Source: Nocardioides sp. S5 (lineage in GTDB: Bacteria > Actinomycetota > Actinomycetes > Propionibacteriales > Nocardioidaceae). Taken from it: DNA of 64,000 bases. The translations under genes were made by a program, and so were the position numbers. The stretch spans positions 3,720,001-3,784,000 of the forward strand of contig NZ_CP022296.1 of assembly GCF_017310035.1 (NCBI RefSeq). Direction: 5' to 3'. The notes under the pieces were generated by a model that did not search any database, was not told where the DNA came from, and saw only the letters and a program-made list of their open reading frames with translations. Below, piece by piece: positions 1 through 64,000 of the stretch (positions are counted from its first letter, which is position 1; each line of letters begins with the position of its first letter).

Positions 1-2
1 GG

Positions 3-992
3 GGGCTCCTCGGTGACCTGAAGTACCGCGTCCGGCGCGCCCGGGTGCTGCCCCGGCTGCTCGGGCGCGCGGTGCGGGAGGCGTGGCGCTGGGACGATTA
101 CGACGAGCGGGACGAGCAGTGGTACCCCCAGGGCATCTCGACGAGCGCCGACGCCTCCGACACCGAGGACGTCGACGGCCGCCGGGTGCTGGTCACGACG
201 TGGTACTCGACCGGCCGCGACGGCATCAAGCGCGGGTCGCGGGTGACCTTCGTCGACCTCGACTCAGGCACCTACCGCCACGTGCTGCTGGTCTCGCCGG
301 TGCTCGACGAGGACGGCCGGCTGGTGCTGCGGCCGATGAACATCCACGCCGGCGGCATCGTGTGGGCCGGGCCCTACCTCCACGTCGCGGCCACCAGCCG
401 CGGGTTCGTCACCGCGCGCGTCGACGACATCATGCGGGTCCCCGGCGACGACGACCACCCGGAGAAGCTCGGCGTCGAGGGCACCGCGGTCCACTCCTTC
501 GGCCACCGCTACGTCCTGCCGGTGCGCTTCACCCACCAGGCCTTCACCGACGAGGGGCACGAGAAGCTCCGCTACTCCTTCATGTCGCTCGATCGGGGCT
601 CGGACCCGCCGGCGCTCGTGGCGGGCGAGTACGCCCTCCGCGCCGGCGCCACCACGCGCCTGGCCCGCTACCCCCTCGACCCGACGACGTGGCAGCTCTC
701 CACCGGCGACGACGGGTTCTCCCGGCCCCTGGCCCTCGACGACGGCGGGGTGCGGCAGATGCAGGGTGCGGTGATCGCCGCCGGCCGCTACCACGCCACC
801 GTCTCCCACGGACCCTGGATGCCCGGCAGCGTGTACGCCGGACGGCCGGGGTCGATGCGGCAGCGGCGCTGGGTGCTGCCGATGGGTCCGGAGGACCTGT
901 CCTACTGGCCCTCCACCGACCGGATCTGGTCGCTCACCGAGCACCCGCGGCGGCGCTGGATCGTCGCGATGGACCGGGCCTGGTTCGACTGA
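3..992 (+). CDS. Protein of unknown function, 5' end cut by window edge
   Basis: The reading frame is open from base 3, so the gene begins outside the window; the first possible internal start is GTG at 45. About 330 residues are visible. I do not recognise a named family. The sequence is rich in Trp, Tyr and short beta-type stretches, such as VLVTTWYST near residue 50 of the internal ORF and GGIVWAGPYLHVAAT near residue 104, which would suit a beta-propeller-like or beta-sandwich fold; that is only inference. No signal peptide or membrane segment is visible in the part present. A strong hairpin follows 30 bp after the stop, so this is the last gene of its transcript. Confidence 0.7.
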   Translation, partial: GLLGDLKYRVRRARVLPRLLGRAVREAWRWDDYDERDEQWYPQGISTSADASDTEDVDGRRVLVTTWYSTGRDGIKRGSRVTFVDLDSGTYRHVLLVSPVLDEDGRLVLRPMNIHAGGIVWAGPYLHVAATSRGFVTARVDDIMRVPGDDDHPEKLGVEGTAVHSFGHRYVLPVRFTHQAFTDEGHEKLRYSFMSLDRGSDPPALVAGEYALRAGATTRLARYPLDPTTWQLSTGDDGFSRPLALDDGGVRQMQGAVIAAGRYHATVSHGPWMPGSVYAGRPGSMRQRRWVLPMGPEDLSYWPSTDRIWSLTEHPRRRWIVAMDRAWFD

Positions 993-1022
993 TATGTAGG
1001 GCGCGCCTGTCAAGGGCAGGGT

Positions 1023-1059
1023 GAGGCGCCGTCGGGCCTGGGTGGCCTGACGGCGCCTC
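1023..1059. terminator. Strong hairpin terminator
   Basis: Bases 1023-1038 pair with 1044-1059 as a 16-bp stem (one G-T wobble) around a 5-base loop. The arms begin GAGGCGCCGTC and end GACGGCGCCTC. It lies 30 bp after the stop of the upstream gene. There is no T-tract, which is usual for actinobacterial terminators. Confidence 0.8.
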
Positions 1060-1259
1060 GCTTGGTCTGGATCTGGTCGTCTGCGCAGCGTGTCTTCGCG
1101 ACGCGCGGTCGAGACTGATATGCGCGGGTTGGGTACCGCAGGACGGCGTTCGGCAGGAGCGCTCCGCTTCTCTGAGGTCGAGCGTCACGAGTCGGGCTCG
1201 TGGCTCACAGTCGAATCGCGGGTCGGCTCCTCGCGCTGCACGCAGGGACCGGTTCCAGA

Positions 1260-2440
1260 TCAAGTCAGGGGTGTGGCTACTCGAGGGTGGCCAGTGACCA
1301 GCACCAGCCGGCGAGTTCGCGGGCGATCGCGGTGTTGGCCACGGTGTGCTTCTTCTTCCGGGCCGTGTACTTGGCCCATTGGTGGTGCAGCCGCTGGTTG
1401 CCGGCGTGTCCGCGGACTCTGGCGGCGGGGGTGGCCTGTTCCCACCGGGCCTGCATGGTGGGCCCGACGGTGTAGCGGGGCTGGTGGTGCCATGCGGCCT
1501 CGATCAGCAGACGGCGGGCGTGGGTGTTGCCGGTCTTGGTGATTCCACCCTGCCTGCGCGAGTCGCCGCTGGAGTGCTCGGAGGGCACCAGACCGAGGTA
1601 GGCGCCGATGCTGGAGCCGGTGAACCTGGTCCAGTCGCCCAGTTCGACCGCGAGTGCGAACCCGGTCAGGGTGGAGATCCCCCGTAGGCAGCACAGGCGT
1701 CGGGTCAGGTCGGTGAACTCGCTGTCGGCAGCCATCGCGGTGATCGCAGCGTCGAGCCGGTTGCGGCGGGCCAGGGTGAACTCGACCGCTTCGAGGTCGG
1801 CCTCGTAGGCGGCGCGAGTGCCGGGCTGGTCGAACCGGATGCCGTGCAGCCACGCCTGGTGCTTGCCGGTCCAGGCGTTCCCGCCGTAGTAGACGTGGCC
1901 GTGGCGCAGCAGCAACTTCGAGACTCGGTGCCGGGCCCGCATCAGGTCGCCGCGGACATCTTCACGAGCCCGGACCAGGTCGCGGGCGGCTTCCTCGGTG
2001 ATGGTGGGAACCCTGACCGGAACGATCTGTCCGACTTGGAGCAGTTGCGCGAGGAGCAGGGCGTCCTTGGCGTCGGTCTTGACGCGATCCCCGGGCGGCC
2101 GGTTCAGCTTCGATGGCGCAGCCACTTCGCAGCGGATCCCGGCTGCGGTGATCGCCCGGTAGAGGCCGAATCCGGTCGGTCCGGCCTCATAGGTCACCGC
2201 CACCGGGCCCGGCAGCCCCCGCAACCAGTCCACGACCACCTCGCTGGCCGGGACGAGCTTCTGCTTGAACACCTCACCGGTCATTGCGTCAAGACCGGCT
2301 GCCATCACCGATCGTGCGTGCACATCGAGCCCGACGCTCGTACGCTCAGAAATCACCGGGGCCTCCTATGCCTGTGGATAGGTCGAGCAGGCCACTCCTG
2401 CCCGACAACCCACGTACATGCATGTGAGAGGCCCCGGCCC
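1260..2440 (-). mobile_element. IS110-family insertion sequence (ends not resolved)
   Basis: The element is defined by its transposase gene at 1277-2356. IS110 elements lack long terminal inverted repeats and usually make no target duplication, so the exact ends cannot be read from one copy. The span given is a minimum guess covering the gene and the structured leader next to its start. The left limit must lie to the right of the terminator at 1059, and the right limit to the left of the thioesterase stop at 2580. Confidence 0.45.
1277..2356 (-). CDS. IS110-family transposase (DEDD + serine recombinase domains)
   Basis: A 359-residue transposase of normal length for IS110, apparently intact. 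The N-terminal RuvC-like DEDD domain shows VGLDVHARSV near residue 8, the Glu in TYEAGPTG near residue 55, and KTDAKDALLLAQLL near residue 93, which supplies the paired Asp residues. The C-terminal Transposase_20 domain has GISTLTGFALAVELGD near residue 226, then SSGDSRRQGGITKTGN with the serine region typical of the family. It starts with GTG, preceded by AGGAGG at 2367-2362, spaced 5 bases. Family knowledge: IS110 enzymes are guided by an RNA made from the element's own non-coding end. The gene probably arrived as a mobile element and has no link to its neighbours. Confidence 0.95.
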   Translation of the reverse strand: MISERTSVGLDVHARSVMAAGLDAMTGEVFKQKLVPASEVVVDWLRGLPGPVAVTYEAGPTGFGLYRAITAAGIRCEVAAPSKLNRPPGDRVKTDAKDALLLAQLLQVGQIVPVRVPTITEEAARDLVRAREDVRGDLMRARHRVSKLLLRHGHVYYGGNAWTGKHQAWLHGIRFDQPGTRAAYEADLEAVEFTLARRNRLDAAITAMAADSEFTDLTRRLCCLRGISTLTGFALAVELGDWTRFTGSSIGAYLGLVPSEHSSGDSRRQGGITKTGNTHARRLLIEAAWHHQPRYTVGPTMQARWEQATPAARVRGHAGNQRLHHQWAKYTARKKKHTVANTAIARELAGWCWSLATLE

Positions 2441-2480
2441 GCAACCCCCTCACGCCGAGGCGGTCACGTCATACCGTCTG
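2357..2480 (-). ncRNA. Candidate bridge-RNA region of the IS110 element
   Basis: This is the non-coding leader upstream of the transposase, the place where IS110-group elements encode their guide (bridge) RNA. On the transposase strand it can form a hairpin from 2382-2391 with 2397-2406 (10 bp, one G-T wobble, 5-base loop). A second hairpin, 2365-2369 with 2378-2382, has arms CCTAT/ATAGG and overlaps the transposase Shine-Dalgarno. There is also a perfect 10-base palindrome ACATGCATGT at 2416-2425. The hairpins are seen in the sequence; the bridge-RNA role is inferred from position and family. RNA ends are unknown. Confidence 0.35.
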
Positions 2481-2565
2481 ACTCGGCGTTGAGTCGCTGG
2501 GAGACTCAGGGGCGAGTCCGCCGCGACACGCCCGGGATGCAGGTTGAGTCTCTGAGCGACTCAAC
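2480..2565. repeat. Phased GACTC/GAGTC half-sites with two hairpins
   Basis: Six 5-base units lie here: GACTC at 2480, GAGTC at 2491, GACTC at 2503, GAGTC at 2514, GAGTC at 2546 and GACTC at 2558. Spacing is 11-12 bases within each group. The last pair forms a perfect 8-bp stem, GTTGAGTC 2543-2550 with GACTCAAC 2558-2565, around a 7-base loop; 2490-2495/2503-2508 form a 6-bp stem with a 7-base loop. The 2543-2565 hairpin lies 15 bp after the thioesterase stop and may end that transcript. The array may also be a binding site at the IS end. Confidence 0.6.
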
Positions 2566-2579
2566 CGCAAGGGTGCAGG

Positions 2580-3386
2580 TCAGGCGCGTGGCTGCATCGC
2601 CAGCTGGCGGCTCTGCGCGACCAGGCGGCCGGTCGAGTCCCAGACCTCGCAGTCCTCCTCGAACATGCCACCGGCGATGTTGCGGGTCCGGTGCGAGACC
2701 CGCAGCCACCCCGGCGCCGGGACGGCACGGACGTGGACGGTGAGCTCGAGCGTCGGGGCCCAGCCCGGCCGCCCCAGGTCGAAGGTGACCGGCGGCAGCG
2801 CGTCGCAGACCATGAGCAGGCCGACCGGGTCGACGTCGTGGCCGTCGACCATCCGGAACCAGGCCTGGATGTGCCCGCGACCGCTGGGGGCACCCATGGC
2901 CCAGCCGATGCACGCCGGGTCGAACCGCATGTCGAAGCGCTCCATCACCGGAGCCACCCGCCGCGTCTCCTCCGGTGCGAGCGAGCCGGCCACGCACTCC
3001 TCGACCGGGGGAAGCTGCGGGGGCTCAGCCGTGGTGGCGACGTCGGACGGCATCGCACGCAGGTCGCCGTACGTCGCCAGGACGCGGATGCGGGCGACCC
3101 CGTCCTGGGCGAGCTCGGCGGACACGGTCGCGACGGAGCCGCCCTCGCGCAGCACCTCCGTCGAGACCTGCGCCGGTCCCGGCCGCGCGGCAGACAGGTA
3201 GTAGGCGCTCACCGCGAGCGGGTGCGGCTTGGCCGGCAACGCCTCCGCGATCGCCGTGCCGACCACGCCGAGGAGGTAGCCACCGTTGACGCCGCCGCCG
3301 ACGACCCACCCGGCATCGAGCTCGGCGGTGTGGGTTCCGTCGGCAGTCGTGGTCAGGGCGGTGTGGGTGTCCCACTCGGAGGCCAT
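2580..3386 (-). CDS. Acyl-CoA thioesterase, TesB-like double hotdog family
   Basis: A 268-residue protein of the usual length for TesB-like/4HBT_3 thioesterases, which hydrolyse acyl-CoA to free acid and CoA in the cytoplasm. The first hotdog half shows GWVVGGGVNGGYLLGVVG near residue 26 and HPLAVSAYYLSAARPGP near residue 55. The second half holds QAWFRMVDGHDVDPVGLLMVCDALPP near residue 175 and LELTVHVRAVPAPGWLRVS near residue 215. It lies 25 bp behind the GH43-like gene on the same strand, probably as the last gene of a P450/GH43/thioesterase operon. Substrate is not readable from the sequence. Confidence 0.85.
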   Translation of the reverse strand: MASEWDTHTALTTTADGTHTAELDAGWVVGGGVNGGYLLGVVGTAIAEALPAKPHPLAVSAYYLSAARPGPAQVSTEVLREGGSVATVSAELAQDGVARIRVLATYGDLRAMPSDVATTAEPPQLPPVEECVAGSLAPEETRRVAPVMERFDMRFDPACIGWAMGAPSGRGHIQAWFRMVDGHDVDPVGLLMVCDALPPVTFDLGRPGWAPTLELTVHVRAVPAPGWLRVSHRTRNIAGGMFEEDCEVWDSTGRLVAQSRQLAMQPRA

Positions 3387-3411
3387 GGCCCGAGCCTAGG
3401 TCGAGGGAGCC

Positions 3412-4461
3412 TCAGCGGGCGCGGAGCCACTCCGCGACCACGGGCAGTCCGCCGACCCAGTCGAGGCGGGCGGCGTACATCGACCGGCGGCCGCGCTGGC
3501 GCGGCTTGTGGTCCCACTTGCCGGTGCCGGCGCACGGGAGCGTGGTGCCACGGCAGGTCCAGCCGTGCAGGAAGGCGAGCGTGCGCCCGTCGGGCGTCTC
3601 GACCAAGTCCGCGCCGCCGGGGCCGCACAGCCCGGTCGTGGCGGTGTCGAGAAGGGTCCCGCTCTCCGCGAGCGTCCAGTCGAGCAGCGACGTCGAGCGC
3701 AGCCAGCGGGTGCGGTAGCCACACCGGGTCCAGTCACCCTCCGAGGCGAGCAGCACGTAGCCCTCGGGGCGCGGCGTGAGCACGGGGTTCTCGATGACGC
3801 CGGCGGAGCGCACCAGCTCCACGCTCGTCGCGCCCCTGCCCACCGACTGCCCGTCGCGCGTCAGCGCCACGATCCGCAGCGTGGAGGGGATCCGGTCGGT
3901 CTTGTAGAGCAGGTACGCCGTCCCGTCGACGTCGCGGAAGAAGGACGGGTCGATCACGCCGGCACGCGGCAGCGTGGGGTCGCGCGGCAGCAGCGGGTCC
4001 TGGGCGGTCGGCGTGCCGGCGTAGGACGGGCAGACGAGCGGGCCGCGGCCGACCGGGCGGAACGGGCCACGAGCCGAGCGCGAGCGGGCGACTCCGATGC
4101 AGCGCCCGTGCTCCCCCATCCCCTTCACCGGGGTGGCGTAGTAGAGCAGCCAGCGCCCCCGCACCCGCGCCACGTCGACGGCCCAGATGCCGCCGTCGCG
4201 CGACCACGAGGGACGGTGGGATAGCAGCCCACCGCCGCGCCGCCACGGCCCGTCGGCGCTGCGCGACCACGCGTGCGGCACCCGGTCGCCGGTCGCGTAC
4301 GCCACCAGCCCGCCCGGCGCGGACACGACCGCGGGGTCCGGGAAGTCGACGTCGAGGACGGGGCGCGGGACGGGGTCGACAGCCGTCGCGGGACCCGCGA
4401 CGGACAGGACCCCAGCGGTCAGCAGCAGCACGAGCAGGCGTACTGCTCCCCGGATCGGCAC
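3412..4461 (-). CDS. Secreted glycoside hydrolase family 43-like protein
   Basis: 349 residues with an N-terminal signal peptide: Arg4, a leucine-rich core, then an Ala-x-Ala-like cut near residue 27 (GPATA). The rest fits a five-bladed GH43 beta-propeller. DVDFPDPAVV near residue 38 carries the likely general base Asp, GVIDPSFF near residue 167 the second Asp, and GVIENPVLTP near residue 220 the acid Glu. The spacing of these three acids is what GH43 arabinanases and xylosidases show. It probably acts outside the cell on arabinan- or xylan-type sugars; the exact substrate is unknown. It lies 29 bp downstream of the P450 gene and 25 bp upstream of the thioesterase gene, so all three are likely co-transcribed. 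Confidence 0.8.
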   Translation of the reverse strand: MPIRGAVRLLVLLLTAGVLSVAGPATAVDPVPRPVLDVDFPDPAVVSAPGGLVAYATGDRVPHAWSRSADGPWRRGGGLLSHRPSWSRDGGIWAVDVARVRGRWLLYYATPVKGMGEHGRCIGVARSRSARGPFRPVGRGPLVCPSYAGTPTAQDPLLPRDPTLPRAGVIDPSFFRDVDGTAYLLYKTDRIPSTLRIVALTRDGQSVGRGATSVELVRSAGVIENPVLTPRPEGYVLLASEGDWTRCGYRTRWLRSTSLLDWTLAESGTLLDTATTGLCGPGGADLVETPDGRTLAFLHGWTCRGTTLPCAGTGKWDHKPRQRGRRSMYAARLDWVGGLPVVAEWLRAR

Positions 4462-4490
4462 CGGGGGAACCTACCCCGTCGGGTGGTCCC

Positions 4491-5777
4491 TCAGGGTCGC
4501 AACGTGGCGGGAAGGGTCTCGAAGCCGCGCAGGATGCGGGTCTCGCGGCGCCGCGCCCCCGCCTCGAGGCGCAGGTCGGGGAAGCGCTGCCAGATCGCCC
4601 GCAGCCCCACCTCCCCCTCCATCCGCGCCAGCTGCGCACCGAGGCAGTGGTGGCGTCCGGCGGAGAAGGAGATGTGCTCGCGCGCGTTGGCGCGCGCCAC
4701 GTCGAACCGGGTCGGGTCGGCGAAGACCTCGGGGTCGCGGTTGGCGCCGGCGAGGATCGCGGTGACCATCGAGCCCGCGCGCACCGGCTGCCCGGCCACC
4801 TCGGTGTCGCGCACGGCCATCCGGCCGGTGAGCAGCACCGGCGGGTCGAGGCGCAGGGCCTCCTCGACGACGTTGGTCCACAGCGACGGGTCGGCGACCA
4901 CCTGCGCCCGCTCGTCGGGGTGGTCGTGGAGCAGCGCGATGCCGTTGCCCAGCAGGTTGACCGTGGTCTCGAAGCCCGCGGCGAGCACGAGGCCCGCCGT
5001 GGCCTTGAGCTCGGTCTCGCTCAGGCCGGCACCGTCGTCGCGTACGGCGACCAGCTGGCTGAGGAGGTCGTCGCCGGGGTGGCGCCGCAGGTGGTCGAGG
5101 TGGTGTCCCAGCCAGGCGTCGAACTCCGCCAGCGCCCGCGACACCGAGCGGTACCGCCGCAGCCCGAGCCCCAGGTCGAGGCTGGGCGCCGCGGCCGAAC
5201 CGAAGTCCAGGACGCGGGCGCGGTCGCGCTCGGGCACCCCGAGGACCTCGGCGATGACGGTGACCGGCAGCTGCGCGCAGTAGGCCTCGACGAGGTCCAC
5301 CGGGCCGGCCGCGCGCGGCTCCAGGGCGTCGAGCAGGTCCGCGGCGATCTCCTCGGTGCGCTCGCGCAGCCGCTCGACGGCGCGCATCGTGAAGACCCGT
5401 GTGACCAGCCTGCGGTAGCGGGTGTGGTCCGGGGGCTCGGTGACCAGCAGCGACGGCGGCTCGACCGGGTGGAGGGTGGTCGGCGCCGCCCACCGCGAGA
5501 TCCGCCCGATCGGGCCCTGCGTCGTCGGCAGGCCGGTGCGGAAGTCGTCGCTGGTGAGCACGTGGCGCACGGCGGCGTGGCTGGTGGCGACGTGGCCGAT
5601 CCGCGAGCGGTAGAGCGGGCCGCGCGACCGGATCTCCTCGACGAGGTCGAAGACGTCGTCGGTGCCGAGTGAGCCGACCCGGATGAGCTGCGCCTGGAGG
5701 TCGCCGCGGTCGGCGGCTCGGCGCAGCAGGAGCGTCGGCAGGCCGTGTGCCACACCCCAGTGGACCGTCGACCTCAT
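4491..5777 (-). CDS. Cytochrome P450
   Basis: A soluble bacterial P450 of 428 residues from the chosen ATG at 5777; an earlier in-frame start at 5831 would overlap the divergent gene. Signatures: I-helix AGFETT with the oxygen-activating Thr, the K-helix ExxR as EEALR, and the heme loop FSAGRHHCLGAQLAR with the ligand Cys near residue 378. It needs separate ferredoxin and reductase partners, which are not seen nearby. It heads a probable three-gene run with the GH43-like and thioesterase genes. The substrate is not predictable; family members hydroxylate steroids, fatty acids or secondary metabolites. Confidence 0.95.
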   Translation of the reverse strand: MRSTVHWGVAHGLPTLLLRRAADRGDLQAQLIRVGSLGTDDVFDLVEEIRSRGPLYRSRIGHVATSHAAVRHVLTSDDFRTGLPTTQGPIGRISRWAAPTTLHPVEPPSLLVTEPPDHTRYRRLVTRVFTMRAVERLRERTEEIAADLLDALEPRAAGPVDLVEAYCAQLPVTVIAEVLGVPERDRARVLDFGSAAAPSLDLGLGLRRYRSVSRALAEFDAWLGHHLDHLRRHPGDDLLSQLVAVRDDGAGLSETELKATAGLVLAAGFETTVNLLGNGIALLHDHPDERAQVVADPSLWTNVVEEALRLDPPVLLTGRMAVRDTEVAGQPVRAGSMVTAILAGANRDPEVFADPTRFDVARANAREHISFSAGRHHCLGAQLARMEGEVGLRAIWQRFPDLRLEAGARRRETRILRGFETLPATLRP

Positions 5778-5829
5778 GCGCCCCACCTCATGCACCGACA
5801 CTATCCGCGTCCTGCCTAGGCTTGCTCGC

Positions 5830-6177
5830 ATGTGGCTGCTGATCGACCTCCTGCTCGTCGGCGTCTTCGCGGTCGTCGGCCGGCTCAGCCACTACGGCGC
5901 CCTCACCGTCGGTGGCTGGTGGTCGACGGCGTGGCCGTTCCTCGTCGGCGCACTGCTCGGCTGGGCGCTCCTGGTCGCGACGAGACGCTCGCCTGCGGCC
6001 CTGACCTCCGGGGTGGTGGTCTGGCTCGGCGCGCTCCTCGGCGGCATGGTGCTGCGGCAGGTCGCCGGGCAGGGCACGGCGACGGCCTTCGTGGTCGTCG
6101 CGACCCTCGTCCTGGGCGCACTGCTGGTGCTGCCCCGACCGGTGCTGTCTAGTGTCGGTGCACGTGCCCGACGCTGA
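5830..6177 (+). CDS. DUF3054 family membrane protein
   Basis: 115 residues starting at ATG 5830. It is almost entirely hydrophobic, with about four membrane helices: residues 3-17, 28-48, 58-73 and 80-100. This matches DUF3054, a small integral membrane family common in actinobacteria with no known function. It is divergent from the P450 gene, with only about 50 bp between the starts. Its 3' end overlaps the GTG start of the following MFS gene by 26 bp, so the two are likely translated together. Confidence 0.85.
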   Translation: MWLLIDLLLVGVFAVVGRLSHYGALTVGGWWSTAWPFLVGALLGWALLVATRRSPAALTSGVVVWLGALLGGMVLRQVAGQGTATAFVVVATLVLGALLVLPRPVLSSVGARARR

Positions 6178-7372
6178 CACCCGCCCCACCCGCACCGCCG
6201 CCGTCCCCTTCGGGCTCCTCCTCGTCGCCGTCGTCCTCGTCTCGCTCAACCTGCGCGCCGGCGCGTCCTCGCCCGGACCGGTCCTGGAGGAGCTGCGCGC
6301 GGGCCTGGGCATGACCGCCGGCGTGGCCGGGGCGATGACCGGCCTGCCGGGCCTGTGCTTCGGCCTGGTCGGGGCGCTGGCCGTCGGGTTCGCGCGCCGG
6401 GTCGGCATGACCGCGGCCGTCGCGGTCGGCCTCGCCGCCGCCGGGGTCGGCCTGTTGCTGCGGGTGACGACCGACAGCGTGCCGCTCTTTCTCGTCCTCA
6501 CCGTGCTGGCACTGGCCGGCATGGCGGTGTGCAACGTGATCGTCCCGGGGTGGATCAAGGCCCACGGGCACGCCGTGGTGCTGATGACCGTCTACGGCAC
6601 CGGCCTCGTCGTCGGCGCCACCCTCGGCTCGCTCGCCACCGCGCCGGTGACCGAGGCGACCGGCTCCTGGCGTGCCGGGCTGGGCATGTGGGGGCTGGTC
6701 CTGCTGGTGGCGGCCCCGCTGTGGGGGTGGTTGGCCCTGCGCGAGCGGCGCTCCCCTGCCGAGCACCGCGTCAGCAGCGGTCCCGCCCCGAGCGGGCGGA
6801 TCGCCCACTCGCGCACCGCGGTCGCGTTGACCGTGCTCTTCGGCATCCAGTCGATGCACGCCTACGTCCAGTTCGGCTGGCTGCCCCAGATCTACCGCGA
6901 CGCGGGCATGTCCGCCTCCTCCGCGGGCGCCCTGCAGGCGCTGCTGTCGGGGGTCGGCATCCTCGGCGCCCTGGCCATGCCGACGGTGATCGCCCGGGAC
7001 CGCGGGCTGCACGCCTGGATGGTGTCCTTCGGCGTCATGCTCTTCCTGGGGTACGCCGGGCTGCTCGTCGCCCCGGCCACCGTCCCGTGGCTGTGGGCGC
7101 TGGCCCTCGGCTTCTCCGGCCTGGCCTTCCCGACCGCGATCGCCCTGATCACCGCGCGCACCCGCCACCCGTCCGTCACCGCGCAGCTCTCCGGATTCGT
7201 GCAGCCCATCGGCTACGCGCTCGCCGCGGTCGGCCCCTTCGCGGTCGGGCTGCTCCACGACGCGACGGGCGACTGGCAGCTGGTGCTCGTGCTGCTCGCG
7301 CTGACCTCGGTGCCGCTGACCCTCGCCGGACTGCGCGTGGCGAGCCCGGCGTACGTCGACGACGAGATCTGA
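6152..7372 (+). CDS. MFS transporter, CynX/NimT-type
   Basis: 406 residues with about 12 hydrophobic segments and the MFS layout of two six-helix halves around a loop near residues 205-215. The opening LLLVAVVLVSLNLRAGASSPGPVLEEL is typical of the CynX/NimT subfamily, whose members move cyanate, 2-nitroimidazole or small organic anions. The start is GTG 6152, inside the end of the DUF3054 gene; GTG 6158 or 6164 would also be possible. Its stop is immediately followed by that of the small convergent membrane protein gene. Substrate is unknown. Confidence 0.85.
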   Translation: MSVHVPDADTRPTRTAAVPFGLLLVAVVLVSLNLRAGASSPGPVLEELRAGLGMTAGVAGAMTGLPGLCFGLVGALAVGFARRVGMTAAVAVGLAAAGVGLLLRVTTDSVPLFLVLTVLALAGMAVCNVIVPGWIKAHGHAVVLMTVYGTGLVVGATLGSLATAPVTEATGSWRAGLGMWGLVLLVAAPLWGWLALRERRSPAEHRVSSGPAPSGRIAHSRTAVALTVLFGIQSMHAYVQFGWLPQIYRDAGMSASSAGALQALLSGVGILGALAMPTVIARDRGLHAWMVSFGVMLFLGYAGLLVAPATVPWLWALALGFSGLAFPTAIALITARTRHPSVTAQLSGFVQPIGYALAAVGPFAVGLLHDATGDWQLVLVLLALTSVPLTLAGLRVASPAYVDDEI

Positions 7373-7573
7373 TCAGTCGTCGCTGCTGCGGCCGCCGAGC
7401 CGGTGGTGGATCGCGACGGGCGCCTCGCCGAGGTGGCCGACGCCACGGTCCTGCTGCCGTCGGCGCGCCGGCATGCCGGGTCGCGTGAGGTCCTGCCAGT
7501 CCCGCCTGCGTCGCCGCTCGCTGACCACCGCGACGAGTGCTGCGACCAAGAGGGCCACTCCGAGCCAGACCAT
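7373..7573 (-). CDS. Small single-pass membrane protein, unknown
   Basis: 66 residues from ATG 7573. One membrane helix spans about residues 2-18 (VWLGVALLVAALVAVVS) and is followed by the basic stop-transfer ERRRRRDWQD, then a polar tail. It resembles no named family I know. The longer in-frame ORF upstream reads through the start of the kinase gene and is not credible. It ends one base from the stop of the MFS gene and diverges from the kinase gene with under 50 bp between starts. Confidence 0.55.
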   Translation of the reverse strand: MVWLGVALLVAALVAVVSERRRRRDWQDLTRPGMPARRRQQDRGVGHLGEAPVAIHHRLGGRSSDD

Positions 7574-7619
7574 GTCAGCGACCGTACGCCGACGGGTGGC
7601 GTCTGTCAGGATCTGCGTC

Positions 7620-8522
7620 GTGAAGCAGTGGGTGGTGGTCGTCGGCGGCACCAACATGGACGTCGTCGCGCGCACGTCCGCCCCGCTCGTCCCCGCGACC
7701 AGCAACCCGGGCCGCACCCGCATCTCCCCCGGCGGGGTCGGGCGCAACATCGCCGCCTGCCTCGGCCTGCTCGGCGCGCCGGTGCGACTGGTGTCGGCGG
7801 TCGGCGACGACACCTTCGGCGACGAGGCGCTGCGGGTCACCGCGGCGTGCGGCGCGGACGTGGCGGCCGTACGCCGGGCACCGGGCGCGACCGGCACCTA
7901 CACCGCGGTCCTCGACGACCGCGGCGAGCTGGTGGCCGCGGTGTCCGACATGGCGGTGGTCGACGAGCTGGTCCTCGAGACCGTGCACCTCACCGACGCG
8001 GCGCTCGTCGTCCTCGACGGCAACCTCGCGCACGGCCAGGCCACGCGCGTGGTCGCGGCCGCCGCGCAGGCAGGGGTGCCGCTGGCCTTCGAGCCGGTCT
8101 CGGTGGCGAAGGCCGCCCGGCTGGCCGACCTGGTGCACGACCTCTTCCTCGTCACGCCGAACACCGACGAGCTCGCGGCGCTGACCGGCCGCGCCGCGAC
8201 CGACTGGCGCGACTCGGTCGCCGACCTCCACGCCCGCGGCGTCGAGCACGTGTGGGTCCGCCACGGGGCCGACGGCTCGTGGATGTGCAGCCGCGGGAAC
8301 GACCCGGTGCACCTGCCCGCCGCCCCGGCCGAGGTCGTCGACGTCACCGGCGCCGGTGATGCGATGCTCGCCGCCTGGGTCGCGGCCTGGCTGCGTGGCG
8401 ACGACCCCGTCGAGGCGGCACGCGACGGCCACCGGGCCGCAGCCGCGACCATCGAGAGCCCCCACACCGTCCGGCCGGACCTGGCCGAGGCCATGCACCA
8501 CCTCACGAGGGAGCACCGTTGA
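7620..8522 (+). CDS. psuK: PfkB-family sugar kinase, likely pseudouridine kinase
   Basis: 300 residues from GTG 7620; the upstream part of the frame is antisense to the small membrane protein gene. The PfkB fold is clear: GGTNMDVVART near the N-terminus, the GG motif in ISPGGVGRNIA near residue 38, TPNTDEL in the middle and DVTGAGDAMLAAW near residue 240 with the catalytic Asp. It overlaps the pseudouridine-5'-phosphate glycosidase gene by 4 bp. That coupling points to the kinase step, pseudouridine to pseudouridine-5'-phosphate. The substrate rests on the neighbour, since PfkB motifs alone do not separate it from ribokinase or other nucleoside kinases. Confidence 0.85.
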   Translation: MKQWVVVVGGTNMDVVARTSAPLVPATSNPGRTRISPGGVGRNIAACLGLLGAPVRLVSAVGDDTFGDEALRVTAACGADVAAVRRAPGATGTYTAVLDDRGELVAAVSDMAVVDELVLETVHLTDAALVVLDGNLAHGQATRVVAAAAQAGVPLAFEPVSVAKAARLADLVHDLFLVTPNTDELAALTGRAATDWRDSVADLHARGVEHVWVRHGADGSWMCSRGNDPVHLPAAPAEVVDVTGAGDAMLAAWVAAWLRGDDPVEAARDGHRAAAATIESPHTVRPDLAEAMHHLTREHR

Positions 8523-9424
8523 ACCTGACCGTCACCGACGAGGTCCGCGACGCACTCGCGTCCGGGCAGCCCGTCGTCGCGCTGGAGAGCACCATCATCA
8601 GCCACGGCATGCCCTACCCGCAGAACGTCGAGATGGCCCGCACCGTCGAGAACATCGTCCGCGAGGGCGGGGCCGTCCCCGCGACGATCGCCGTCCTGCG
8701 CGGTCGGCCCACCATCGGGCTGTCCGCCGACGACCTCGAGCTCCTCGCCTCCGACGACTCGGTCATCAAGGTCTCCATCCGCGACCTGCCCTACGTCGTC
8801 TCGCGCGGCCTGCACGGCGCGACGACCGTCGCCTCGACGATGCGGCTCGCGGCCCTGGCCGGCATCGGCGTCTTCGTCACCGGCGGGCTGGGCGGGGTGC
8901 ACCGCGGCGCGGAGACGACGTACGACGTCTCGGCCGACCTCACCGAGCTCTCCACCACGTCGGTGGCCGTGGTCTGCGCCGGTGTGAAGAGCATCCTCGA
9001 CATCGGGCTCACACTGGAGAAGCTCGAGACCCTCGGCGTGCCGGTGGTCGGCTACGGCACCGACGACTTCCCGTCGTTCTTCTCCCGCTGGTCGGGCTTC
9101 GCAGCGCCGATGCGCCTCGACTCCCCCGCCGACGTCGCCGCGCTGATGCGCGCCAAGTGGGACCTCGGGCTGGCCGGCGGAGTCGTCGTCGCCAACCCGA
9201 TCCCGGAGGAGTCGGAGATCCCGGCCGAGGACATCGGCGCGATCATCGACCGCGCGCTCGCCGACATGGACGCCCTCGGCATTCGCGGCAAGGACGCGAC
9301 CCCCTACCTCCTGGGGAGGATCGTCGAGATCACCGAGGGCAGCTCGCTGACGGCCAACATCGCGCTCGTGGAGCACAACGCGCGCCTCGGCGCGGCGATC
9401 GCGCGGGAGTACGCGGCTGGTTGA
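8519..9424 (+). CDS. psuG: Pseudouridine-5'-phosphate glycosidase
   Basis: 301 residues, the normal length for PsuG. It breaks the C-C glycosidic bond of pseudouridine 5'-phosphate to give uracil and ribose 5-phosphate. Family signatures are ALESTIISHGMPYPQN near residue 22 with the catalytic Glu, VSRGLHGATTVASTM near residue 92, GVFVTGGLGGVHRGAE near residue 115, and NPIPEESEIP near residue 224. The start is TTG 8519, inside the kinase stop (4-bp overlap), so translation is coupled. The pair recycles pseudouridine from RNA turnover; no dedicated transporter is evident beyond the nearby MFS gene. Confidence 0.95.
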   Translation: MNLTVTDEVRDALASGQPVVALESTIISHGMPYPQNVEMARTVENIVREGGAVPATIAVLRGRPTIGLSADDLELLASDDSVIKVSIRDLPYVVSRGLHGATTVASTMRLAALAGIGVFVTGGLGGVHRGAETTYDVSADLTELSTTSVAVVCAGVKSILDIGLTLEKLETLGVPVVGYGTDDFPSFFSRWSGFAAPMRLDSPADVAALMRAKWDLGLAGGVVVANPIPEESEIPAEDIGAIIDRALADMDALGIRGKDATPYLLGRIVEITEGSSLTANIALVEHNARLGAAIAREYAAG

Positions 9425-9426
9425 CC

Positions 9427-9714
9427 TCAGAGCGCGGCGAGCACCTCTCGAGGCGGCGGGTTCGTGTGCGGCGCGCCGGCGATGACGACGGTCGGCACGA
9501 CCTCGTCGCCGCCGTTCACGCTCCTGACGTAGGCCGAGGCCTCGTCGTCGGCCCACACGTCGACCCACACCACGTCGCGCACCCTGCGACCCAGGGCGAG
9601 CTGGAGCCGCTTGCAGAACGGGCAGCCCTTGCGCCAGTAGACGACGACGCGGCCCTCGTCGGCCGCGCGGGCGCCCTCGGCGGCGGACACGGAGGCGGGC
9701 TTGCGGGCGAACAC
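9427..9714 (-). CDS. Glutaredoxin-like protein
   Basis: 95 residues from GTG 9714. The thioredoxin fold is marked by VVVYWRKGCPFCKRLQLAL near residue 23 with the CPFC redox pair. VVPTVVIAG near residue 72 carries the cis-Pro. These match the actinobacterial mycoredoxin/glutaredoxin-like group, which reduces mycothiol-mixed disulfides. It is convergent with psuG, with stops 2 bp apart, and divergent from the VOC gene with about 30 bp between starts. Which low-molecular-weight thiol it uses is inferred from the organism, not from the sequence. Confidence 0.85.
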   Translation of the reverse strand: MFARKPASVSAAEGARAADEGRVVVYWRKGCPFCKRLQLALGRRVRDVVWVDVWADDEASAYVRSVNGGDEVVPTVVIAGAPHTNPPPREVLAAL

Positions 9715-9746
9715 CCGACCAGTATGCGCCGTGCTTGGATCGACCC

Positions 9747-10163
9747 ATGGCCTCCCGACTGACCGAGATCTCCCTCGACTGCCACGACCCCGACCGGCTC
9801 GCCGACTTCTGGACCGCGGCCCTCGACTGGGTGGTGCTCGACCGGGAGCCCGGGCTGGTGGAGATCGGTCCGGCGCGCGCGAGCGACCAGGCCCTGCTCG
9901 ACGCCGTACGCACCGGGCCGGTGCCGCCGACGATGTTCCTGGCCGCGGTCGCCGAGGACAAGGTGGCGAAGAACCGGATGCACCTCGACCTCTCCCCCGT
10001 CGACCGCTCGCGCGACGAGGAGGTCGAGCGGCTGCTGGCGCTGGGCGCCACCCACGCCGACGTCGGGCAGACGGGCGAGGAGTCGTGGGTGGTGCTGGCC
10101 GACCCGGAGGGCAACGAGTTCTGCGTGCTGCGCAGCCTGGCGCCGGGGCACTTCGCCCTGTGA
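9747..10163 (+). CDS. VOC (glyoxalase-like) family protein
   Basis: 138 residues from ATG 9747. The N-terminus LTEISLDCHDPDRLADFW is the usual opening of glyoxalase_6-type VOC domains. The C-terminus WVVLADPEGNEFCVLRS closes the second beta-alpha-beta unit with its metal-ligand Glu. Members include small dioxygenases, resistance proteins and binding proteins, and nothing here points to one substrate. Its stop overlaps the start of the following acetyltransferase gene by 4 bp, so the two are co-translated. Confidence 0.85.
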   Translation: MASRLTEISLDCHDPDRLADFWTAALDWVVLDREPGLVEIGPARASDQALLDAVRTGPVPPTMFLAAVAEDKVAKNRMHLDLSPVDRSRDEEVERLLALGATHADVGQTGEESWVVLADPEGNEFCVLRSLAPGHFAL

Positions 10164-10729
10164 GCCCGCTCGACGTGCCGCTGCCCATCGCGACCGAGCG
10201 GCTGCTCCTGCGAGCGCACGGTCCGGACGACCTCGATGACCTCCTGGCCTTCCACAGCGATCCGGACGTGGTCCGATTCGTCCCCTGGCCGGTGCGCGAC
10301 CGCGTGGCCACCGGCGAGACGCTGGCGGTCAAGCTCGACCAGGCCGAGCTGCGCGAGCCCGGGCAGTGGCTGGTGCTGGCCGTCGAGCAGCGCGAGACCG
10401 GCCGCGTCATCGGCGAGGTGCTGCTGAAGTGGGCCTCCGAGCGCCAGGGCGAGCTGGGCTTCGCCTTCGCCCACGACGTCCACGGGCAGGGGTACGCCGC
10501 CGAGGCCGCGACCGCGGTGCTCGACCTCGCCTTCGACGGGCTGGGGTTCCACCGCGTCAGCGCCGTCGTCATCGAGGGCAACGACGCGTCCGCCCGTCTG
10601 CTCGGTCGCCTCGGGTTCCGCCAGGAGGCGCGCCACGTCGACGGCGCGCACTTCAAGGGCGTCTGGGCCACCCAGCTGGTGTTCGCCCTCCTGGAGGACG
10701 ACTGGCGCGAGCCCTCAGCCGTCGGCTGA
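10160..10729 (+). CDS. GNAT-family N-acetyltransferase (RimJ/RimL type)
   Basis: 189 residues from GTG 10160. The fold is Acetyltransf_3: IATERLLLRAHGPDDLDDLLAF at the N-terminus, GELGFAFAHDVHGQGYAAEAATAVLD near residue 97 with the acetyl-CoA pyrophosphate loop (Q-G-Y-A), and NDASARLLGRLGFRQE near residue 140. Members acetylate protein N-termini or small amines; the target is unknown. It overlaps the VOC gene by 4 bp. Its last 15 bp overlap the end of the convergent alpha/beta hydrolase gene. Confidence 0.9.
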   Translation: MSPLDVPLPIATERLLLRAHGPDDLDDLLAFHSDPDVVRFVPWPVRDRVATGETLAVKLDQAELREPGQWLVLAVEQRETGRVIGEVLLKWASERQGELGFAFAHDVHGQGYAAEAATAVLDLAFDGLGFHRVSAVVIEGNDASARLLGRLGFRQEARHVDGAHFKGVWATQLVFALLEDDWREPSAVG

Positions 10730-11563
10730 CATGAACTCCCGCAGCACCCGCGCGAAGCGGTCGGGGTCGTCGAGGTGCGGGAAGTGCCCGGCCCCCTCGA
10801 ACAGCTCGACCCGGCAGCCCGGCACGGCCCGCTGCGCGCTGAGCGCGTGCCAGGCGGGGATCATCCGGTCCTTCGACCCCCACACGATCAGCGTCGGCGG
10901 CGGGGTCACCGCGCCGAGGTGGTCGTGGGCGCTGATGCTCTGCCCACCGAAGTCGATCACCGCGCGGGTGGTGGCCAGGAAGGCGCGGCGGCTCTGGCGG
11001 TCGCCGAGGGAGGTGAAGCCGCGCCAGATCGCGCCGATGTCGGCGCCCGGCTTCCAGCCGACCTTCTGCGCGCTGCGGCCCACCGCCTCCACCTTGTCGA
11101 GCACCGGCGCCGACGCGATCACGCTCAGCACCTGCTCGGCGCCGGGGAGGGTCGCCGAGCGCAGCACGAGGTTGACCTCGCGCCCGAGGCCGCCGCTCGA
11201 GACGAGCACCAGGCGGTCCACCCGCTCGGGGAAGAGGTAGTAGAACTGCATCGCGATCCCGCCGCCGAGCGAGTGCCCGACGAGGGTGACGCGGTCGATG
11301 CCGAGGTGGTCGAGCAGGTCGCGCAGCGTGGCGGCGTGCGAGCTCAGCGAGTAGTCGCCGGTCGGCTTCGCCGAGGCGCCGTGGCCGAAGAGGTCCGGCA
11401 CCACCACGCGGTGGTCCTCGTCGACCTCGTCGACCAGGTGGGCCCACTGCCGCTGCGAGCCGAGGATGCCGTGGATGAAGAGGACAGCGGGACCCTCGCC
11501 GCTGTCGACGTACGAGAGCTCGTGGCCGTGGAGCACGACCGTGTCCGGCGCCAGTCGGGTCAT
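10715..11563 (-). CDS. Alpha/beta-fold hydrolase
   Basis: 282 residues from ATG 11563, preceded by AAGGA. The alpha/beta hydrolase core is complete: oxyanion HGILGSQRQW near residue 31, the nucleophile elbow GHSLGGGIAMQ with Ser near residue 98, the acid Asp in GSKDRMIPAWH, and the His in GAGHFPHLDDPDRF near the C-terminus. No signal peptide. Substrate is unclear; relatives include haloalkane dehalogenase-like, epoxide hydrolase-like and MhpC-like enzymes. It is the last core-type gene before the accessory region starting about 11.7 kb, and a copy of the ychF 3' end lies 130 bp upstream of it. Confidence 0.9.
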   Translation of the reverse strand: MTRLAPDTVVLHGHELSYVDSGEGPAVLFIHGILGSQRQWAHLVDEVDEDHRVVVPDLFGHGASAKPTGDYSLSSHAATLRDLLDHLGIDRVTLVGHSLGGGIAMQFYYLFPERVDRLVLVSSGGLGREVNLVLRSATLPGAEQVLSVIASAPVLDKVEAVGRSAQKVGWKPGADIGAIWRGFTSLGDRQSRRAFLATTRAVIDFGGQSISAHDHLGAVTPPPTLIVWGSKDRMIPAWHALSAQRAVPGCRVELFEGAGHFPHLDDPDRFARVLREFMSADG

Positions 11564-11694
11564 CGTGGGGTCCTTGCGGTCGTGGGTGGTTACTCCACGG
11601 TAGCGGGGAACCGTCGGGTCGTGGACCTCCGACCTGGGCAACCCGAGCGTTCCCCAGACCTGTCACCGGGGCTGGCCCCGTCCTCCCGCGTCCC

Positions 11695-11713
11695 TCACAC
11701 GTTGAAGCGGAAC
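11695..11713. repeat. Left ychF-end-like repeat (candidate att core)
   Basis: TCACACGTTGAAGCGGAAC differs by one base from the ychF stop region at 19681-19699. Read on the minus strand it encodes FRFNV followed by a stop, the conserved YchF C-terminus, with no gene attached. This is what a displaced attachment site would look like. Confidence 0.55.
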
Positions 11714-11771
11714 GAAAACCGGGGGTTTCGGGTGTTGACGGTCACCGCTGGTTGAGACCGGAGAAGGCGGT

Positions 11772-11788
11772 CTGACCTGCGGAAACGC
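11772..11788. repeat. 17-bp exact repeat, copy 1
   Basis: CTGACCTGCGGAAACGC, identical to 12744-12760, which is part of a hairpin terminator behind the tRNA fragment. The two copies flank the toxin-antitoxin pair at 11915-12474 in the same orientation. Confidence 0.6.
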
Positions 11789-11840
11789 GTTTGCGAGACC
11801 GTTGGACGTCGTCGGTGAGAATCGGTCTCCGCCGGACTTC

Positions 11841-11859
11841 TTGCGGACTATTTGCGGAC
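11841..11859. repeat. Spaced TGCGGAC repeat, left copy
   Basis: TTGCGGACT-ATT-TGCGGAC. The same spaced motif with a different 3-base spacer occurs at 19619-19637 near the other island border, in the same orientation. It could be an arm-type recombinase site. Confidence 0.5.
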
Positions 11860-11914
11860 CGCTGGACGACCCGAGACCCTCCGGATCTGGTCGAAAGTCG
11901 GCGGCCGTGGCGGT

Positions 11915-12232
11915 TCATTCGTGGCGGAGCGACGCCTCCCAATCCTGGCCGCCGTGGAACACACCGAGGACGTTCACCACGAGCCCACCGGAGGACTCGT
12001 CGACTTCGTAGGCCATCAGCGTGCGCTGCTTGAAGGTGGTCGTCCGCATGCCCGGTCTGACGTCGTCGCGCGCTCGGCCAGCGCGAGGGAAGACGAGGAT
12101 GCCGTCGATGTAATCGAGGATCGCCGAGACGAAGCGCTCTGCCACGTCCGGCGACGCCTTCTCGGTGATCCATGCGTCGAGAGCGTGCAGCTGCTGCTGG
12201 GCCTGAGGGGTGTAGTTGATCCGGCCCGTCAT
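11915..12232 (-). CDS. RelE/ParE-family toxin
   Basis: 105 residues from ATG 12232, which overlaps the antitoxin stop as ATGA. The fold is RelE/ParE: INYTPQAQQQLHALDAWI at the N-terminus, AERFVSAILDYIDGILVFPRAGRARDDVRPGMRTTTFKQRTLMAYEVD in the middle, and VNVLGVFHGGQDWEASL at the C-terminus. RelE types cut ribosome-bound mRNA and ParE types inhibit gyrase; sequence alone does not separate them here, though the F-P-x-A-G and G-V-x-H-G-Q segments look more ParE-like. It sits behind a PF09720-type antitoxin gene, close to the left border of the island, where it may stabilise the element. Confidence 0.85.
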   Translation of the reverse strand: MTGRINYTPQAQQQLHALDAWITEKASPDVAERFVSAILDYIDGILVFPRAGRARDDVRPGMRTTTFKQRTLMAYEVDESSGGLVVNVLGVFHGGQDWEASLRHE

Positions 12233-12474
12233 AGACGGGCGGCCCACTTGGCCGCGAAGCTGGCACGGACGGTCTCAGCAGGGATCGCTTTGGATGGGTC
12301 CGCCTTAAGCCCGTCGTAGGCGGCGGCGGCCTCGGAGTGCAGCCACGAATCCGAGCCAAGGTCGAACGCCTCCTGCGGGTCGACTGATTCGAGCAATCGG
12401 AGAGCGACGTGCTTGCGCACGTCAGGAGGCAGGGACATCCCGGCCTCGTAGAACTCCGATTCGCTCAGCGCCAT
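12229..12474 (-). CDS. Addiction module antitoxin (Unstab_antitox type)
   Basis: 81 residues. It fits the short 'addiction module' antitoxin family (PF09720-like): MSLPPDVRKHVALRLLESVD near residue 13, then Trp44 in DSWLHSEAAAAYDGLKADPSKAIPAETV. Such proteins wrap and neutralise a RelE/ParE toxin and are degraded by proteases. The gene comes first and overlaps the toxin gene by 4 bp, the usual order. Unlike many antitoxins it has no obvious ribbon-helix-helix DNA-binding N-terminus, so how the pair is autoregulated is not clear. Confidence 0.8.
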   Translation of the reverse strand: MALSESEFYEAGMSLPPDVRKHVALRLLESVDPQEAFDLGSDSWLHSEAAAAYDGLKADPSKAIPAETVRASFAAKWAARL

Positions 12475-12689
12475 GACGTCAGATTACTCCGAGCGCCGAG
12501 GTCAGCCCCAGAAGATCGGGACGCCGCTGCTGCTGATGTGGTCCAGTAGGGCCTCGACCTCCGGTGAAACGGTCGGTACTGGTCGGTCGTCGTCGGTCAC
12601 CACCGGATGGCGGCGCCCCCCACTCTCGGCGTTTGCGCAGGTCAGCGGCTCGTTCGCCCAGTGGGCGCATCAAGCGATAGACGCAAAGC
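12475..12689. other. Non-coding stretch upstream of the first toxin-antitoxin pair
   Basis: Short ORFs cross this region on both strands, but none resembles a protein family. It contains the antitoxin promoter side and, at 12629-12658, a copy of the tRNA-terminator sequence in inverted orientation (about 26 of 29 bases match the reverse complement of 12732-12760). Confidence 0.5.
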
Positions 12690-12729
12690 CGACGTGATTA
12701 GGTCGTCGGTTCGATTCCGACAGGCGGCT
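12690..12729 (+). pseudogene. tRNA 3' fragment (T arm and acceptor 3' strand)
   Basis: The T arm is perfect: GTCGG 12705-12709, loop TTCGATT 12710-12716, CCGAC 12717-12721. It is followed by AGGCGGC (12722-12728) as the acceptor 3' strand and T as discriminator. The 5' partner GCCGCCT, the D arm and a proper anticodon arm are missing upstream, so this is not a complete gene. The acceptor strand is like that of some actinobacterial tRNA-Thr genes (weak guess). Such 3' tRNA pieces are typical scars of integrative elements. Confidence 0.55.
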
Positions 12730-12740
12730 CTGGCGAACAG

Positions 12741-12770
12741 CCCCTGACCTGCGGAAACGCAGGGCAGGGG
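12741..12770 (+). terminator. Hairpin terminator behind the tRNA fragment
   Basis: CCCCTGACCTGC 12741-12752 pairs with GCAGGGCAGGGG 12759-12770 (12 bp, one mismatch) around GGAAAC. The position right after the tRNA acceptor strand fits the native terminator of the original tRNA gene. Confidence 0.65.
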
Positions 12771-13348
12771 CGGTTCGGTTCTGGTGGTCGCGCGATGCGC
12801 TGGCCTCACGGCTCTGCCCGACACCGACGTCGCTCTCCTCTGCGACGGACCCCTCGCCGGCTGAGCGCTCGCGGCCGGCATCCTGTCCGTGTGCCGATAG
12901 GCCTCGCTCCGCTCGGCAACGCGGCGTGGCGTTGTGTCGCGACCTGGACGTGCGAGGTGTCAACGGTGCGTCGGCGCAGCGATCGTTGTGTGCGCAGCGA
13001 GATGTTCCATGCCGCACGGGCGACGCGCACGAACGCAACGCCCCGGAACGCCAACGCCCCGTCATCGCTGCGACGCGCAACGCGTCTCCCGTCACGGCAA
13101 CGGATCGCAACCAAGACCCGCCCACGGCGCCTAGCGGGACGGAGGGCAAGTTGACACAGTTGCGCTGCCATGGAACCGCGCTGGCTCTCTCGATGACCAC
13201 CGGTGAACCAGTGCCGCTCCAGGCTTGCGCCTGGTGTTGCCTGGCCCCCCTCGTGATCGGCCCGTCGGGGATCGTCAACGTGGTGCGGGTGTCAAGGCGG
13301 TCGGGTCCGACGGCTCGGCGGGGCGCGATCGTCTCGTGCGTTGGCGGA
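12771..13348. other. No recognisable gene
   Basis: About 580 bp without a convincing coding region. Overlapping ORFs exist in several frames but give low-complexity Arg-rich translations with no family features. Degenerate mobile DNA is the most likely content. Confidence 0.5.
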
Positions 13349-13660
13349 CTACGGGAGCTTGGACGCGAGGACGTCGGCCGCCAGGATCTCGGGTGCTGCG
13401 CCGAGGAGGTGCTGGTTGGCCATCAGGGCTGCGACGATGGCGCCGTTGGCGTGGGCGTCGCGAGCGGCCTCGTCGGGGAATGCATCGAAGATCCAAAAGG
13501 TGTCGGCGTGGGTTCTAGCCGCGAACCAGACAATCGTTCCCACTTCTTCGTTGGCGAGTGCGACAGCGCCGGCGAGCAGATCGGCGAGCGCGTCGTGCTG
13601 TCCATCGGCCGCGACGATCTTGGCGACGAAGGCATACGGAAGTGATGCGGGTGTGGACAT
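13349..13660 (-). CDS. Antibiotic biosynthesis monooxygenase (ABM) domain protein
   Basis: 103 residues, the standard length of single ABM domains (dimeric alpha/beta barrels related to YgiN and ActVA-Orf6, acting on quinones or other small substrates without cofactors). Features: YAFVAKIVAADGQHDALADLLAG at the N-terminus, NEEVGTIVWFAARTHADTFWIFDAFPDEAARDAHANG with the typical Trp/Phe-rich strand, and HANGAIVAALM. A clear AAGGAG lies 8 bases before ATG 13660. It diverges from a GlxA-type regulator gene with 107 bp between the starts, so it is the likely target of that regulator. Confidence 0.85.
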   Translation of the reverse strand: MSTPASLPYAFVAKIVAADGQHDALADLLAGAVALANEEVGTIVWFAARTHADTFWIFDAFPDEAARDAHANGAIVAALMANQHLLGAAPEILAADVLASKLP

Positions 13661-13767
13661 GAGGGGTTCTCCTTGAAGTCGGGGTTCTTCGTGGGGCGAG
13701 TTCAGCGTATGACGAGCGAGGGCCGATGGGGAGTGGCGTATACGACAGTATTGCTATTGTTCGCGCC

Positions 13768-14709
13768 ATGCGTATCGGACTGATCGCGATCGACGGCTGC
13801 TTCGGTTCGGCTGTCGCGTCGGTCATCGACATCGTGCGGGTGGCCGACGGAGCCCGCGGCGATATCGACCCGCGGATCGACCCGATCGAACTCGCCATCC
13901 TCGGACCGAAACGGCGAGTGACCACGACGGCATCGATGACCCTGTCGGTTGACCACCCGCTGTCGGCGTCCGGAGAGTTCGACGTGGTCGTCGTCCCTGC
14001 GCTTGGAACCCTCACGGCCGCCGCTACCAACGACGCCCTCCAGAGCCGAGATGCTCGTTCGGTCATCGCCTCGCTCGGGCGCCTCGACGACGCGACCACC
14101 CGGATCGCCGCGGCGTGCACCGGCGTGTTCGCCGTCGCCGAGACCGGACGGATGCATCATCGGCGGGCGACGACCAGCTGGTTCCTGGGACCGGAGTTCC
14201 TGAAGCGCTATCCGACCGTCGCCCTCGATCTCGACACCATGGTCGTCGTGGACGGGAACCTCGTCACCGCCGGCGCCGCGTTCGCCCACATCGACCTCGC
14301 GCTCTCACTCGTGCGATCGATCAGCCCCGACCTGGCCCAACATGTCGCCAAGCTCCTCCTCATCGACGAGCGTCCGTCGCAGGCGGCCTTCGTCGCCTAC
14401 GAACATCTCCGGCACGATGACCCGATCGTCGTCGAGTTCGAACGCTTCGTGCGCGCCCGCCTGGACGAACCGTTCAACGTCGCCTTCGTCGCGCAGTCGC
14501 TCGGCACCAGCCGGCGCACCCTCGAACGACGAGTCCGTGCGGCGCTCAACCTCACTCCGCTCGGCTTCGTCCAACGGCTTCGCATCGAACGAGCTCGGCA
14601 CCTCTCAGCAACCACGGACCTCACCTCCGCCGAGATCGCGCTACGGGTCGGCTACGCGAACGCCGAGACTCTGCGCTCCCTCCTGCGCAGGGAGCGACGC
14701 CGTTCCTGA
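13768..14709 (+). CDS. GlxA-family AraC-type transcriptional regulator
   Basis: 313 residues from ATG 13768. The N-terminal DJ-1/PfpI-like domain (about 1-170) has FDVVVVPALGTL, AACTGVFAVAETG with the elbow Cys, and RRATTSWFLGPEF, the usual GlxA order. The C-terminal AraC HTH pair (about 215-313) has FNVAFVAQSLGTSRRTLERRV and LTSAEIALRVGYANAETLRSLLRRE. The protein ends soon after the second HTH. It probably senses a small metabolite and controls the divergent ABM monooxygenase gene; the 107-bp gap includes GTATAC and several AT-rich steps that could hold the operator. Target and ligand are unknown. Confidence 0.9.
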   Translation: MRIGLIAIDGCFGSAVASVIDIVRVADGARGDIDPRIDPIELAILGPKRRVTTTASMTLSVDHPLSASGEFDVVVVPALGTLTAAATNDALQSRDARSVIASLGRLDDATTRIAAACTGVFAVAETGRMHHRRATTSWFLGPEFLKRYPTVALDLDTMVVVDGNLVTAGAAFAHIDLALSLVRSISPDLAQHVAKLLLIDERPSQAAFVAYEHLRHDDPIVVEFERFVRARLDEPFNVAFVAQSLGTSRRTLERRVRAALNLTPLGFVQRLRIERARHLSATTDLTSAEIALRVGYANAETLRSLLRRERRRS

Positions 14710-14790
14710 CCTATCGCCATGCCTGTAGCCGGTGTCCTAGCGCCCGGTTGGAACCACCTCTCAGCACGTCGCGTCGACGCTCCTGCGTCG

Positions 14791-15027
14791 CCCCTGGACG
14801 GCCCACTCGACACGCCCGCAGCACCCCTCATCGCGGCCGGGTGCGACGTGGTCACCGTCCAACGTTCGCTCGGCCACGCGAAGGCAACCACGACGCTGAA
14901 CACCTACGCACACCTCTGGCCGACTGCCGAGGACCGTACGAGGAAGGCGGCAGAGTCGATCATGGCCGCGTCGCTCGGCGAGCCAACCGCGGACCCGGTC
15001 AGGTTGGTGACGAGTCCGGCCGAGTGA
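14791..15027 (+). pseudogene. Truncated tyrosine recombinase (C-terminal fragment)
   Basis: From about 14810 the frame reads like the end of a phage-type integrase: LIAAGCDVVTVQRSLGHAKATTTLNTYAHLWP, with the box II Gly-His and the nucleophile Tyr, then AEDRTRKAAESIMAASL. The catalytic Arg box and the whole N-terminal and core-binding parts are absent; the preceding in-frame residues from 14719 do not look like an integrase. It is therefore a remnant, the only recombinase trace in the island. It lies just downstream of the GlxA-type regulator. Confidence 0.75.
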
Positions 15028-15337
15028 GCCGTGGCCCCTGATCGCAGACGCACGTCGCCCGCGCGTGAGCCGGTGTCACGTCACAGCGCCGCCTGTCGGG
15101 GACGCTCGCAGCTTCTGGACCTGCCGGCATGAGTGCGCGACGGTCGGCCAATCTCCTCGAGGACTCGGTCTTTCGCGACTGGACCATTCTTACCTCTCCA
15201 GGTTTCACCACGAGCGAGTCGGCGAGTGGTGACGTCGCCGCTACACCAGGCGGCTAGGCGGCTAGGGCGATAGACGTGCACGAGAGCCTCGGTCTTTCCC
15301 TTACCCCCGAGCATCATGGGTTCCACGCTCGGTCCGA
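15028..15337. other. No recognisable gene
   Basis: 310 bp between the recombinase fragment and the stop of the serine hydrolase. Only short ORFs without family features are present; no strong hairpin was noticed. Confidence 0.45.
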
Positions 15338-16513
15338 TCAGAGCGCGGCGTACACCGCCTCCTCAAAGTCTCCGTAGAGCTTCCAGGCCTCGTGACGCGT
15401 GATGAAGGGCAGCGAGTTGGTGTAGATCGAGGCGCAGATACCGGTCGTGCGGTCGATGAAGAAGTGGGTGTTGAAGAGCCCTGCCCACGACCCGGTGCCG
15501 GCGCGGCGGCGGCCAGGGATGTCGTGGCTGTTGAGCAGGAGTCCGTAGCCCCATTTGTGGCCGGGTCCGGCATACATCGTGTCGGTGATCGGCGGGTCGG
15601 CAGTCGGGATCTCGGCGGGGAAGTCGAGGTCGCCGATTTGGTTGGTGAAGGCGGCGTCGACCGTGGCTTCGTCCAGGATGCGCATGCCGTTGAGCTCGCC
15701 ACCTCGCAGGAGCGCCTGCTCGAAGCGGATGTAGTCGCGGGGGGTGGAGAAGAGGCCGTGGCCGCCCGCCCACCAGTCGGGTTCGGGGTTGAGGATGTTG
15801 CCAGCAGACGCCCATGTGCCGTCCTCGCCCTTCACGTGGACGGTGACGGCGTTGTCCATCTGCGTCTGGTCCGGGTGAAATGTGGTGCTGCTCATGCCGA
15901 GCGGGCCAGCGATGCCCTCGTCAATGACTGCGTCCAGCTTCTTGCCGGCGACGGCCTCCACGACGCGGCCGAGCCAGTCGGTGTTGATGCCGTACACGTA
16001 CTTCTCCCCGGGGTGCGCCGTCATGGGCGCACCGAAGGCGGCCATCGACCCGGGTACGACGTTCGGGACGCCAGTCGCCGCTTCGTACTTCACGAGCTGG
16101 TCGTTCCAGAACCAGTACCCCAGGCCAGAGGTGTGCGTCACGAGGTGGTGAACCGTGGCCTTCGTGCGCGGCTCGACCAGGATGGGCTCGTCCCCGTCGA
16201 ACCCCTCGAGCACCTTGACGTCGGCGAAGTCCGGGACGTACTCCTCCACCGGAGCGTCGAAGTCGAGCTCGCCACGTTCCTTCTGCTGCAGCGCAGCGAC
16301 GGTGCAGACCATCTTGGTCATCGACATGATGCGGAAGTGGGTGGAGGTGCCGACCGGGTCATCAGACTCTCCCGCTATGCGGATCCCGGCGCCGCCCTCG
16401 TAAAGGACGCCGTCGCGGTCGGCGACGATCGCTGCGACGTGCGGCACTGCGCCGTCCGACACGGCGTCGGCGAGCACGCGGTCGATCCCGGATCCGTCGA
16501 TGTGTGTGGCCAT
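15338..16513 (-). CDS. Serine hydrolase, beta-lactamase class C / EstB-like
   Basis: 391 residues, no signal peptide, with a GAGG ribosome site before ATG 16513. The penicillin-binding fold is shown by SMTK (catalytic Ser and Lys near residue 64) and YGIN (Tyr and Asn, YVYGINTDWL near residue 168). A later HKWGYGLLLN and GSWAGLFNTHFFIDR give the third conserved strand. Cytoplasmic members of this group are usually carboxylesterases acting on short esters rather than beta-lactamases. It diverges from an HSL-type esterase gene about 200 bp away; together with the PucR regulator behind it they look like an ester-degrading set. Confidence 0.88.
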   Translation of the reverse strand: MATHIDGSGIDRVLADAVSDGAVPHVAAIVADRDGVLYEGGAGIRIAGESDDPVGTSTHFRIMSMTKMVCTVAALQQKERGELDFDAPVEEYVPDFADVKVLEGFDGDEPILVEPRTKATVHHLVTHTSGLGYWFWNDQLVKYEAATGVPNVVPGSMAAFGAPMTAHPGEKYVYGINTDWLGRVVEAVAGKKLDAVIDEGIAGPLGMSSTTFHPDQTQMDNAVTVHVKGEDGTWASAGNILNPEPDWWAGGHGLFSTPRDYIRFEQALLRGGELNGMRILDEATVDAAFTNQIGDLDFPAEIPTADPPITDTMYAGPGHKWGYGLLLNSHDIPGRRRAGTGSWAGLFNTHFFIDRTTGICASIYTNSLPFITRHEAWKLYGDFEEAVYAAL

Positions 16514-16714
16514 GGCTGCTCCTCAGAATGCGGGGACGGTTTCTCCGTCCGGCTGCCGACCACCGTCTTCCAACCGGTGGCGAGTGGGAACCGACAAGAC
16601 GTCTGGGTCGGAGGAGTGACGACCGCCACATGGCGGTGGCAGGCTGGCGAGCCAGCCGATCTACTGAGACGCCCAAACTGCGATTCGCTGATTGCACAAG
16701 ATGCGGAGAGACCT

Positions 16715-17689
16715 GTGACAGCCGAGGTGCAGCCCGTCGCGCGCCCGCCGTTCGACGCCGAGCTGCGGGCCGGCCTGACGGTGGTCGGCGGCATGTTCCC
16801 GCCGACGATCACGCCCGACCTCATTGATTTCATGCGTACGTCCTACGCGGCGCCGCCGATCGATGACCTCCTCCTTGCCAAGGGCATCGTCTGCACCGAC
16901 GACGTGGTCGTCGCTCCGGACGGGCATGAGGTCGCCGTGTCGGTGCTGCGTCCCAAGGATGCGCCTGGTGAGCGCCCGGGCGTGGTGTATGCGCACTCGG
17001 GCGGGCTGATGTTCGGCGACCGCTTCAGCGGGATCGACCTGGTCCTCGACTGGGTGTCCGACTTCGGCGCGGTCCTCGTGACAGTGGAGTATCGCTTGGC
17101 ACCCGAGCACCGGCACCCGTACCCCTTCGACGACATGTACACCGCGCTCGAGGCCGCTGCCTCGCGTGCAGGGGATTGGGGCCTGCGGCGTGACCGCCTC
17201 GTGGTCGCAGGAGCGAGCGCCGGAGGTGGGCTCGCAGCAGGCCTTGCGCTCGCAGCCCGCGACCGGGACGGACCGGCGCTACGGGGTCAGGTACTCGACT
17301 ACCCGATGCTCGACGACCGCGGCACCACGGCCTCGACCCACCAGTTCGACGGCATCGGCGTGTGGGACCGCGTCAGCAACGAGACCGGCTGGACCGCTCT
17401 GCTCGGCGACGCCCGCGGCACCGAGGCGGTGTCAGAATACGCCGCCCCCGCCCGCGCAAGGGACCTCTCGGGCCTGCCTCCGGCGTTCATCGACGTGGGT
17501 GCCGCCGAGATCTTCCGCGACGAGGCGATCGCCTACGCAGACGGGATCTGGCGTGCGGGCGGTGACGCGGAGCTGCACGTGTGGTCGGGGGCCTTCCACG
17601 CATGCGACATCTTTGCCGCCCATACCTCCGTCGGCCGCGCCATGATCCGGGCTAGGAACGACTGGGTCGAGCGGATCATCGCCGACTGA
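16715..17689 (+). CDS. Alpha/beta hydrolase, HSL-family esterase
   Basis: 324 residues from GTG 16715, preceded by GGAGAG. Hormone-sensitive-lipase-type features: VVYAHSGGLMFGDR near residue 93 (HSGG in place of the usual HGGG), VEYRLAPEHRHPYPFDD near residue 125, nucleophile elbow GASAGGGLAAG near residue 167, the acid in the IDVGAAEIFRDEAIAYADGI segment, and His in GAFHACDIF. The oxyanion variant HSGG is slightly unusual. It is the first gene of a pair with the PucR-type regulator, 36 bp downstream. Confidence 0.9.
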   Translation: MTAEVQPVARPPFDAELRAGLTVVGGMFPPTITPDLIDFMRTSYAAPPIDDLLLAKGIVCTDDVVVAPDGHEVAVSVLRPKDAPGERPGVVYAHSGGLMFGDRFSGIDLVLDWVSDFGAVLVTVEYRLAPEHRHPYPFDDMYTALEAAASRAGDWGLRRDRLVVAGASAGGGLAAGLALAARDRDGPALRGQVLDYPMLDDRGTTASTHQFDGIGVWDRVSNETGWTALLGDARGTEAVSEYAAPARARDLSGLPPAFIDVGAAEIFRDEAIAYADGIWRAGGDAELHVWSGAFHACDIFAAHTSVGRAMIRARNDWVERIIAD

Positions 17690-17725
17690 GAACCGGACTA
17701 CGCTCGCTCGCAGAAGGAGGTCGTC

Positions 17726-18796
17726 GTGCAGGAGCTGCTCGGCCGCATTGCCCGGCTCGACCCGAGCGCGAGCCTCGGGCTGCGCGTCATCGCCTGCTTC
17801 GACGAGCTCATGGTCGGCAACGTCAACACGCGCGCGCTGCTTGCCGCTGCCGCATCGCTCTCTGGCTGCGTCGCTGGCTTCCACTCCGAGACGCCGGCCC
17901 GGACCGTGCGCATCGATCACCGCGGCCATCACGCGGACGGCGTACGACCGGAGGTGGACCCGGCCTTCCAGCAGGATGTGAGCGACGGACTGACAGTGTG
18001 GTTGGAGCGGAACGGGGCGCGGCAGCCCAACGACGCCATCGTGCTGGAGCGACTCGCCCTGGCGGTTCGCATGCGGCACGGCCGCGGGCGTGAGAGCGAC
18101 CACCGCCGCGACCTGAGCCTGCTGCTCGATCCCGACGTGGACGTTCAGGCCCGCTGCGTCTCGGCGATCACCCTCGGACTGCGTCCGGGGACGCGCTACC
18201 GAGTGGTCTGTGCGCCGCTCTTCGCCGTGTGGCCCGAGCACCCGCAGGGCCCCGAGGACGTCGTTGCAACGCGTTTCGGTGCAATCCACGCGCTGGTCCT
18301 ACCGGCCAGTGCACACGAGGTGAGCGCTGTACCCAGCGGGGTCGGGGTGGCCACCGAGGTGGAGGACCTTCACCACTCCTTCCGCACAGCTCTCGTCGCG
18401 CTGCGGCTGTGCGATCCGCCGGCGGTCGGGTCGGTCCTGGCCGACGACTTCGGCGGACTGATCGGGCTGCTCGCCGACGCGCCGGACGGCTCCTTCCAGC
18501 CCGACGTCGCGCTGGTCGACGCGGTGATGGCCTATGCGTGGGGCGCGGAGACCTTGGCTTCGGTCGTCCGGTCGCACTCGTTGCGGCAGGCAGCTCGCGA
18601 AGCCGGCGTGCACCACAGCACGATGCAGTCGCGCCTCGAGACCGTGAACGCGACCCTCGGGTTCGACCCATTCGAGGGCTACGGGCGCACACGCCTTGGA
18701 ACGGCGTACCTCGTCTGGCGCCTGCGCCACTCGCGCGTCTTGGACCTACCCGCGCCCACCGCCACACCTGAGGGTTCTGACGGTCGGTTCGGCTAG
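17726..18796 (+). CDS. PucR-family helix-turn-helix regulator
   Basis: 356 residues starting at GTG 17726, five bases after a perfect AAGGAGG. The C-terminus (about 270-335) is the PucR/CdaR-type HTH: SLRQAAREAGVHHSTMQSRLETVNATLGFDPFEGYGRTRLGTAYLVWRL. The N-terminal half resembles no ligand domain I can name; it has a central region around IHALVLPASAHEVSAVPSGVGV like GGDEF-related PucR middle domains. Placement right behind the HSL esterase and next to the divergent serine hydrolase suggests that it controls these hydrolases. Confidence 0.8.
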   Translation: MQELLGRIARLDPSASLGLRVIACFDELMVGNVNTRALLAAAASLSGCVAGFHSETPARTVRIDHRGHHADGVRPEVDPAFQQDVSDGLTVWLERNGARQPNDAIVLERLALAVRMRHGRGRESDHRRDLSLLLDPDVDVQARCVSAITLGLRPGTRYRVVCAPLFAVWPEHPQGPEDVVATRFGAIHALVLPASAHEVSAVPSGVGVATEVEDLHHSFRTALVALRLCDPPAVGSVLADDFGGLIGLLADAPDGSFQPDVALVDAVMAYAWGAETLASVVRSHSLRQAAREAGVHHSTMQSRLETVNATLGFDPFEGYGRTRLGTAYLVWRLRHSRVLDLPAPTATPEGSDGRFG

Positions 18797-18914
18797 ATCC
18801 GCGATCACACCGGTATCTGAACGCCCCCGGCTATTGCGTCTTTCCGCCGCGATCGGACCGGTCCCGAGTGAATGTCAGCGGCGGTGGGGCCTGGTTGTCA
18901 CAGGGCCCGGGGCG

Positions 18915-19172
18915 CTATCCATAGTGGTAGCGACACGCGGCTATGCGCACTTCCTGATCCGCGATCTTGTACACCAGACGGTGTTCATCGGTTATGCGTC
19001 GCGACCAGTAGCCGGCGAAATCGTGCTTGAGCGGCTCCGGCTTGCCGATGCCCTGGTTGCCGTTGCGCTGGATGTCTGCGAGGAGGGTGTTGATCCGTTT
19101 GAGGACCTTGCGATCCTGTGCCTGCCACCACAGGTAGTCCTGCCGGGCGTTCTCGTCCCAGACGAGCAGCAC
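18915..19172 (-). CDS. yoeB: YoeB-family mRNA interferase toxin
   Basis: 85 residues from GTG 19172, the exact YoeB length. It reads VWDENARQDYLWWQAQDRKVLKRIN at the start and GKPEPLKHDFAGYWSRRITDEHRLVY in the core, and ends ACRYHYG with the catalytic His. The Glu of GKPEPL and the Arg of SRRI are also present, so the active site looks complete. YoeB binds the ribosome and cuts mRNA during translation. The start lies one base after the antitoxin stop. It is the second toxin-antitoxin pair in the island, close to the right border. Confidence 0.92.
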   Translation of the reverse strand: MLLVWDENARQDYLWWQAQDRKVLKRINTLLADIQRNGNQGIGKPEPLKHDFAGYWSRRITDEHRLVYKIADQEVRIAACRYHYG

Positions 19173-19173
19173 G

Positions 19174-19431
19174 TCAGTCGGTCTCGAGCAGGTCGTGAGC
19201 TTCGCCGTGACCGGCTTCCAACCTCTCCATCGCATCCAGGAGTCGTCGAGCATTCGCAGGTGAGCGCATCAGGTAGGCAGTTTCGCGCAGGGACTCGTAG
19301 TCCTCGAGCGAGACGATGACAACGGGCTCGTGACCGGCGCGGGTGATGACGACCTCTTCACGGTCGTCGGTGACGCTGTCGAGTACCTCGGCGTAGCGGG
19401 CTCGGGACTCGGTGTAGCTCATCGTCTTCAT
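19174..19431 (-). CDS. yefM: YefM/Phd-family antitoxin
   Basis: 85 residues from ATG 19431. The YefM/Phd N-terminus is clear: MSYTESRARYAEVLDSV, DREEVVITRAGHEPVVIVSLEDYESLRETAYLM, then a polar toxin-binding tail ending EAHDLLETD. It blocks YoeB and represses the operon. Just upstream lie two TGTAC-type palindromes (see 19444-19461), which match the known YefM operator core. An in-frame extension to 19482 is possible but would run through that operator. Confidence 0.92.
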   Translation of the reverse strand: MKTMSYTESRARYAEVLDSVTDDREEVVITRAGHEPVVIVSLEDYESLRETAYLMRSPANARRLLDAMERLEAGHGEAHDLLETD

Positions 19432-19443
19432 GGTCCACCTTTC

Positions 19444-19461
19444 TGTACAGAAAAGTGTACG
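19444..19461. promoter_or_regulatory. YefM-type operator
   Basis: TGTACA at 19444-19449 and TGTACG at 19456-19461, 12 bases centre to centre, located 13-30 bases upstream of the antitoxin ATG. The E. coli YefM-YoeB operator is built from a long and a short palindrome with TGTACA cores at this same spacing (recalled from the literature), so autoregulation of this pair is likely conserved. Confidence 0.7.
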
Positions 19462-19618
19462 TCCGTGTTGGCGTAGCGGCAAGCCGATTGGTCAGCCCTG
19501 CTCGACCGCGGCGCCGAATCCGTCGCCAGAGAGGCACCTCGCGGGTGGGTCACTGGCAGCACCCGGGGTCCGGATCGGCCCTCCGAGCGGCCAGCTCGAG
19601 CCCATCACGCCAGGATTG

Positions 19619-19637
19619 TTGCGGACTCTGTGCGGAC
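19619..19637. repeat. Spaced TGCGGAC repeat, right copy
   Basis: TTGCGGACT-CTG-TGCGGAC, matching 11841-11859 outside the spacer. It lies 43 bp from the ychF stop, just inside the right island border. Confidence 0.5.
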
Positions 19638-19680
19638 TGGAAGCGGTCACACCCCGCCCGACCTGCAGTTTTGCGTCGAT

Positions 19681-20757
19681 TCAGACGTTGAAGCGGAACT
19701 CCACCACGTCGCCGTCGGCCATGACGTAGTCCTTGCCCTCCATGCGCACCTTGCCGGCCTCCTTGGCCTTGAGCATGGAGCCGGCAGCCATCAGGTCGTC
19801 GAAGGAGACGACCTCGGCCTTGATGAAGCCCTTCTGGAAGTCGGTGTGGATGACACCGGCGGCCTCCGGGGCGGTGGCGCCCTTCCTGATCGTCCAGGCC
19901 CGCGTCTCCTTGGGGCCGGCGGTCAGGTAGGTCTGGAGGCCGAGGGTGTCGAAGCCGACGCGGGCGAGCTGGTCGAGGCCGGACTCGGTGATGCCCATCT
20001 CCGCGAGCATCTCGTGCGCCATCTCGTCGTCGTCCATCTCGGCGAGGTCGGCCTCGAACTTGGCGTCGAGGAAGATCGCCTCGGCCGGCGCGATGATCGC
20101 GCGCATCTTGTCCTTGAGGGCCTCGTCGGCGAGCTCGTCGGCGTCGCAGTTGAAGACGTAGATGAACGGCTTGGCCGTCAGCAGCGACAGCTCGCGCAGC
20201 AGGGAGCGGTCGATGTCGGTGGCGATGACCGGGGTGCCGGACTCCAGCGCGTCCTTGGCGGCCTTCGCGGCCTCGAGGTTCGCGACGAGGTCCTTGACCT
20301 TGCGCGACTCCTTCTCCAGGCGGGCGATGGCCTTCTCGACGGTCTCGAGGTCGGCGAAGATCAGCTCGGTCTGGATGGTCGAGATGTCGTTGGCGGGGTT
20401 GACCTCGCCGTCGACGTGGGTGACGTCCTCGTCGCGGAAGACGCGCGTGACCTGGCAGATCGCGGCGGACTCGCGGATGTGGGCGAGGAACTTGTTGCCC
20501 AGGCCCTCGCCCTGCGAGGCGCCGCGGACGATGCCCGCGATGTCGACGAACTCGACGGTGGCCGGCAGCTGCTTGGCCGACTCGAACACCTCCGCAAGCT
20601 GCGGCAGCCGCTCGTCGGGGACCCCCACGACGCCCACGTTGGGCTCGATCGTCGCGAACGGGTAGTTCGCCGCGAGGACGTCGTTCTTGGTCAGTGCGTT
20701 GAAGAGCGTCGACTTGCCCGCGTTGGGGAGACCGACGATGCCGATGGTGAGAGCCAC
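19681..20757 (-). CDS. ychF: Redox-regulated ATPase YchF (OLA1 family)
   Basis: 358 residues from GTG 20757; the in-frame extension further upstream is spurious. P-loop GLPNAGKSTLFNALT near residue 8, switch region FATIEPNVGVV, Walker B-like FVDIAGIVRGASQGEGLGNKFL, and the NxxE-type base motif in FIYVFNCDADEL, which explains the family's preference for ATP. The C-terminal TGS-like domain ends DVVEFRFNV, standard for the family. YchF binds ribosomes and tunes oxidative stress responses. The last 19 bases, including the stop, recur at 11695, which suggests that the 3' end served as an integration site; the gene itself is complete. Confidence 0.97.
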   Translation of the reverse strand: MALTIGIVGLPNAGKSTLFNALTKNDVLAANYPFATIEPNVGVVGVPDERLPQLAEVFESAKQLPATVEFVDIAGIVRGASQGEGLGNKFLAHIRESAAICQVTRVFRDEDVTHVDGEVNPANDISTIQTELIFADLETVEKAIARLEKESRKVKDLVANLEAAKAAKDALESGTPVIATDIDRSLLRELSLLTAKPFIYVFNCDADELADEALKDKMRAIIAPAEAIFLDAKFEADLAEMDDDEMAHEMLAEMGITESGLDQLARVGFDTLGLQTYLTAGPKETRAWTIRKGATAPEAAGVIHTDFQKGFIKAEVVSFDDLMAAGSMLKAKEAGKVRMEGKDYVMADGDVVEFRFNV

Positions 20758-20868
20758 GGGCGGGGAGTCTACGGGCGTGGCGCTCCCCCGGACGAAACGT
20801 GCCCCGGCGCCGCGGAGGGGCCGCCGGCGCAGTGACGGCCCTCCACGGCCACCTGCAAGACTCGCCCC

Positions 20869-21372
20869 ATGAGTCACGTGGGGGGTACGCCGGTCCTGCG
20901 GGAGCCGGCGCACCAGGTCTCGCCGCAGGCGATCGGCTTCTGGACGGTGTCGGCGGTCATCGGCGACGGGCTGCTGGTCCTCGGCGCGCTCGTCGCCTGG
21001 CTGGTCGTCCCGGGCGCGCCGGGCTGGGTCGGGCTCGTGGTCCTCCTGCTCGCCGTCGTCGCGGTCGCCCACGTCGTGCTGATGCCGCGGATCCGCTTCC
21101 GCGTGCACCGCTGGGAAGTCACGGACACCGCCGTCCACACCCGCGAGGGCTGGATCGGCCGGCAGACCCGGATCGCACCGATCAGCCGGGTGCAGACCGT
21201 CGACTCGCGGCAGGGCGCGCTGCAACGGATGTTCGGCCTCGCGTCGATCACCGTCACAACTGCGTCGGCCGCGGGCCCCATCACCGTCGACTGCCTCGAC
21301 GCCGACACCGCACGCCACGTCGTGGCGCGGCTGACGGCGATCACCGCCACGACCGAGGACGACGCGACGTGA
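20869..21372 (+). CDS. PH-domain membrane protein (YdbS-like)
   Basis: 167 residues. Two membrane helices (about 24-48 and 51-72, LLVLGALVAWLVV and VGLVVLLLAVVAVAHVV) precede one bacterial PH domain of the bPH2/DUF304 type: RIRFRVHRWEVTDTAVHTREGWIGRQTRIAPISRVQTVDSRQGALQRMFGLASITVTTAS. Its stop overlaps the start of the next, larger PH-domain gene by 4 bp. YdbS/YdbT pairs in Bacillus help tolerance of some antimicrobials; the role here is unknown. It diverges from ychF. Confidence 0.88.
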   Translation: MSHVGGTPVLREPAHQVSPQAIGFWTVSAVIGDGLLVLGALVAWLVVPGAPGWVGLVVLLLAVVAVAHVVLMPRIRFRVHRWEVTDTAVHTREGWIGRQTRIAPISRVQTVDSRQGALQRMFGLASITVTTASAAGPITVDCLDADTARHVVARLTAITATTEDDAT

Positions 21373-22880
21373 TCCCCGCCCCCGGCTCGCCGGGCGAAGG
21401 GTGGTCGAGGCTCAGCCCCCGCAAGCTCCTGCTCGACCCGGTCAAGGCGATCGGCCAGGCGATCGTGCCCGTGGTGGTCGCGCTGATCGGGATCAGCCAG
21501 AGCGACACCCGCTTCTGGCCGTTCGTCTTCCCCCTCGTGGTCATCGCGCCGCTCCTGTTCGGCGCCCTGCCCTGGCTCACCACGCACTACCGGCTCACCG
21601 ACTCGCAGATCCAGGTGCGCAGCGGGGTGCTCAACAAGACGACGTCGACCGCGCCGCTCGACCGGGTGCGCAGCGTCGACCTCGAGGCCTCCCTGCTCCA
21701 CCGCGTCCTGGGCCTGCAGAAGGTGCAGGTCGGCACCGGCGTCGATGACGACCGGATCACCCTCGATGCCCTGAGGCTCGCCGACGCCCAGGCACTGCGT
21801 ACGACGCTCCTGCGCCGGCGCGAGGCCGAGCAGCAGGCCCCCGTCCCGGCAGCCGAGGACGGCACCGTCGCCCCCGCACCCGTGGCCCCGGTGCCGGCGC
21901 CCGCCCTGCTCGCGCGCATCGACTGGTCCTGGCTGCGCTTCGCGCCCTTCAGCCTCGCGCGCCTCGTCCTGCTCGCCGGAGCCGTCGGCGTGGTGGCGCA
22001 GTTCGGCGACGACCTGCCCATCTGGAACGAGGAGACCGCGACGTCGGCGTGGCAGTGGGTGACCCAGTTCGCTGTCGCGATGGTCGCCCTCGCGCTCGCC
22101 GTGGGCGGGCTCGTCCTGTGGCTCGTCGTGTCCGTGGCGGGCTACGTCGTGCAGTGGTGGGGCTTCCGCCTGGTGCGTGAGCACGGCTCGCTCCACCTGA
22201 CCTCCGGGCTCTTCACGACCCGCTCGATCACCGTCGAGGAGGCCAAGGTGCGCGGTGTCGAGCTGGTCGACCCGCTCCTGATGCGCCTCGTGGGCGGAGC
22301 GGAGCTCTCCACCCTCGCCACGGGCGTGGAGGACGGCGTCACCCAGGTGCTGCCTCCGTGCCCGCGCGAGGTCGCGGTCGGCGTCGGCGAGTCGGTGCTC
22401 GACCAGCCGGGCCCGCTGACCGCGCCGCTCGTCGAGCACGGGCCCCGCGCCCACCGCCGGGCGTGGTTCCGCCAGCTCGTCAACGCCGTCGACGTCACGG
22501 TCGTGGTGGCGGTCGCCTGGTGGTTCCTCGACTTCTCGTGGCTGTGGGTGCTCGGCGTCGCCGTCACCGCGCTGCTCCTTGCCGCGGCGGCGGGCGAGGC
22601 GTCGTACCGCCACCTCGGACACGCCCTGCACGAGCGGCACCTCGTGGCGGGCAGCGGCACGCTGGCGCGGGTGCGCACCGTGCTCGAGACCGACGGCATC
22701 ATCGGCTGGGTGGTCTCCCAGTCGTGGTGGCAGCGCCGGATCGGCCTGGCCGACCTGATCGCCACCACCGCTGCCGGCACCGAGCGGGTGCTCGTGCGGG
22801 ACGTACGTCTCGACGTGGCCGTCGCGCTCGCCGACCGGGCGACGCCCGGGCTGCTCACCGACTTCCTCGAGCCCGTCTAG
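21369..22880 (+). CDS. PH-domain membrane protein (YdbT-like)
   Basis: 503 residues from GTG 21369. It repeats the bPH2 unit three times: HYRLTDSQIQVRSGVLNKTTSTAPLDRVRSVDLEASLLHRVLGL near residue 75, EHGSLHLTSGLFTTRSITVEEAKVRGVELVDPLLMRLVGG near residue 272, and a more diverged third copy near 415 (RHLVAGSGTLARVRTVLETDGIIGW). Hydrophobic helix pairs lie before each copy. The length and triple layout match YdbT. The two genes are translationally coupled and probably form one membrane complex. It ends 13 bp from the stop of the convergent acyl-CoA dehydrogenase gene. Confidence 0.88.
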   Translation: MIPAPGSPGEGWSRLSPRKLLLDPVKAIGQAIVPVVVALIGISQSDTRFWPFVFPLVVIAPLLFGALPWLTTHYRLTDSQIQVRSGVLNKTTSTAPLDRVRSVDLEASLLHRVLGLQKVQVGTGVDDDRITLDALRLADAQALRTTLLRRREAEQQAPVPAAEDGTVAPAPVAPVPAPALLARIDWSWLRFAPFSLARLVLLAGAVGVVAQFGDDLPIWNEETATSAWQWVTQFAVAMVALALAVGGLVLWLVVSVAGYVVQWWGFRLVREHGSLHLTSGLFTTRSITVEEAKVRGVELVDPLLMRLVGGAELSTLATGVEDGVTQVLPPCPREVAVGVGESVLDQPGPLTAPLVEHGPRAHRRAWFRQLVNAVDVTVVVAVAWWFLDFSWLWVLGVAVTALLLAAAAGEASYRHLGHALHERHLVAGSGTLARVRTVLETDGIIGWVVSQSWWQRRIGLADLIATTAAGTERVLVRDVRLDVAVALADRATPGLLTDFLEPV

Positions 22881-22893
22881 AGCTCGGGCCTGC

Positions 22894-24687
22894 CTAGAAC
22901 CAGTCCTCGCGCATCTCCAGCGTCGTGGTGTCGCCGGAGGCGAGCAGGTCGAGCTGGGGCGCCACCTTCGGCAGCTCCCAGCGGAAGAAGTAGCGCGCGG
23001 CCGCCCGCTTGCCGTCGTAGAAGTCGCCGGTCCGCTCCCCCACGGCCACCAGCTGCTCGAGCCACATCCAGGCGATCACCACGTGACCGGCGGCCTCGAG
23101 GTAGACGGTGGCGTTGGCGAGCATCCGGTCCGGGTCGCCGAGGCCGGCCAGGCCCATGGTGACCTCGCCGAGGCGGTCGACCGCGGCCTTCAGCGCGTCG
23201 GCGTACGCCGCCGGCTCCCCGCCCAGGTCGCCCGCGCGGGCGACGGTCTGCTCGATCCGCCCGGCGAGGGCCATCAGCGCGACGCCTCCCCCGCCGAGGA
23301 TCTTTCGACCCAGCAGGTCGAGCGCCTGGATGCCGTGGGTGCCCTCGTGGATCGGGTTGAGCCGCTGGTCGCGCCAGTGGGCCTCGAGGTCGTGGTCGCG
23401 GGTGTAGCCAGAGCCGCCGAGCACCTGGATCGCGAGGCTGCAGCTCTCCTGCCCCCACTGCGAGGGCCACGACTTGGCGATCGGCGTCAGCACGTCGAGC
23501 AGCTGACCCGTCGCGAGACGCTCGGCGTCGTCCTCGGCGCTCGCCTGCTCGTCGAGCAGGCGCGAGCAGTAGAGGTTCAGCGCCAGCGCGCCCTCGACGT
23601 AGGACTTCTGCGCCAGCAGCATCCGGCGCACGTCGGCGTGCTGGATGATCGGCACCTGCGGGCCTGCCGGGTCGGCGGCGGTCAGCGAGCGGCCCTGCGG
23701 CCGGGTGCGGGCGTAGTCCAGCGACTTCAGGTAGGCCGTGTAGGCCGTCGTGGTCGCCGACATGCCCACGCCGAGGCGAGCGGCGTTCATCATGTGGAAC
23801 ATGTAGGACAGGCCCTTGTGGGGCTCGCCGACGAGGTAGCCGACCGCGCCGGCGGCCCCGCCCGGCGAGAAGGCGCCGCTGCCGAAGACCGGCGCGGTGT
23901 TGACCGTGCCGCGGCTGCCGAGCTTGTGGTTGATGCCGGCGAGCACGACGTCGTTGCGCTCCCCGATCGAGCCGTCCTCGCCGACGAGGTGCTTGGGCAC
24001 GATGAAGAGGGAGATGCCGCGCGACCCGGCTGGGGCGTCGGGCAGCTTGGCTAGCACCAGGTGGACGATGTTGTCGCCCATCTCGTGGTCGCCGCCGGAG
24101 ATCCACATCTTGCTGCCGAAGATGCGGTGGGTGCCGTCGTCGGCGGGCACCGCGCGGGTGGTCACGTCGCCCAGGCTCGAGCCGGCGTGCGGCTCCGAGA
24201 GCGTCATGGTGCCGAAGAAGCGGCCCTCGAGCATCGGCTGGACGTAGCGCTCGACCTGCTCGGGCGTGCCGTGGGCCAGCAGCAGCCCGGCGTTGGCGAC
24301 GGTGAGGAAGGAGTACGCCGCGGTGCCGATGTTGGCCGCGGTGAACCACGCCATGCAGGCCGAGGCCACCGCGTGCGGCAGCTGGAGCCCGCCGTGCTCC
24401 TCGTCGATGGTGAGCCCCATGAGGTCTGCCTGGGCGAACTTCTGCAGCGCGGACTCGATCTCGGGGATCAGCCGCACCTTCTCGCCGTCGAACACCGGCT
24501 CCTCGGTGTCGCTCTTGCGGTAGTGGGGGGCGAAGTGCTCGGTGGCGATCTCCTCGCACAGCCCGAGCAGGGCGTCGTACGACTCACGGTCGTGCTCGGC
24601 GAAGCGCGGGCGCGCGCTGAGGTCCTCGACGTGGAGCCACTCGAAGAGGAGGAACTCCAGGTCACGGGCGGAGAGGATGGTGGACAC
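22894..24687 (-). CDS. Acyl-CoA dehydrogenase with C-terminal extension
   Basis: 597 residues, the long type with an extra C-terminal domain (acetyl-CoA dehydrogenase-like C-terminal). The N-terminal all-alpha part precedes the FAD-binding MTLSEPHAGSSLGDVTTRA near residue 160 and SKMWISGGDHEM. QVLGGSGYTRDHDLEAHWRDQRLNPIHEGTHGIQALDLLGRKIL near residue 424 carries the catalytic Glu in HEGT and the flavin-contact motif. These enzymes catalyse the first step of fatty acid beta-oxidation. Start GTG 24687. It stands alone: a hairpin terminator separates it from the protease gene upstream. Confidence 0.93.
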   Translation of the reverse strand: MSTILSARDLEFLLFEWLHVEDLSARPRFAEHDRESYDALLGLCEEIATEHFAPHYRKSDTEEPVFDGEKVRLIPEIESALQKFAQADLMGLTIDEEHGGLQLPHAVASACMAWFTAANIGTAAYSFLTVANAGLLLAHGTPEQVERYVQPMLEGRFFGTMTLSEPHAGSSLGDVTTRAVPADDGTHRIFGSKMWISGGDHEMGDNIVHLVLAKLPDAPAGSRGISLFIVPKHLVGEDGSIGERNDVVLAGINHKLGSRGTVNTAPVFGSGAFSPGGAAGAVGYLVGEPHKGLSYMFHMMNAARLGVGMSATTTAYTAYLKSLDYARTRPQGRSLTAADPAGPQVPIIQHADVRRMLLAQKSYVEGALALNLYCSRLLDEQASAEDDAERLATGQLLDVLTPIAKSWPSQWGQESCSLAIQVLGGSGYTRDHDLEAHWRDQRLNPIHEGTHGIQALDLLGRKILGGGGVALMALAGRIEQTVARAGDLGGEPAAYADALKAAVDRLGEVTMGLAGLGDPDRMLANATVYLEAAGHVVIAWMWLEQLVAVGERTGDFYDGKRAAARYFFRWELPKVAPQLDLLASGDTTTLEMREDWF

Positions 24688-24723
24688 GCGACGACGCTAC
24701 CGGCCGCGGTGGTGCGGACATGA

Positions 24724-24760
24724 CGAACGCCCCCTCCGCTCGGGACGAAAGGGGCGTTCG
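24724..24760. terminator. Hairpin terminator after the metalloprotease gene
   Basis: CGAACGCCCC 24724-24733 pairs perfectly with GGGGCGTTCG 24751-24760 around a 17-base loop. It lies 24 bp past the protease stop and ahead of the acyl-CoA dehydrogenase start, ending the minus-strand protease transcript. Confidence 0.75.
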
Positions 24761-24783
24761 CGACTACGGTCGAGCCTAGCCGA

Positions 24784-25596
24784 TCAGGCGCCGTAGAGGG
24801 CGGCTGCGCCCTGACGGTCCGTCGCGGTCATGCTCAGGTTGTCCGACGTGCCGTTGCACTGGGGGTAGTGCATGATCGAGGAGGAGTCGTAAGGCGTCAG
24901 CGGGCGCCAGTTGTTGTCCTCGAAGCAGGTGCCGGACTCGGGACGGGTGTGCTCGTGGCGGAAGCCGAGCGTGTGGCCGAGCTCGTGGCCCATGATGTTC
25001 GCCGGGGTCCAGGAGCCCGAGGTCCAGATCGAGTCGTCGACCAGGACGTTGCGCGAGCGCTTGGGCGTGCTCGGGAAGAACGCGCGGGCGATGTACTGCG
25101 TGGTCTGCACGGGCTCGACGGAGAACAACACCGACTTGTTGCGCGTGGTGCAGCTCGCGTCCTGCGACGGCAGGTGGACGTAGTCGATGCGCGAGGAGGC
25201 GTCCTCCCACAGCTGGGCGCCGGCCGCCATCGCGTTGACGACGTCGGTGTAGCGCGAGCCGAACTTGGTGCTCACGCAGTAGGTCAGGTTGCCGACCTGC
25301 GAGGTCGACCACTTGTCGTCCACGCCGTAGACGGTGTTGACGACCAGGCCCTCCTCCATGGCCTCCTCCGAACCGTGGATCATGCGGTCGTAGTAGGCCT
25401 TCAGGTCACCGCTGTTGGAGATGGGCTCGTCGCCGTTGACGATGTACTGCTGGTCGGTGTCCTTGAACGTCGAGGACTGGAACTGCTGGAACGTCGGGAT
25501 CTCCGGGTCCGTGCCCGCCACGGCCGAGGGGGCCAGGGCGGTGCCGAGGAGGGCCGTTGCACCGAGGGCGATCGCCCCGAGTCGAGTGCGCTGCAT
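24784..25596 (-). CDS. Secreted metzincin zinc protease (M57/M12-like)
   Basis: 270 residues from ATG 25596, after AGGAG. Signal peptide: MQRTRLG, then hydrophobic AIALGATALLGTALAPSAVAG with a cut after Ala-Val-Ala. The mature part has the zinc motif HELGHTLGFRHEHTRP (HExxHxxGxxH) and the Met-turn SSIMHYPQC, marking a metzincin. Cys in FEDNNW/TCF and YPQC could form a disulfide. It resembles the HEIGH-type M57 peptidases and astacin-like enzymes; assignment between them is uncertain. It probably digests proteins outside the cell. The upstream 200 bp to xthA contain no other gene. Confidence 0.88.
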   Translation of the reverse strand: MQRTRLGAIALGATALLGTALAPSAVAGTDPEIPTFQQFQSSTFKDTDQQYIVNGDEPISNSGDLKAYYDRMIHGSEEAMEEGLVVNTVYGVDDKWSTSQVGNLTYCVSTKFGSRYTDVVNAMAAGAQLWEDASSRIDYVHLPSQDASCTTRNKSVLFSVEPVQTTQYIARAFFPSTPKRSRNVLVDDSIWTSGSWTPANIMGHELGHTLGFRHEHTRPESGTCFEDNNWRPLTPYDSSSIMHYPQCNGTSDNLSMTATDRQGAAALYGA

Positions 25597-25793
25597 GGTG
25601 GTTGTTCTCCTAGATGGGGGGATGTGGACACACGCCATCTCGGAAAGGGTCGAGCAGGTGGGCACGAGTTCCCGAGACCAGTGCGTTGCGGATGAACCTC
25701 CCCCACGGGGGCCGCATCTGTAAAGGGTTTCCTGCACAAAGCCTCATCTGCCCCGTGATGTCCGGCGCGGGACCCCTTCCCTAGGGTGGAGCG

Positions 25794-26573
25794 GTGCGCA
25801 TCGCCACCTGGAACGTCAACTCCCTCCGCTCCCGCATCGACCGCGTCGAGGCGTTCCTCCAGCGTCACGAGGTCGACGTCCTCGCCCTGCAGGAGACCAA
25901 GGCGCGCGAGGACCAGCTACCGCTGATGGGCCTCCAGGCCCTCGGCTACGAGGTCGCCGTGGCCGGGCTGAACCAGTGGAACGGCGTCGCGCTGCTCTCG
26001 CGGGTCGGGCTCGAGGACGTCGAGGTCGGCTTCGCCGACATGCCACCGTACGGCGACCCTGCCGCCGCAGAGGCGCGCGCGATCGGGGCCACCTGCGGCG
26101 GGGTGCGTGTGTGGTCGCTGTACGTCCCCAACGGGCGCAAGCCCGACGACCCGCACTACGCCTACAAGCTCGACTGGCTGGCCCGGTTGCGCGCGAGTGC
26201 CCGCGACTGGCTCGACGTGCCCACCGCGCTCGTCGGCGACTGGAACATCTGCCCGACCGACGACGACGTCTTCGACGTCCGCCAGTTCGCGAAGTCGACC
26301 CACGTGACCCCGCCCGAGCGCGCCGCCTTCCAGGGCTTCCTCGACGACGGGTGGGTGGAGACGACCCGCGCCCACGCGCCGGGCTACACCTACTGGGACT
26401 ACTACCGCCAGCGCTTCGAGCGCGACCGCGGGCTGAAGATCGACTTCGTCCTCGGTTCGCCGGCACTGGCCTCGCGCGTCACCGGCGCGTTCATCGACCG
26501 CGACGAGCGCGACCCGGCCCAGGGCACGGGCTCGCCGTCGGACCACGCCCCGGTGGTCGTCGACCTCACATGA
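25794..26573 (+). CDS. xthA: Exodeoxyribonuclease III
   Basis: 259 residues from GTG 25794, the usual length. Endonuclease/exonuclease/phosphatase fold: MRIATWNVNSLRSRIDRV, ALQETKAREDQLP with the metal Glu, VPNGRKPDDPHYAYKLDWL, LVGDWNICPTDDDVFD with Asp/Asn catalysis, KIDFVLGSPAL and GSPSDHAPVVVDL with the terminal Asp-His pair. It repairs abasic sites and trims 3' ends in base excision repair. Its final 8 bp overlap the end of the convergent MFS gene. Confidence 0.96.
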   Translation: MRIATWNVNSLRSRIDRVEAFLQRHEVDVLALQETKAREDQLPLMGLQALGYEVAVAGLNQWNGVALLSRVGLEDVEVGFADMPPYGDPAAAEARAIGATCGGVRVWSLYVPNGRKPDDPHYAYKLDWLARLRASARDWLDVPTALVGDWNICPTDDDVFDVRQFAKSTHVTPPERAAFQGFLDDGWVETTRAHAPGYTYWDYYRQRFERDRGLKIDFVLGSPALASRVTGAFIDRDERDPAQGTGSPSDHAPVVVDLT

Positions 26574-27894
26574 CCGCGGCCGGGGGTCGCGCGGCCTCCG
26601 GCACCGGCGTGCGGCGGATGGCGTACGACATCACCGCGGCGAGCGCGCAGAGACCGGCGGCTGCGTAGAACGCCGGGTCGTAGCCGCCCGTGACGTCGCG
26701 GACGACTCCGGCTCCGGTCGCGGCGATCGCGGCGCCGACCTGGTGGCTGGCGAAGACCCAGCCGAAGACGATCGGCCCGGCGGACGCGCCGAACCACTCC
26801 CGGCACAGCGCCACGGTCGGCGGCACGGTCGCGACCCAGTCGAGGCCGTAGACGATGATGAAGACCCACATGGTGGGCTGCACGTGCGGCGACATCAGGG
26901 CCGGCAGCGTCATCAGGCCGACCCCGCGCAGGACGTAGTAGCCGACGAGCAGCAGTCGCGGGTCGATCTTGTCGGTGAGCCAGCCCGACGCGATCGTGCC
27001 CACGACGTCGAAGATCCCGACCACCGCCAGGAGCGACGCCGCGGTCGTGGCCGGCATGCCGTGGTCGTGCGCGGCAGGCACGAAGTGGGTGGCGATGAGG
27101 CCGTTGGTGGTCATCCCGCAGATCGCGAAGCCACCGGACAGCAGCCAGAACGTACGACTCCGCGCGACGTCGCGCAGCACGCCGAGCGCGCGTCCGGCGC
27201 TGGACCCTACCTGCTGGTGCGGCGGCGGGCCGCGGTCGGCGTCGGTGGCACCGTAGGCACGCAGGCCGAGGTCGGCCGGGTGGTTGCGCAGGAGCAGCAG
27301 CACCAGTGGGATCACTGCCAGCGCGGCGACGGCCGCGAGGAGCGCCGCCGTACGCCAGCCGTGCTCGGTCGCCAGCCAGGCCACGACCGGCAGGAAGACC
27401 AGCTGGCCGGTCGCGTTGCCGGCGGTCAGGATGCCGCTGACCAGTCCACGGCGAGCGACGAACCAGCGGCTGGTGATCGTGGCGACGAAGGCCATCGACA
27501 TGGAGCCGGTGCCCAGCCCGACGAGCAGTCCCCAGCACAGGATCAGCTGCCAGGGCTCGGTCATGAACACGGTCAGGCCGCTTCCGAGCGCGACGAGGGT
27601 GAGCGCGACGGTGACGACCCGGCGTACGCCGAAGCGGTCCATGAGCGCGGCCGCGAACGGCGACATCAGGCCGAAGAGCATGAGGTTGAGCGAGACCGCC
27701 GAGCCGATCAGGCCGTGGGACCAGCCGAACTCCTCGTTCAGCGGCTCGATCAGCACCCCCGGGACCGAGCGGAAGGCCGCGGCACCGACGAGGGTGACGA
27801 AGGCGACGCCCGCCACCACCCACGCCCAGTGCACACGCTGGTCGGGGTCCGCGGGCCCCGGGGAGGCGGGCGTGGAGGCACTCGTGGTCGTCAC
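26566..27894 (-). CDS. MFS transporter (MCT/OFA-like)
   Basis: 442 residues from GTG 27894. About 12 membrane helices. The first helix region RVHWAWVVAGVAFVTLVGAAAFRSVPGVLIEPLNEEFGWSHGLIGSAVSLNLMLFGLMSPFAAALMDRFGVRRVV is typical of the monocarboxylate/oxalate-formate antiporter branch, including the DRFGVRR loop between helices 2 and 3. WLTDKIDPR marks the matching loop in the second half. Probable substrate: an organic anion; not resolved. It is convergent with xthA and divergent from the aldo/keto reductase gene about 165 bp away. Confidence 0.88.
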   Translation of the reverse strand: MTTTSASTPASPGPADPDQRVHWAWVVAGVAFVTLVGAAAFRSVPGVLIEPLNEEFGWSHGLIGSAVSLNLMLFGLMSPFAAALMDRFGVRRVVTVALTLVALGSGLTVFMTEPWQLILCWGLLVGLGTGSMSMAFVATITSRWFVARRGLVSGILTAGNATGQLVFLPVVAWLATEHGWRTAALLAAVAALAVIPLVLLLLRNHPADLGLRAYGATDADRGPPPHQQVGSSAGRALGVLRDVARSRTFWLLSGGFAICGMTTNGLIATHFVPAAHDHGMPATTAASLLAVVGIFDVVGTIASGWLTDKIDPRLLLVGYYVLRGVGLMTLPALMSPHVQPTMWVFIIVYGLDWVATVPPTVALCREWFGASAGPIVFGWVFASHQVGAAIAATGAGVVRDVTGGYDPAFYAAAGLCALAAVMSYAIRRTPVPEAARPPAAVM

Positions 27895-28058
27895 GTCGAT
27901 CAGTGTCGGCCACGACCACGCTCGGTCGCGAGTGCCCGAACTGCCACCCGGGGAACGGTTTCGGCCATCTGTCGTCGCGTGACGAGCCCGCCGCCCCGCA
28001 AGGAGCTGTCGGTGCCGTGTGGTGTGGTGTGGCGCATGCCGATCCCCGAGGAGACCAC

Positions 28059-29006
28059 ATGACCTGGCCGCGCCCGAGCGACCGCTCCGACCGGCTGTGG
28101 GAGGAGGCGCTCGAGCTCCCCCTGGGGCTGGGCACCAACACCTTCGGCAGGACGACCGACGCCGCCGCCTCCCATGCCGTCCTCGACAGCTTCGCGTCCG
28201 CGGGCGGCACGCTGGTGGACACTGCGGACACCTACTCCGACGGGGCCGCGGAGTCGATCCTCGGCACGTGGATGCGACAGCGGGGCAATCGCGACCAGAT
28301 GGTCGTGGCGACCAAGGTCGGCAACCATTCGCGCTTCGACGGACTGTCCGCTCCCGTGGTGACGGCAGCGGTCGAGGAGTCGTTGCGCCGCCTCGACACC
28401 GACCACGTCGACCTCTGCTTCGCCCACTACCAGGACGACCGGACGCCCGTCGAGGAGAGCGCTGCGGCGTTCGACGCGCTGGTCCGCTCCGGCAAGGTCC
28501 GTGCCATCGGGTTGTCGAACTTCGACGTCGACACGGCCGCAGCCTGGGTCCAGGCGGCCTACGACGGCGGACTTGCGGCGCCCGTCGCTCTGCAGCCCCA
28601 TTACAGCCTGGTGCACCGACAGCCGTTCGAGACCGGGCTGGCCACCGTCGCGGCCGCCTCCGACCTCGCTGTGCTTCCCTATCGTGCGCTCGGAGGCGGG
28701 TTCCTGTCCGGCAAGTACCGGACCCCCGCAGACACTGAGGGAAGGGCCCGCGGCGCCAACGTGGCACCACTCCTGACCGCGGACGGCCTGCGCCTGCTCG
28801 ACGTCGTCGAGGCGGTCGCGCGTGACCACGGGGTCGCAGCGGCGAGCGTCGCGGTGGCCTGGCTCAGGCAGCAGCCCCACGTGGTCGCACCCCTGGCGTC
28901 GGCCACTGACGGAGACCAGCTGGACCAGCTGGTCGCCTCGAGCACGGTCGTGCTGAGCCCTGCCGAGCTCGCCCTCCTGGGCGCGGCGTCCGTCCCTCTC
29001 GGCTGA
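28059..29006 (+). CDS. Aldo/keto reductase
   Basis: 315 residues from ATG 28059, after GAGGAG. The (beta/alpha)8 AKR signatures are present: LGLGTNTFG, DTADTYSDGAAESILGTWM with the catalytic Asp and Tyr near residue 53, ATKVGNHSRF with Lys, HVDLCFAHYQDD with His, IGLSNFDVDTAAAW, and YRALGGGFLSGKY. It reduces carbonyls with NADPH; the substrate is unknown. The hairpin 28990-29021 encloses its stop codon and should end the transcript. Confidence 0.92.
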   Translation: MTWPRPSDRSDRLWEEALELPLGLGTNTFGRTTDAAASHAVLDSFASAGGTLVDTADTYSDGAAESILGTWMRQRGNRDQMVVATKVGNHSRFDGLSAPVVTAAVEESLRRLDTDHVDLCFAHYQDDRTPVEESAAAFDALVRSGKVRAIGLSNFDVDTAAAWVQAAYDGGLAAPVALQPHYSLVHRQPFETGLATVAAASDLAVLPYRALGGGFLSGKYRTPADTEGRARGANVAPLLTADGLRLLDVVEAVARDHGVAAASVAVAWLRQQPHVVAPLASATDGDQLDQLVASSTVVLSPAELALLGAASVPLG

Positions 29007-29021
29007 CGCCGCGAGGGACGG
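28990..29021 (+). terminator. Hairpin terminator enclosing the reductase stop codon
   Basis: CCGTCCCTC 28990-28998 pairs with GAGGGACGG 29013-29021, and inside it CGGC 29000-29003 pairs with GCCG 29008-29011. The TGA stop (29004-29006) is in the loop. Confidence 0.65.
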
Positions 29022-29071
29022 CTGCCGCATGGTGACGCCGTGATGTCGGTGGGCCCATCCATGCTGGGCCC

Positions 29072-30229
29072 ATGGACACCTTCCCCCTCCTGATGGTCCT
29101 GGCCCTGGTCCTGGCGGTCGGTCTCGCCCTCGGTGCGCTGATCGGCGTGCTGTGGGCCCGCAGCCGCCCCGGCGACGACGCTGCCGTCGCCGCGCTCGAG
29201 CAACGGGTGGCCGACCACGCGGTGGTGCAGGACGGCCTCGAGCGGCTCCAGGACCAGCTCAGCGACCTCGCCCACGACCGGGTCGCGTGGCAGGCCCAGC
29301 TGCACCAGCAGGTCGCCGACATGCGGCTGTCCACCGAGACGCTGCGCCGCGAGACGACCTCCCTCGCCACCGCTCTGCGCAAGCCGCAGGTGCGCGGCCA
29401 GTGGGGCGAGCTGCACCTGCGCCGCACCGTCGAGCTGGCCGGGCTGGTGGACCACTGCGACTTCGCCGAGCAGGTGCGGATGGACGACGGACGCCTGCGA
29501 CCCGACCTCGTGGTGACCCTCGCCGGCGGGCGCACCATCGCCGTCGACGCCAAGGCGCCGCTCGCCGCGTTCCTCGACCTCACCGCGACCGACGACGCGG
29601 CCGAGCACGACCGGGCGCTCGCCCGGCTCGGCGAGCACATGCGCACCCACATCACCGACCTCGGCTCGCGCCGCTACTGGGAGGCGCTGGCCGGCACGCC
29701 GGAGTTCGTCGTGCTGTTCGTGCCCGGCGAGGCGATCCTCCAGGCGGCGCTGCAGGCGGTGCCCGACCTGGTCGAGCAGGCCTCGGCGAAGAACGTCGTG
29801 CTGGCCACGCCGTCCACCCTCATCGCGCTGCTGCGCACCGTGGCCCAGGGCTGGCAGCACGAGGTGCTCAACGAGCAGGCCCAGGCCGTGCAGCGGCTCG
29901 GCCAGGAGCTCCACGCCCGGCTCGGCTCGATGGCCGGCCACCTCGACAAGGTCGGCCGGTCCCTCAACGCGAGCGTCGTCGCCTACAACCAGGCGATGGG
30001 CTCCCTCGAGGGGCGTGTGCTGGTGTCCGCACGCCGCTTCGCCGAGCTCGGCGTCACCTCGGAGCCGCTCGACGAGCCGCGCCAGGTCGAGACCGTCCCG
30101 CGCTCGGCCGCGGCCCCCGAGCTGGCCGCGCTCGACGGCGTACGAGGTGCGACGCAGGAGCCCACGATCGACGACCTGCTCTCCCAGCAGGCCACGGAGC
30201 CCCCGGCGCGCCGCGCCCGGGGAGCGTGA
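29072..30229 (+). CDS. rmuC: DNA recombination protein RmuC
   Basis: 385 residues. An N-terminal membrane anchor (FPLLMVLALVLAVGLALGALIGVLWA) is followed by a coiled-coil stretch (AALEQRVADHAVVQDGLERLQDQLSDLAHDR). The RmuC nuclease-like core has GQWGELHLRRTVELAGLVDHCDF near residue 109, RPDLVVTLAGGRTIAVDAKAPLAAF with the PD-(D/E)xK-like Asp and Lys, and VVLFVPGEAILQAALQ. RmuC limits DNA inversion and rearrangement. The ATG at 29072 lies in the second of two copies of TGGGCCCAT (29050, 29065). The DUF6542 gene follows 22 bp behind. Confidence 0.93.
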   Translation: MDTFPLLMVLALVLAVGLALGALIGVLWARSRPGDDAAVAALEQRVADHAVVQDGLERLQDQLSDLAHDRVAWQAQLHQQVADMRLSTETLRRETTSLATALRKPQVRGQWGELHLRRTVELAGLVDHCDFAEQVRMDDGRLRPDLVVTLAGGRTIAVDAKAPLAAFLDLTATDDAAEHDRALARLGEHMRTHITDLGSRRYWEALAGTPEFVVLFVPGEAILQAALQAVPDLVEQASAKNVVLATPSTLIALLRTVAQGWQHEVLNEQAQAVQRLGQELHARLGSMAGHLDKVGRSLNASVVAYNQAMGSLEGRVLVSARRFAELGVTSEPLDEPRQVETVPRSAAAPELAALDGVRGATQEPTIDDLLSQQATEPPARRARGA

Positions 30230-30251
30230 GACCGGTCCTAGGTTGAAGGAC

Positions 30252-30698
30252 GTGACACTGGCCGAGGCGTGGTGGCAGGTCGGGCGCGAGCCCGGCCGTC
30301 AGGTGGTGTCCCTCGGCGTCGCCGTCACCCTCACCGCGGTGAGCATCGACGTGCTGCTCGTCGGACGGCTGACGCTGTTCTTCGACCTGTGCTTCATGGT
30401 GCTCTGCTTGGGCCTGGCCGCGCTGGTGCGCCGGCGCGACTTCTTCATGGTGGCGCTGCTGCCGCCCGCGCTGCTGACGGCCGTCTTCGGCTTCATGGCG
30501 CTGGTGGCCCGCGACGCGATCGCCGACCCCAGCGACAGCGTGCTGCAGGCCGTCATCTCCGGGGTCGCCACCCACGGCATCGCCCTCGGCGTCGGCTACG
30601 CGTTGTGCCTGGGCTGGCTCGCCTGGCGCCTGCACCGCGAGGGCGAGGCCGACATCGCCACCGAGCTCGAGCGCGAGCTGACCCAGCCGACCGGCTGA
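30252..30698 (+). CDS. DUF6542 family membrane protein
   Basis: 148 residues from GTG 30252 (TTG 30243 is an alternative). Four hydrophobic helices: about 17-39, 40-58, 62-80 and 95-121. The C-terminal tail is acidic and polar (EGEADIATELERELTQP). This matches the actinobacterial DUF6542 proteins often found beside rmuC, ispH and xseAB, as here. Function unknown. The symmetric repeat block at 30697-30822 begins at its stop codon. Confidence 0.75.
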   Translation: MTLAEAWWQVGREPGRQVVSLGVAVTLTAVSIDVLLVGRLTLFFDLCFMVLCLGLAALVRRRDFFMVALLPPALLTAVFGFMALVARDAIADPSDSVLQAVISGVATHGIALGVGYALCLGWLAWRLHREGEADIATELERELTQPTG

Positions 30699-30822
30699 CC
30701 GGGCGCTTCGTGGCGCTGAACCTGGCCGACCGGGCACTTCGTGGCGGTGCACCCGGTCGACCGGGCGATCCGTTTCGCGAGGAAGTGCCCGCTCGGCGGG
30801 TCCCAGCGCGAGGAGGTGCCCG
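30697..30822. repeat. Symmetric nested inverted repeats, 31-bp spacing
   Basis: A 16-mer CGGGC(G/A)CTTCGTGGCG occurs at 30700-30715 and 30731-30746. Its near inverse CGCGAGGA(A/G)GTGCCCG occurs at 30776-30791 and 30807-30822. Outer pairs with outer and inner with inner, so a long double hairpin can form; the 8-mer GACCGGGC also recurs at 30697, 30728 and 30759. It sits between convergent genes and may act as a two-way terminator, or be a copy of a dispersed repeat family. Confidence 0.75.
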
Positions 30823-30829
30823 CTCGGGC

Positions 30830-31453
30830 TCAGGCCTCGAAGCGCTCCACGTCGCCCGCCCCGCGGCGTACGACGACAGGCTCGGCCTCCGACCAGTCGA
30901 TGACCGAGGTCGGCTCGGCGGTGACCTCGCCGGACTCGACCACCACGTCGACGACGTGGTCGAGGTCCTCCTTGATCTCCCAGCCCATGGTCCGCGCCTC
31001 GGTCTCGCCCGGCAGGATCAGCGTGCTGGTGAGGATCGGCTCGCCGAGCTCCTCGAGCAGGGCGCACACGAGCGTGTGGTCGGGGATGCGGACCCCGACG
31101 GTGCGCTTCTTGGGGTGCATCAGCCGCTTCGGCACCTCGGTGGTGGCGGGCAGGATGAAGGTGTAAGGCCCCGGCGTGGCCGCCTTGATCGCGCGGAACG
31201 CGGCGTTGTCGACGTGGACGAACTGCCCGAGCTGGGAGAAGTCCTTGCACATCAGGGTGAAGTGGTGGCGGTCGTCGAGCTCGCGGATGCGGAGGATGCG
31301 GTCGCGCCCGTCCCGGTTGCCGAGCCGCGCACCGAGGGCGTAGCCGGAGTCGGTGGGATAGGCGATGAGCTGGTCGTCGCGGAGCGCGTCGACGACCTGG
31401 GTCACGAGCCGCGGCTGCGGGTTGTCGGGGTGGATGTCGACGAAGCGGGCCAT
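30830..31453 (-). CDS. YrdC/Sua5-domain protein, YciO type
   Basis: 207 residues, the length of E. coli YciO (TsaC/Sua5 fold without the Sua5 C-terminal domain). Features: IAYPTDSGYALGARLGNRDGRDRILRIRELDDRHHFTLMCKDFSQL near residue 30, TPGPYTFILPATTEVPKRLMHPKKRTVGVRIPDH near residue 93, and STLILPGETEA. TsaC/Sua5 enzymes make threonylcarbamoyl-AMP for the t6A37 modification of tRNA; the YciO branch is weaker or different in activity, so the role is less certain. It lies 14 bp downstream of ispH on the same strand. Confidence 0.88.
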   Translation of the reverse strand: MARFVDIHPDNPQPRLVTQVVDALRDDQLIAYPTDSGYALGARLGNRDGRDRILRIRELDDRHHFTLMCKDFSQLGQFVHVDNAAFRAIKAATPGPYTFILPATTEVPKRLMHPKKRTVGVRIPDHTLVCALLEELGEPILTSTLILPGETEARTMGWEIKEDLDHVVDVVVESGEVTAEPTSVIDWSEAEPVVVRRGAGDVERFEA

Positions 31454-31467
31454 GACCGGCTCCTCGC

Positions 31468-32466
31468 TCAGGCCTTCTGGGCGGCGCGCATGTCGCGGCG
31501 CAGCTCCGGGGGCAGCGCGAAGATCAGCGACTCCTCCGCGGAGTGCACCGCCTTGGCGTCGGGGTAGCCGCGCTCGGAGAGGTAGGCGAGCACGCCCTCG
31601 ACGAGGTCCTCCGGCACCGATGCGCCCGAGGTCACCGACACCGTCTCGACGCCGTCGAGCCACGCCTCGTCGATCTCGGTGTGGTCGTCGACGAGGTAGG
31701 ACGCCTTCGCGCCGGCCTCGAGGGCCACCTCGACCAGGCGCACCGAGTTCGACGAGTTGCGTGAGCCGACCACGATCACGAGGTCGGCGGCCGGCGAGAT
31801 CTCCTTCACCGCGAGCTGGCGGTTCTGGGTGGCGTAGCAGATGTCGTCGCTCGGCGGGTCGAGCAGCAGCGGGAACTTCTTGCGGATCGCCGCCACCGTC
31901 TCGAGGGTCTCGTCGACGCTCAGCGTGGTCTGCGAGAGCCAGGCGACCTTCGCCGGGTCGCGTACGACGATGCCGTCCACGTCGTCGGGGCTCTGCACCA
32001 GCTGGATGTGGTCGGGAGCCTCGCCCGCGGTGCCCTCCACCTCCTCGTGCCCCTCGTGGCCGATGAGCAGGATGTCGTAGTCGTCGGAGGCGAAGCGACG
32101 CGCCTCGTGGTGGACCTTGGTCACCAGCGGGCACGTGGCGTCAATGGTCTTGAGACTGCGCTCCGCGGCCTGCGCGTGGACGGCGGGCGAGACGCCGTGG
32201 GCGGAGAACACCACGGTCTGGCCCTCCGGCACCTCGTCGAGCTCCTCGACGAAGATCGCCCCGCGGGACTCGAGGTTGGCCACGACGTGCTTGTTGTGCA
32301 CGATCTGCTTGCGGACGTAGACCGGCGCGCCGTAGAGGTCGAGTGCCTTCTCCACGGTGATGACGGCCCGGTCCACGCCGGCGCAGTAGCCGCGGGGGGC
32401 CGCCAGCAGCACGTTCTTCGCGCTCTCGGGGTCGAGGACGGGAGGAAGGCCGAGGTCGGTGCTCAT
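31468..32466 (-). CDS. ispH: 4-hydroxy-3-methylbut-2-enyl diphosphate reductase
   Basis: 332 residues. IspH makes IPP and DMAPP in the last step of the MEP isoprenoid pathway with a [4Fe-4S] cluster. The three cluster Cys are in [13 protein letters not shown] near residue 27, [14 protein letters not shown] near residue 110, and [13 protein letters not shown] near residue 208. [14 protein letters not shown] gives the substrate-binding Ser/Asn pair, and VFSAHGVSP and [11 protein letters not shown] the conserved His and Glu. It heads an operon with the YciO gene and diverges from xseA with 57 bp between starts. Confidence 0.97.
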
Positions 32467-32523
32467 GGGTGCGAGTCTACGGGCCCACCCGCCACTGTCC
32501 CTCCCCTCGCCTATCCTCGCCGC

Positions 32524-33789
32524 GTGCCCTCACTCCGCGACGCCACGGCCGAGTCCCCGGCCCCGGTGCGCGCGGTGGCCAACGCGGTGGCCCAGTGGAT
32601 CGACAAGCTCGGCGGCGTATGGGTGGAGGGACAGATCGCCCAGGTCAACCGGCGGCCCGGGGTCAACACCGTCTTCATGACCCTGCGCGACACCGTCGCC
32701 GACATCTCGGTGACGCTCACGTGCGCGCGATCGCTCTTCGACTCGATGAACCCGCCCCTGGTCGAAGGGGCGAGCGTCGTGGTCCACGCCCGCCCCAGCT
32801 TCTACGCCAACCGCGGTTCCTTCTCGCTGGCCGCGCGCGAGATCAAGATGGTCGGCCTCGGCGAGCTCCTCGCCCGTCTCGAGCGCCGCCGCCAGCTGCT
32901 GGCCGCCGAGGGGCTCTTCGCCCCCGAGCTCAAGCGGGACCTGCCGTTCCTCCCCGGCCGGGTCGGCCTGGTGACCGCGCCCAACAGCGCTGCAGAGCGC
33001 GACGTCCTGGAGAATGCGCGCCGCCGCTGGCCGGCCGTGCAGTTCGAGGTGGCCTACGCCGCGATGCAGGGCCAGCGGTGCGCGGCCGAGGTGATCGAGG
33101 CACTGCAGCGGCTCGAGCGCAACGCAGACGTCGACGTCGTCGTGGTCGCCCGCGGCGGCGGCTCGATCGAGGACCTGCTGCCCTTCTCCGACGAGGCCGT
33201 CATCCGCGCGGTCCACGCCATGCGCACCCCGGTCGTGTCGGCCATCGGCCACGAGCCCGACCAGCCGCTGCTCGACCTCGTCGCCGACGTGCGCGCCTCC
33301 ACCCCCACCGACGCCGCCAAGCTGGTCGTGCCCGACATGGCCGAGGAGGCGCAGGGCGTCACCTGGGCGCGCGAGCGCCTGCGGCAGGTCATCACCCAGC
33401 GCATCGCGCGCGAGCAGGAGTGGCTCGTCCAGGTCCGCTCGCGCCCGGCGATGGCCGACCCGCGCAACCTGCTCGCCGTGCGGTCCGACGAGGTCGACGA
33501 GCTGCTGGCGCGCGCCCGGCGTACGCTCTCGCACCGCCTCGACCGCGCTGCCGACGACATCGGCCACCAGCGCGCCCGGGCCCAGGCCCTCTCGCCGCTC
33601 GCCACCCTCCAGCGGGGCTACGCCGTGCTCCAGGACGCCGACGGTCACGTCGTCACGTCCGTCGCGCAGGCCACCGCGGGCGCGGACGTCTCGGTCCGGG
33701 TCGCCGACGGCCGGATCCACGCCACCACCGACCGCGTCGAGCCCGACGCCCGCACGTCAGACCCCGCCCAGGAGGACCCCGATGAGTGA
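32524..33789 (+). CDS. xseA: Exodeoxyribonuclease VII large subunit
   Basis: 421 residues from GTG 32524. The N-terminal OB fold ([25 protein letters not shown] near residue 32, with the SVTLTCAR strand) is followed by the catalytic domain: [23 protein letters not shown] near residue 152, [25 protein letters not shown] near residue 216, and [36 protein letters not shown]-terminal coiled-coil arm binds XseB. The enzyme degrades single-stranded DNA. The 3' end overlaps xseB by 8 bp. Confidence 0.97.
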
Positions 33790-34006
33790 CGCTCCCGCCC
33801 AGCCCGCCCCGGACCAGCTCAGCTACGAGGAGGCACGCGAGGAGCTCATCGAGGTGGTCCGCACCCTCGAGGCCGGCGGCACGACCCTCGAGGAGTCGCT
33901 CGCCCTGTGGGAGCGCGGCGAGGCGCTCGCCAAGGTCTGCCAGTCCTGGCTCGACGGCGCCCGCACCCGGCTCGACGAGGCAATCGGCAACGAGCCCGAG
34001 GACTAA
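33782..34006 (+). CDS. xseB: Exodeoxyribonuclease VII small subunit
   Basis: 74 residues, standard for Xse[56 protein letters not shown] is the family's helical hairpin that packs on the XseA arm. It overlaps xseA by 8 bp. Its TAA stop is interleaved with the TAG stop of the convergent DUF4245 gene, sharing CTAA. Confidence 0.96.
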
Positions 34007-34545
34007 CGGGTCAGCAGCCCCATGAACGTCTCGATGTCCCCCGCCGGCGCGGAGCCGTAGACCAGCACCGCCTCGTCCCCGATCTCCGTGGCGTAGCCGG
34101 TGTCCCCGCCGTCGTCGGTGAAGGTCTGCCAGGTGTCACTGATGTCGGAGGTCACGCTCGCCTCGTCCCCGGCGTCCGCGTCCTCGTCGACGTACAGCTC
34201 CACGAGGTCGTCGACCGAGGTGTCCTGCTGGCGGATGCCGACGAAGTCGCCCTCGTCGGTGAGCACCCCGAGACCCCACCGCGGGTCGTCGCCGGCGGAC
34301 AGGTCGACGCTCGTGGCCGTCCACCCGGCTGGCAGGTCGCGCGGGTGCACGACGGACAGGTTCGCCTGCTCGGCGACCTGCACGCTGTCGCGCCAGTCGA
34401 CGGCCACCGGGGTGTCGTCGACCTCGCCGCGGAACAGCCCCCGCCAGGTCACGAACGCGAGCACGAAGAGCACGGTCACGATCAGTGCGCCGGTCATGCC
34501 GCCGAAGGAACGGTTGTACCTGCCCGGCTGTCCTTGCGCACTCAC
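34003..34545 (-). CDS. DUF4245 family membrane-anchored protein
   Basis: 180 residues from GTG 34545. One N-terminal membrane helix ([21 protein letters not shown], about 17-37) leads to an outside domain with [31 protein letters not shown] near residue 51, then an acidic region ([12 protein letters not shown]). This is the actinobacterial DUF4245 family, which is often found next to xseB, as here. Function unknown. It diverges from the HTH-TOBE gene with 110 bp between starts. Confidence 0.87.
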
Positions 34546-34655
34546 GGGCTCATCCTCCCAGCCCCCCGGTAGTCCGGAGGGCAGCGGGGCGACGTGGATG
34601 CGCAGGCACGGAGCGATCCCTGCCCTTGGACCCGCACGTGCGGCATACTGGCAGC

Positions 34656-35063
34656 GTGATCACCTACCGAATCGCGGAAGCCGCGGAGATCCTGGCGGTC
34701 AGCGACGACACCGTACGCCGCTGGGTGGACGCCGGCCGGCTCCCCTCCCAGCGCGACGGCGGGCGCACCACGGTGGCCGGGACGGACCTCGCGGAGCTGG
34801 CCGAGCACCTGGCCGAGACCGGCGAGGTCGCCGAGCGCGACCGGACCCGGGCCAGCTCGGTGAGCGCCCGCAACCGGATGAGCGGCATCGTGACCCGGGT
34901 CAAGCGCGACCACGTGATGGCCCAGGTCGAGATGATCTGCGGGCCCTACCGCGTGGTGTCCCTGATGAGCAGCGACGCCTCCGACGAGCTCGGGCTCGAG
35001 CCGGGCGTCCGGGCCATCGCCAGCGTGAAGTCGACCAACGTGATCGTCGAGGTCCCTTCGTGA
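34656..35063 (+). CDS. HTH + TOBE protein, likely molybdate-responsive
   Basis: 135 residues from GTG 34656. The N-terminal MerR-like/excisionase-type HTH reads TYRIAEAAEILAVSDDTVRRWVDAGRLPSQRDGGRTTVAGTDLAELAEHL. A TOBE/Mop-like domain follows from about residue 67: SARNRMSGIVTRVKRDHVMAQVEMICGPYRVVSLMSSDASDELGLEPGVRAIASVKSTNVIVEVP. TOBE domains bind oxyanions, mostly molybdate. The gene overlaps modA by 4 bp at the head of modABC, so it is probably the operon's molybdate sensor or a molybdate-binding regulator, simpler than E. coli ModE. The target operator is not identified. Confidence 0.85.
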   Translation: MITYRIAEAAEILAVSDDTVRRWVDAGRLPSQRDGGRTTVAGTDLAELAEHLAETGEVAERDRTRASSVSARNRMSGIVTRVKRDHVMAQVEMICGPYRVVSLMSSDASDELGLEPGVRAIASVKSTNVIVEVPS

Positions 35064-35833
35064 GGAAGGCGGCGCTCCCCGGGCTTCTGCTGCTCCTGCC
35101 GCTCGCCGCCTGCGGCGGGGACGGCGACGACGGGCAGACCCTGACCGTGCTCGCCGCCGCCAGCCTCACCGAGACGTTCACCGAGCTGGCCGAGACCTTC
35201 GAGGACGAGCACCCCGGGGTCGACGTGCAGCTCGTCCTCGGCTCGTCGACCATGCTCGCCGAGCAGGCGGCCGACGGCGCGCCGGGCGACGTCCTGGCCA
35301 CCGCCGACGAGATGTCGATGACGCTCGCTGAGGACGGCAACGCCCTCGCGGAGGTCCCCGACAGCTTCGTCAGCAACCGGATCGCACTCATCACCCCGCC
35401 CGGCAACCCCGCCGGGGTCGAGTCCCTGGCCGACCTCGACGACCCGGACGTCGACTACGTCGTGTGCGCTGACACCGCCCCCTGCGGGGCCGTCGCCGTT
35501 GCGGTCCTGGAGGACGCGGGAGTCAGTGCCAGCCCGGCCAGCGAGGAGGTCGACGTCAGGGCCGTGCTGGCTCGCGTCGTCCAGGGGGAGGCCGACGCGG
35601 GGCTGGTCTACCGCACGGACGCCGTGGCGGCCGGCGACGACGTCACCGAGGTCTCGGGCTCGGACATCGACGACTACGCAGCCGCCTACGCCACCAACTA
35701 CTTCGTCGCCCCGCTGGTGTCGGACGACGCGCAGCGCGCCGACCTGGCCGCCGAGTTCGTCACTCTCGTGCGCAGCAACGCGGCACTCGAGGTCTTCACC
35801 GACGCCGGCTTCGGTGGGGTCGCGCGCACGTGA
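35060..35833 (+). CDS. modA: Molybdate ABC transporter substrate-binding lipoprotein
   Basis: 257 residues from GTG 35060, 4-bp overlap with the HTH-TOBE gene. Lipoprotein signal with lipobox LAAC (Cys near residue 19). The type II binding fold shows LTVLAAASLTETFTELAETFEDEHPGVDVQLVLGSSTMLAEQAADGAPGDVLATAD with the oxyanion-binding Ser residues, VSNRIALITPPGNP, and CADTAPCGAVA. It captures molybdate or tungstate outside the membrane and passes it to ModB. Confidence 0.95.
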   Translation: MRKAALPGLLLLLPLAACGGDGDDGQTLTVLAAASLTETFTELAETFEDEHPGVDVQLVLGSSTMLAEQAADGAPGDVLATADEMSMTLAEDGNALAEVPDSFVSNRIALITPPGNPAGVESLADLDDPDVDYVVCADTAPCGAVAVAVLEDAGVSASPASEEVDVRAVLARVVQGEADAGLVYRTDAVAAGDDVTEVSGSDIDDYAAAYATNYFVAPLVSDDAQRADLAAEFVTLVRSNAALEVFTDAGFGGVART

Positions 35834-36612
35834 CCGGCCCCCGCCTCGGCCGCGCACCCGCGGTCCTGCTCATCCCTGCCGTGGTCGGCGTCGCGCTGCT
35901 CGTGGTGCCACTGGCCACCCTCGTCCTGACCACCCCGTGGCGCACCCTGCCCGAGCACCTCGGGTCACGGGTGGTGCGCGAGGCGCTGGTGATCACCGCG
36001 CTCAGCAGCCTCCTGACCGTGGTGGCGTGCGTCCTGCTCGGCACCCCCCTGGCCTGGCTGCTGGCCCGCGTCGACTTCCGCGGCCGACGCGTCGTGCGTG
36101 CCCTCGTGCTGGTCCCCCTGGTCCTGCCCCCGGTCGTGGCGGGCGTCGCGCTGGTCACCGCGCTCGGGCGCAGCGGACTCATCGGGCAGCACCTGCCGTT
36201 CACGCTCCCCTACACGACCGCCGGCGTCGTCGTGGCCCACACCTTCGTGTCCCTCCCGTTCTACGTGCTCGCCGTGGAGGGGGCGTTGCGCACCCACGGG
36301 GCCTCGTACGACGTCGTGGCCGCGACGCTGGGCGCCGACCGGTGGACCGCCTTCCGCCGCGTCACCCTGCCGCTCGCGCTGCCGGGGGTGCTCGCGGGCA
36401 GCGCGCTGGCGTGGGCGCGCAGCCTTGGCGAGTTCGGCGCGACGATCACCTTCGCGGGCAACTACCCCGGCACCACCCAGACGATGCCGAGCCTGATCTA
36501 CGTCGCCCTCAACTCCGACCCCACGGTCGCACGCACCCTCAGCCTGATCCTGCTGGTGCTGTCGGTCGGCGTGCTGGTGCTGCTGCGCGAGCGCTGGGCG
36601 GTGGGCCGGTGA
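35830..36612 (+). CDS. modB: Molybdate ABC transporter permease
   Basis: 260 residues from GTG 35830, overlapping modA by 4 bp. About six membrane helices, with the ABC permease EAA loop as DVVAATLGADRWTAFRRVTLPLALPGVLAGSALAWARSLGEFGATITFAGNYPGTTQTMP near residue 158. That GEFGAT sequence and the T-x-x-P ending are typical of ModB. It forms the membrane channel of the molybdate importer. The final bases TGATG join it to modC. Confidence 0.95.
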   Translation: MTGPRLGRAPAVLLIPAVVGVALLVVPLATLVLTTPWRTLPEHLGSRVVREALVITALSSLLTVVACVLLGTPLAWLLARVDFRGRRVVRALVLVPLVLPPVVAGVALVTALGRSGLIGQHLPFTLPYTTAGVVVAHTFVSLPFYVLAVEGALRTHGASYDVVAATLGADRWTAFRRVTLPLALPGVLAGSALAWARSLGEFGATITFAGNYPGTTQTMPSLIYVALNSDPTVARTLSLILLVLSVGVLVLLRERWAVGR

Positions 36613-37562
36613 TGCACGTCGAGGTCGACCTCCCGGGTCGGGTGTGCGCCGGGGTGAGCGCCGCTGCCGGTGAGGTGCTGGTGGTCATCGGACCCAACGG
36701 CGCCGGCAAGTCCACCCTGCTGCGCGCGATCGCCGGCCTCGAGCCCGGACGGGTCCGGGTCGGGGACGACGACTGGACCGACCGCGACGTCCCCCGACGC
36801 CGGGTGGGCTACGTCTTCCAGGACCAGAGCCTCTTCCCGCACCTCTCGGCCCTCGACAACGTCGCCTTCGGACCGCGGGCGCGCGGGCGCAGCCGGCGCG
36901 AGGCCGACGCCGCCGCCCGCGCGTGGCTGGAGCGCTTCGGGATCGCCGACCTCGCCGGTCGCCGACCGCGTGAGCTCTCCGGCGGCCAGGCGCAGCGCGT
37001 GGCCATCGCCCGGGCACTGGCCACCGACCCGGACGTGCTGCTCCTCGACGAGCCCTTCACCGGCCTCGACGTGTCGGCGCAGATGGCGCTGCGCAACGAG
37101 CTCGGCGAGCATCTTCGCGACTTCGCCGGCGTCACCCTGCTCGTCAGCCACGACGCGATCGACGCCGTCACCCTGGCCGACCGGGTGCTCGTGCTCGACG
37201 GGGGCCGGGTGGCCCAGGTCGGACCTCCGGTCGAGGTCGCCGCCGAACCGCGTACGCCCCACGTCGCCCGCCTGGTCGGGCTCAACCTCGTCCGCGACGG
37301 TGACGAGCTGATCGCCTTCACCCCCGACGCGGTCACGGTGTCGCTGACGGAGCCGGAGGGGTCGTCGCGGCTTCGCTGGCGCGGCACGGTCGCCACCCTC
37401 GCGCCGCACGGGGACGCCGTACGCCTGCTGGTGCACGCCTCCCCCGACCTGCTCGCCGACCTCACCCCGGCCGCGGCGGCCGAGCTGGGCCTCGCGCCCG
37501 GGCGCGAGGTCTGGCTGTCGGCCAAGGCGACGGCGGTGAGCCGCTACGGAGCCCGTTCCTGA
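36612..37562 (+). CDS. modC: Molybdate ABC transporter ATP-binding protein
   Basis: 316 residues from ATG 36612 (an adjacent in-frame GTG at 36609 is possible). Walker A GPNGAGKSTLL near residue 27, Q-loop VFQDQSLFPHLS, signature LSGGQAQRVAIARAL near residue 120, Walker B VLLLDEPFTGLD, and switch His VSHDAIDAV. A C-terminal TOBE-like domain follows (about 235-316) and may sense molybdate. It completes the regulator-modABC operon. Confidence 0.95.
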   Translation: MHVEVDLPGRVCAGVSAAAGEVLVVIGPNGAGKSTLLRAIAGLEPGRVRVGDDDWTDRDVPRRRVGYVFQDQSLFPHLSALDNVAFGPRARGRSRREADAAARAWLERFGIADLAGRRPRELSGGQAQRVAIARALATDPDVLLLDEPFTGLDVSAQMALRNELGEHLRDFAGVTLLVSHDAIDAVTLADRVLVLDGGRVAQVGPPVEVAAEPRTPHVARLVGLNLVRDGDELIAFTPDAVTVSLTEPEGSSRLRWRGTVATLAPHGDAVRLLVHASPDLLADLTPAAAAELGLAPGREVWLSAKATAVSRYGARS

Positions 37563-37592
37563 CCGCGGCGAACGGTCGATAACATGCGCCCC

Positions 37593-38597
37593 ATGAGCCC
37601 CTCTGCAGGCAAGCCCGACCGCAACCTCGCCCTCGAGCTGGTGCGGGTCACCGAGGCCGCCGCCATGGCTGCGGGCCGCTGGGTGGGCCGCGGCGACAAG
37701 AACGACGCCGACGGCGTGGCCGTCGAGGCGATGCGCGAGATGATCTCCACCATCGGCATGCGCGGCACCGTCGTGATCGGCGAGGGCGAGAAGGACAACG
37801 CCCCGATGCTCTTCAACGGCGAGGAGGTCGGCGACGGCACCGGCCCCGAGTGCGACGTCGCGGTCGACCCGATCGACGGCACCACGCTGACCGCCAAGGG
37901 CATGAACAACGCCATCGCCGTGCTCGCGGTGTCGCCGCGAGGCACGATGTACGACCCCAGCGCGGTCTTCTACATGGACAAGCTGGTCGCCGGGCCCGAG
38001 GCCGCCGACGTCGTCGACATCCGCCTTCCGGTGAAGGAGAACATCGCCCGCGTGGCGAAGGCCAAGGGCCTCTCGATCCACGACGTCACCGTCGTGCTGC
38101 TCGACCGCCCGCGCCACGCAAGGCTGGTGGAGGACATCCGCGAGACCGGCGCCCGCATCAAGTACATCACCGACGGCGACGTGGCCGGAGCGATCATGGC
38201 GGCCCGCCCCGACACCGGCGTCGACCTGATGCTCGGCGTCGGCGGCACACCGGAGGGCATCATCGCGGCCTGCGCGATGAAGTGCATCGGCGGCAAGATC
38301 CAGGGCAAGCTGTGGCCGCAGGACGACGACGAGCGCCAGCGCGCGCTGGACGCGGGACACAACCTCGACGCCGACTTCGTGCTCGGCACCGACGACCTCG
38401 TGACCGGCGACGACGCCTTCTTCGTGGCGACCGGCATCACCGACGGCGAGCTGATGCGCGGTGTGCGCTACCGCGGCGAGGGCGTCACGACGCACTCGCT
38501 GGTGATGCGCTCGCGCAGCGGCACCGTCCGCTCGATCACCGCCGAGCACCGGCTCTCGAAGCTACGCGATCTCTCCACGATCGACTTCGACAACTGA
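37593..38597 (+). CDS. glpX: Class II fructose-1,6-bisphosphatase
   Basis: 334 residues from ATG 37593 (an in-frame ATG at 37584 is an alternative). GlpX features: [50 protein letters not shown] with metal-binding Glu, [24 protein letters not shown] with the DPIDGT metal motif near residue 86, and [20 protein letters not shown]. It dephosphorylates fructose 1,6-bisphosphate in gluconeogenesis. A GATAAC close upstream (37578) could be a -10 element. The last 36 bp overlap the convergent hydrolase gene. Confidence 0.96.
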
Positions 38598-39401
38598 AGC
38601 CACGCCGACCGGCCGCAGCGCGGCCGCGACCGCGGTGATCACCACCGGGTCGAAGGCCATGCCCACGTGGGACGAGCGGACCTCGACGGCGACGGCCGCG
38701 GGGTCGACGCACGCGCGCCAGTCGACGATGCCGTCGCGGCGCGAGAAGATCGCGGTGAAGTCGACGTCGGCGACGAGCACCGCGCGTGCCTGCTCGAAGC
38801 TCTCCTGCGCGCACTGTCCGGCGACGCAGTCCTCGGCCATCAGGTTGCGCAGGCCCGCACGGTTGAGCCGCACCAGCAGGTCGACGCTGCGCGCCAGCGA
38901 CGCGTGGTGCGCGCCGGGAGCGAGCATCGGGCTGCCCATGGTCACGATGCCGGACACGAGGTCCGGGCGCCGGGCCGCGACGCCGCGCGCGAGCATGCCG
39001 CCGAGGCTGTGGCCCACGACGCGCACCCGCGAGCCACGGCGCTGGGAGATCTCCTCCAGCCGTTCCTCGAGCTGGGCCGCGGCCGCCAGGGTGCACCCGA
39101 CGTTGGCGCGGATGTCGGCGCGGTAGGTGCGGAAGCCCGCATGGCGCAGGGTGCGGCTCATCGGCGCGAGCGAGGAGTCGCCGGCGAGGAAGCCCGGGAC
39201 CAGCAGCACGGGCTCGCCGACGCGCACCGGGCGCGAGCCGTAGGGCGTACGCCGTCGGGCACCGCGTGTCGTGAGGGCCTGCACGGCGTAGCGCGAGGCC
39301 TCTGTCACCAGCGACCCCTCGCGCAGCACCGCTGCCACCGACGGCTGGGAGAAGCCTTCCGGTGTCAGGAACGACGCCACTGTGCGCTGGGTCACAATCA
39401 T
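38562..39401 (-). CDS. Alpha/beta hydrolase, lipase-like
   Basis: 279 residues from ATG 39401. It has [41 protein letters not shown] near residue 65, the nucleophile elbow [20 protein letters not shown] near residue 127, [17 protein letters not shown] with the acid Asp, and [17 protein letters not shown] with His. The layout is that of small triacylglycerol-lipase/esterase-like proteins of actinobacteria, with no signal peptide. It is convergent with glpX (36-bp overlap) and divergent from the next alpha/beta hydrolase. Confidence 0.88.
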
Positions 39402-39486
39402 CGAACCTAGCCCAGAACCCGCAAGGAACGGGGGACGTGGGTCACTCTTCCCCCTGTTGGGGTGATGCGTCGTGTTCACTGGAGGC

Positions 39487-40410
39487 ATGTCACCGCGTCG
39501 CCCCAGCACCGAGGATCCTTCCGTCTCGGCGGAGCTGTTCGCGCCCGTCGGCAGCGAGGTCGAGCTGTGCTACCAGACCTTCGGGGACCCCGACGGCGAG
39601 CCGCTGCTGCTCGTGATGGGCCTCAGCGGACCTATGACGTGGTGGGACGAGGCCTTCTGCGCCCACCTCGCCGCGGCCGGCTTCCACGTGGTGCGCTACG
39701 ACAACCGCGACACCGGCCGCTCCTCGCGGATCAACGCGCCGGCCCGCCCGGACCAGCTGGTCAAGGCGTTCGCCACCGGCCGGGCCAGCACGCCGTACAC
39801 GATGTCGGACCTGGCCGCCGACGCCGTCGCGCTGCTCGACCACCTCGGCCTGGAGTCGGCGCACCTCGTGGGCGTGTCGATGGGCGGGATGATCGCCCAG
39901 ACCGTCGCCATCGAGCACAACGCCCGGGTGCGCTCCCTGACGAGCATCAGCTCCACGACGGGTCGCCGGACGGTCGGATGGCAGCATCCCTCGCTGCTGC
40001 CCCGCCTCATCGCCCCCCGCAAGGCCGGGCGCGACGCCTACGTCGAGAGCAGCCTGGCGATGTGGTCGCTGATCGGCTCCGCCGCCTATGCCTCGGACCC
40101 CGACGTGCTGCGCACCCGGGCGGAGGCCACCTTCGACCGCGGCGTCAGCGCCAGCGGTGCGGTGCGCCAGATGCTGGCCATCCTGACCCAGGACGACCGC
40201 ACCCCGCGGCTGCGCAGCCTGCGGGTCCCGGCACTCGTGATCCACGGGACGGCCGACAAGATGGTCCACGTCAGCGGCGGCCGCTCCACCGCCTCCGCGA
40301 TCCCCGGCGCCGAGCTGCTGCTGGTCGACGGCATGGGCCACGACCTGCCGGCGGAGCTGTTCGAGACGTTCGTCGAGGCGATCGCGCGGACCGCCGACCG
40401 GGCGTCCTGA
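39487..40410 (+). CDS. Alpha/beta hydrolase (methylesterase/aminopeptidase-like)
   Basis: 307 residues from ATG 39487; GTG 39472 is an alternative, since the GGAGG at 39481 is only one base from the ATG. Core features: LLLVMGLSGPMTWWDEAFCAHLAAAGFHVVRYDNRDTGRSS near residue 42, nucleophile GVSMGGMIAQTVAIEH near residue 134, HGTADKMVHVSGG with the acid Asp, and VDGMGHDLP with His. It resembles aclacinomycin methylesterase/RdmC-type hydrolases. Substrate unknown. Behind it lie two long palindromes, then the end of galK. Confidence 0.88.
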   Translation: MSPRRPSTEDPSVSAELFAPVGSEVELCYQTFGDPDGEPLLLVMGLSGPMTWWDEAFCAHLAAAGFHVVRYDNRDTGRSSRINAPARPDQLVKAFATGRASTPYTMSDLAADAVALLDHLGLESAHLVGVSMGGMIAQTVAIEHNARVRSLTSISSTTGRRTVGWQHPSLLPRLIAPRKAGRDAYVESSLAMWSLIGSAAYASDPDVLRTRAEATFDRGVSASGAVRQMLAILTQDDRTPRLRSLRVPALVIHGTADKMVHVSGGRSTASAIPGAELLLVDGMGHDLPAELFETFVEAIARTADRAS

Positions 40411-40421
40411 CCCTCGAGGGA

Positions 40422-40503
40422 TCCCCGGATATCCGGGGACTCTGGAGGTTCCAGTGCGAAGTTTCGGGGGTGAGGCTTCAGTTTCCCCGGATATCCGGGG
40501 AAA
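40422..40503. repeat. Two long perfect palindromes between convergent genes
   Basis: TCCCCGGATATCCGGGGA at 40422-40439 (18 bp) and the same core extended to 22 bp, TTT...AAA, at 40482-40503; centres 62 bp apart. A small CTGGA/TCCAG hairpin (40442-40454) lies between. The second palindrome covers the last codons of galK. Likely a dispersed palindromic repeat acting as a two-way terminator. Confidence 0.8.
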
Positions 40504-41590
40504 GCGACCGCGCCCCCGCCGCGGGCGCCGCGGTGAACAGGCTCGGCTCGCCGAAGCCGGCCTCCGCGAAGGCACGGCGTACGCCGTCGCCGGCCGCGTC
40601 GAGCAGCGTGTCGGGCACCAGGCCGATCACGCAGCCGCCGAACCCGCCGCCGGTCATCCGGGCGCCGAGCGCCCCCGACTCGTGGAGGGCGTCGACCGCG
40701 GTGTCGACCTCGGGCACGGTGATGCGGAAGTCCTCGCGCATCGAGACGTGGGAGGCGCTCAGCAGTGGGCCGAGGTCCTCCACACGACCCTCGCGCAGCA
40801 CCTCGACGGCCGCGAGGACCCGCGCGTCCTCGGTCACGACGTGGCGGACGTAGCGCCGCAGCTCGTCGTCGTTCAGCTCGGCGAGCGCGGCGTCGAGGTC
40901 GGCCTCGCCCACGTCGCGCAGCGCCGGCACGCCGAGGCGGCGAGCAGCCTCCTCGCAGCCGTCGCGGCGCGCGGCGTACTCCCCGTCGGCGTGGCGGTGC
41001 GGTGCGCGGGTGTCGACGACCAGCACCGCGAGCCCCGAGGCCGCGGGGTCGAAGGGCACGGACTCCGACGTGAGGTCGCGCATGTCGCAGAAGAGCACGT
41101 GGCCGGCCTCTCCGCGCAGGCTGGCCAGCTGGTCCATCCCGCCGGTGGGCGCACCGACGGCGTCGTTCTCCACCCGGCGGCTCAGCGAGAGCCGGCCGTC
41201 GGGGCCGAGGTCGAGGCCGAGGTGGTCGTCGAGCGCACACACGACCGAGCAGACCAGCGCGGCCGAGGACGACAGGCCGGCGCCGGTCGGGACGTCGGAG
41301 TCGACCTCGATGCGCAGCGCCGGGACGTCCACGCCGTCGTCGTGCAGCAGCCACAGTGCACCGAGGACGTACGCCGCCCAGTCCGGGACCGACTGCCGGC
41401 CGGACAGACCGGAGGGCCGCACGACCACGTCGCCGGCCGCCTGTGCGGAGGAGACCGCCCAGCCGTCGGACGCGTCGGTCACCGTGGCGGTGCACCCGGC
41501 CTCGAGGGCGAAGGGCAGGACGAAGCCGTCGTTGTAGTCGGTGTGCTCACCGATGAGGTTGATGCGTCCGGGCGCGATCCAGCGACTCAC
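40478..41590 (-). CDS. galK: Galactokinase
   Basis: 370 residues from GTG 41590, after GGAAGGA. GHMP kinase signatures: APGRINLIGEHTDYNDGFVLPFAL near the N-terminus (galactokinase motif), PTGAGLSSSAALVCSVV near residue 97, and ARMTGGGFGGCVIGLVP near residue 320. It phosphorylates galactose at C1 (Leloir pathway). galT and galE are not adjacent. The final residues SLSPDIRGN are encoded by a 22-bp palindrome, so the native C-terminus was probably replaced by a repeat insertion; the catalytic parts are intact. It diverges from the binding-protein gene of the first sugar transporter. Confidence 0.95.
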   Translation of the reverse strand: MSRWIAPGRINLIGEHTDYNDGFVLPFALEAGCTATVTDASDGWAVSSAQAAGDVVVRPSGLSGRQSVPDWAAYVLGALWLLHDDGVDVPALRIEVDSDVPTGAGLSSSAALVCSVVCALDDHLGLDLGPDGRLSLSRRVENDAVGAPTGGMDQLASLRGEAGHVLFCDMRDLTSESVPFDPAASGLAVLVVDTRAPHRHADGEYAARRDGCEEAARRLGVPALRDVGEADLDAALAELNDDELRRYVRHVVTEDARVLAAVEVLREGRVEDLGPLLSASHVSMREDFRITVPEVDTAVDALHESGALGARMTGGGFGGCVIGLVPDTLLDAAGDGVRRAFAEAGFGEPSLFTAAPAAGARSLSPDIRGN

Positions 41591-41632
41591 GACAGGTCCT
41601 TCCGGGGGCTCATGCGAAGGGCGGTGGTGCGG

Positions 41633-41678
41633 TTGCCAAACCCTATCGCCAGCCGCTAGACCAGTGACCCGAGTCACT
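41633..41678 (+). promoter_or_regulatory. Promoter region with CRP/GlxR-like site
   Basis: AGTGA-N6-TCACT at 41663-41678 is a symmetric CRP-type site. A possible promoter TTGCCA (41633) - 18 bp - TAGACC (41657) lies immediately upstream of it. The site is 14 bp before the ATG of the sugar-binding protein and could also affect the divergent galK gene. Confidence 0.45.
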
Positions 41679-41692
41679 CATGAGGAGGACGC

Positions 41693-43033
41693 ATGACATC
41701 CCGATCCACGACCCGCACACGAGGTCGACCAGGAGCGAGGCGGATCGGAGGGTCGGTGGCCGCGCTCGCCCTTGCGAGCAGCCTGCTCGCCGCCTGCGGA
41801 GGCGACGGCGGCAAGGCGAGCCTGAACTGGTACGTCAACCCCGACGGGGTGGACACCTTCCGCACCTATGCCGAGGAGTGCAGCACCGACCAGTACGACA
41901 TCGCGGTCCAGCAGCTGCCGGCCAGCGCGACCGACCAGCGCACCCAGCTCGCGCGGCGCCTGGCGGCCGAGGACTCCTCGACCGACCTGATGAACCTGGA
42001 CCCGGTCTTCGTCGCGGAGTTCGCCAACGCCGGCTGGCTCGAGGAAGTGCCTGAGGAGCTCGCCTCGAAGATCACCGACGGTGACGACTACCTCGAGGGC
42101 GCTGCGGACACCGTCGTGTGGGACGAGACCGTCTACGCGATCCCGCTCTGGGCCAACACGCAGGTCCTCTGGTACCGCAAGTCGCTCGCCGAGGCCGCCG
42201 GCCTCGACATGGGCAACCCCGTCACCTGGGACCAGGTCATCGAGGCCGCGGCCGCCGAGGGCGGCACCGTCGGTGTGCAGGCCAACCGCTACGAGGCCTA
42301 CGTCGTGTGGATCAACGCGCTGATGCAGGGCGCGGGCGGCGCGATCGTCACCGACACCGAGGCCGGTCGCGAGGCGAACGTCGAGCTCGACAGCGAGGCC
42401 GGCCAGCAGGCGGCGGCGATCATCCAGAAGCTCGCCGACAGCGAGGCCGCCCAGACCGACCTCACGGTCTCCAACGAGGGCACCAGCCTGGGCCAGATGT
42501 TCCCCGAGGAGGGCCCCGGGGAGTTCATGGTGAACTGGACCTTCGTCTACGCCAACTACAAGGGTCTCGTCGGCTCCCCCGGCGGTCCTGCGGACGAGCA
42601 GGAGTTCGAGGACCTCGGCTGGGCGCGCTACCCCCAGACGGTCGAGGGCGAGACGTCCAGGCCGCCGATCGGCGGGATCGACATCGGCGTCGGTGCGTTC
42701 TCCGAGAACGCCGACTGGGCCATGGAGGCGGCCCAGTGCATCACCTCGACCGAGGCGCAGGTCGACCTGGCGATCAACGACGGCCTGATGCCGTCGACCA
42801 ACTCCGCCTATGACGAGGTCGCGGCCAGCGGCGAGTTCCCCGAGGACCTCCTCGAGCTCTACCGCACCAGCGTCGACGAGGGCGGGCCTCGCCCCAAGAG
42901 CCCGTTCTACAGCCAGATCTCCAGTGCCGTGCAGTCGGTCTGGCACTCGCCGACGTCGGTCGACCCCGACTCGACCCCGGAGGAGTCGGCCGAGTTCCTC
43001 ACCGACGTCCTCGCCGGAAGGAGACTGCTGTGA
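41693..43033 (+). CDS. Sugar ABC transporter substrate-binding lipoprotein (LpqY-like)
   Basis: 446 residues, after GAGGAGG. A twin-Arg-like basic start leads into a hydrophobic stretch with lipobox LLAAC (Cys near residue 35). The mature protein is a family 1 solute-binding protein: LNWYVNPDGVDTFRTYAEECS, QRTQLARRLAAEDSSTDLMNLDPVFVAEFANAGWLEEV, YAIPLWANTQVLWYRKSLAEAAGL, and FPEEGPGEFMVNWTFVYANYK. Gene order SBP-permease-permease-ATPase and these motifs resemble trehalose importers (LpqY-SugABC, ThuEFGK). The sugar is inferred. It overlaps the next gene by 4 bp. Confidence 0.9.
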   Translation: MTSRSTTRTRGRPGARRIGGSVAALALASSLLAACGGDGGKASLNWYVNPDGVDTFRTYAEECSTDQYDIAVQQLPASATDQRTQLARRLAAEDSSTDLMNLDPVFVAEFANAGWLEEVPEELASKITDGDDYLEGAADTVVWDETVYAIPLWANTQVLWYRKSLAEAAGLDMGNPVTWDQVIEAAAAEGGTVGVQANRYEAYVVWINALMQGAGGAIVTDTEAGREANVELDSEAGQQAAAIIQKLADSEAAQTDLTVSNEGTSLGQMFPEEGPGEFMVNWTFVYANYKGLVGSPGGPADEQEFEDLGWARYPQTVEGETSRPPIGGIDIGVGAFSENADWAMEAAQCITSTEAQVDLAINDGLMPSTNSAYDEVAASGEFPEDLLELYRTSVDEGGPRPKSPFYSQISSAVQSVWHSPTSVDPDSTPEESAEFLTDVLAGRRLL

Positions 43034-43977
43034 GCACGACCGTGGCACCCGACGACAAGCGCGAGGTGCGCAAGGCCAACAAGGTCGCTGCCAGCGACCG
43101 GTCCAAGGCGGAGAACAACCTCGGCATGAAGCTGGTGGCCCCGGCCATCTTCCTGATGCTGCTGGTGACTGCGTTCCCCATGCTGCGCGCGCTCTACCTC
43201 AGTCTCTTCGACTACAGCCTCACCTCACCCGAGGAGCGTGAGTTCCTCGGGCTGGCCAACTACTGGACGGCCCTGACCGACCCGCTGTTCTGGGAGACGA
43301 CCCTCAACACGGTCTTCATCATGGTCGTGACGGTCGCGTTCGAGCTCGTGATCGGCTTCGCCTTCGCGATGGTGATGCACCGGGTGATCTTCGCGCGCGG
43401 CATCATCCGCACCTCGATCCTGATCCCCTACGGCATCATCACCGTCGTCTCGGGCTTCGCCTGGCAGTTCGCGTTCAGCAACAACAACGGCTTCGTCAAC
43501 GCGTGGCTGCCGTTCGTCGAGGACGGCTTCAACTGGTTCGGCCAGTACGGCTCGGCCATGGCGGCGATCATGGTCTCGGAGATCTGGAAGACGACGCCCT
43601 TCATGTCGCTGCTGCTCCTGGCCGGCCTGGCCCAGGTCTCCGAGGACATGCTCGAGGCGGCCAAGGTCGACGGAGCCACCTGGTGGCAGCGGCTGTGGAA
43701 GGTGATCCTGCCCAACATGCGCTCGGCGATCATGGTCGCGGTGCTCTTCCGTGCCCTCGACGCCTACCGCATCTTCGACAACATCTACGTCATGACCGCG
43801 GGCGCCCAGGGCACCGAGTCGATCTCGTTCCTGACCTATCGACAAGTCATCGAGCAGTTCCAGCTCGGGATCGGGTCGGCGCTGTCGGTGCTGTTGTTCA
43901 TCTCGGTGCTGATCATCGCGTTCCTGATCGTCAAGATATTCCGCGTCGACCTGGCCTCGGCCCGACAGGAGGGATGA
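43030..43977 (+). CDS. Sugar ABC transporter permease (SugA/MalF-like)
   Basis: 315 residues from GTG 43030 (4-bp overlap). Charged cytoplasmic N-terminus, then about six helices starting with LVAPAIFLMLLVTAFPMLRALYLSLFDYSL. The EAA loop is EAAKVDGATWWQRLWKVILPNMRSAIMVA near residue 218, the contact point for the ATPase. It is half of the channel for the LpqY-like binding protein; the partner permease starts 2 bp later. Confidence 0.92.
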   Translation: MSTTVAPDDKREVRKANKVAASDRSKAENNLGMKLVAPAIFLMLLVTAFPMLRALYLSLFDYSLTSPEEREFLGLANYWTALTDPLFWETTLNTVFIMVVTVAFELVIGFAFAMVMHRVIFARGIIRTSILIPYGIITVVSGFAWQFAFSNNNGFVNAWLPFVEDGFNWFGQYGSAMAAIMVSEIWKTTPFMSLLLLAGLAQVSEDMLEAAKVDGATWWQRLWKVILPNMRSAIMVAVLFRALDAYRIFDNIYVMTAGAQGTESISFLTYRQVIEQFQLGIGSALSVLLFISVLIIAFLIVKIFRVDLASARQEG

Positions 43978-43978
43978 C

Positions 43979-44818
43979 ATGTCTGCCAAGAACAAGATCG
44001 GCATCGTCGTCGGTGCCGTGCTCATCCTCGTGTGGTGCCTGCTGCCCGTCGCGTGGATCATCTCGCTGTCGTTCAAGAGCCAGGCGGCCATCACCAACGG
44101 CAGCCCCGGCTTCTTCCCGTCCGAGGGTGGCGGGGCCGGCTGGCAGAACTACCGTGACGTGCTGGCCGACGACCAGTTCCTGCGCGCGATCCTGAACTCG
44201 ATCGGCATCTCGCTGATCGCCACGCTGCTCTCGGTGATCATCGCCACCCTGGCGGCGTACGCCGTCGCGCGCCTGGAGTTCACCGGCAAGAAGTTCGTGC
44301 TGACGCTCGCGCTGGTCATCGCGATGTTCCCCGTGGTGTCGCTGGTGGGTCCGCTGTTCGACATGTGGCGCACCTTCGGCATCTACGACACGTGGCCGGG
44401 ACTGATCATCCCCTACATGTCCTTCACCCTCCCGCTGGCGATCTGGACGCTGTCGGCCTTCTTCCGCGAGATCCCGTGGGAGATGGAGCAGGCGGCGCAG
44501 GTCGACGGCGCCACGTCGTGGCAGGCGTTCCGGAAGGTGATCGTCCCCCTGGCTGCGCCGGGGGTGTTCACCGCGGCGATCCTCACGTTCTTCTTCGCGT
44601 GGAACGACTTCGTCTTCGGCATCTCGCTGACGTCCACGGAGAACGCGCGGCCGATCCCGGCGGCGCTGTCGTTCTTCGTCGGCTCCGACCCGTTCAACCG
44701 GCCCGCCTCGCTGCTGGCCGCAGGAGCCGTCGTCTCGACGATTCCGATCATCGTCATTGTCCTGCTGTTCCAGCGCAAGATCGTCGCCGGCCTCACCTCC
44801 GGCGCAGTGAAGGGGTGA
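43979..44818 (+). CDS. Sugar ABC transporter permease (SugB/MalG-like)
   Basis: 279 residues from ATG 43979. About six helices, beginning IGIVVGAVLILVWCLLPVAWIISLSFKSQAAI. The EAA loop is EQAAQVDGATSWQAFRKVIVPLAAPGVFTAAILTFFFAWNDFVFGISL near residue 172, and the C-terminus FQRKIVAGLTSGAVKG is typical of MalG-type proteins. It is the second permease of the LpqY-SugABC-like importer; the ATPase gene follows 7 bp after its stop. Confidence 0.92.
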   Translation: MSAKNKIGIVVGAVLILVWCLLPVAWIISLSFKSQAAITNGSPGFFPSEGGGAGWQNYRDVLADDQFLRAILNSIGISLIATLLSVIIATLAAYAVARLEFTGKKFVLTLALVIAMFPVVSLVGPLFDMWRTFGIYDTWPGLIIPYMSFTLPLAIWTLSAFFREIPWEMEQAAQVDGATSWQAFRKVIVPLAAPGVFTAAILTFFFAWNDFVFGISLTSTENARPIPAALSFFVGSDPFNRPASLLAAGAVVSTIPIIVIVLLFQRKIVAGLTSGAVKG

Positions 44819-44825
44819 TCAGCTC

Positions 44826-46091
<1,266 letters not shown>

Positions 46092-46136
46092 CCCCACCGC
46101 ACGACGACGTCCGGCCCCGCAGGTCGGCGCGGAACC

Positions 46137-46167
46137 GGGGCCCCGCGAGCGCTGCTCGCGGGGCCCC
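46137..46167. terminator. Strong bidirectional hairpin terminator
   Basis: A 14-bp perfect GC stem, 46137-46150 (GGGGCCCCGCGAGC) with 46154-46167, and a 3-base loop. It sits between the converging ends of the sugar transporter operon and the GH13 gene. Confidence 0.85.
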
Positions 46168-46185
46168 GCCACGTCGGGAGCCGCG

Positions 46186-48039
46186 TCAGGAGCCCGCGTG
46201 CAGCCAGGCGGCGGCGTACGGTGCGAGTCGCACGGCCCCTTCGTGCACCGAGGGCGCCGCACCCGTCAGCGCGTCGTGCAGGTCATCCGGGTCGAGGCCG
46301 AGCCACAGCAGGACGTCGGCGGCCACCCAGGCCTCCTCGCCCGACACGTTGTGCGCGGCCAGCAGGGGACCGTCGGGGTGGCGGCGCACGACCAGCAGCA
46401 CCCGCGGGTCGCGGGGGTCCCAGACCTCGGTGGGCGAGGCCGCGTGCAGCTGCGGCAGGCGAGCACGTACGTCGAGCAGGTGCCGCAGGCCGGCCGTGAT
46501 GCCGTGCGGGTCCTCCCCCGCCGCGACGACGTCCCACGGCATCCGGGGGCGGTGCACCCAGCGGTTGTCGTCGGCGCGCGCCGGGTCGTCGGCCCAGTCG
46601 GGGTCGTTGAGCAGGCCGAGCTCGTCGCCCATCCAGACCACGGGGATGCCGCCGAAGGAGCACACCACGGCGTACGCCAGCAGGATCCGCGCCGCCGCCC
46701 CCGGGTCGCCGGCCTCGAGGCCGGCGAGGGACGCGGTGCTGCCGGAGATACGACGGTCGCCGGTCGTCTCGTTGTGCTGGAAGACCAGGCCGCGCGCCCA
46801 CGAGCCCGGGAAGGACCCGCTGTACCAGTCGGACAGGAAGCGGCGGTGCGCGGACGGGTCGATGCCGACCGCGCGCGCGTCGTCGTCGGCGATCGCCCAA
46901 CCGATGTCGTCGTGGCAGCGGACGTAGGTGATCCAGGCGGTGGTGGAGGGCGGCTGCGGGAGCCGCTGGAGGGCGTGGGTGGCGAGGCGCACCTCCCCCG
47001 AGGCGAGCATCGACCAGACCTGGACCATCAGCCCGTTGTGGTAGGCCAGGTCGCTCACCCGACCGGCGTGCTCGCCGACACCGAGGTAGGCCGGCAGGTC
47101 AGCAGGACCGACGATCGCCTCGGCCTTGAAGGCCACTGCGGGCGCGGCCACCCGGGCCACCGTGCGCAGCGCCCGGGTCAGCTCGTGCACCTCCGGCTGG
47201 TTCTGGCAGTCGGTGCCCAGCCGCTTCCAGAGGAAGGCGATCGCGTCGAGGCGGAACACCTCGACGCCGACGTTGGCCAGAGCCAGGATGATGTCGGCGA
47301 ACTCGCACAGCACGGCGGGGTTCGACCAGTCGAGGTCCCACTGGTAGTCGTTGAAGGTGGTCCACACCCAGGCGTCGAGCTCGTCGTCGAAGGTGAAGCT
47401 TCCGGGCGCGAAGTCCGGGAACACCTCCGGCAGCGTGGCCTCGTAGGCATCGGGCACGGCCCGGTCCTCGTGGACGTGGAAGTAGGCGCGACGGTCCCGG
47501 TCGCCGGCGCGCGCGGCCGCGGCCCAGGCGTGCTCGCGGGCCACGTGGTTGAGCACCAGGTCCAGGCACAGGCTGATGCCCTCGGCGCGCAGGGTCGTGG
47601 CGAGCGCGCGCAGGTCGTCGACGTCGCCGAGGTCGGGGCGCACGGAGCGGTAGTCCATGACGGCGTAGCCGCCGTCGTTGGGGGCCGGCCGCGGCGTCAG
47701 CAGCGGCATCAGGTGGAGGTAGCCCACCCCCAGGTCGCGGAGGTACGCCGTGCGCTCGCCCACGCCGCGCAGCGTGCCGGCGAAGCGGTCCGCGTAGGCG
47801 GCGTAGCCGACCATCGAGGGTCGCTGGAACCAGTCCGGCTGGCGCAGCCGCTGGTCATCGAGCGCGCGCAGGTCGTCGGGGCGCTCGGCATGGGCCGCGC
47901 GCGCGATCGCGACCAGGCGCTCGGCGACGTCGGGTGCGGCGTCGCCGTAGACCCGCTCGAGGGTGGCGCGGAGGTCGGGCAGGTGGGCCTGGAGCCGGGC
48001 GGCGAAGGCCGGGTCGGGACCCGGGTCAGGGGTGGTCAC
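46186..48039 (-). CDS. GH13 enzyme, amylosucrase-like
   Basis: 617 residues from GTG 48039. The GH13 barrel is preceded by an amylosucrase-type helical N-domain (about 1-75). Conserved regions: [67 protein letters not shown] with the nucleophile Asp near residue 274, [11 protein letters not shown] with the acid Glu near 316, and [13 protein letters not shown] with the third Asp near 378. Such enzymes split sucrose and build alpha-1,4-glucan, or simply hydrolyse it. It has no signal peptide, so it acts on imported sugar. The ATPase gene lies upstream on the same strand, 84 bp away. Confidence 0.87.
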
Positions 48040-48123
48040 GGGAGCGGAGGGGACGCGCTGTCCGGTGGCGCCGGGTCGTGGCGCGCTGGTCGCTGGGACC
48101 CGCGCGCCACGGACCGGGGACGC

Positions 48124-49209
48124 TCAGTCCGACAGGCGCTCACCGGTCTCGGTGTCGAACGCGTGGACGTGCTCGGGGTCGGTGGTGACGTGGAGCATCT
48201 CGCCCTTCTGCGGGTGGTGGCGCCCGGCGATCCGGACGATCACGTTGGAGGGCACGCCCTCCACGTCGCAGGTGCCGTAGACGAAGCTGTCGGCGCCGAG
48301 CTCCTCCACGACCGTGACCTTGACAGGCAGACCGCCCTCCTCGGGCGTGACCAGGCGCCAGTTCTCGGGGCGTACGCCGACGGTCACCTTGCCGCGCATC
48401 TTCTTCTCCGCCGCGGGGTCCACCGGCACGGCGTAGCCGCCGACCTTGACGGTGCCGTCCTCGGCAGCGACGCCCTCGAGGAGATTCATCTGCGGCGAGC
48501 CGATGAAGCTGGCGACGAAGAGGTTGGCGGGCTTGTCGTAGAGCTTGAGCGGGGTGTCGACCTGCTGGAGCACGCCGAGCTTCATGACGGCCACGCGGTC
48601 GCCCATCGTCATCGCCTCGACCTGGTCGTGGGTGACGTAGACGGTGGTGACGCCGAGGTCCTGCTGGAGGCGCGCGATGTCGGTGCGGGTCTGCACGCGC
48701 ATCTTCGCGTCGAGGTTGGACAGCGGCTCGTCCATGCAGAAGACCTGTGGGGCGCGCACGATCGCACGGCCCATCGCCACGCGCTGGCGCTGACCGCCCG
48801 AGAGCGCCTTGGGCTTGCGCTGGAGGAACTCGGTCAGGCCGAGGATCTCGGCGGCCTTCGCGACGCGCTGCTTGCGCTCCTCGGTAGGGACCTTGGCCAT
48901 CTTGAGCGAGAACGCCATGTTCTCCTCGACCGACATGTGCGGGTAGAGGGCGTAGTTCTGGAACACCATCGCGATGTCGCGGTCCTTGGGCGGGACGTTG
49001 GTGACGTCGCGGTCACCGATGTAGATGTGCCCCTCGTTGACCTCCTCGAGGCCCGCGAGCATGCGCAGCGTGGTGGACTTGCCGCAGCCCGACGGGCCGA
49101 CGAGCACCATGAACTCGCCGTCCTTGATCTCGAGGCTGATGCCGGGGACTGCCGGCTCGTCGGCCCCGGGATACCACCGCTGGGCCTTGTCGAACGTCAC
49201 TGTTGCCAT
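48124..49209 (-). CDS. ABC transporter ATP-binding protein (MsmK/UgpC family)
   Basis: 361 residues. Walker A GPSGCGKSTTLRMLAGLEEVNEG near residue 37, VFQNYALYPHMSVEENMAFSL, signature LSGGQRQRVAMGRAIVRAPQVFCMDEPLSNLDAKMR, and VTHDQVEAMTMGDRVAVM. The C-terminal OB/TOBE domain has SFIGSPQMNLLEG and VGVRPENWRLVT. It diverges from the AglE-like binding-protein gene and is the obvious motor for that transporter, which has no ATPase gene of its own. It may be shared among several importers, as MsmK proteins are. Both directions share the 49210-49525 control region. Confidence 0.93.
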   Translation of the reverse strand: MATVTFDKAQRWYPGADEPAVPGISLEIKDGEFMVLVGPSGCGKSTTLRMLAGLEEVNEGHIYIGDRDVTNVPPKDRDIAMVFQNYALYPHMSVEENMAFSLKMAKVPTEERKQRVAKAAEILGLTEFLQRKPKALSGGQRQRVAMGRAIVRAPQVFCMDEPLSNLDAKMRVQTRTDIARLQQDLGVTTVYVTHDQVEAMTMGDRVAVMKLGVLQQVDTPLKLYDKPANLFVASFIGSPQMNLLEGVAAEDGTVKVGGYAVPVDPAAEKKMRGKVTVGVRPENWRLVTPEEGGLPVKVTVVEELGADSFVYGTCDVEGVPSNVIVRIAGRHHPQKGEMLHVTTDPEHVHAFDTETGERLSD

Positions 49210-49525
49210 AGCTGTTCTTCTCCTTCACCGGCAGGCACGTGCCGGACGATCCGAGTGGAAGGTGTGGCGTGGACGCGCGTGATGCGTGTCACACGTGCCG
49301 ACACCCTAGCCCCCACCGGCGCCGCCGTCATCGGGCGGTGGCCCGACGGACTCCCACTGGTCCAGAGTTATCCAACCGTGACATCGCCCAGCGTTGACGT
49401 ACCGTCACGCAAACGTTTTCATCTTCGGTGACGGCTGTCACATCCAGGGACGGCCACCCGCGCAGACCAGGAGCCGGGGCGCAGATCCCGCCGTGGCCGC
49501 ACCCAGAGGAGAGGGAAACCGCGAC
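49210..49525. promoter_or_regulatory. Divergent control region of the second sugar transporter
   Basis: 316 bp without a gene. It contains a CRP/GlxR-like site CGTGA-N6-TCACA at 49278-49293 on the ATPase side and a second, GGTGA-N6-TCACA, at 49427-49442 on the binding-protein side. A promoter TTGACG (49394) - 17 bp - TTTCAT (49417) has a LacI-type operator GCAAACGTTTTC (49409-49420) between and over its elements. The rest shows nothing distinctive. Confidence 0.5.
49409..49420. promoter_or_regulatory. Candidate LacI-family operator
   Basis: GCAAAC/GTTTTC, symmetric around a central CG with one mismatch, as in LacI-family operators. It overlaps the likely promoter spacer and -10 of the AglE-like gene. 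The LacI regulator at 54321, at the other end of the same cluster, is the natural candidate to bind it. Confidence 0.5.
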
Positions 49526-50905
49526 ATGAGAAACATTCGGACCCGAAAGGGCATCGCGACGATCGCAGTCGTGGCGATGTCCGGACTCGGACTCGCCGCA
49601 TGCGCCGACGACAGCAGCGACGGCGGCAGCAACGAAGCCGGCGGCACCGCCCCCGGTGCTGGGCGCGAGGAGTGCGCCCAGCTCGAGGAGTTCGGCGACC
49701 TGAGCGGTCGCGAGGTGAGCGTCTACACCTCGATCATCGCCCCGGAGGACGCCGTCCACAAGGAGTCCTACAAGGTCTTCGAGGAGTGCACCGGCGCGAC
49801 CGTCGCCTACGAGGGCTCCTCGGAGTTCGAGGCCCAGCTGGTCGTGCGCGTCCAGGGCGGCAACGCCCCCGACATCGCCTACATCCCGCAGCCCGGCCTG
49901 CTCCAGACGTTGGTGCGCGACACCGACGCCGTGGTCGCAGCGCCCGACAGCGTGTCCGAGAACGTCGACGAGTTCTTCGGCGAGGACTGGAAGGCCTACG
50001 GCACGGTCGACGACACCTTCTACGCCGCGCCGCTCGGCGCCAACGTGAAGTCCTTCGTGTGGTACTCCCCCAGCCAGTTCGAGGAGAACGGCTGGGAGGT
50101 CCCCGAGACCTGGGACGACATGCTCGCCCTGTCCGACGAGATGGTCGACGCGGGCGTCAAGCCCTGGTGCGCGGGCATCGAGTCCGGCGACGCGACCGGC
50201 TGGCCGGCCACCGACTGGCTCGAGGACGCGGTCCTGCGCGACGCCGGCCCGGACGTCTACGACCAGTGGGTCAACCACGACATCCCCTTCAACGACCCGG
50301 CGATCGTCGAGTCGCTCGACCGCGTCGGCGGCATCCTCAAGAACGAGGACTACGTCAACGGCGGCATCGGCGACGTGAAGTCGATCGCGACCACCGCGTT
50401 CCAGGAGGGCGGCCTGCCGATCCTCGACGGTGAGTGCGGCCTGCACCGCCAGGCGTCCTTCTACGCCGCGCAGTGGCCCGAGGGCACCGACGTGTCGGAG
50501 ACCGGCGACGTGTTCGCCTTCTACCTGCCGACCACCAGCGACGAGTTCGGCACCCCGGTCCTCGGCGGCGGCGAGTTCGTGGCGGCGTTCTCCGACGAGC
50601 CGGAGGTCCAGGCGTTCCAGACCTACCTGTCCTCCGACGTCTGGGCCAACGAGAAGGCCATCGCGACGCCGGGCGGCTGGGTGAGCGCCAACACCGGCCT
50701 CGACATCGCCAACCTGAAGAGCCCGATCGACCAGCTGTCGGCGGAGATCCTGCAGGACCCCGAGGCGGTCTTCCGCTTCGACGGCTCCGACCAGATGCCG
50801 GGTGCCGTGGGTGCCGGGTCCTTCTGGTCCGAGATGACCAACTGGATCACGGGGGCGGAGACCCAGGCCACCCTCGACAACATCGAGGACTCCTGGCCGA
50901 GCTGA
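49526..50905 (+). CDS. Sugar ABC transporter substrate-binding lipoprotein (AglE-like)
   Basis: 459 residues from ATG 49526. Lipoprotein signal MRNIRTRKGIATIAVVAMSGLGLAAC, with the Cys near residue 26. The mature part is a long family 1 binding protein: EVSVYTSIIAPEDAVHKESYKVFEECTGATVAYEGSSEFEAQLVVRVQGGNAPDIAYIPQPGLLQTL near residue 62, WYSPSQFEENGWEVPETWDDMLALSDEM, and WEDAV-type contacts near residue 232. It resembles alpha-glucoside (AglE) binding proteins. A strong hairpin separates it from the permeases, which should leave extra binding-protein mRNA. Confidence 0.9.
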   Translation: MRNIRTRKGIATIAVVAMSGLGLAACADDSSDGGSNEAGGTAPGAGREECAQLEEFGDLSGREVSVYTSIIAPEDAVHKESYKVFEECTGATVAYEGSSEFEAQLVVRVQGGNAPDIAYIPQPGLLQTLVRDTDAVVAAPDSVSENVDEFFGEDWKAYGTVDDTFYAAPLGANVKSFVWYSPSQFEENGWEVPETWDDMLALSDEMVDAGVKPWCAGIESGDATGWPATDWLEDAVLRDAGPDVYDQWVNHDIPFNDPAIVESLDRVGGILKNEDYVNGGIGDVKSIATTAFQEGGLPILDGECGLHRQASFYAAQWPEGTDVSETGDVFAFYLPTTSDEFGTPVLGGGEFVAAFSDEPEVQAFQTYLSSDVWANEKAIATPGGWVSANTGLDIANLKSPIDQLSAEILQDPEAVFRFDGSDQMPGAVGAGSFWSEMTNWITGAETQATLDNIEDSWPS

Positions 50906-50911
50906 CCAGGT

Positions 50912-50948
50912 GAACGGGGCGCTCGGGCCAGGCCCGGGCGCCCCGTTC
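50912..50948 (+). terminator. Intercistronic hairpin (partial terminator)
   Basis: GAACGGGGCGC 50912-50922 pairs with GCGCCCCGTTC 50938-50948, then CGGGCC 50924-50929 with GGCCCG 50931-50936, with a minimal loop. It lies between the binding-protein gene and the first permease gene, a place where partial terminators raise binding-protein output. Confidence 0.7.
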
Positions 50949-50976
50949 CCTCTCTCCCCCGACCCAGGAGGTCCGG

Positions 50977-51966
50977 ATGACATCCACTGACAAGCTCATC
51001 CAGATGGCGATCGCCGTCGTGCTCTTCTTCGCCGTGACCGGCCTGATCCTGGTCCTCACCGCCCGGCTGCGCTCGCGCAACGGGGAGCGGGTCCAGGCCG
51101 CCGCCTTCATCGCCCCCTCGCTCCTGCTGATCGCCGTGGGGCTGCTCTACCCGGCGGTCGGCACCATCTACCAGTCCTTCTTCGGCTCGTCCTACCAACC
51201 GATCCTCGGCGGCGGTAACGAGGGCAACTTCGTCGGCCTGGACAACTACCGCAGGATCTTCACCAACGGCGACCTGCTCCAGGTCCTGCAGAACACTGCC
51301 TTGTGGGTGGTGCTGACACCGCTGGTGGCGACGACCATCGGGCTGGTCTACGCGGTGCTCATCGACCGCTCGCGCTTCGAGAAGGTCGCCAAGGCGCTGA
51401 TCTTCCTGCCGATGGCGATCTCCCTGGTCGGTGCGTCGATCATCTGGAAGTTCATGTACGACTACAAGGGCACCGACCAGGACCAGCTCGGCGTCCTCAA
51501 CGCCCTGCTCAAGGCCGTCGGTTTCGACACCTACCGCTTCCTGCTCACCGAGCCGTGGAACACGTTCTTCCTGATCGTGATCATCGTCTGGGTCCAGGCC
51601 GGCTTCGCCATGACGATCCTCTCCGCGGCGATCAAGGCGATCCCCGACGACATCGTCGAGGCGGCCAAGCTCGACGGCGTCAACGGGCTCAAGCTGTTCC
51701 GCTACATCACGGTCCCCAGCATCCGGCCTTCGCTGATCGTCGTGCTCACCACGATCAGCATCACCACCCTGAAGGTGTTCGACATCGTCCGCACCGCCAC
51801 GGGCGGCCAGTTCGGCACGAGCGTCCTGGCCTACGAGTTCTACGTCCAGAGCTTCCGCTCCTTCGACTTCGGGCTGGGTGCGGCGCTCGCGACGCTGATC
51901 TTCGTCCTGGTGACCCCGATCGTCGTCTACAACATCCGTCAGATGCGTCGCCTGGAGGCACGATGA
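50977..51966 (+). CDS. Sugar ABC transporter permease (AglF-like)
   Basis: 329 residues. An extra N-terminal helix (LIQMAIAVVLFFAVTGLILVLTARLRSR) precedes the usual six; this is typical of AglF-type permeases. IAPSLLLIAVGLLYPAVGTIYQSFF starts the core. The EAA loop is EAAKLDGVNGLKLFRYITVPSIRPSLIVVLTTISITTLKVFDIV near residue 227. It overlaps the next permease by 4 bp (ATGA). ATP is probably supplied by the divergent MsmK-type protein. Confidence 0.92.
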   Translation: MTSTDKLIQMAIAVVLFFAVTGLILVLTARLRSRNGERVQAAAFIAPSLLLIAVGLLYPAVGTIYQSFFGSSYQPILGGGNEGNFVGLDNYRRIFTNGDLLQVLQNTALWVVLTPLVATTIGLVYAVLIDRSRFEKVAKALIFLPMAISLVGASIIWKFMYDYKGTDQDQLGVLNALLKAVGFDTYRFLLTEPWNTFFLIVIIVWVQAGFAMTILSAAIKAIPDDIVEAAKLDGVNGLKLFRYITVPSIRPSLIVVLTTISITTLKVFDIVRTATGGQFGTSVLAYEFYVQSFRSFDFGLGAALATLIFVLVTPIVVYNIRQMRRLEAR

Positions 51967-52910
51967 CCACCACGACACCCACGGCTCCGCAGGCCGGGCT
52001 CAAGACCGCTCCCCCCAGGAGCGCGAGCAGCGCGGCCCGGGAGAGCCTGTCCGGACGGTGGGCCTCGGCCGCGGCGATCGTGATCGCCGTGCTCTGGACC
52101 CTGCCCACCTTCGGCCTCCTGGTCTCCTCGTTCCGCCCGGAGGGAGAGGTCAAGACCAACGGCTGGTGGAACGCCGTCACCGACCCGCAGTTCACGCTCG
52201 ACTCCTACCGGCAGGTCATCAGCGGCGCGGACATCGACCTGGCCACCTATCTGATCAACTCGGTGGTCATCACGATCCCCGCGGTCCTGATCCCGATCAG
52301 CCTGGCGGTGATGGCGGCCTACGCCTTTGCGTGGATCCCGTTCAAGGGCCGTGACACGCTCTTCGTCGCGGTCTTCGCGCTGCAGATCGTCCCCATCCAG
52401 GTGACGATGATCCCGCTGCTGCGCCTCTACGTGGACCCGCCGTTCAACCTGATGCCGCTGGCGGGCAACGATGCCCCGGGGGGCGGCTTCTACACCGTGT
52501 GGCTCTCGCACACGATCTTCGCGCTGCCGCTGGCGATCTTCCTGCTGCACAACTTCATGCGGGAGATCCCCGGGGAGCTGATCGAGTCGGCCCGCGTCGA
52601 CGGCGCCGGGCACGTGCAGATCTTCTCGAAGATCATGCTCCCGCTGATGACGCCGGCGATCGCGGCGTTCGGCATCTTCCAGTTCCTGTGGGTCTGGAAC
52701 GACCTCCTGGTCGCGCTCGTCTTCGCCGGCGGCAACCCGTCGGTGTCGCCGTTGACGGTGCGCCTGGCGGCCCTGGCCGGCCAGCGGGGAGAGGACTGGC
52801 ACCTGCTGTCGGCAGGCGCGTTCGTCTCCCTGGTGGTCCCGCTGATCGTGTTCCTGTCGCTGCAGCGCTACTTCGTGCGCGGCCTGCTGGCCGGCAGCGT
52901 CAAGGGGTGA
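51963..52910 (+). CDS. Sugar ABC transporter permease (AglG-like)
   Basis: 315 residues from ATG 51963. A Thr/Pro-rich cytoplasmic start, then SAAAIVIAVLWTLPTFGLLVSSFRP as helix 1. The EAA loop is ESARVDGAGHVQIFSKIMLPLMTPAIAAFGIFQFLWVWNDLLVALVF near residue 205, and the C-terminus ends SLQRYFVRGLLAGSVKG. It is the second permease of the AglEFG-like importer. Its last 11 bp overlap the end of the convergent GH1 gene. Confidence 0.92.
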   Translation: MTTTTPTAPQAGLKTAPPRSASSAARESLSGRWASAAAIVIAVLWTLPTFGLLVSSFRPEGEVKTNGWWNAVTDPQFTLDSYRQVISGADIDLATYLINSVVITIPAVLIPISLAVMAAYAFAWIPFKGRDTLFVAVFALQIVPIQVTMIPLLRLYVDPPFNLMPLAGNDAPGGGFYTVWLSHTIFALPLAIFLLHNFMREIPGELIESARVDGAGHVQIFSKIMLPLMTPAIAAFGIFQFLWVWNDLLVALVFAGGNPSVSPLTVRLAALAGQRGEDWHLLSAGAFVSLVVPLIVFLSLQRYFVRGLLAGSVKG

Positions 52911-54288
52911 GCAGGCCGGCGGCGCCTCGCCCCTGAGCGGGCGCCGCCACCTGCTCGGCGAACCAGTGGTAGGACGCCTTGGGCGTCCGCGTGAGAGACG
53001 GAGAGGAGCGGTCGACGTGGACCAGGCCGAACGTCTTGGCGTACCCCTCGGCCCACTCGAAGTTGTCGAGGAGGGTCCACACGAAGTAGCCACGCACGTC
53101 GGCGCCGGCGTCGCGTGCCCGGTCCACCGCGGCCAGGTGGCCGCGCAGGTAGTCGATGCGGTCGGTGTCCTCGACCCGGCCGTCGACGACGTCGGTGTCG
53201 GCGCACGCGGCGCCGTTCTCGGTGATCACCAGCGGCAGCCCGGTGCGGCGGTGGGTGTCGACCAGCAGCTCCTCGAGCCCGCGGGGCTCGACCTCCCAGC
53301 CGATGTCGGTGCGCGGCTCGCGCACCGCCAGGTCGAGTCGTTCGACGCCGGGGTAGGCACCCTGCTCGGGGTGCTCGCCCTCGCCGGTCCCCAGCGCGGG
53401 CCGGATCGGCGTGTAGTAGTTGATGCCGAGCCAGTCGGCGGAGCCCTTGATCGCGTCGAGGTCGCCGGGGCGGACCAGCTCGGGGTCGGACAGGACGGGC
53501 GCGATCGCGAGCAGGCGCTCGTCGTACGCCCCGTCGACCAGCGGCCCCAGCCACACGCGGTTGCGGATGGCGTCGACGCCGTCGGCGACGTCCGCGGCCT
53601 CGGGCGACTCCGGCCAGACGGGCGCCAGGTTGAGCACGATCCCGACGTGGGCGCCCGGCAGCGCCTCGCGGGCCCAGGCGTGGCCCAGCAGCAGGTGGTG
53701 GGCGGCCCGGTGCCCGGCCGCGCCCTCGCTGCGGCCCGGCGCGTGCACGCCGGCGGCGTAGCCGAGGTAGGCCGCGCACCACGGCTCGTTGTGGGTCGCC
53801 CACGACGTCACCCGGTCGCCGAGTCGCTGGTGCACCACGCCGGCGTACTCGACGAACGCCTCGGCGGTCCGCCGCTCGAGCCAGCCGCCCTCGTCCTCGA
53901 GCGCCTGGGGCAGGTCCCAGTGGTAGAGCGTGGCGACCGGCTCGATGCCGGCCTCCAGCAGCCCGTCGACGAGGCGCTCGTAGTAGTCGAGGCCGCGCGT
54001 CTCGACGCGGCCACGGCCCTCGGGAAGGATGCGCGGCCACGCCAGGGAGAAGCGGTAGGCGTCCACCCCCAGGCCGCGGATGAGCGCGATGTCGTCCTCG
54101 ACGCGGTGGTAGGAGTCGCACGCCTCGGCACCGTCGTCGCCGCCGACGACCCGGCCGGGCTCGGCGGTGAAGGTGTCCCAGATCGACGGGCCGCGGCCGT
54201 CCTCGGCCACCGCTCCCTCGATCTGGTAGGACGCCGTGGCGACGCCGAGGGACAGCGGGGACGGAGTGGTGGGCGTGTTCACGCTCAC
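52900..54288 (-). CDS. GH1 beta-glucosidase
   Basis: 462 residues from GTG 54288. Family 1 signatures: LGVATASYQIEGAVAEDGRGPSIWDTF at the N-terminus, YRFSLAWPRILPEGRG, TLYHWDLPQALEDEGGW, THNEPWCAAYLGY with the acid/base Glu near residue 167, LGINYYTPIRP, and LVITENGAACAD with the nucleophile Glu near residue 356. No signal peptide, so it cleaves imported beta-glucosides such as cellobiose. It diverges from the LacI regulator gene (32 bp between starts) and is convergent with the AglG-like permease. Confidence 0.95.
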   Translation of the reverse strand: MSVNTPTTPSPLSLGVATASYQIEGAVAEDGRGPSIWDTFTAEPGRVVGGDDGAEACDSYHRVEDDIALIRGLGVDAYRFSLAWPRILPEGRGRVETRGLDYYERLVDGLLEAGIEPVATLYHWDLPQALEDEGGWLERRTAEAFVEYAGVVHQRLGDRVTSWATHNEPWCAAYLGYAAGVHAPGRSEGAAGHRAAHHLLLGHAWAREALPGAHVGIVLNLAPVWPESPEAADVADGVDAIRNRVWLGPLVDGAYDERLLAIAPVLSDPELVRPGDLDAIKGSADWLGINYYTPIRPALGTGEGEHPEQGAYPGVERLDLAVREPRTDIGWEVEPRGLEELLVDTHRRTGLPLVITENGAACADTDVVDGRVEDTDRIDYLRGHLAAVDRARDAGADVRGYFVWTLLDNFEWAEGYAKTFGLVHVDRSSPSLTRTPKASYHWFAEQVAAPAQGRGAAGLLTP

Positions 54289-54320
54289 ACCCTAGTGGCG
54301 CGGCGGAAGAGCGGACGCTG

Positions 54321-55409
54321 ATGACCGGCGAGCCAGATCCCGCCCCCGGCACGCACACCGGCCAGGTCACCAGCCAGGTGAACATGGCCGACGTGGCGCG
54401 TCGGGCGGGGGTGTCGATCGCCACCGTCTCGCGTGCCCTGCGCGGGCTGCCCGGTGTCAGCCCGCGCACCCGCAGCCGGGTGCTGTCCACGGTCGAGGAG
54501 CTCGACTACGTCGTCTCCCCCGCCGCGTCCTCGCTGCGCGGCGCGACGCGTCGGGTCGCGGTCGTGCTCCCCCGCCTCGACAGCTGGTTCTCCTCCACGA
54601 TGCTCGCCACCGTCGAGTCGACGCTGCGGCAGGCCGACCTCGACGTGCTCGTCTACCAGGTCGGCACCGAGGAGAAGCGCAGCCACTTCTTCCGCGACCT
54701 GCCCACCCGCCGCAAGGTCGACGCGGTCGTGCTGATCACCCTGCCGATCCGTGCCGAGGAGGAGGAGCGGCTCGACCTGATGGGCGTCGAGGTCGTCGTG
54801 GCGGGGTCACGGCTGCGCGACTTCCCCTCGGTCAGCGTCGACGACGTGGCGATCGGCCGTGAGGCGGTCGAACACCTGGTCGCGCTGGGCCACACCCGCA
54901 TCGGCATGATCCGCACCAGCGACACCGACGGCGCCACGTGGGCCAGCGACGCGCACCGGCGCGCCGGCTACCTCGAGGCGCTGGCGCGCCACGGACTGCC
55001 GCTCGACCCGGCGCTCGTCGTGACGGCCGCCTACGGCGTGGACGCGGGCGCCGTGGGCATGGAGCAGCTGCTGGCGCTTCCCGACCCGCCGACCGCGGTC
55101 TTCTGCTACTCCGACGACATCGCGGTCGCCGCGACCACGTCGCTGCGCCACCACGGGCTGCGGGTGCCGGAGGACATGTCGCTCGTCGGTGTCGACGGCC
55201 ACGCCCTCGGCGCCCTCTTCGACCTGACCACCATCGACCAGCACGTCGTCGAGCAGGCGCGGGCCGCGAGCACGATGGTGCTGGACCTCCTCGCCGGACA
55301 CGACCTCGCCCAGGACCGCCTCACGCTCCCCACCCACCTGGTCGTGCGCGGGTCCACCGCGGCGCCGGCGCGCTCGCGCAGCAGCGGACGCCAGCAGGTC
55401 CGCCACTAG
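54321..55409 (+). CDS. LacI-family transcriptional regulator
   Basis: 362 residues from ATG 54321. The HTH and hinge lie at about 20-75: VNMADVARRAGVSIATVSRALRGLPGVSPRTRSRVLSTVEELDYVVSPAASSLRG. The periplasmic-binding-like domain follows: RVAVVLPRLDSWFSSTMLATVESTL, VSVDDVAIGREAVEHLVALGHTRIGMI, FCYSDDIAVAATTSLRHHGLRVPEDMSLVGVDGHALG, and TTIDQHVVEQARAAS. It probably senses a glucoside and represses the neighbouring GH1 gene and the AglEFG-like transporter, whose promoter carries a LacI-type operator at 49409. The ligand is not predictable. Confidence 0.92.
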   Translation: MTGEPDPAPGTHTGQVTSQVNMADVARRAGVSIATVSRALRGLPGVSPRTRSRVLSTVEELDYVVSPAASSLRGATRRVAVVLPRLDSWFSSTMLATVESTLRQADLDVLVYQVGTEEKRSHFFRDLPTRRKVDAVVLITLPIRAEEEERLDLMGVEVVVAGSRLRDFPSVSVDDVAIGREAVEHLVALGHTRIGMIRTSDTDGATWASDAHRRAGYLEALARHGLPLDPALVVTAAYGVDAGAVGMEQLLALPDPPTAVFCYSDDIAVAATTSLRHHGLRVPEDMSLVGVDGHALGALFDLTTIDQHVVEQARAASTMVLDLLAGHDLAQDRLTLPTHLVVRGSTAAPARSRSSGRQQVRH

Positions 55410-55424
55410 CCCGCGCGCGGTCCC

Positions 55425-56072
55425 TCAGTAGGTGCCGAGGTACTTGCGGGGCGTGCCGGGCGCGGGCAGGCGCTGCACCTGGACCGAGCCCATGAGCGCG
55501 ACGCCGCGCACCCGCACGGTCGGCGAGTCGGGTCCCAGCTCGGCCGGCACCCGGTCCTTGGCCTCGCCGTAGTCGCCCATGATGGGCGTGCCGTCGACGA
55601 CCACGTGCATGTGCGCGGGGACCGGGATCTTCACGTCGCCCATGATCGCGCTGGCGTTGATCTGGGTGTGCGGTCCGGCCAGGATCGCCTCGCGCAGGTC
55701 GAGCACGACGCTGCCCATCAGGGAGAACGCCGAGTGGTTCTCGGGGACGTGCCACACGCCGCGCCGCTTGCAGTCGCCCATGATCGCGACGGACGAGGCG
55801 TGGCCGACGGCGGGCACCCCGGACGGCGTACGCCGCACGGGAGCCGCAGCCGGGGGCGCGACCGGTCCGGCGGCCTGCAGGTCGAGGGTGATGGGCACCA
55901 GCTCGCCGTAGGTCTTGGCCTGCCAGGTCAGCTCCAGCCGCTCCTCGAGCTCGTCGAGGTCGATGCGTCCCTCTCCCGCGGCGTCGCGCAGCACGTCGGC
56001 CACGCGCTGGCGGTCGGCGTCGGAGATGCGCATCTGCGACGGGTCGTACGGGCGGTTCTCGATCTCCCCCAT
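55425..56072 (-). CDS. DUF1707 (SHOCT-like) domain protein
   Basis: 215 residues. The N-terminal DUF1707 unit is clear: MRISDADRQRVADVLRDAAGEGRIDLDELEERLELTWQAKTYGELVPITLDL (about 14-66). A Pro/Ala linker leads to a beta-rich part with repeated IMGD/MGSV words (AIMGDCKRRG, LMGSVVLDLREAIL, AIMGDVKIPVP, IMGDYGEAKD, LMGSVQVQRL), resembling the cell-wall-active antibiotic response (LiaF/YvqF C-terminal) beta-solenoid. No membrane helix is visible. The role is probably in envelope stress sensing or anchoring; not established. Confidence 0.85.
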   Translation of the reverse strand: MGEIENRPYDPSQMRISDADRQRVADVLRDAAGEGRIDLDELEERLELTWQAKTYGELVPITLDLQAAGPVAPPAAAPVRRTPSGVPAVGHASSVAIMGDCKRRGVWHVPENHSAFSLMGSVVLDLREAILAGPHTQINASAIMGDVKIPVPAHMHVVVDGTPIMGDYGEAKDRVPAELGPDSPTVRVRGVALMGSVQVQRLPAPGTPRKYLGTY

Positions 56073-56118
56073 GCCGGTCAGGATAGCGAGGCCGCGCGGG
56101 ACTGCTCCGTGACAGTCG

Positions 56119-57813
56119 TCAGGGGCCTGCGAAGTGCTGGTAGTCCTTGGAGCTGACCCATGAGCCGCCCCACTCCCAGCCGATGCGGTCGAACTCGCGG
56201 ACCAGCAGGTCGCCCTCGCGGATCACCCCCGTCGGCACCGGCGCCGAGCGGCCGCGGTCGATGAAGGCGTAGCGGCGACCGGCCGGCGGGTCGATCGAGC
56301 CCGCGCGGACGTAGGGGTTCTGCACCGGGTTGATGTCGATGGCCGCCCCGCGCGCGTGGTCGGACCAGCTCGTCTGGCCCGCGACGCGTCGGCAGTTGTA
56401 GCCCGAGGTGTTGTTGTCGGCCATCGACGCGTCGTCGTCGCCGTCGTAGTGGTCGACGAGCCGCATCCGTGCGATCGGGTAGCCCACGTCGTACAACCTG
56501 CCGAAGACCTCGGTCACGTCGCGGGCGAAGCGGCGGTGCACCACCATCTCGCCGGTGCGGGCCAGGCCGCCGAACCCGCGGTAGGTCATGGTGAGGTGGC
56601 GCAGGTCGGCCAGCCTGACCGGGCAGCCCGCCCGGTGGCTGCTGCCTCGCATCCGGGCGGCGAGCTCGGCGTCGATCGGCGCGATGGTCGCTGCGTACTC
56701 CGGGTCGTCGGTCTGCGCCTCGCCGCGCTCGGCGCCCAGGCCGGCGCACCGCGCACCGGCCCGCCAGTCGCGGACGGCCGCGGACCGCGCCGCTCCCGTC
56801 ACGGGCAGCGGACGGCCGTCAGCGGCGATGCGCGCCGGCACCCACTCCTCCTCGACCACGCCGTCGGCGTCGAGGCGCAGCACCAGCACGCCGGTGTCGG
56901 GCTGGCGCGAGTGGTACCAGACGAAGTTTCCCAGGCCGTAGGAGACGTAGGTGTCGCCGGAGAAGCCGGCGCCGCCGACCACGTGGGAGTGGCTGCCGAC
57001 GACGACGTCGGCCCCCGCGGCCGCTAGGTCGCGCGAGAGCTCCCGCTGGCTCTGGGTCGGGCAGGCCTCGTTCTCCCGGCCCCAGTGGAGGTAGACGACC
57101 ACCAGGTCCTGGCGCACGGACGCCTTCTCGACGGCGCCGAGGAGCTGGTCGGTACGACTTCCGCGGGCCGCGGCGATGCCGGGGGTGTCCGGGCCGGCGG
57201 ACCACACGTCACTGCCGCCCTCGCGCTGCACGGTGTCGGCGCCGAGGAAGGCCACGTCGAGGCCGTCGACCCGGACCACGTGCGGCGCGAACGCCTCCGC
57301 GGCGTCTCGCCCGCCACCGACCACCGCGACCCGGTTGCGTCGGGCGGCCCGGATCGTGTCCGCCAGCCCCACCTGTCCGTAGTCGCCGGCGTGGTTGTTG
57401 GCGACGGTCACCACGTCGATGCCGGCGTCGGCCAGCGCGCCCAGCGCGCGGGGCGGGGTGCGGAAGTAGTAGCGGTCGGTGGCGAACTCCAGCTCCTTGG
57501 GGTCGCGGCGTCCCCGCTCGGTGACCGGCGTCTCGAGGTTCACCATCGCCACGTCGGCCGAGCGCAGCGTCCGCGCGATCGGGCCGAGGCCGCGCCGCAG
57601 CAGGGCGCCCACGTGCGCCTCGAAGTGGACGTCGCCCCCGAAGGCCAGGGTCACCTCGCCCGACGGCGTCGCCGGGGCCGCGGCCACGTCTTCGGCCACC
57701 CGGGCGGGGTCATCTTCCCCGGTGCGGGTGTCGGCGGGCGTGGCCGAGGTGCAGGCCGAGAGCGCGAGCGCGCACACCACCACTGCTGCACGGTGACGAC
57801 CCCGTCCCTCCAT
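56119..57813 (-). CDS. CapA metallophosphatase-like + M15 peptidase fusion lipoprotein
   Basis: 564 residues from ATG 57813. Lipoprotein signal with SAC near residue 20. Residues about 50-320 are a CapA/PGA_cap domain: LAFGGDVHFEAHV, MVNLETPVTERG, VANNHAGDYGQVGL, LHWGRENEACP, and VVVGSHSHVVGGAGFSGDTYVSYGLGNFVWY, all metal-site motifs of that calcineurin-like family. Residues about 395-564 are an M15-type (M15C/VanY-like) zinc peptidase: TSWSDHARGAAIDINPVQNPY (SxHxxGxAxD) and WEWGGSWVSSKDYQHF. It may combine release of a polymer and cutting of peptidoglycan stem peptides at the cell surface; that combined role is inferred. CapA domains are known in poly-gamma-glutamate systems, but no capB/capC genes are near. 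Confidence 0.85.
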   Translation of the reverse strand: MEGRGRHRAAVVVCALALSACTSATPADTRTGEDDPARVAEDVAAAPATPSGEVTLAFGGDVHFEAHVGALLRRGLGPIARTLRSADVAMVNLETPVTERGRRDPKELEFATDRYYFRTPPRALGALADAGIDVVTVANNHAGDYGQVGLADTIRAARRNRVAVVGGGRDAAEAFAPHVVRVDGLDVAFLGADTVQREGGSDVWSAGPDTPGIAAARGSRTDQLLGAVEKASVRQDLVVVYLHWGRENEACPTQSQRELSRDLAAAGADVVVGSHSHVVGGAGFSGDTYVSYGLGNFVWYHSRQPDTGVLVLRLDADGVVEEEWVPARIAADGRPLPVTGAARSAAVRDWRAGARCAGLGAERGEAQTDDPEYAATIAPIDAELAARMRGSSHRAGCPVRLADLRHLTMTYRGFGGLARTGEMVVHRRFARDVTEVFGRLYDVGYPIARMRLVDHYDGDDDASMADNNTSGYNCRRVAGQTSWSDHARGAAIDINPVQNPYVRAGSIDPPAGRRYAFIDRGRSAPVPTGVIREGDLLVREFDRIGWEWGGSWVSSKDYQHFAGP

Positions 57814-57871
57814 CCCTCGATTGTGCCCCGGGGGTGGTTGAAGGTTTGTCCAGCCTTGCTCGGGCTCCGCC

Positions 57872-58960
57872 TCAGGCGGCGGCCGCGGCCAGGTGTCGCG
57901 ACACCGCGAGAGCCGCCTGGCGACCCGCGCGGGATGCACCGACGGTGCTGGCCGAGGGCCCGTAGCCGACCAGCTGCACCCGCGGGTCCCGCACGGCCGT
58001 GGTCGCGCCCTGCACGTTGCCGCGCACCGGCTCGAGGGCGATCCCGCCAGCGGCCGAACGCAGGCCCAGCGGGGCCAGGTGGTCGAGCGCGGGACGGAAG
58101 CCGGTGGCCCACACGATCGCGTCGACCGCCTCGAAGCGGCCGTCTGCCCAGCGCACGCCGTCGGCCTCGATGCGCGCGAACACCGGCAGCCGGTCGTACG
58201 CCCCGAGCCGGGCCGCCTCCTGCTCCTGGGGCCGCAGCGCCAGACCGGTCACGCTGACCACGCTGGCCGGCGGCAGCCCGCGGCGTACGCGCTCCTCGAC
58301 CGCGGTCACCGCGGCGAGCCCGGCGGCGGCGTCGAAGCCGTCCCTCCACACCGGCTCGCGCCGCGTCACCCACAGGGTGTCGGCCACCGGCGCGAGCTCG
58401 CCGAGGTGCTGCACCGCGGACGCACCACCGCCCACCACCAGCACCCTCCGGCCGCGGAAGTGCGCGGGCCCGGGGTAGTCGGCGGTGTGCACCTGCTCGC
58501 CCGCGAAGGTGTCGATGCCCGGGTAGTAGGGCACGAACGGCCGGGTCCAGGTGCCGGTGGCGTTGACCAGCGTGCGGGTCCGCCACTCCCCGCGGTCGGT
58601 CCGCACGACCAGCAGGTCGTCCTCGCTGTCGACGCGATCGACGCGCACCGGACGCACCACCGGCAGGTCGTGACGTCGCTCGTAGTCGTCGAACCAGTCC
58701 GGCACCACGACGTTGGCCGGCAGCCGTGAGACCTGCGGCGCCTCGGAGCCGGGGAGGTCCGCGACACCGTGCACGTCGTCCATGCCGAGCGACTCCCAAC
58801 GGTGCTGCCAGGCGCCCCCGGCACGCGGGTTGGCGTCGAGCACCCGGTGCTCGATCCCGCGGCGACGCAGGAAGTACGACGACGCGAGGCCGGCCTGTCC
58901 GGCGCCGACGACGAGCGAGTCCCAGACCTCCACGCCGGCAGAACGCCCGGCGAGGAGCAT
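57872..58960 (-). CDS. Flavin-containing monooxygenase-like oxidoreductase
   Basis: 362 residues from ATG 58960 (GTG 58927 is a possible shorter start). FAD-binding Rossmann motif VVGAGQAGLASSYFLRRRGIEHRVLDANPRAGGAWQHRW near residue 17, NATGTWTRPFVPYYPG near residue 132, NADPH-binding VLVVGGGASAVQHLGELA near residue 172, and the IVWATGFRPALDHL closing motif near residue 285. This fits the FMO/CzcO-like group. Substrate unknown. It lies upstream of the CapA fusion gene on the same strand with 58 bp between them. Confidence 0.9.
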   Translation of the reverse strand: MLLAGRSAGVEVWDSLVVGAGQAGLASSYFLRRRGIEHRVLDANPRAGGAWQHRWESLGMDDVHGVADLPGSEAPQVSRLPANVVVPDWFDDYERRHDLPVVRPVRVDRVDSEDDLLVVRTDRGEWRTRTLVNATGTWTRPFVPYYPGIDTFAGEQVHTADYPGPAHFRGRRVLVVGGGASAVQHLGELAPVADTLWVTRREPVWRDGFDAAAGLAAVTAVEERVRRGLPPASVVSVTGLALRPQEQEAARLGAYDRLPVFARIEADGVRWADGRFEAVDAIVWATGFRPALDHLAPLGLRSAAGGIALEPVRGNVQGATTAVRDPRVQLVGYGPSASTVGASRAGRQAALAVSRHLAAAAA

Positions 58961-59006
58961 CTATGCCCGCCTGTCGCCGCGCCCAGCACCGTGGCAGCCT
59001 CGGGGC

Positions 59007-59768
59007 ATGGACACCGCCACTCGCGCCACCACCCTCCTCGAGCTCCACCACACCGGCTCCACGCTGGTCCTGCCCAACGTCTGGGACGCCTGGTCGGCGC
59101 GCGTCGTCGCCGACGCCGGCTTCGCCGCCCTGAGCATCGGCAGCCACCCGCTCGCCGACTCGCGGGGGCAGGGCGACAACGAGGACATGACGCTCGACGA
59201 CGCCCTCGACGGCGTACGCCGCATCTGCTCGGCGGTGCCCGACGTGCCGGTCACCGCCGACATGGAGGCCGGCTACGGCGTCTCCCCCGCCGAGCTGGTC
59301 GAGCGGCTGCTCGAGGCCGGGGCCGTCGGCCTCAACGTCGAGGACACCGTGCACTCCGAGGGTGGCCGGCTGCGGTCGGTCGCCGAGCACGCCGACTACA
59401 TCGGTGGGCTGCGCCAGGCGGCCGACGCGGCAGGGGTCGACCTCGTGGTCAACGCCCGCACCGACGCCTTCATCAAGGCCGACCGCTTCGAGGACCCGGT
59501 GGCCGAGGCGATCACCCGGCTCCGGGCCTGCGAGGAGGCGGGCGCCCGATGCGTCTACCCCGTCAAGGTCCCCGATGCCGCTTCCCTCCAGCGGATCCTC
59601 GACGCCCTGTCCGGGCCGGTGAACGTCATCGCCAACCCCCGCACGGGCTCGGCGGCCGGCTCGCTGGAGGACCTCCAGGTCATGGGCGTGCACCGGGTCA
59701 CCTTCGGGCCGCTGCTGCAGAAAGAGCTGGCGCCCGACCTCGCCGCGCTCGTCGCCCCCTGGGCGTAG
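59007..59768 (+). CDS. Isocitrate lyase / PEP mutase family protein
   Basis: 253 residues from ATG 59007. ICL/PEPM barrel features: LVLPNVWDAWSARVVADAGFAALSIGSHPLADSRGQGDNEDMTLDDALDGV near residue 20, VPVTADMEAGYGVSPAELVERLLEAGAVGLNVEDTVHSEGGRL with metal-site Asp/Glu near residue 88, and VNARTDAFI. It lacks the Cys loop of true isocitrate lyase, so it is closer to PEP mutase, phosphonopyruvate hydrolase or carboxyPEP mutase-like enzymes. It ends 7 bp from the stop of the convergent ABC ATPase gene. Confidence 0.9.
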   Translation: MDTATRATTLLELHHTGSTLVLPNVWDAWSARVVADAGFAALSIGSHPLADSRGQGDNEDMTLDDALDGVRRICSAVPDVPVTADMEAGYGVSPAELVERLLEAGAVGLNVEDTVHSEGGRLRSVAEHADYIGGLRQAADAAGVDLVVNARTDAFIKADRFEDPVAEAITRLRACEEAGARCVYPVKVPDAASLQRILDALSGPVNVIANPRTGSAAGSLEDLQVMGVHRVTFGPLLQKELAPDLAALVAPWA

Positions 59769-59775
59769 GACGCCG

Positions 59776-60825
59776 TCAGGCCACGACCAGGACGGGCACC
59801 GCAGCCACCTCGAGGCGTACGGCGTCGCCCGGCTGCAGCCGCAGCGCGTCCGGGCTGGCCAGCTGGGCGACGACGTCCGTCCCGTCGGCCAGGGTGCTGG
59901 TGACGCGCGACAGCGGGCCGAGGAACATCACGGTCGCCACGGTGGCGGTGCCGGCAGCGTCCGCCACCACCGACACCGACTCGGGCCGGACGAGCGCATG
60001 TCCCGCACCGGTCGTCGACCCGGGCAGGACCGGCACCTCGCGCCCCAGCACCGCGGCGACACCGTCCCTCACCTGGGCCGGAAGCCGGTTGCTGAGTCCG
60101 ACGAACTCCCCCACGAAGCGGCTGGCCGGGGCGGAGTAGAGCTCGGCAGGCGGAGCCAGCTGCTCGAGGCGGCCTGCGTTCATCACTCCGACCCGGTCGG
60201 CGACGGCGAGCGCCTCCTCCTGGTCGTGGGTGACGAAGAGCGTCGTGGTGCCGACCTCGATCTGGACGCGCCTGATCTCGTCGCGCAGCTGCACCCGCAC
60301 CTTGGCGTCGAGGGCCGACAGCGGCTCGTCGAGGAGCAGGACGGACGGCTCGATCGCCAGCGCCCGGGCCAGGGCCACCCGCTGCTGCTGGCCGCCGGAG
60401 AGCTGGTGGGCGTAGCGGTCTGCGTGCTCGCCGAGGCCCACCAGCTCGAGCATGTCGCCCGCGCGCCCACGACGGGTGGCGCCGTCGCGCCCGCGCATCT
60501 TGAGGCCGAAGGCGACGTTGTCGATCACCGTCATGTGCGGGAAGAGGCTGTAGGCCTGGAACACCATCCCCATGTCGCGCTTGCTGGCCGGCACCCGGGT
60601 CAGGTCCTTGCCGCCAACCGACACCGTGCCCGACGTGGCACGGTCGAGCCCCGCAAGGATGCGCAGCGCCGTGGTCTTGCCGCAGCCGGAGGGGCCGAGC
60701 AGGGCGACGAGCTCGCCGGGCGCGAGGTCCAGGGTGAACCCGTCCAACGCCTTCACGGGACCGTAGACGCGGGTGAGGTCGGACAGGGCGACGGCGAGAC
60801 CGCGCGACGAGGTCTGGTCGGTCAT
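59776..60825 (-). CDS. ABC transporter ATP-binding protein (PotA/AfuC-like)
   Basis: 349 residues. Walker A GPSGCGKTTALRILAGLDRATSG near residue 40, VFQAYSLFPHMTVIDNVAFGLKM, signature LSGGQQQRVALARALAIEPSVLLLDEPLSALDAKVRVQLR, VTHDQEEALAVADRVGVM, and a C-terminal TOBE_2 domain with FVGLSNRLPAQVRDG and VRPESVSV. TOBE_2 ATPases serve polyamine, iron(III), thiamine or phosphonate importers. It overlaps the upstream permease gene by 4 bp and closes the SBP-permease-permease-ATPase operon. Confidence 0.92.
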   Translation of the reverse strand: MTDQTSSRGLAVALSDLTRVYGPVKALDGFTLDLAPGELVALLGPSGCGKTTALRILAGLDRATSGTVSVGGKDLTRVPASKRDMGMVFQAYSLFPHMTVIDNVAFGLKMRGRDGATRRGRAGDMLELVGLGEHADRYAHQLSGGQQQRVALARALAIEPSVLLLDEPLSALDAKVRVQLRDEIRRVQIEVGTTTLFVTHDQEEALAVADRVGVMNAGRLEQLAPPAELYSAPASRFVGEFVGLSNRLPAQVRDGVAAVLGREVPVLPGSTTGAGHALVRPESVSVVADAAGTATVATVMFLGPLSRVTSTLADGTDVVAQLASPDALRLQPGDAVRLEVAAVPVLVVA

Positions 60826-61616
60826 GAGGAGACTCCTTGGTTGCGCCGGTGCCGGTCACGGCTGAGGAAGGTGAGGCCGACGAGCAGCACGGACACCAGC
60901 AGCATCGAGGCCAGCGCGGCGGCCATGGCAGCGGGCCCGTTGCTCTTGTAGAGGGCGGCCATCGCCACCGGCAGGGTGTCGAAGCGGAGCAGCGAGGCGA
61001 AGACGTACTCCCCGAGCACCAGGGCGACTGAGATGAACGCGGCACCGAGGATGCCGCCGGCGATGTTGGGCATGATGACCCGCACGATGACGGTGAACCA
61101 CCCGGCGCCGAGCGACCGGGCCGCCTCCGACAGCGTGGTCGCATCGATCCCCGAGAGCGAGGCGTCCACGGCGCGGAACGAGTAGGGCAGCACCAGCACG
61201 ACGTAGGCGAAGGTCAGCACCAGCGCGCTGTCGCCCAGCAGGTAGGTCACCCACGAGTAGACGTTGCCGATGCCCACCACGATCACCAGCGCCGGGATGG
61301 TCAGCGGGAGCAGGCACAGGAACTCGATCAGCCCCTTCGCGCGGGGGACGCGCAGCCGGACCCACACCATCGTCGGCACCAGCAGGGCGACCATCAGCAC
61401 GACGGTGAAGAGCGCGAGCAGGAGCGAGGCGACGATCGACGAGCGCAGGTCCTCGTCGCGGAACATGAAGGTCCAGTTGTCCCACGTGCGCCCCGGGGCG
61501 CTTCCGCGGACCTGGGTGGAGAAGTCGAACATCGCCAGCAGCGGGACGAAGAAGTAGGCCGCGAACGCCAGCAGCAGCACTGCGCGGACGACGCGGGAGA
61601 CGGGCGACGCCTTCAT
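60822..61616 (-). CDS. ABC transporter permease (PotC-like)
   Basis: 264 residues from ATG 61616, overlapping both neighbours by 4 bp. About six helices, starting VVRAVLLLAFAAYFFVPLLAMFDFSTQV. The EAA loop is SEAARSLGAGWFTVIVRVIMPNIAGGILGAAFISVALVLGEYVFASLL near residue 160. FLCLLPLTIPALVIVVGIGNVY is typical of PotC/PhnV-type permeases. It pairs with the next permease as the channel of the operon's importer. Confidence 0.91.
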   Translation of the reverse strand: MKASPVSRVVRAVLLLAFAAYFFVPLLAMFDFSTQVRGSAPGRTWDNWTFMFRDEDLRSSIVASLLLALFTVVLMVALLVPTMVWVRLRVPRAKGLIEFLCLLPLTIPALVIVVGIGNVYSWVTYLLGDSALVLTFAYVVLVLPYSFRAVDASLSGIDATTLSEAARSLGAGWFTVIVRVIMPNIAGGILGAAFISVALVLGEYVFASLLRFDTLPVAMAALYKSNGPAAMAAALASMLLVSVLLVGLTFLSRDRHRRNQGVSS

Positions 61617-62416
61617 CGCATCCACCTCGACGTGCGCCTGAGGAGCAGGTTGTAGGCCACCATCACCATGGTCACCACGACGATCATCTCCAGCGCGAGC
61701 GCGTAGCCCACGTTGGCCTGGCCCAGGAGGACCTCGCTCGTGATGGCCTGGCGGATGAGGAGCGGCACGATCGGCTGCCCCTGGCTGACCAGCACGGCGG
61801 CAGTGGCGTAGGCCGCGAAGGCGTTGGCGAAGAGCAGCAGCAACGCGCCGAGGAAGGCGGGGGTCAGCAGGGGGATCGCCACGTGCCTCCAGTAGGCCCA
61901 CGTGCTCGCGCCGAGGTTGACCGCGGCCTCGCGCCACTGCGGGCGCAGGCCCTCGAAGGCGGGAGCGAAGACGATCACCATGAGCGGGATCTGGAAGTAG
62001 CTGTAGACGACGACCAGCCCGGGAAGCCCGAAGAGCCAGCCAGAACCGTAGAGATCGACGCCGGTGAGCTCCATGACCGCGTTGGTGACGACACCCACCG
62101 GGCCGATGGTCGCGATCCAGGCGAAGGCGAGGACGACACCGCCGAACTGGGCGAGCACGCCGCTCACGGCGAGCGTGGCTCGGCGCGGCAGGCTGTGCGC
62201 GGGCATCGAGACGATGAGGTAGGCGAGGAGCGCGCCGAGCACGGCGCCGATCACCGCTGTGGACGCCGACAGGATCAGCGACCCCTTCAGCGCCGAGACG
62301 GCCGCGTCGCCCGTCAGGGCGTCGAGGTTGCCCAGCGTCAGCGCGCCGTCCTCGTCCTGGAACGCGCCGAGGACGACGGTGAGCGTCGGGACGACGAGGA
62401 ACACCAGGACGAACAC
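61613..62416 (-). CDS. ABC transporter permease (PotB-like)
   Basis: 267 residues from GTG 62416. About six helices; EAA loop EAAVNLGASTWAYWRHVAIPLLTPAFLGALLLLFANAFAAYATAAVL near residue 160. The frame stays open upstream to 62494 and there encodes a plausible N-terminus (STPTTSEGRGRR, then LAVAPALPLLPFLVFV), which completes helix 1. The only start there would be CTG 62494 overlapping the SBP stop. The true start may therefore be upstream of 62416. Overlaps the PotC-like gene by 4 bp. Confidence 0.85.
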   Translation of the reverse strand: MFVLVFLVVPTLTVVLGAFQDEDGALTLGNLDALTGDAAVSALKGSLILSASTAVIGAVLGALLAYLIVSMPAHSLPRRATLAVSGVLAQFGGVVLAFAWIATIGPVGVVTNAVMELTGVDLYGSGWLFGLPGLVVVYSYFQIPLMVIVFAPAFEGLRPQWREAAVNLGASTWAYWRHVAIPLLTPAFLGALLLLFANAFAAYATAAVLVSQGQPIVPLLIRQAITSEVLLGQANVGYALALEMIVVVTMVMVAYNLLLRRTSRWMR

Positions 62417-62490
62417 GAGGAACGGCAGCAGCGGAAGGGCGGGAGCGACGGCGAGCCGTCGTCCCCGCCCCTCAGAAGTGGTCGGCGTGC

Positions 62491-63615
62491 TCAGCGGATG
62501 GCCTTGGACCAGTTCGCTGCGAGGTACTCACCGGCCGTGACGGTCTGCTCGTCGGTCGGGACCACCGGGTCGCCGCTGACCTCCGGGAGGGCACCCCAGA
62601 GCTCGGCGTCGATCGTGCCGGCCTCGGCCATCGCGTCGCCGCGGACCGGGCGGGCGCCGCCCTCGAGCCAGAGGTTCTGCCCCTCGTCGCTGTAGAGGAA
62701 CTCCTGCCACAGCCGCGCGGCGGCCGGGTTCGGCGCGTCGGCGTTGATGGCCTGGAAGTAGTAGCCGGCGACGACGGCCTCCTCAGGGACCACGGTCCTC
62801 CAGGTGTCGACGTTGGCCGCGGCGGCCGCGCCGAGGTAGTCCCAGTCGATGACGACCGGCGTCGTGCCCTGCTCGATGGTGGTCGAGTCGGGGTCGACGG
62901 TGAGGAAGTTGCCGGCCTCCTTGAGCTCGGTGAAGAAGTCCACGCCGGGTGCGATGTCGTCGGCGGACCCGCCGTTGGCGATGGCCGCCATCATCACGCC
63001 GCTGAAGGCCGCGCCTGCCTGCGTCGGGTCACCGTTGAGGGCGACCTTGCCCTCGAACTCGGGCCCCAGCAGGTCGGACAGCGACGTCACCTCGGGGACC
63101 ACGGCCGAGTCGTAGCCGATCGACATGTAGCCGCCGTAGTCGTTGACCCAGGCGCCGTCCGCGTCCTTGAACTCGTCGGGGATGTCGTCCCAGGTCTCGA
63201 CCTGGTAGGGCGCGAACATGTCGGTGTTGGCGAGGGCGACCGACTGGCCGAGGTCGAAGACGTCGGGCGCGCGGTCGGTGCCGGCGAGCTCGTTGGCGGC
63301 ATTGATCTCGTCCTGCGAGGCGGCGTCGGGCTGGGCGGAGTTGACCTCGATGTCGTACTTCTCCTCGAAGGTCGAGATCACCTCGCCGTAGTTGGCCCAG
63401 TCCGGCGGGAGGGCGATGACGTTGAGCTCGCCCTCGTCCTGGGCGGCCCGGACGAGCTCGTCCATGCCACCGAAGTCCTCGGCCGACGTGGCCGCCGCAG
63501 CGTCCACCCCGCTCTCGGTGGTGGTGTCGTTCTCCTCCTCGGGAGCGGCGCAGGCCGCCACGGACATGAGCGTGGCCGTCGCCGTGAGCGAGACGAGCAT
63601 CTTGCGGGTGTTCAT
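62491..63615 (-). CDS. ABC transporter substrate-binding lipoprotein (PotD/Afu-like)
   Basis: 374 residues from ATG 63615, five bases after GGAGG. Lipobox SVAAC with Cys near residue 23. The mature part is a type II binding protein: LVRAAQDEGELNVIALPPDWANYGEVISTFEEKYDIEVNSAQPDAASQDEINA near residue 54, YGGYMSIGYDSAVVPEVTSLSDLLGPEFEGKVALNGDPTQAG, and PEEAVVAGYYFQAINADAPNPAAARLWQEFLYSDEGQNLWLEGGARPV. It is close to the iron/thiamine/phosphonate/polyamine group. The ligand is not resolved; the nearby PEP-mutase-like gene hints weakly at a phosphonate. Confidence 0.9.
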   Translation of the reverse strand: MNTRKMLVSLTATATLMSVAACAAPEEENDTTTESGVDAAAATSAEDFGGMDELVRAAQDEGELNVIALPPDWANYGEVISTFEEKYDIEVNSAQPDAASQDEINAANELAGTDRAPDVFDLGQSVALANTDMFAPYQVETWDDIPDEFKDADGAWVNDYGGYMSIGYDSAVVPEVTSLSDLLGPEFEGKVALNGDPTQAGAAFSGVMMAAIANGGSADDIAPGVDFFTELKEAGNFLTVDPDSTTIEQGTTPVVIDWDYLGAAAAANVDTWRTVVPEEAVVAGYYFQAINADAPNPAAARLWQEFLYSDEGQNLWLEGGARPVRGDAMAEAGTIDAELWGALPEVSGDPVVPTDEQTVTAGEYLAANWSKAIR

Positions 63616-63866
63616 CGGACCTCCAGTGAGCATCTGCCGGGGGATCGGCGGGGTGTGCCGCGCGGAGCCTCGTAGGTCCCGTCGTTGCGGAGGCTACTCC
63701 CGGATGGCCGCCACGCGTCCGACCAGTGAACACCCGGTCCTCGGTCGCACCGGTCCGGGCGCGCGGATGAGCCACTGGCGACGACCCCTGAGCGCTAGGC
63801 TGCCGCCGCGCTGGACCGTCGTCGGCGTCCGCGGCCCCGGCAGGGCCGACCTGCGGGGGTCCTGAC
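63616..63866. other. Intergenic region between divergent genes
   Basis: 251 bp holding the promoter side of the ABC operon and of the small membrane protein gene. No clear motif or hairpin was recognised. Confidence 0.4.
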
Positions 63867-64000
63867 ATGCGGATCGTGCTGTTCCTCGTCCCACTCGTGC
63901 TGGGCATCTACTGCCTCGTCGACGCAATCACCAGCCGCGACGACGAGGTGCGCCACCTCCAGAAGACGTGGTGGGTCCTGCTGATCCTGTTCTTCCCCGT
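63867..64000 (+). CDS. PLDc_N-type small membrane protein, 3' end cut by window
   Basis: Starts at ATG 63867 and runs off the window after 44 residues. MRIVLFLVPLVLGIYCLVDAITS is the first helix, followed by DDEVRHLQKTWWVLLILFFPV, the start of the second. The W-(V/I)-L-L-x-L-F-F-P pattern is typical of the PLD nuclease N-terminal (PLDc_N) two-helix proteins of actinobacteria. Function unknown. Confidence 0.7.
   Translation, partial: MRIVLFLVPLVLGIYCLVDAITSRDDEVRHLQKTWWVLLILFFP

Follow-up and report, generated by a model that had tools for sequence, protein, structure and literature searches.

A probable decayed integrative element at the 3' end of ychF in a Nocardioides-like chromosome

As far as the available text of PMC3218068 goes, the vast majority of tyrosine-type AICEs of actinobacterial hosts lie at tRNA 3' ends, the pSLS subfamily being the exception, and among Streptomyces AICEs, integrase sequence and integration site are described as uncorrelated in the accessible parts of PMC9513070. 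In the portions available of six further papers (PMC11706625, PMC13046425, PMC4289293, PMC8460829, PMC1796617, PMC6985430), ychF is absent, a phylogenetic marker, a gene-list entry or a host gene, and among the matches listed, in which subscription journals are thinly covered, none was found to give the ychF 3' end as a site of integration. Here we describe an 8-kb island (11695-19699) adjoining the ychF 3' end in a Nocardioides-like chromosome, within a window of 64,000 nt (the whole stretch of DNA analysed, to which all coordinates refer; Table 1). The initial annotation read this island as a decayed integrative element inserted at the ychF C-terminus. The evidence below supports that reading, and we consider it very likely that a tyrosine integrase inserted an integrative, probably mobilizable, element at the ychF 3' end and that the island is its decayed form.

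Table 1. Features of the island and its surroundings
Feature	Position	Strand	Basis or remark
Chromosomal flank: alpha/beta hydrolase	10715..11641	-	PF00561, E=2e-37; near ychF in empty sites
Left core repeat	11695..11713	-	18/19 match, displaced ychF tail (FRFNV-stop); TCACACGTTGAAGCGGAAC on + strand
Left second putative arm-type motif	11772..11785	-	TTTCCGCAGGTCAG
Left paired putative arm-type motif, class B	11841..11859		Core spacing as in 7 other class-B genomes with second core
ParE-family toxin	11915..12247	-	Pfam PF05016, E=6.7e-13
Putative antitoxin (addiction module component)	12229..12474	-	Pfam PF09720, E=3e-4, below its cut-off
Secondary insertion, 2.27 kb	12551..14824		Fragment of widespread repeated unit
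tRNA-Thr(CGT) 3'-end copy, 34 nt	12699..12732	+	Inside 2.27-kb fragment
Integrase remnant (element's tyrosine integrase, last ~67 codons)	14825..15027	+	PF00589, E=8.6e-4, below Pfam cut-off
Cargo: beta-lactamase-fold esterase (methyl acetate hydrolase-like)	15338..16513	-	PF00144, E=1.2e-48
Cargo: alpha/beta hydrolase (Abhydrolase_3)	16715..17689	+	PF07859, E=8.5e-46 (longer ORF scanned)
Cargo: PucR-type regulator	17726..18796	+	PF13556, E=8.8e-7
YoeB toxin	18915..19253	-	PF06769, E=6.5e-36
YefM/Phd antitoxin	19174..19482	-	TIGR01552, E=1.1e-12
Right paired putative arm-type motif, class B	19619..19637		Direct repeat of 11-bp period
Right second putative arm-type motif, degenerate	19658..19666	-	GCAGGTCGG
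Right core repeat	19681..19699	-	ychF last 19 nt including stop; TCAGACGTTGAAGCGGAAC on + strand
ychF (redox-regulated ATPase YchF), target gene	19681..20757	-	NCBIfam TIGR00092, E=2.5e-129

Terminal repeats, paired motifs and empty sites

The island carries direct repeats at both ends, as do the attL and attR sites of tyrosine-integrase elements. The recurrence of the ychF-tail 19-mer with one mismatch was noted from the outset and is confirmed here; the one base that differs is synonymous, giving Val as either GTC or GTG ahead of the TGA stop. Fifteen nt are common to class A and class B ends, corresponding to 19685-19699 on the right and 11699-11713 on the left. A core this short (15 nt exact), encoding conserved residues, might recur through chance or codon bias in an ordinary variable chromosomal region, and some relatives with extra genes indeed hold no second copy. 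As a control we used ychF downstream stretches from the same genus (n=121; 0.2 to 60 kb each, 2.58 Mb total), representing 121 of 145 genomes with a ychF match and omitting 20 genomes plus a few with fragmentary ychF. A second 19-mer (<=2 mismatches) was present on the same strand in 28/121 stretches, compared with 0/121 for the opposite strand, 0/121 for the reversed pattern and 0/121 for each of 30 shuffled patterns. With the control patterns at 0/121, we rejected chance repeats; since the arm pairs are also specific to their class and keep a fixed distance at either end, and a relative (G045) has an empty site, the probability left to chance or codon bias is negligible.

Just inside both borders, exactly where first reported, lies the spaced motif TTGCGGACTNNNTGCGGAC, with two exact matches in 64 kb (the paired motifs of Table 1) and four matches at <=3 mismatches against a shuffled mean of 1.04 (2/100 shuffles reached four). 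Judged by its sequence, it resembles a pair of arm-type sites for the integrase. Among genomes with a second copy, same-class arms precede the second core by 123-147 bp in 6/7 class-A and 8/8 class-B genomes, and arms of the other class were never found at that distance in these genomes. Candidate arm-type sites, a feature of tyrosine-integrase elements, are found at sequence level on both core sides, class-specific and at a fixed distance. Against insertion, a second core (<=2 mismatches) is missing at 17/32 class A/B arm-bearing sites (stretches of 1.2 to 60 kb); among 10 sites that were extended to 60 kb, none was found at 7.

Relatives also provide the empty sites that the initial annotation had called for. 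In G045, the gene found beyond the left repeat of G117 directly follows ychF, aligning from 14 bp past its stop, and in G141 the flank hydrolase lies ~0.3 kb after ychF; each genome has one 19-mer in 20 kb. Three other genomes (G128, G129, G074) have one 19-mer and the hydrolase 0.9-1.4 kb from ychF, with other sequence between. The direct ychF-hydrolase junction that had been predicted is correct insofar as empty sites exist, but a reductase-like gene once lay between the two genes and was lost in the window. Some relatives lack the left 19-mer: in L035, L044, L047 and L048 further genes separate ychF from the hydrolase but there is no second 19-mer (<=3 mismatches), and N. glacieisoli has inserted genes, yet its left core was not detected. 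These cases count against insertion, which is still supported overall. The window left end was also searched in G265 and in the L275 genome, where nothing was found.

Gene content and truncation of the integrase

Both toxin-antitoxin pairs proposed initially were recovered, one comprising ParE and an antitoxin with a sub-cut-off match, the other YoeB/YefM (18915-19482). Within the cargo, the esterase additionally matches NF052559 (E=2.5e-90, below its cut-off) and the start codon of the hydrolase was picked from sequence; the flank hydrolase is given as the listed ORF, with a likely ATG start near 11564. The recombinase fragment of the initial annotation is real, but it is limited to the terminal part of the integrase and its PF00589 match is below cut-off. 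Neither a relaxase match nor a phage gene other than the integrase was found in the 10 window ORFs scanned.

The window integrase is truncated at 14825 by a separate, repeated 2.27-kb fragment containing a tRNA-Thr 3'-end copy and ABM-like and AraC/DJ-1-like genes, which is absent from the ychF island of G117. Among the 12 other genomes in which a long stretch of this fragment is matched, homology stops at window position 14824 in 9; in G117 it stops no more than 3 bp from there, and in G005 and G037 earlier. In N. glacieisoli, window 14826-20799 is matched at 98.4%, and the matching sequence continues into an intact integrase of 375 aa. Given that fragment homology ends at 14824 and N. glacieisoli integrase homology starts at 14826, we rejected the possibility that the remnant belongs to the fragment. 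The remnant is 83-86% identical to the G113 and G053 integrases. An integration event at tRNA-Thr in this genome was likewise rejected, there being no such motif alongside the intact tRNA-Thr(CGT) (G000 C1, near 468.9 kb).

Related elements and integrases at ychF

A search of ychF 3' ends for other elements and integrases, suggested initially for Nocardioidaceae, was positive within the genus and far beyond. Two-ended elements, each bounded on either side by a core and paired motifs, were identified in G113 (48 kb), G123 (22 kb) and G046 (50 kb). Among the proteins scanned for the first two (6/46 and 6/18 predicted genes, respectively), both elements encode an integrase and a TrwC relaxase (with a MobF model match for G113), and restriction-modification is also represented; no FtsK/SpoIIIE (TraB) translocase or Rep was seen among these proteins or the 10 window ORFs. 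An element-encoded integrase is present as a remnant in the window and intact in N. glacieisoli, G113 and G123. Phages also use tyrosine integrases and gene 3'-end targets, and pneumococcal prophages are located near ychF, which would suit a prophage or satellite-phage remnant; with the integrase as the only phage-type gene in the window ORFs scanned, and with relaxases and restriction-modification in the G113 and G123 proteins scanned, we consider such an origin unlikely, at the level of a small residual chance.

An integrase HMM built from 8 of the proteins at these ychF sites matched at 11/16 class-A, 8/16 class-B and 1/89 other ychF sites; a match is missing at 13/32 class A/B sites, including the 50-kb G046 element. 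In Nocardioides, class-B elements carry their integrase 1-8 kb away from ychF and not beside it. Both points count against the proposed insertion, as does the lack of a relaxase match in the 10 window ORFs scanned. A genome scan for integrase relatives yielded 78 loci (best 80 of 93 stretches), of which 46 have ychF, convergent in every case (46/46), and in this same set the integrase-to-ychF distance is <=400 bp at 26/78 loci, mostly 53-99 bp. More distant integrases adjoin the 3' ends of glnA, yajQ, menB or rnpB. Target labels cluster on a tree combining 7 class-A integrases with the 55/78 loci that had at least 280 matched residues, with 0/200 shuffles as low; the yajQ label of L276 is assumed, since only 146 bases of its contig follow the integrase. 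Tree rows labelled ychF span at least 11 named families.

These data bear on whether ychF tails instead recombined, homologously or illegitimately, to produce the island, with the integrase fragment as incidental debris. The fragment does border the foreign 2.27-kb sequence, and island segments that the window shares with G117 at 99.7% and 98.2% identity, compared with 92-97% for the flanks, could also be given by homologous exchange. The contiguity of cargo and intact integrase in N. glacieisoli, the proximity of related integrases to ychF and the clustering of their targets argue against this origin, which we regard as very improbable, and for insertion by the element's own integrase.

Inserts without class A/B arms differ: their repeat mostly begins at a more 5' position. 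A large serine recombinase is encoded in one of them, and no full-length relative of it was found at the other loci. A single recombinase for all ychF inserts was rejected on these grounds. No PF00589 was found near ychF in 13/14 genomes with such inserts, several of whose contigs end early; in G032 it lies about 19.6 kb from ychF. The ychF end itself is affected. In class-A genomes L056, L097, L144 and L161, ychF ends in TAA and the displaced copy in TGA, a stop-codon difference showing that some inserts supply the ychF end. Inserts of another type have a recoded ychF end (G079). The initial proposal that insertion restored the ychF C-terminus holds for some inserts (those of these class-A genomes and of the G079 type); for class B, the window class, both copies are too alike to be distinguished, and we infer the same.

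Tentatively, and with somewhat less than even confidence, we suggest that the 3' end of ychF, a conserved gene linked to translation, may be an Actinomycetota-wide hotspot, used by a largely dedicated tyrosine-integrase clade, whose arms diversify on a fixed architecture and core. At least one large-serine-recombinase element would use it independently. On this view inserts overwrite YchF C-terminal codons, sometimes altering the protein (8/121 genomes), and mobile elements may tune YchF.

Proposed mechanism and comparison with known systems

In the proposed mechanism, a tyrosine integrase would recombine a circular attP with the ychF 3' end through the short core GTTCCGCTTCAACGT (ychF sense), the paired motifs of 11-bp period close to its two ends acting as its putative arm-type sites. 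The element would carry a copy of the final ychF codons and thereby keep YchF whole, and the displaced tail would mark the far end. The element may have been mobilized by conjugation, transfer functions would have been lost later, and most of the integrase would have been lost where the 2.27-kb fragment (12551-14824) now lies; the window element is probably immobile by itself. With these findings, the integration targets of actinobacterial elements come to include a protein gene that is highly conserved. They also offer a natural series, in which the same core occurs with different arm sites and related integrases occur at ychF, menB, yajQ, glnA or rnpB, and on which the evolution of integrase target and arm site can be tested directly. 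In actinobacteria for which genetic tools are few, such integrases could be used as site-specific vectors, and altered YchF C-termini pose a testable question on host effect.

The element is of a known kind. In the available text of PMC5704250, SGI1, an IME at the 3' end of the housekeeping gene trmE, likewise has a single tyrosine integrase, a 3'-end target that one direct repeat keeps intact, and toxin-antitoxin and restriction-modification cargo; the present target, ychF, has 0 occurrences in that text, and here a MobF relaxase is found in intact actinobacterial relatives, the window copy being decayed. Pneumococcal prophages also integrate beside ychF, but, as described in the accessible parts of PMC6375853, PMC10383233 and PMC8637289, upstream on the promoter side at an unrelated attB and not at the 3' end. 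AICEs, within what PMC3218068 makes available, share the tyrosine integrase, actinobacterial hosts and direct-repeat att sites, and differ from our elements, which have a protein-coding target and a TrwC relaxase, with FtsK/Rep not seen among the proteins scanned. Decay and accretion of Streptomyces AICEs, in the portion of PMC9513070 available, offer parallels in partial integrase, cargo, two direct repeats, empty sites and one-site accretion; unlike those AICEs, the elements described here involve one integrase clade found mostly at ychF.

Terminal repeats and arm motifs downstream of ychF

The initial annotation read the island at window positions 11695-19699 as a decayed integrative element inserted at the ychF 3' end. 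This reading was upheld, with corrections, and we consider it very probable, a still higher confidence being withheld because sites without a far core count against it. Both the repeat of the last 19 nucleotides of ychF (the core) and the spaced motif described there were recovered, and the single mismatch between the 19-mers was verified and is synonymous in the ychF frame. From 145 genomes with a ychF match, we assembled 121 same-genus stretches downstream of ychF (the window plus 40, 20 and 60 genomes; 2.58 Mb summed, 0.2 to 60 kb each). A second same-strand copy of the 19-mer with two or fewer mismatches was identified in 28/121 stretches, or 29/121 when either Val codon was permitted; control patterns returned 0/121 on the opposite strand, 0/121 reversed and 0/121 for each of 30 shuffled patterns.

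Coordinates of features in the window and at a related locus
Feature	Location	Detail
Left copy of the 19-mer	window 11695-11713	18/19 match
Terminal 19-mer of ychF	window 19681-19699	stop included
Spaced motif	window 11841, 19619	class-B arms
Repeated-unit fragment	window 12551-14824	ABM-like gene + AraC/DJ-1 regulator
Large serine recombinase of G032	L157 11493-12890	PF00239 E=8.3e-31, PF07508 E=2.9e-21

Arm-type site is a term taken from tyrosine integrases, whose general chemistry is what is expected here. Two classes of paired arm motifs were each found downstream of ychF in 16/121 stretches: class A, a pair of TGCCCTCA, and class B, a pair of AGTCCGCA corresponding to the spaced motif of the window. 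A second core was present at 15 of these 32 sites and was not found in the stretch examined at the other 17; extension of ten class A/B sites to 60 kb recovered the far end in three. Among genomes having a second core, same-class arms preceded it by 123-136 bp in 6/7 class-A genomes and by 136-147 bp in 8/8 class-B genomes, with no cross-class arms at any. The search for other elements at ychF 3' ends, proposed in the initial annotation, was productive: 19 of the 32 sites carry integrase-like ORFs (11/16 class A and 8/16 class B, against 1/89 other sites, by an HMM seeded with eight of these proteins), and at the sole positive among the 89 (L065) the integrase adjoins ychF beside a class-A arm with an indel. 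At the level of the order (391 genomes), class-B arms adjoining the ychF end were identified in 17 genomes (5 of 40 genera) and class-A arms in this position in 9, from one genus only; the reversed control returned 0/391.

Accretion of elements was also apparent: in L135 and L161 a B end comes after an A end, and in L157 and L173 it comes after another insert. A minimal 0.9-kb class-A element (L144, in G009) carries arms and a core at either end, and its only genes recognized by eye are a VapBC-like pair; it is possibly mobilized in trans. In L187 the ychF tail is longer (...DTYVMADGDVVEFRFNV) and is accompanied by class-B arms; this locus is on a contig (C6) of G021 other than that of the genome's initial ychF match.

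Intact, empty and decayed sites

Intact relatives include class-B elements of 48 kb (G113, each end of which has an exact 19-mer and arms) and 22 kb (G123), in both of which a TrwC relaxase adjoins the integrase; cargo is metabolic-looking by eye in the former, and restriction-modification genes were among the proteins scanned in the latter. A 50-kb class-A element in G046 yielded no integrase match to an HMM seeded with eight class A/B proteins. Decisive evidence for the window island comes from Nocardioides glacieisoli, in which positions 10918-16893 of locus L275 align with window 14826-20799 at 98.4% and are followed by an intact 375-aa integrase, a reductase-like gene and the alpha/beta hydrolase gene that flanks the island on its left. 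No left core was detected in N. glacieisoli at three or fewer mismatches, which weakens the perfect two-ended picture.

An empty site had been expected to join this hydrolase directly to ychF with one 19-mer. A single 19-mer in 20 kb (G045) and a hydrolase start about 0.3 kb after ychF (G141) agree with this expectation, but in G045 a reductase-like gene intervenes, its alignment with the G117 counterpart (84% over 723 bp) beginning 14 bp past the ychF stop. This gene, whose name was assigned by eye, likewise separates the left 19-mer from the hydrolase in G117, the relative with a nearly identical island, and lies directly past a degenerate second 19-mer (17/19) in G096; the window has none beside its left repeat. 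In G128, G129 and G074 the hydrolase lies 0.9-1.4 kb from ychF, with a single 19-mer and different intervening sequence, and in G074 the reductase-like gene is on the far side of the hydrolase.

Identity between the window and G117 is 99.7% over the island's right 4.7 kb (including 0.3 kb of ychF) and 98.2% at its left end, versus 92-97% in the chromosomal flanks. The 2.27-kb fragment beside the integrase remnant belongs to a repeated unit: a 171-bp probe matched at 96-100% in 11 further genomes of the genus (118 genomes searched, the window's own included). Its left boundary is identical in all 11, with left flanks 95-99% identical in most pairs shown. Among the 12 other genomes with a long match, its right boundary coincides with window 14824 in nine and falls within 3 bp in G117, where the unit lies on another contig; the unit stops earlier in G005 and G037. 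Within the fragment, 34 nt reproduce the 3' end of tRNA-Thr(CGT), with inverted TTTGCGCAGGTCAG-like motifs on either side. In itself, the window's ychF island is an ordinary, decayed representative of its element group.

Origin of the ychF tail and other inserts

The proposal that insertion restored the ychF C-terminus finds support in class A, where the stop codon is TAA in ychF but TGA in the displaced copy (L056, L097, L144, L161), whereas in class B, that of the window, the two tails appear from their sequences too alike to tell whether the element supplied one. The YchF C-terminus is VEFRFNV in 113/121 stretches, and none of the eight altered ends has class A/B arms. In G079, ychF ends in TTCAGGTTCAATGTCTAG, and an insert separates it from the ordinary tail TTCCGCTTCAACGTGTGA, found 0.55 kb further on; a similar arrangement was found in L109, L120 and L142, and all four inserts are without class A/B arms.

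Class A/B repeats start at GTTCCGCTTCAACGT, and most other inserts share a repeat starting further 5'. An example of the latter type occurs in G032, an insert of 12.6 kb at the 3' end of ychF that encodes a large serine recombinase next to the displaced tail; relatives of this recombinase were not found at the other insert loci. The G032 insert is stacked on a class-B attachment site. Small inserts (~0.35-2.2 kb; L070, L109, L110, L120, L129, L130) place one or two genes behind ychF, with no class A/B arms and no tyrosine recombinase nearby. At these loci ychF itself has a recoded or altered tail, and the far end of the insert is formed by the displaced tail, which in L070 is the end of an ORF resembling, by eye, a HIT protein.

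Integrase relatives and known integration targets

Scanning a genome collection with the class-B integrase gave 78 loci from the best 80 of 93 stretches, among which 46 contain ychF, convergent with the integrase in 46/46 and within 400 bp of its end in 26. Hosts include Arthrobacter, Actinomadura, Saccharopolyspora, Microbacterium, Nocardiopsis, Amycolatopsis, Actinoplanes, Mycolicibacterium, Pseudonocardia, Georgenia and Janibacter. The remaining 32 of these best-scoring loci show no ychF, the contig extending about 1 kb or less past the integrase in five. In some of the others the integrase adjoins the 3' end of glnA (L295), yajQ (L272) or menB (L259, L299) by NCBIfam, or lies at that of rnpB (L288, L292) by Rfam; one or two loci per target were model-tested, and others assigned by matching C-termini by eye. 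Same-family integrases were observed at glnA in Demequina (L294-L297) and at yajQ in Microbacterium (L272, L274, L279, L280). In L231, L232 and L238, the class-B integrase has a tRNA-Ser gene (ARAGORN) ~0.8-0.9 kb upstream. In the integrase tree, one group (support 99/96) comprises 37 ychF rows, 11 rows without an assigned target and one menB row, with yajQ, glnA and rnpB outside it; none of 200 label shuffles gave as few label changes, a clustering that near-copies favour.

The interest of these findings lies in the wide spread of the target and its integrase clade, apparently undescribed: our literature search found no paper naming the ychF 3' end as an integration site. IMEs integrate at 3' ends of housekeeping genes, ychF not being among the targets described in the available part of that source (PMC5704250), and the vast majority of tyrosine AICEs are placed at tRNA genes in the portion available of another (PMC3218068). 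Pneumococcal prophages differ in being located upstream of ychF, according to the available parts of three papers.
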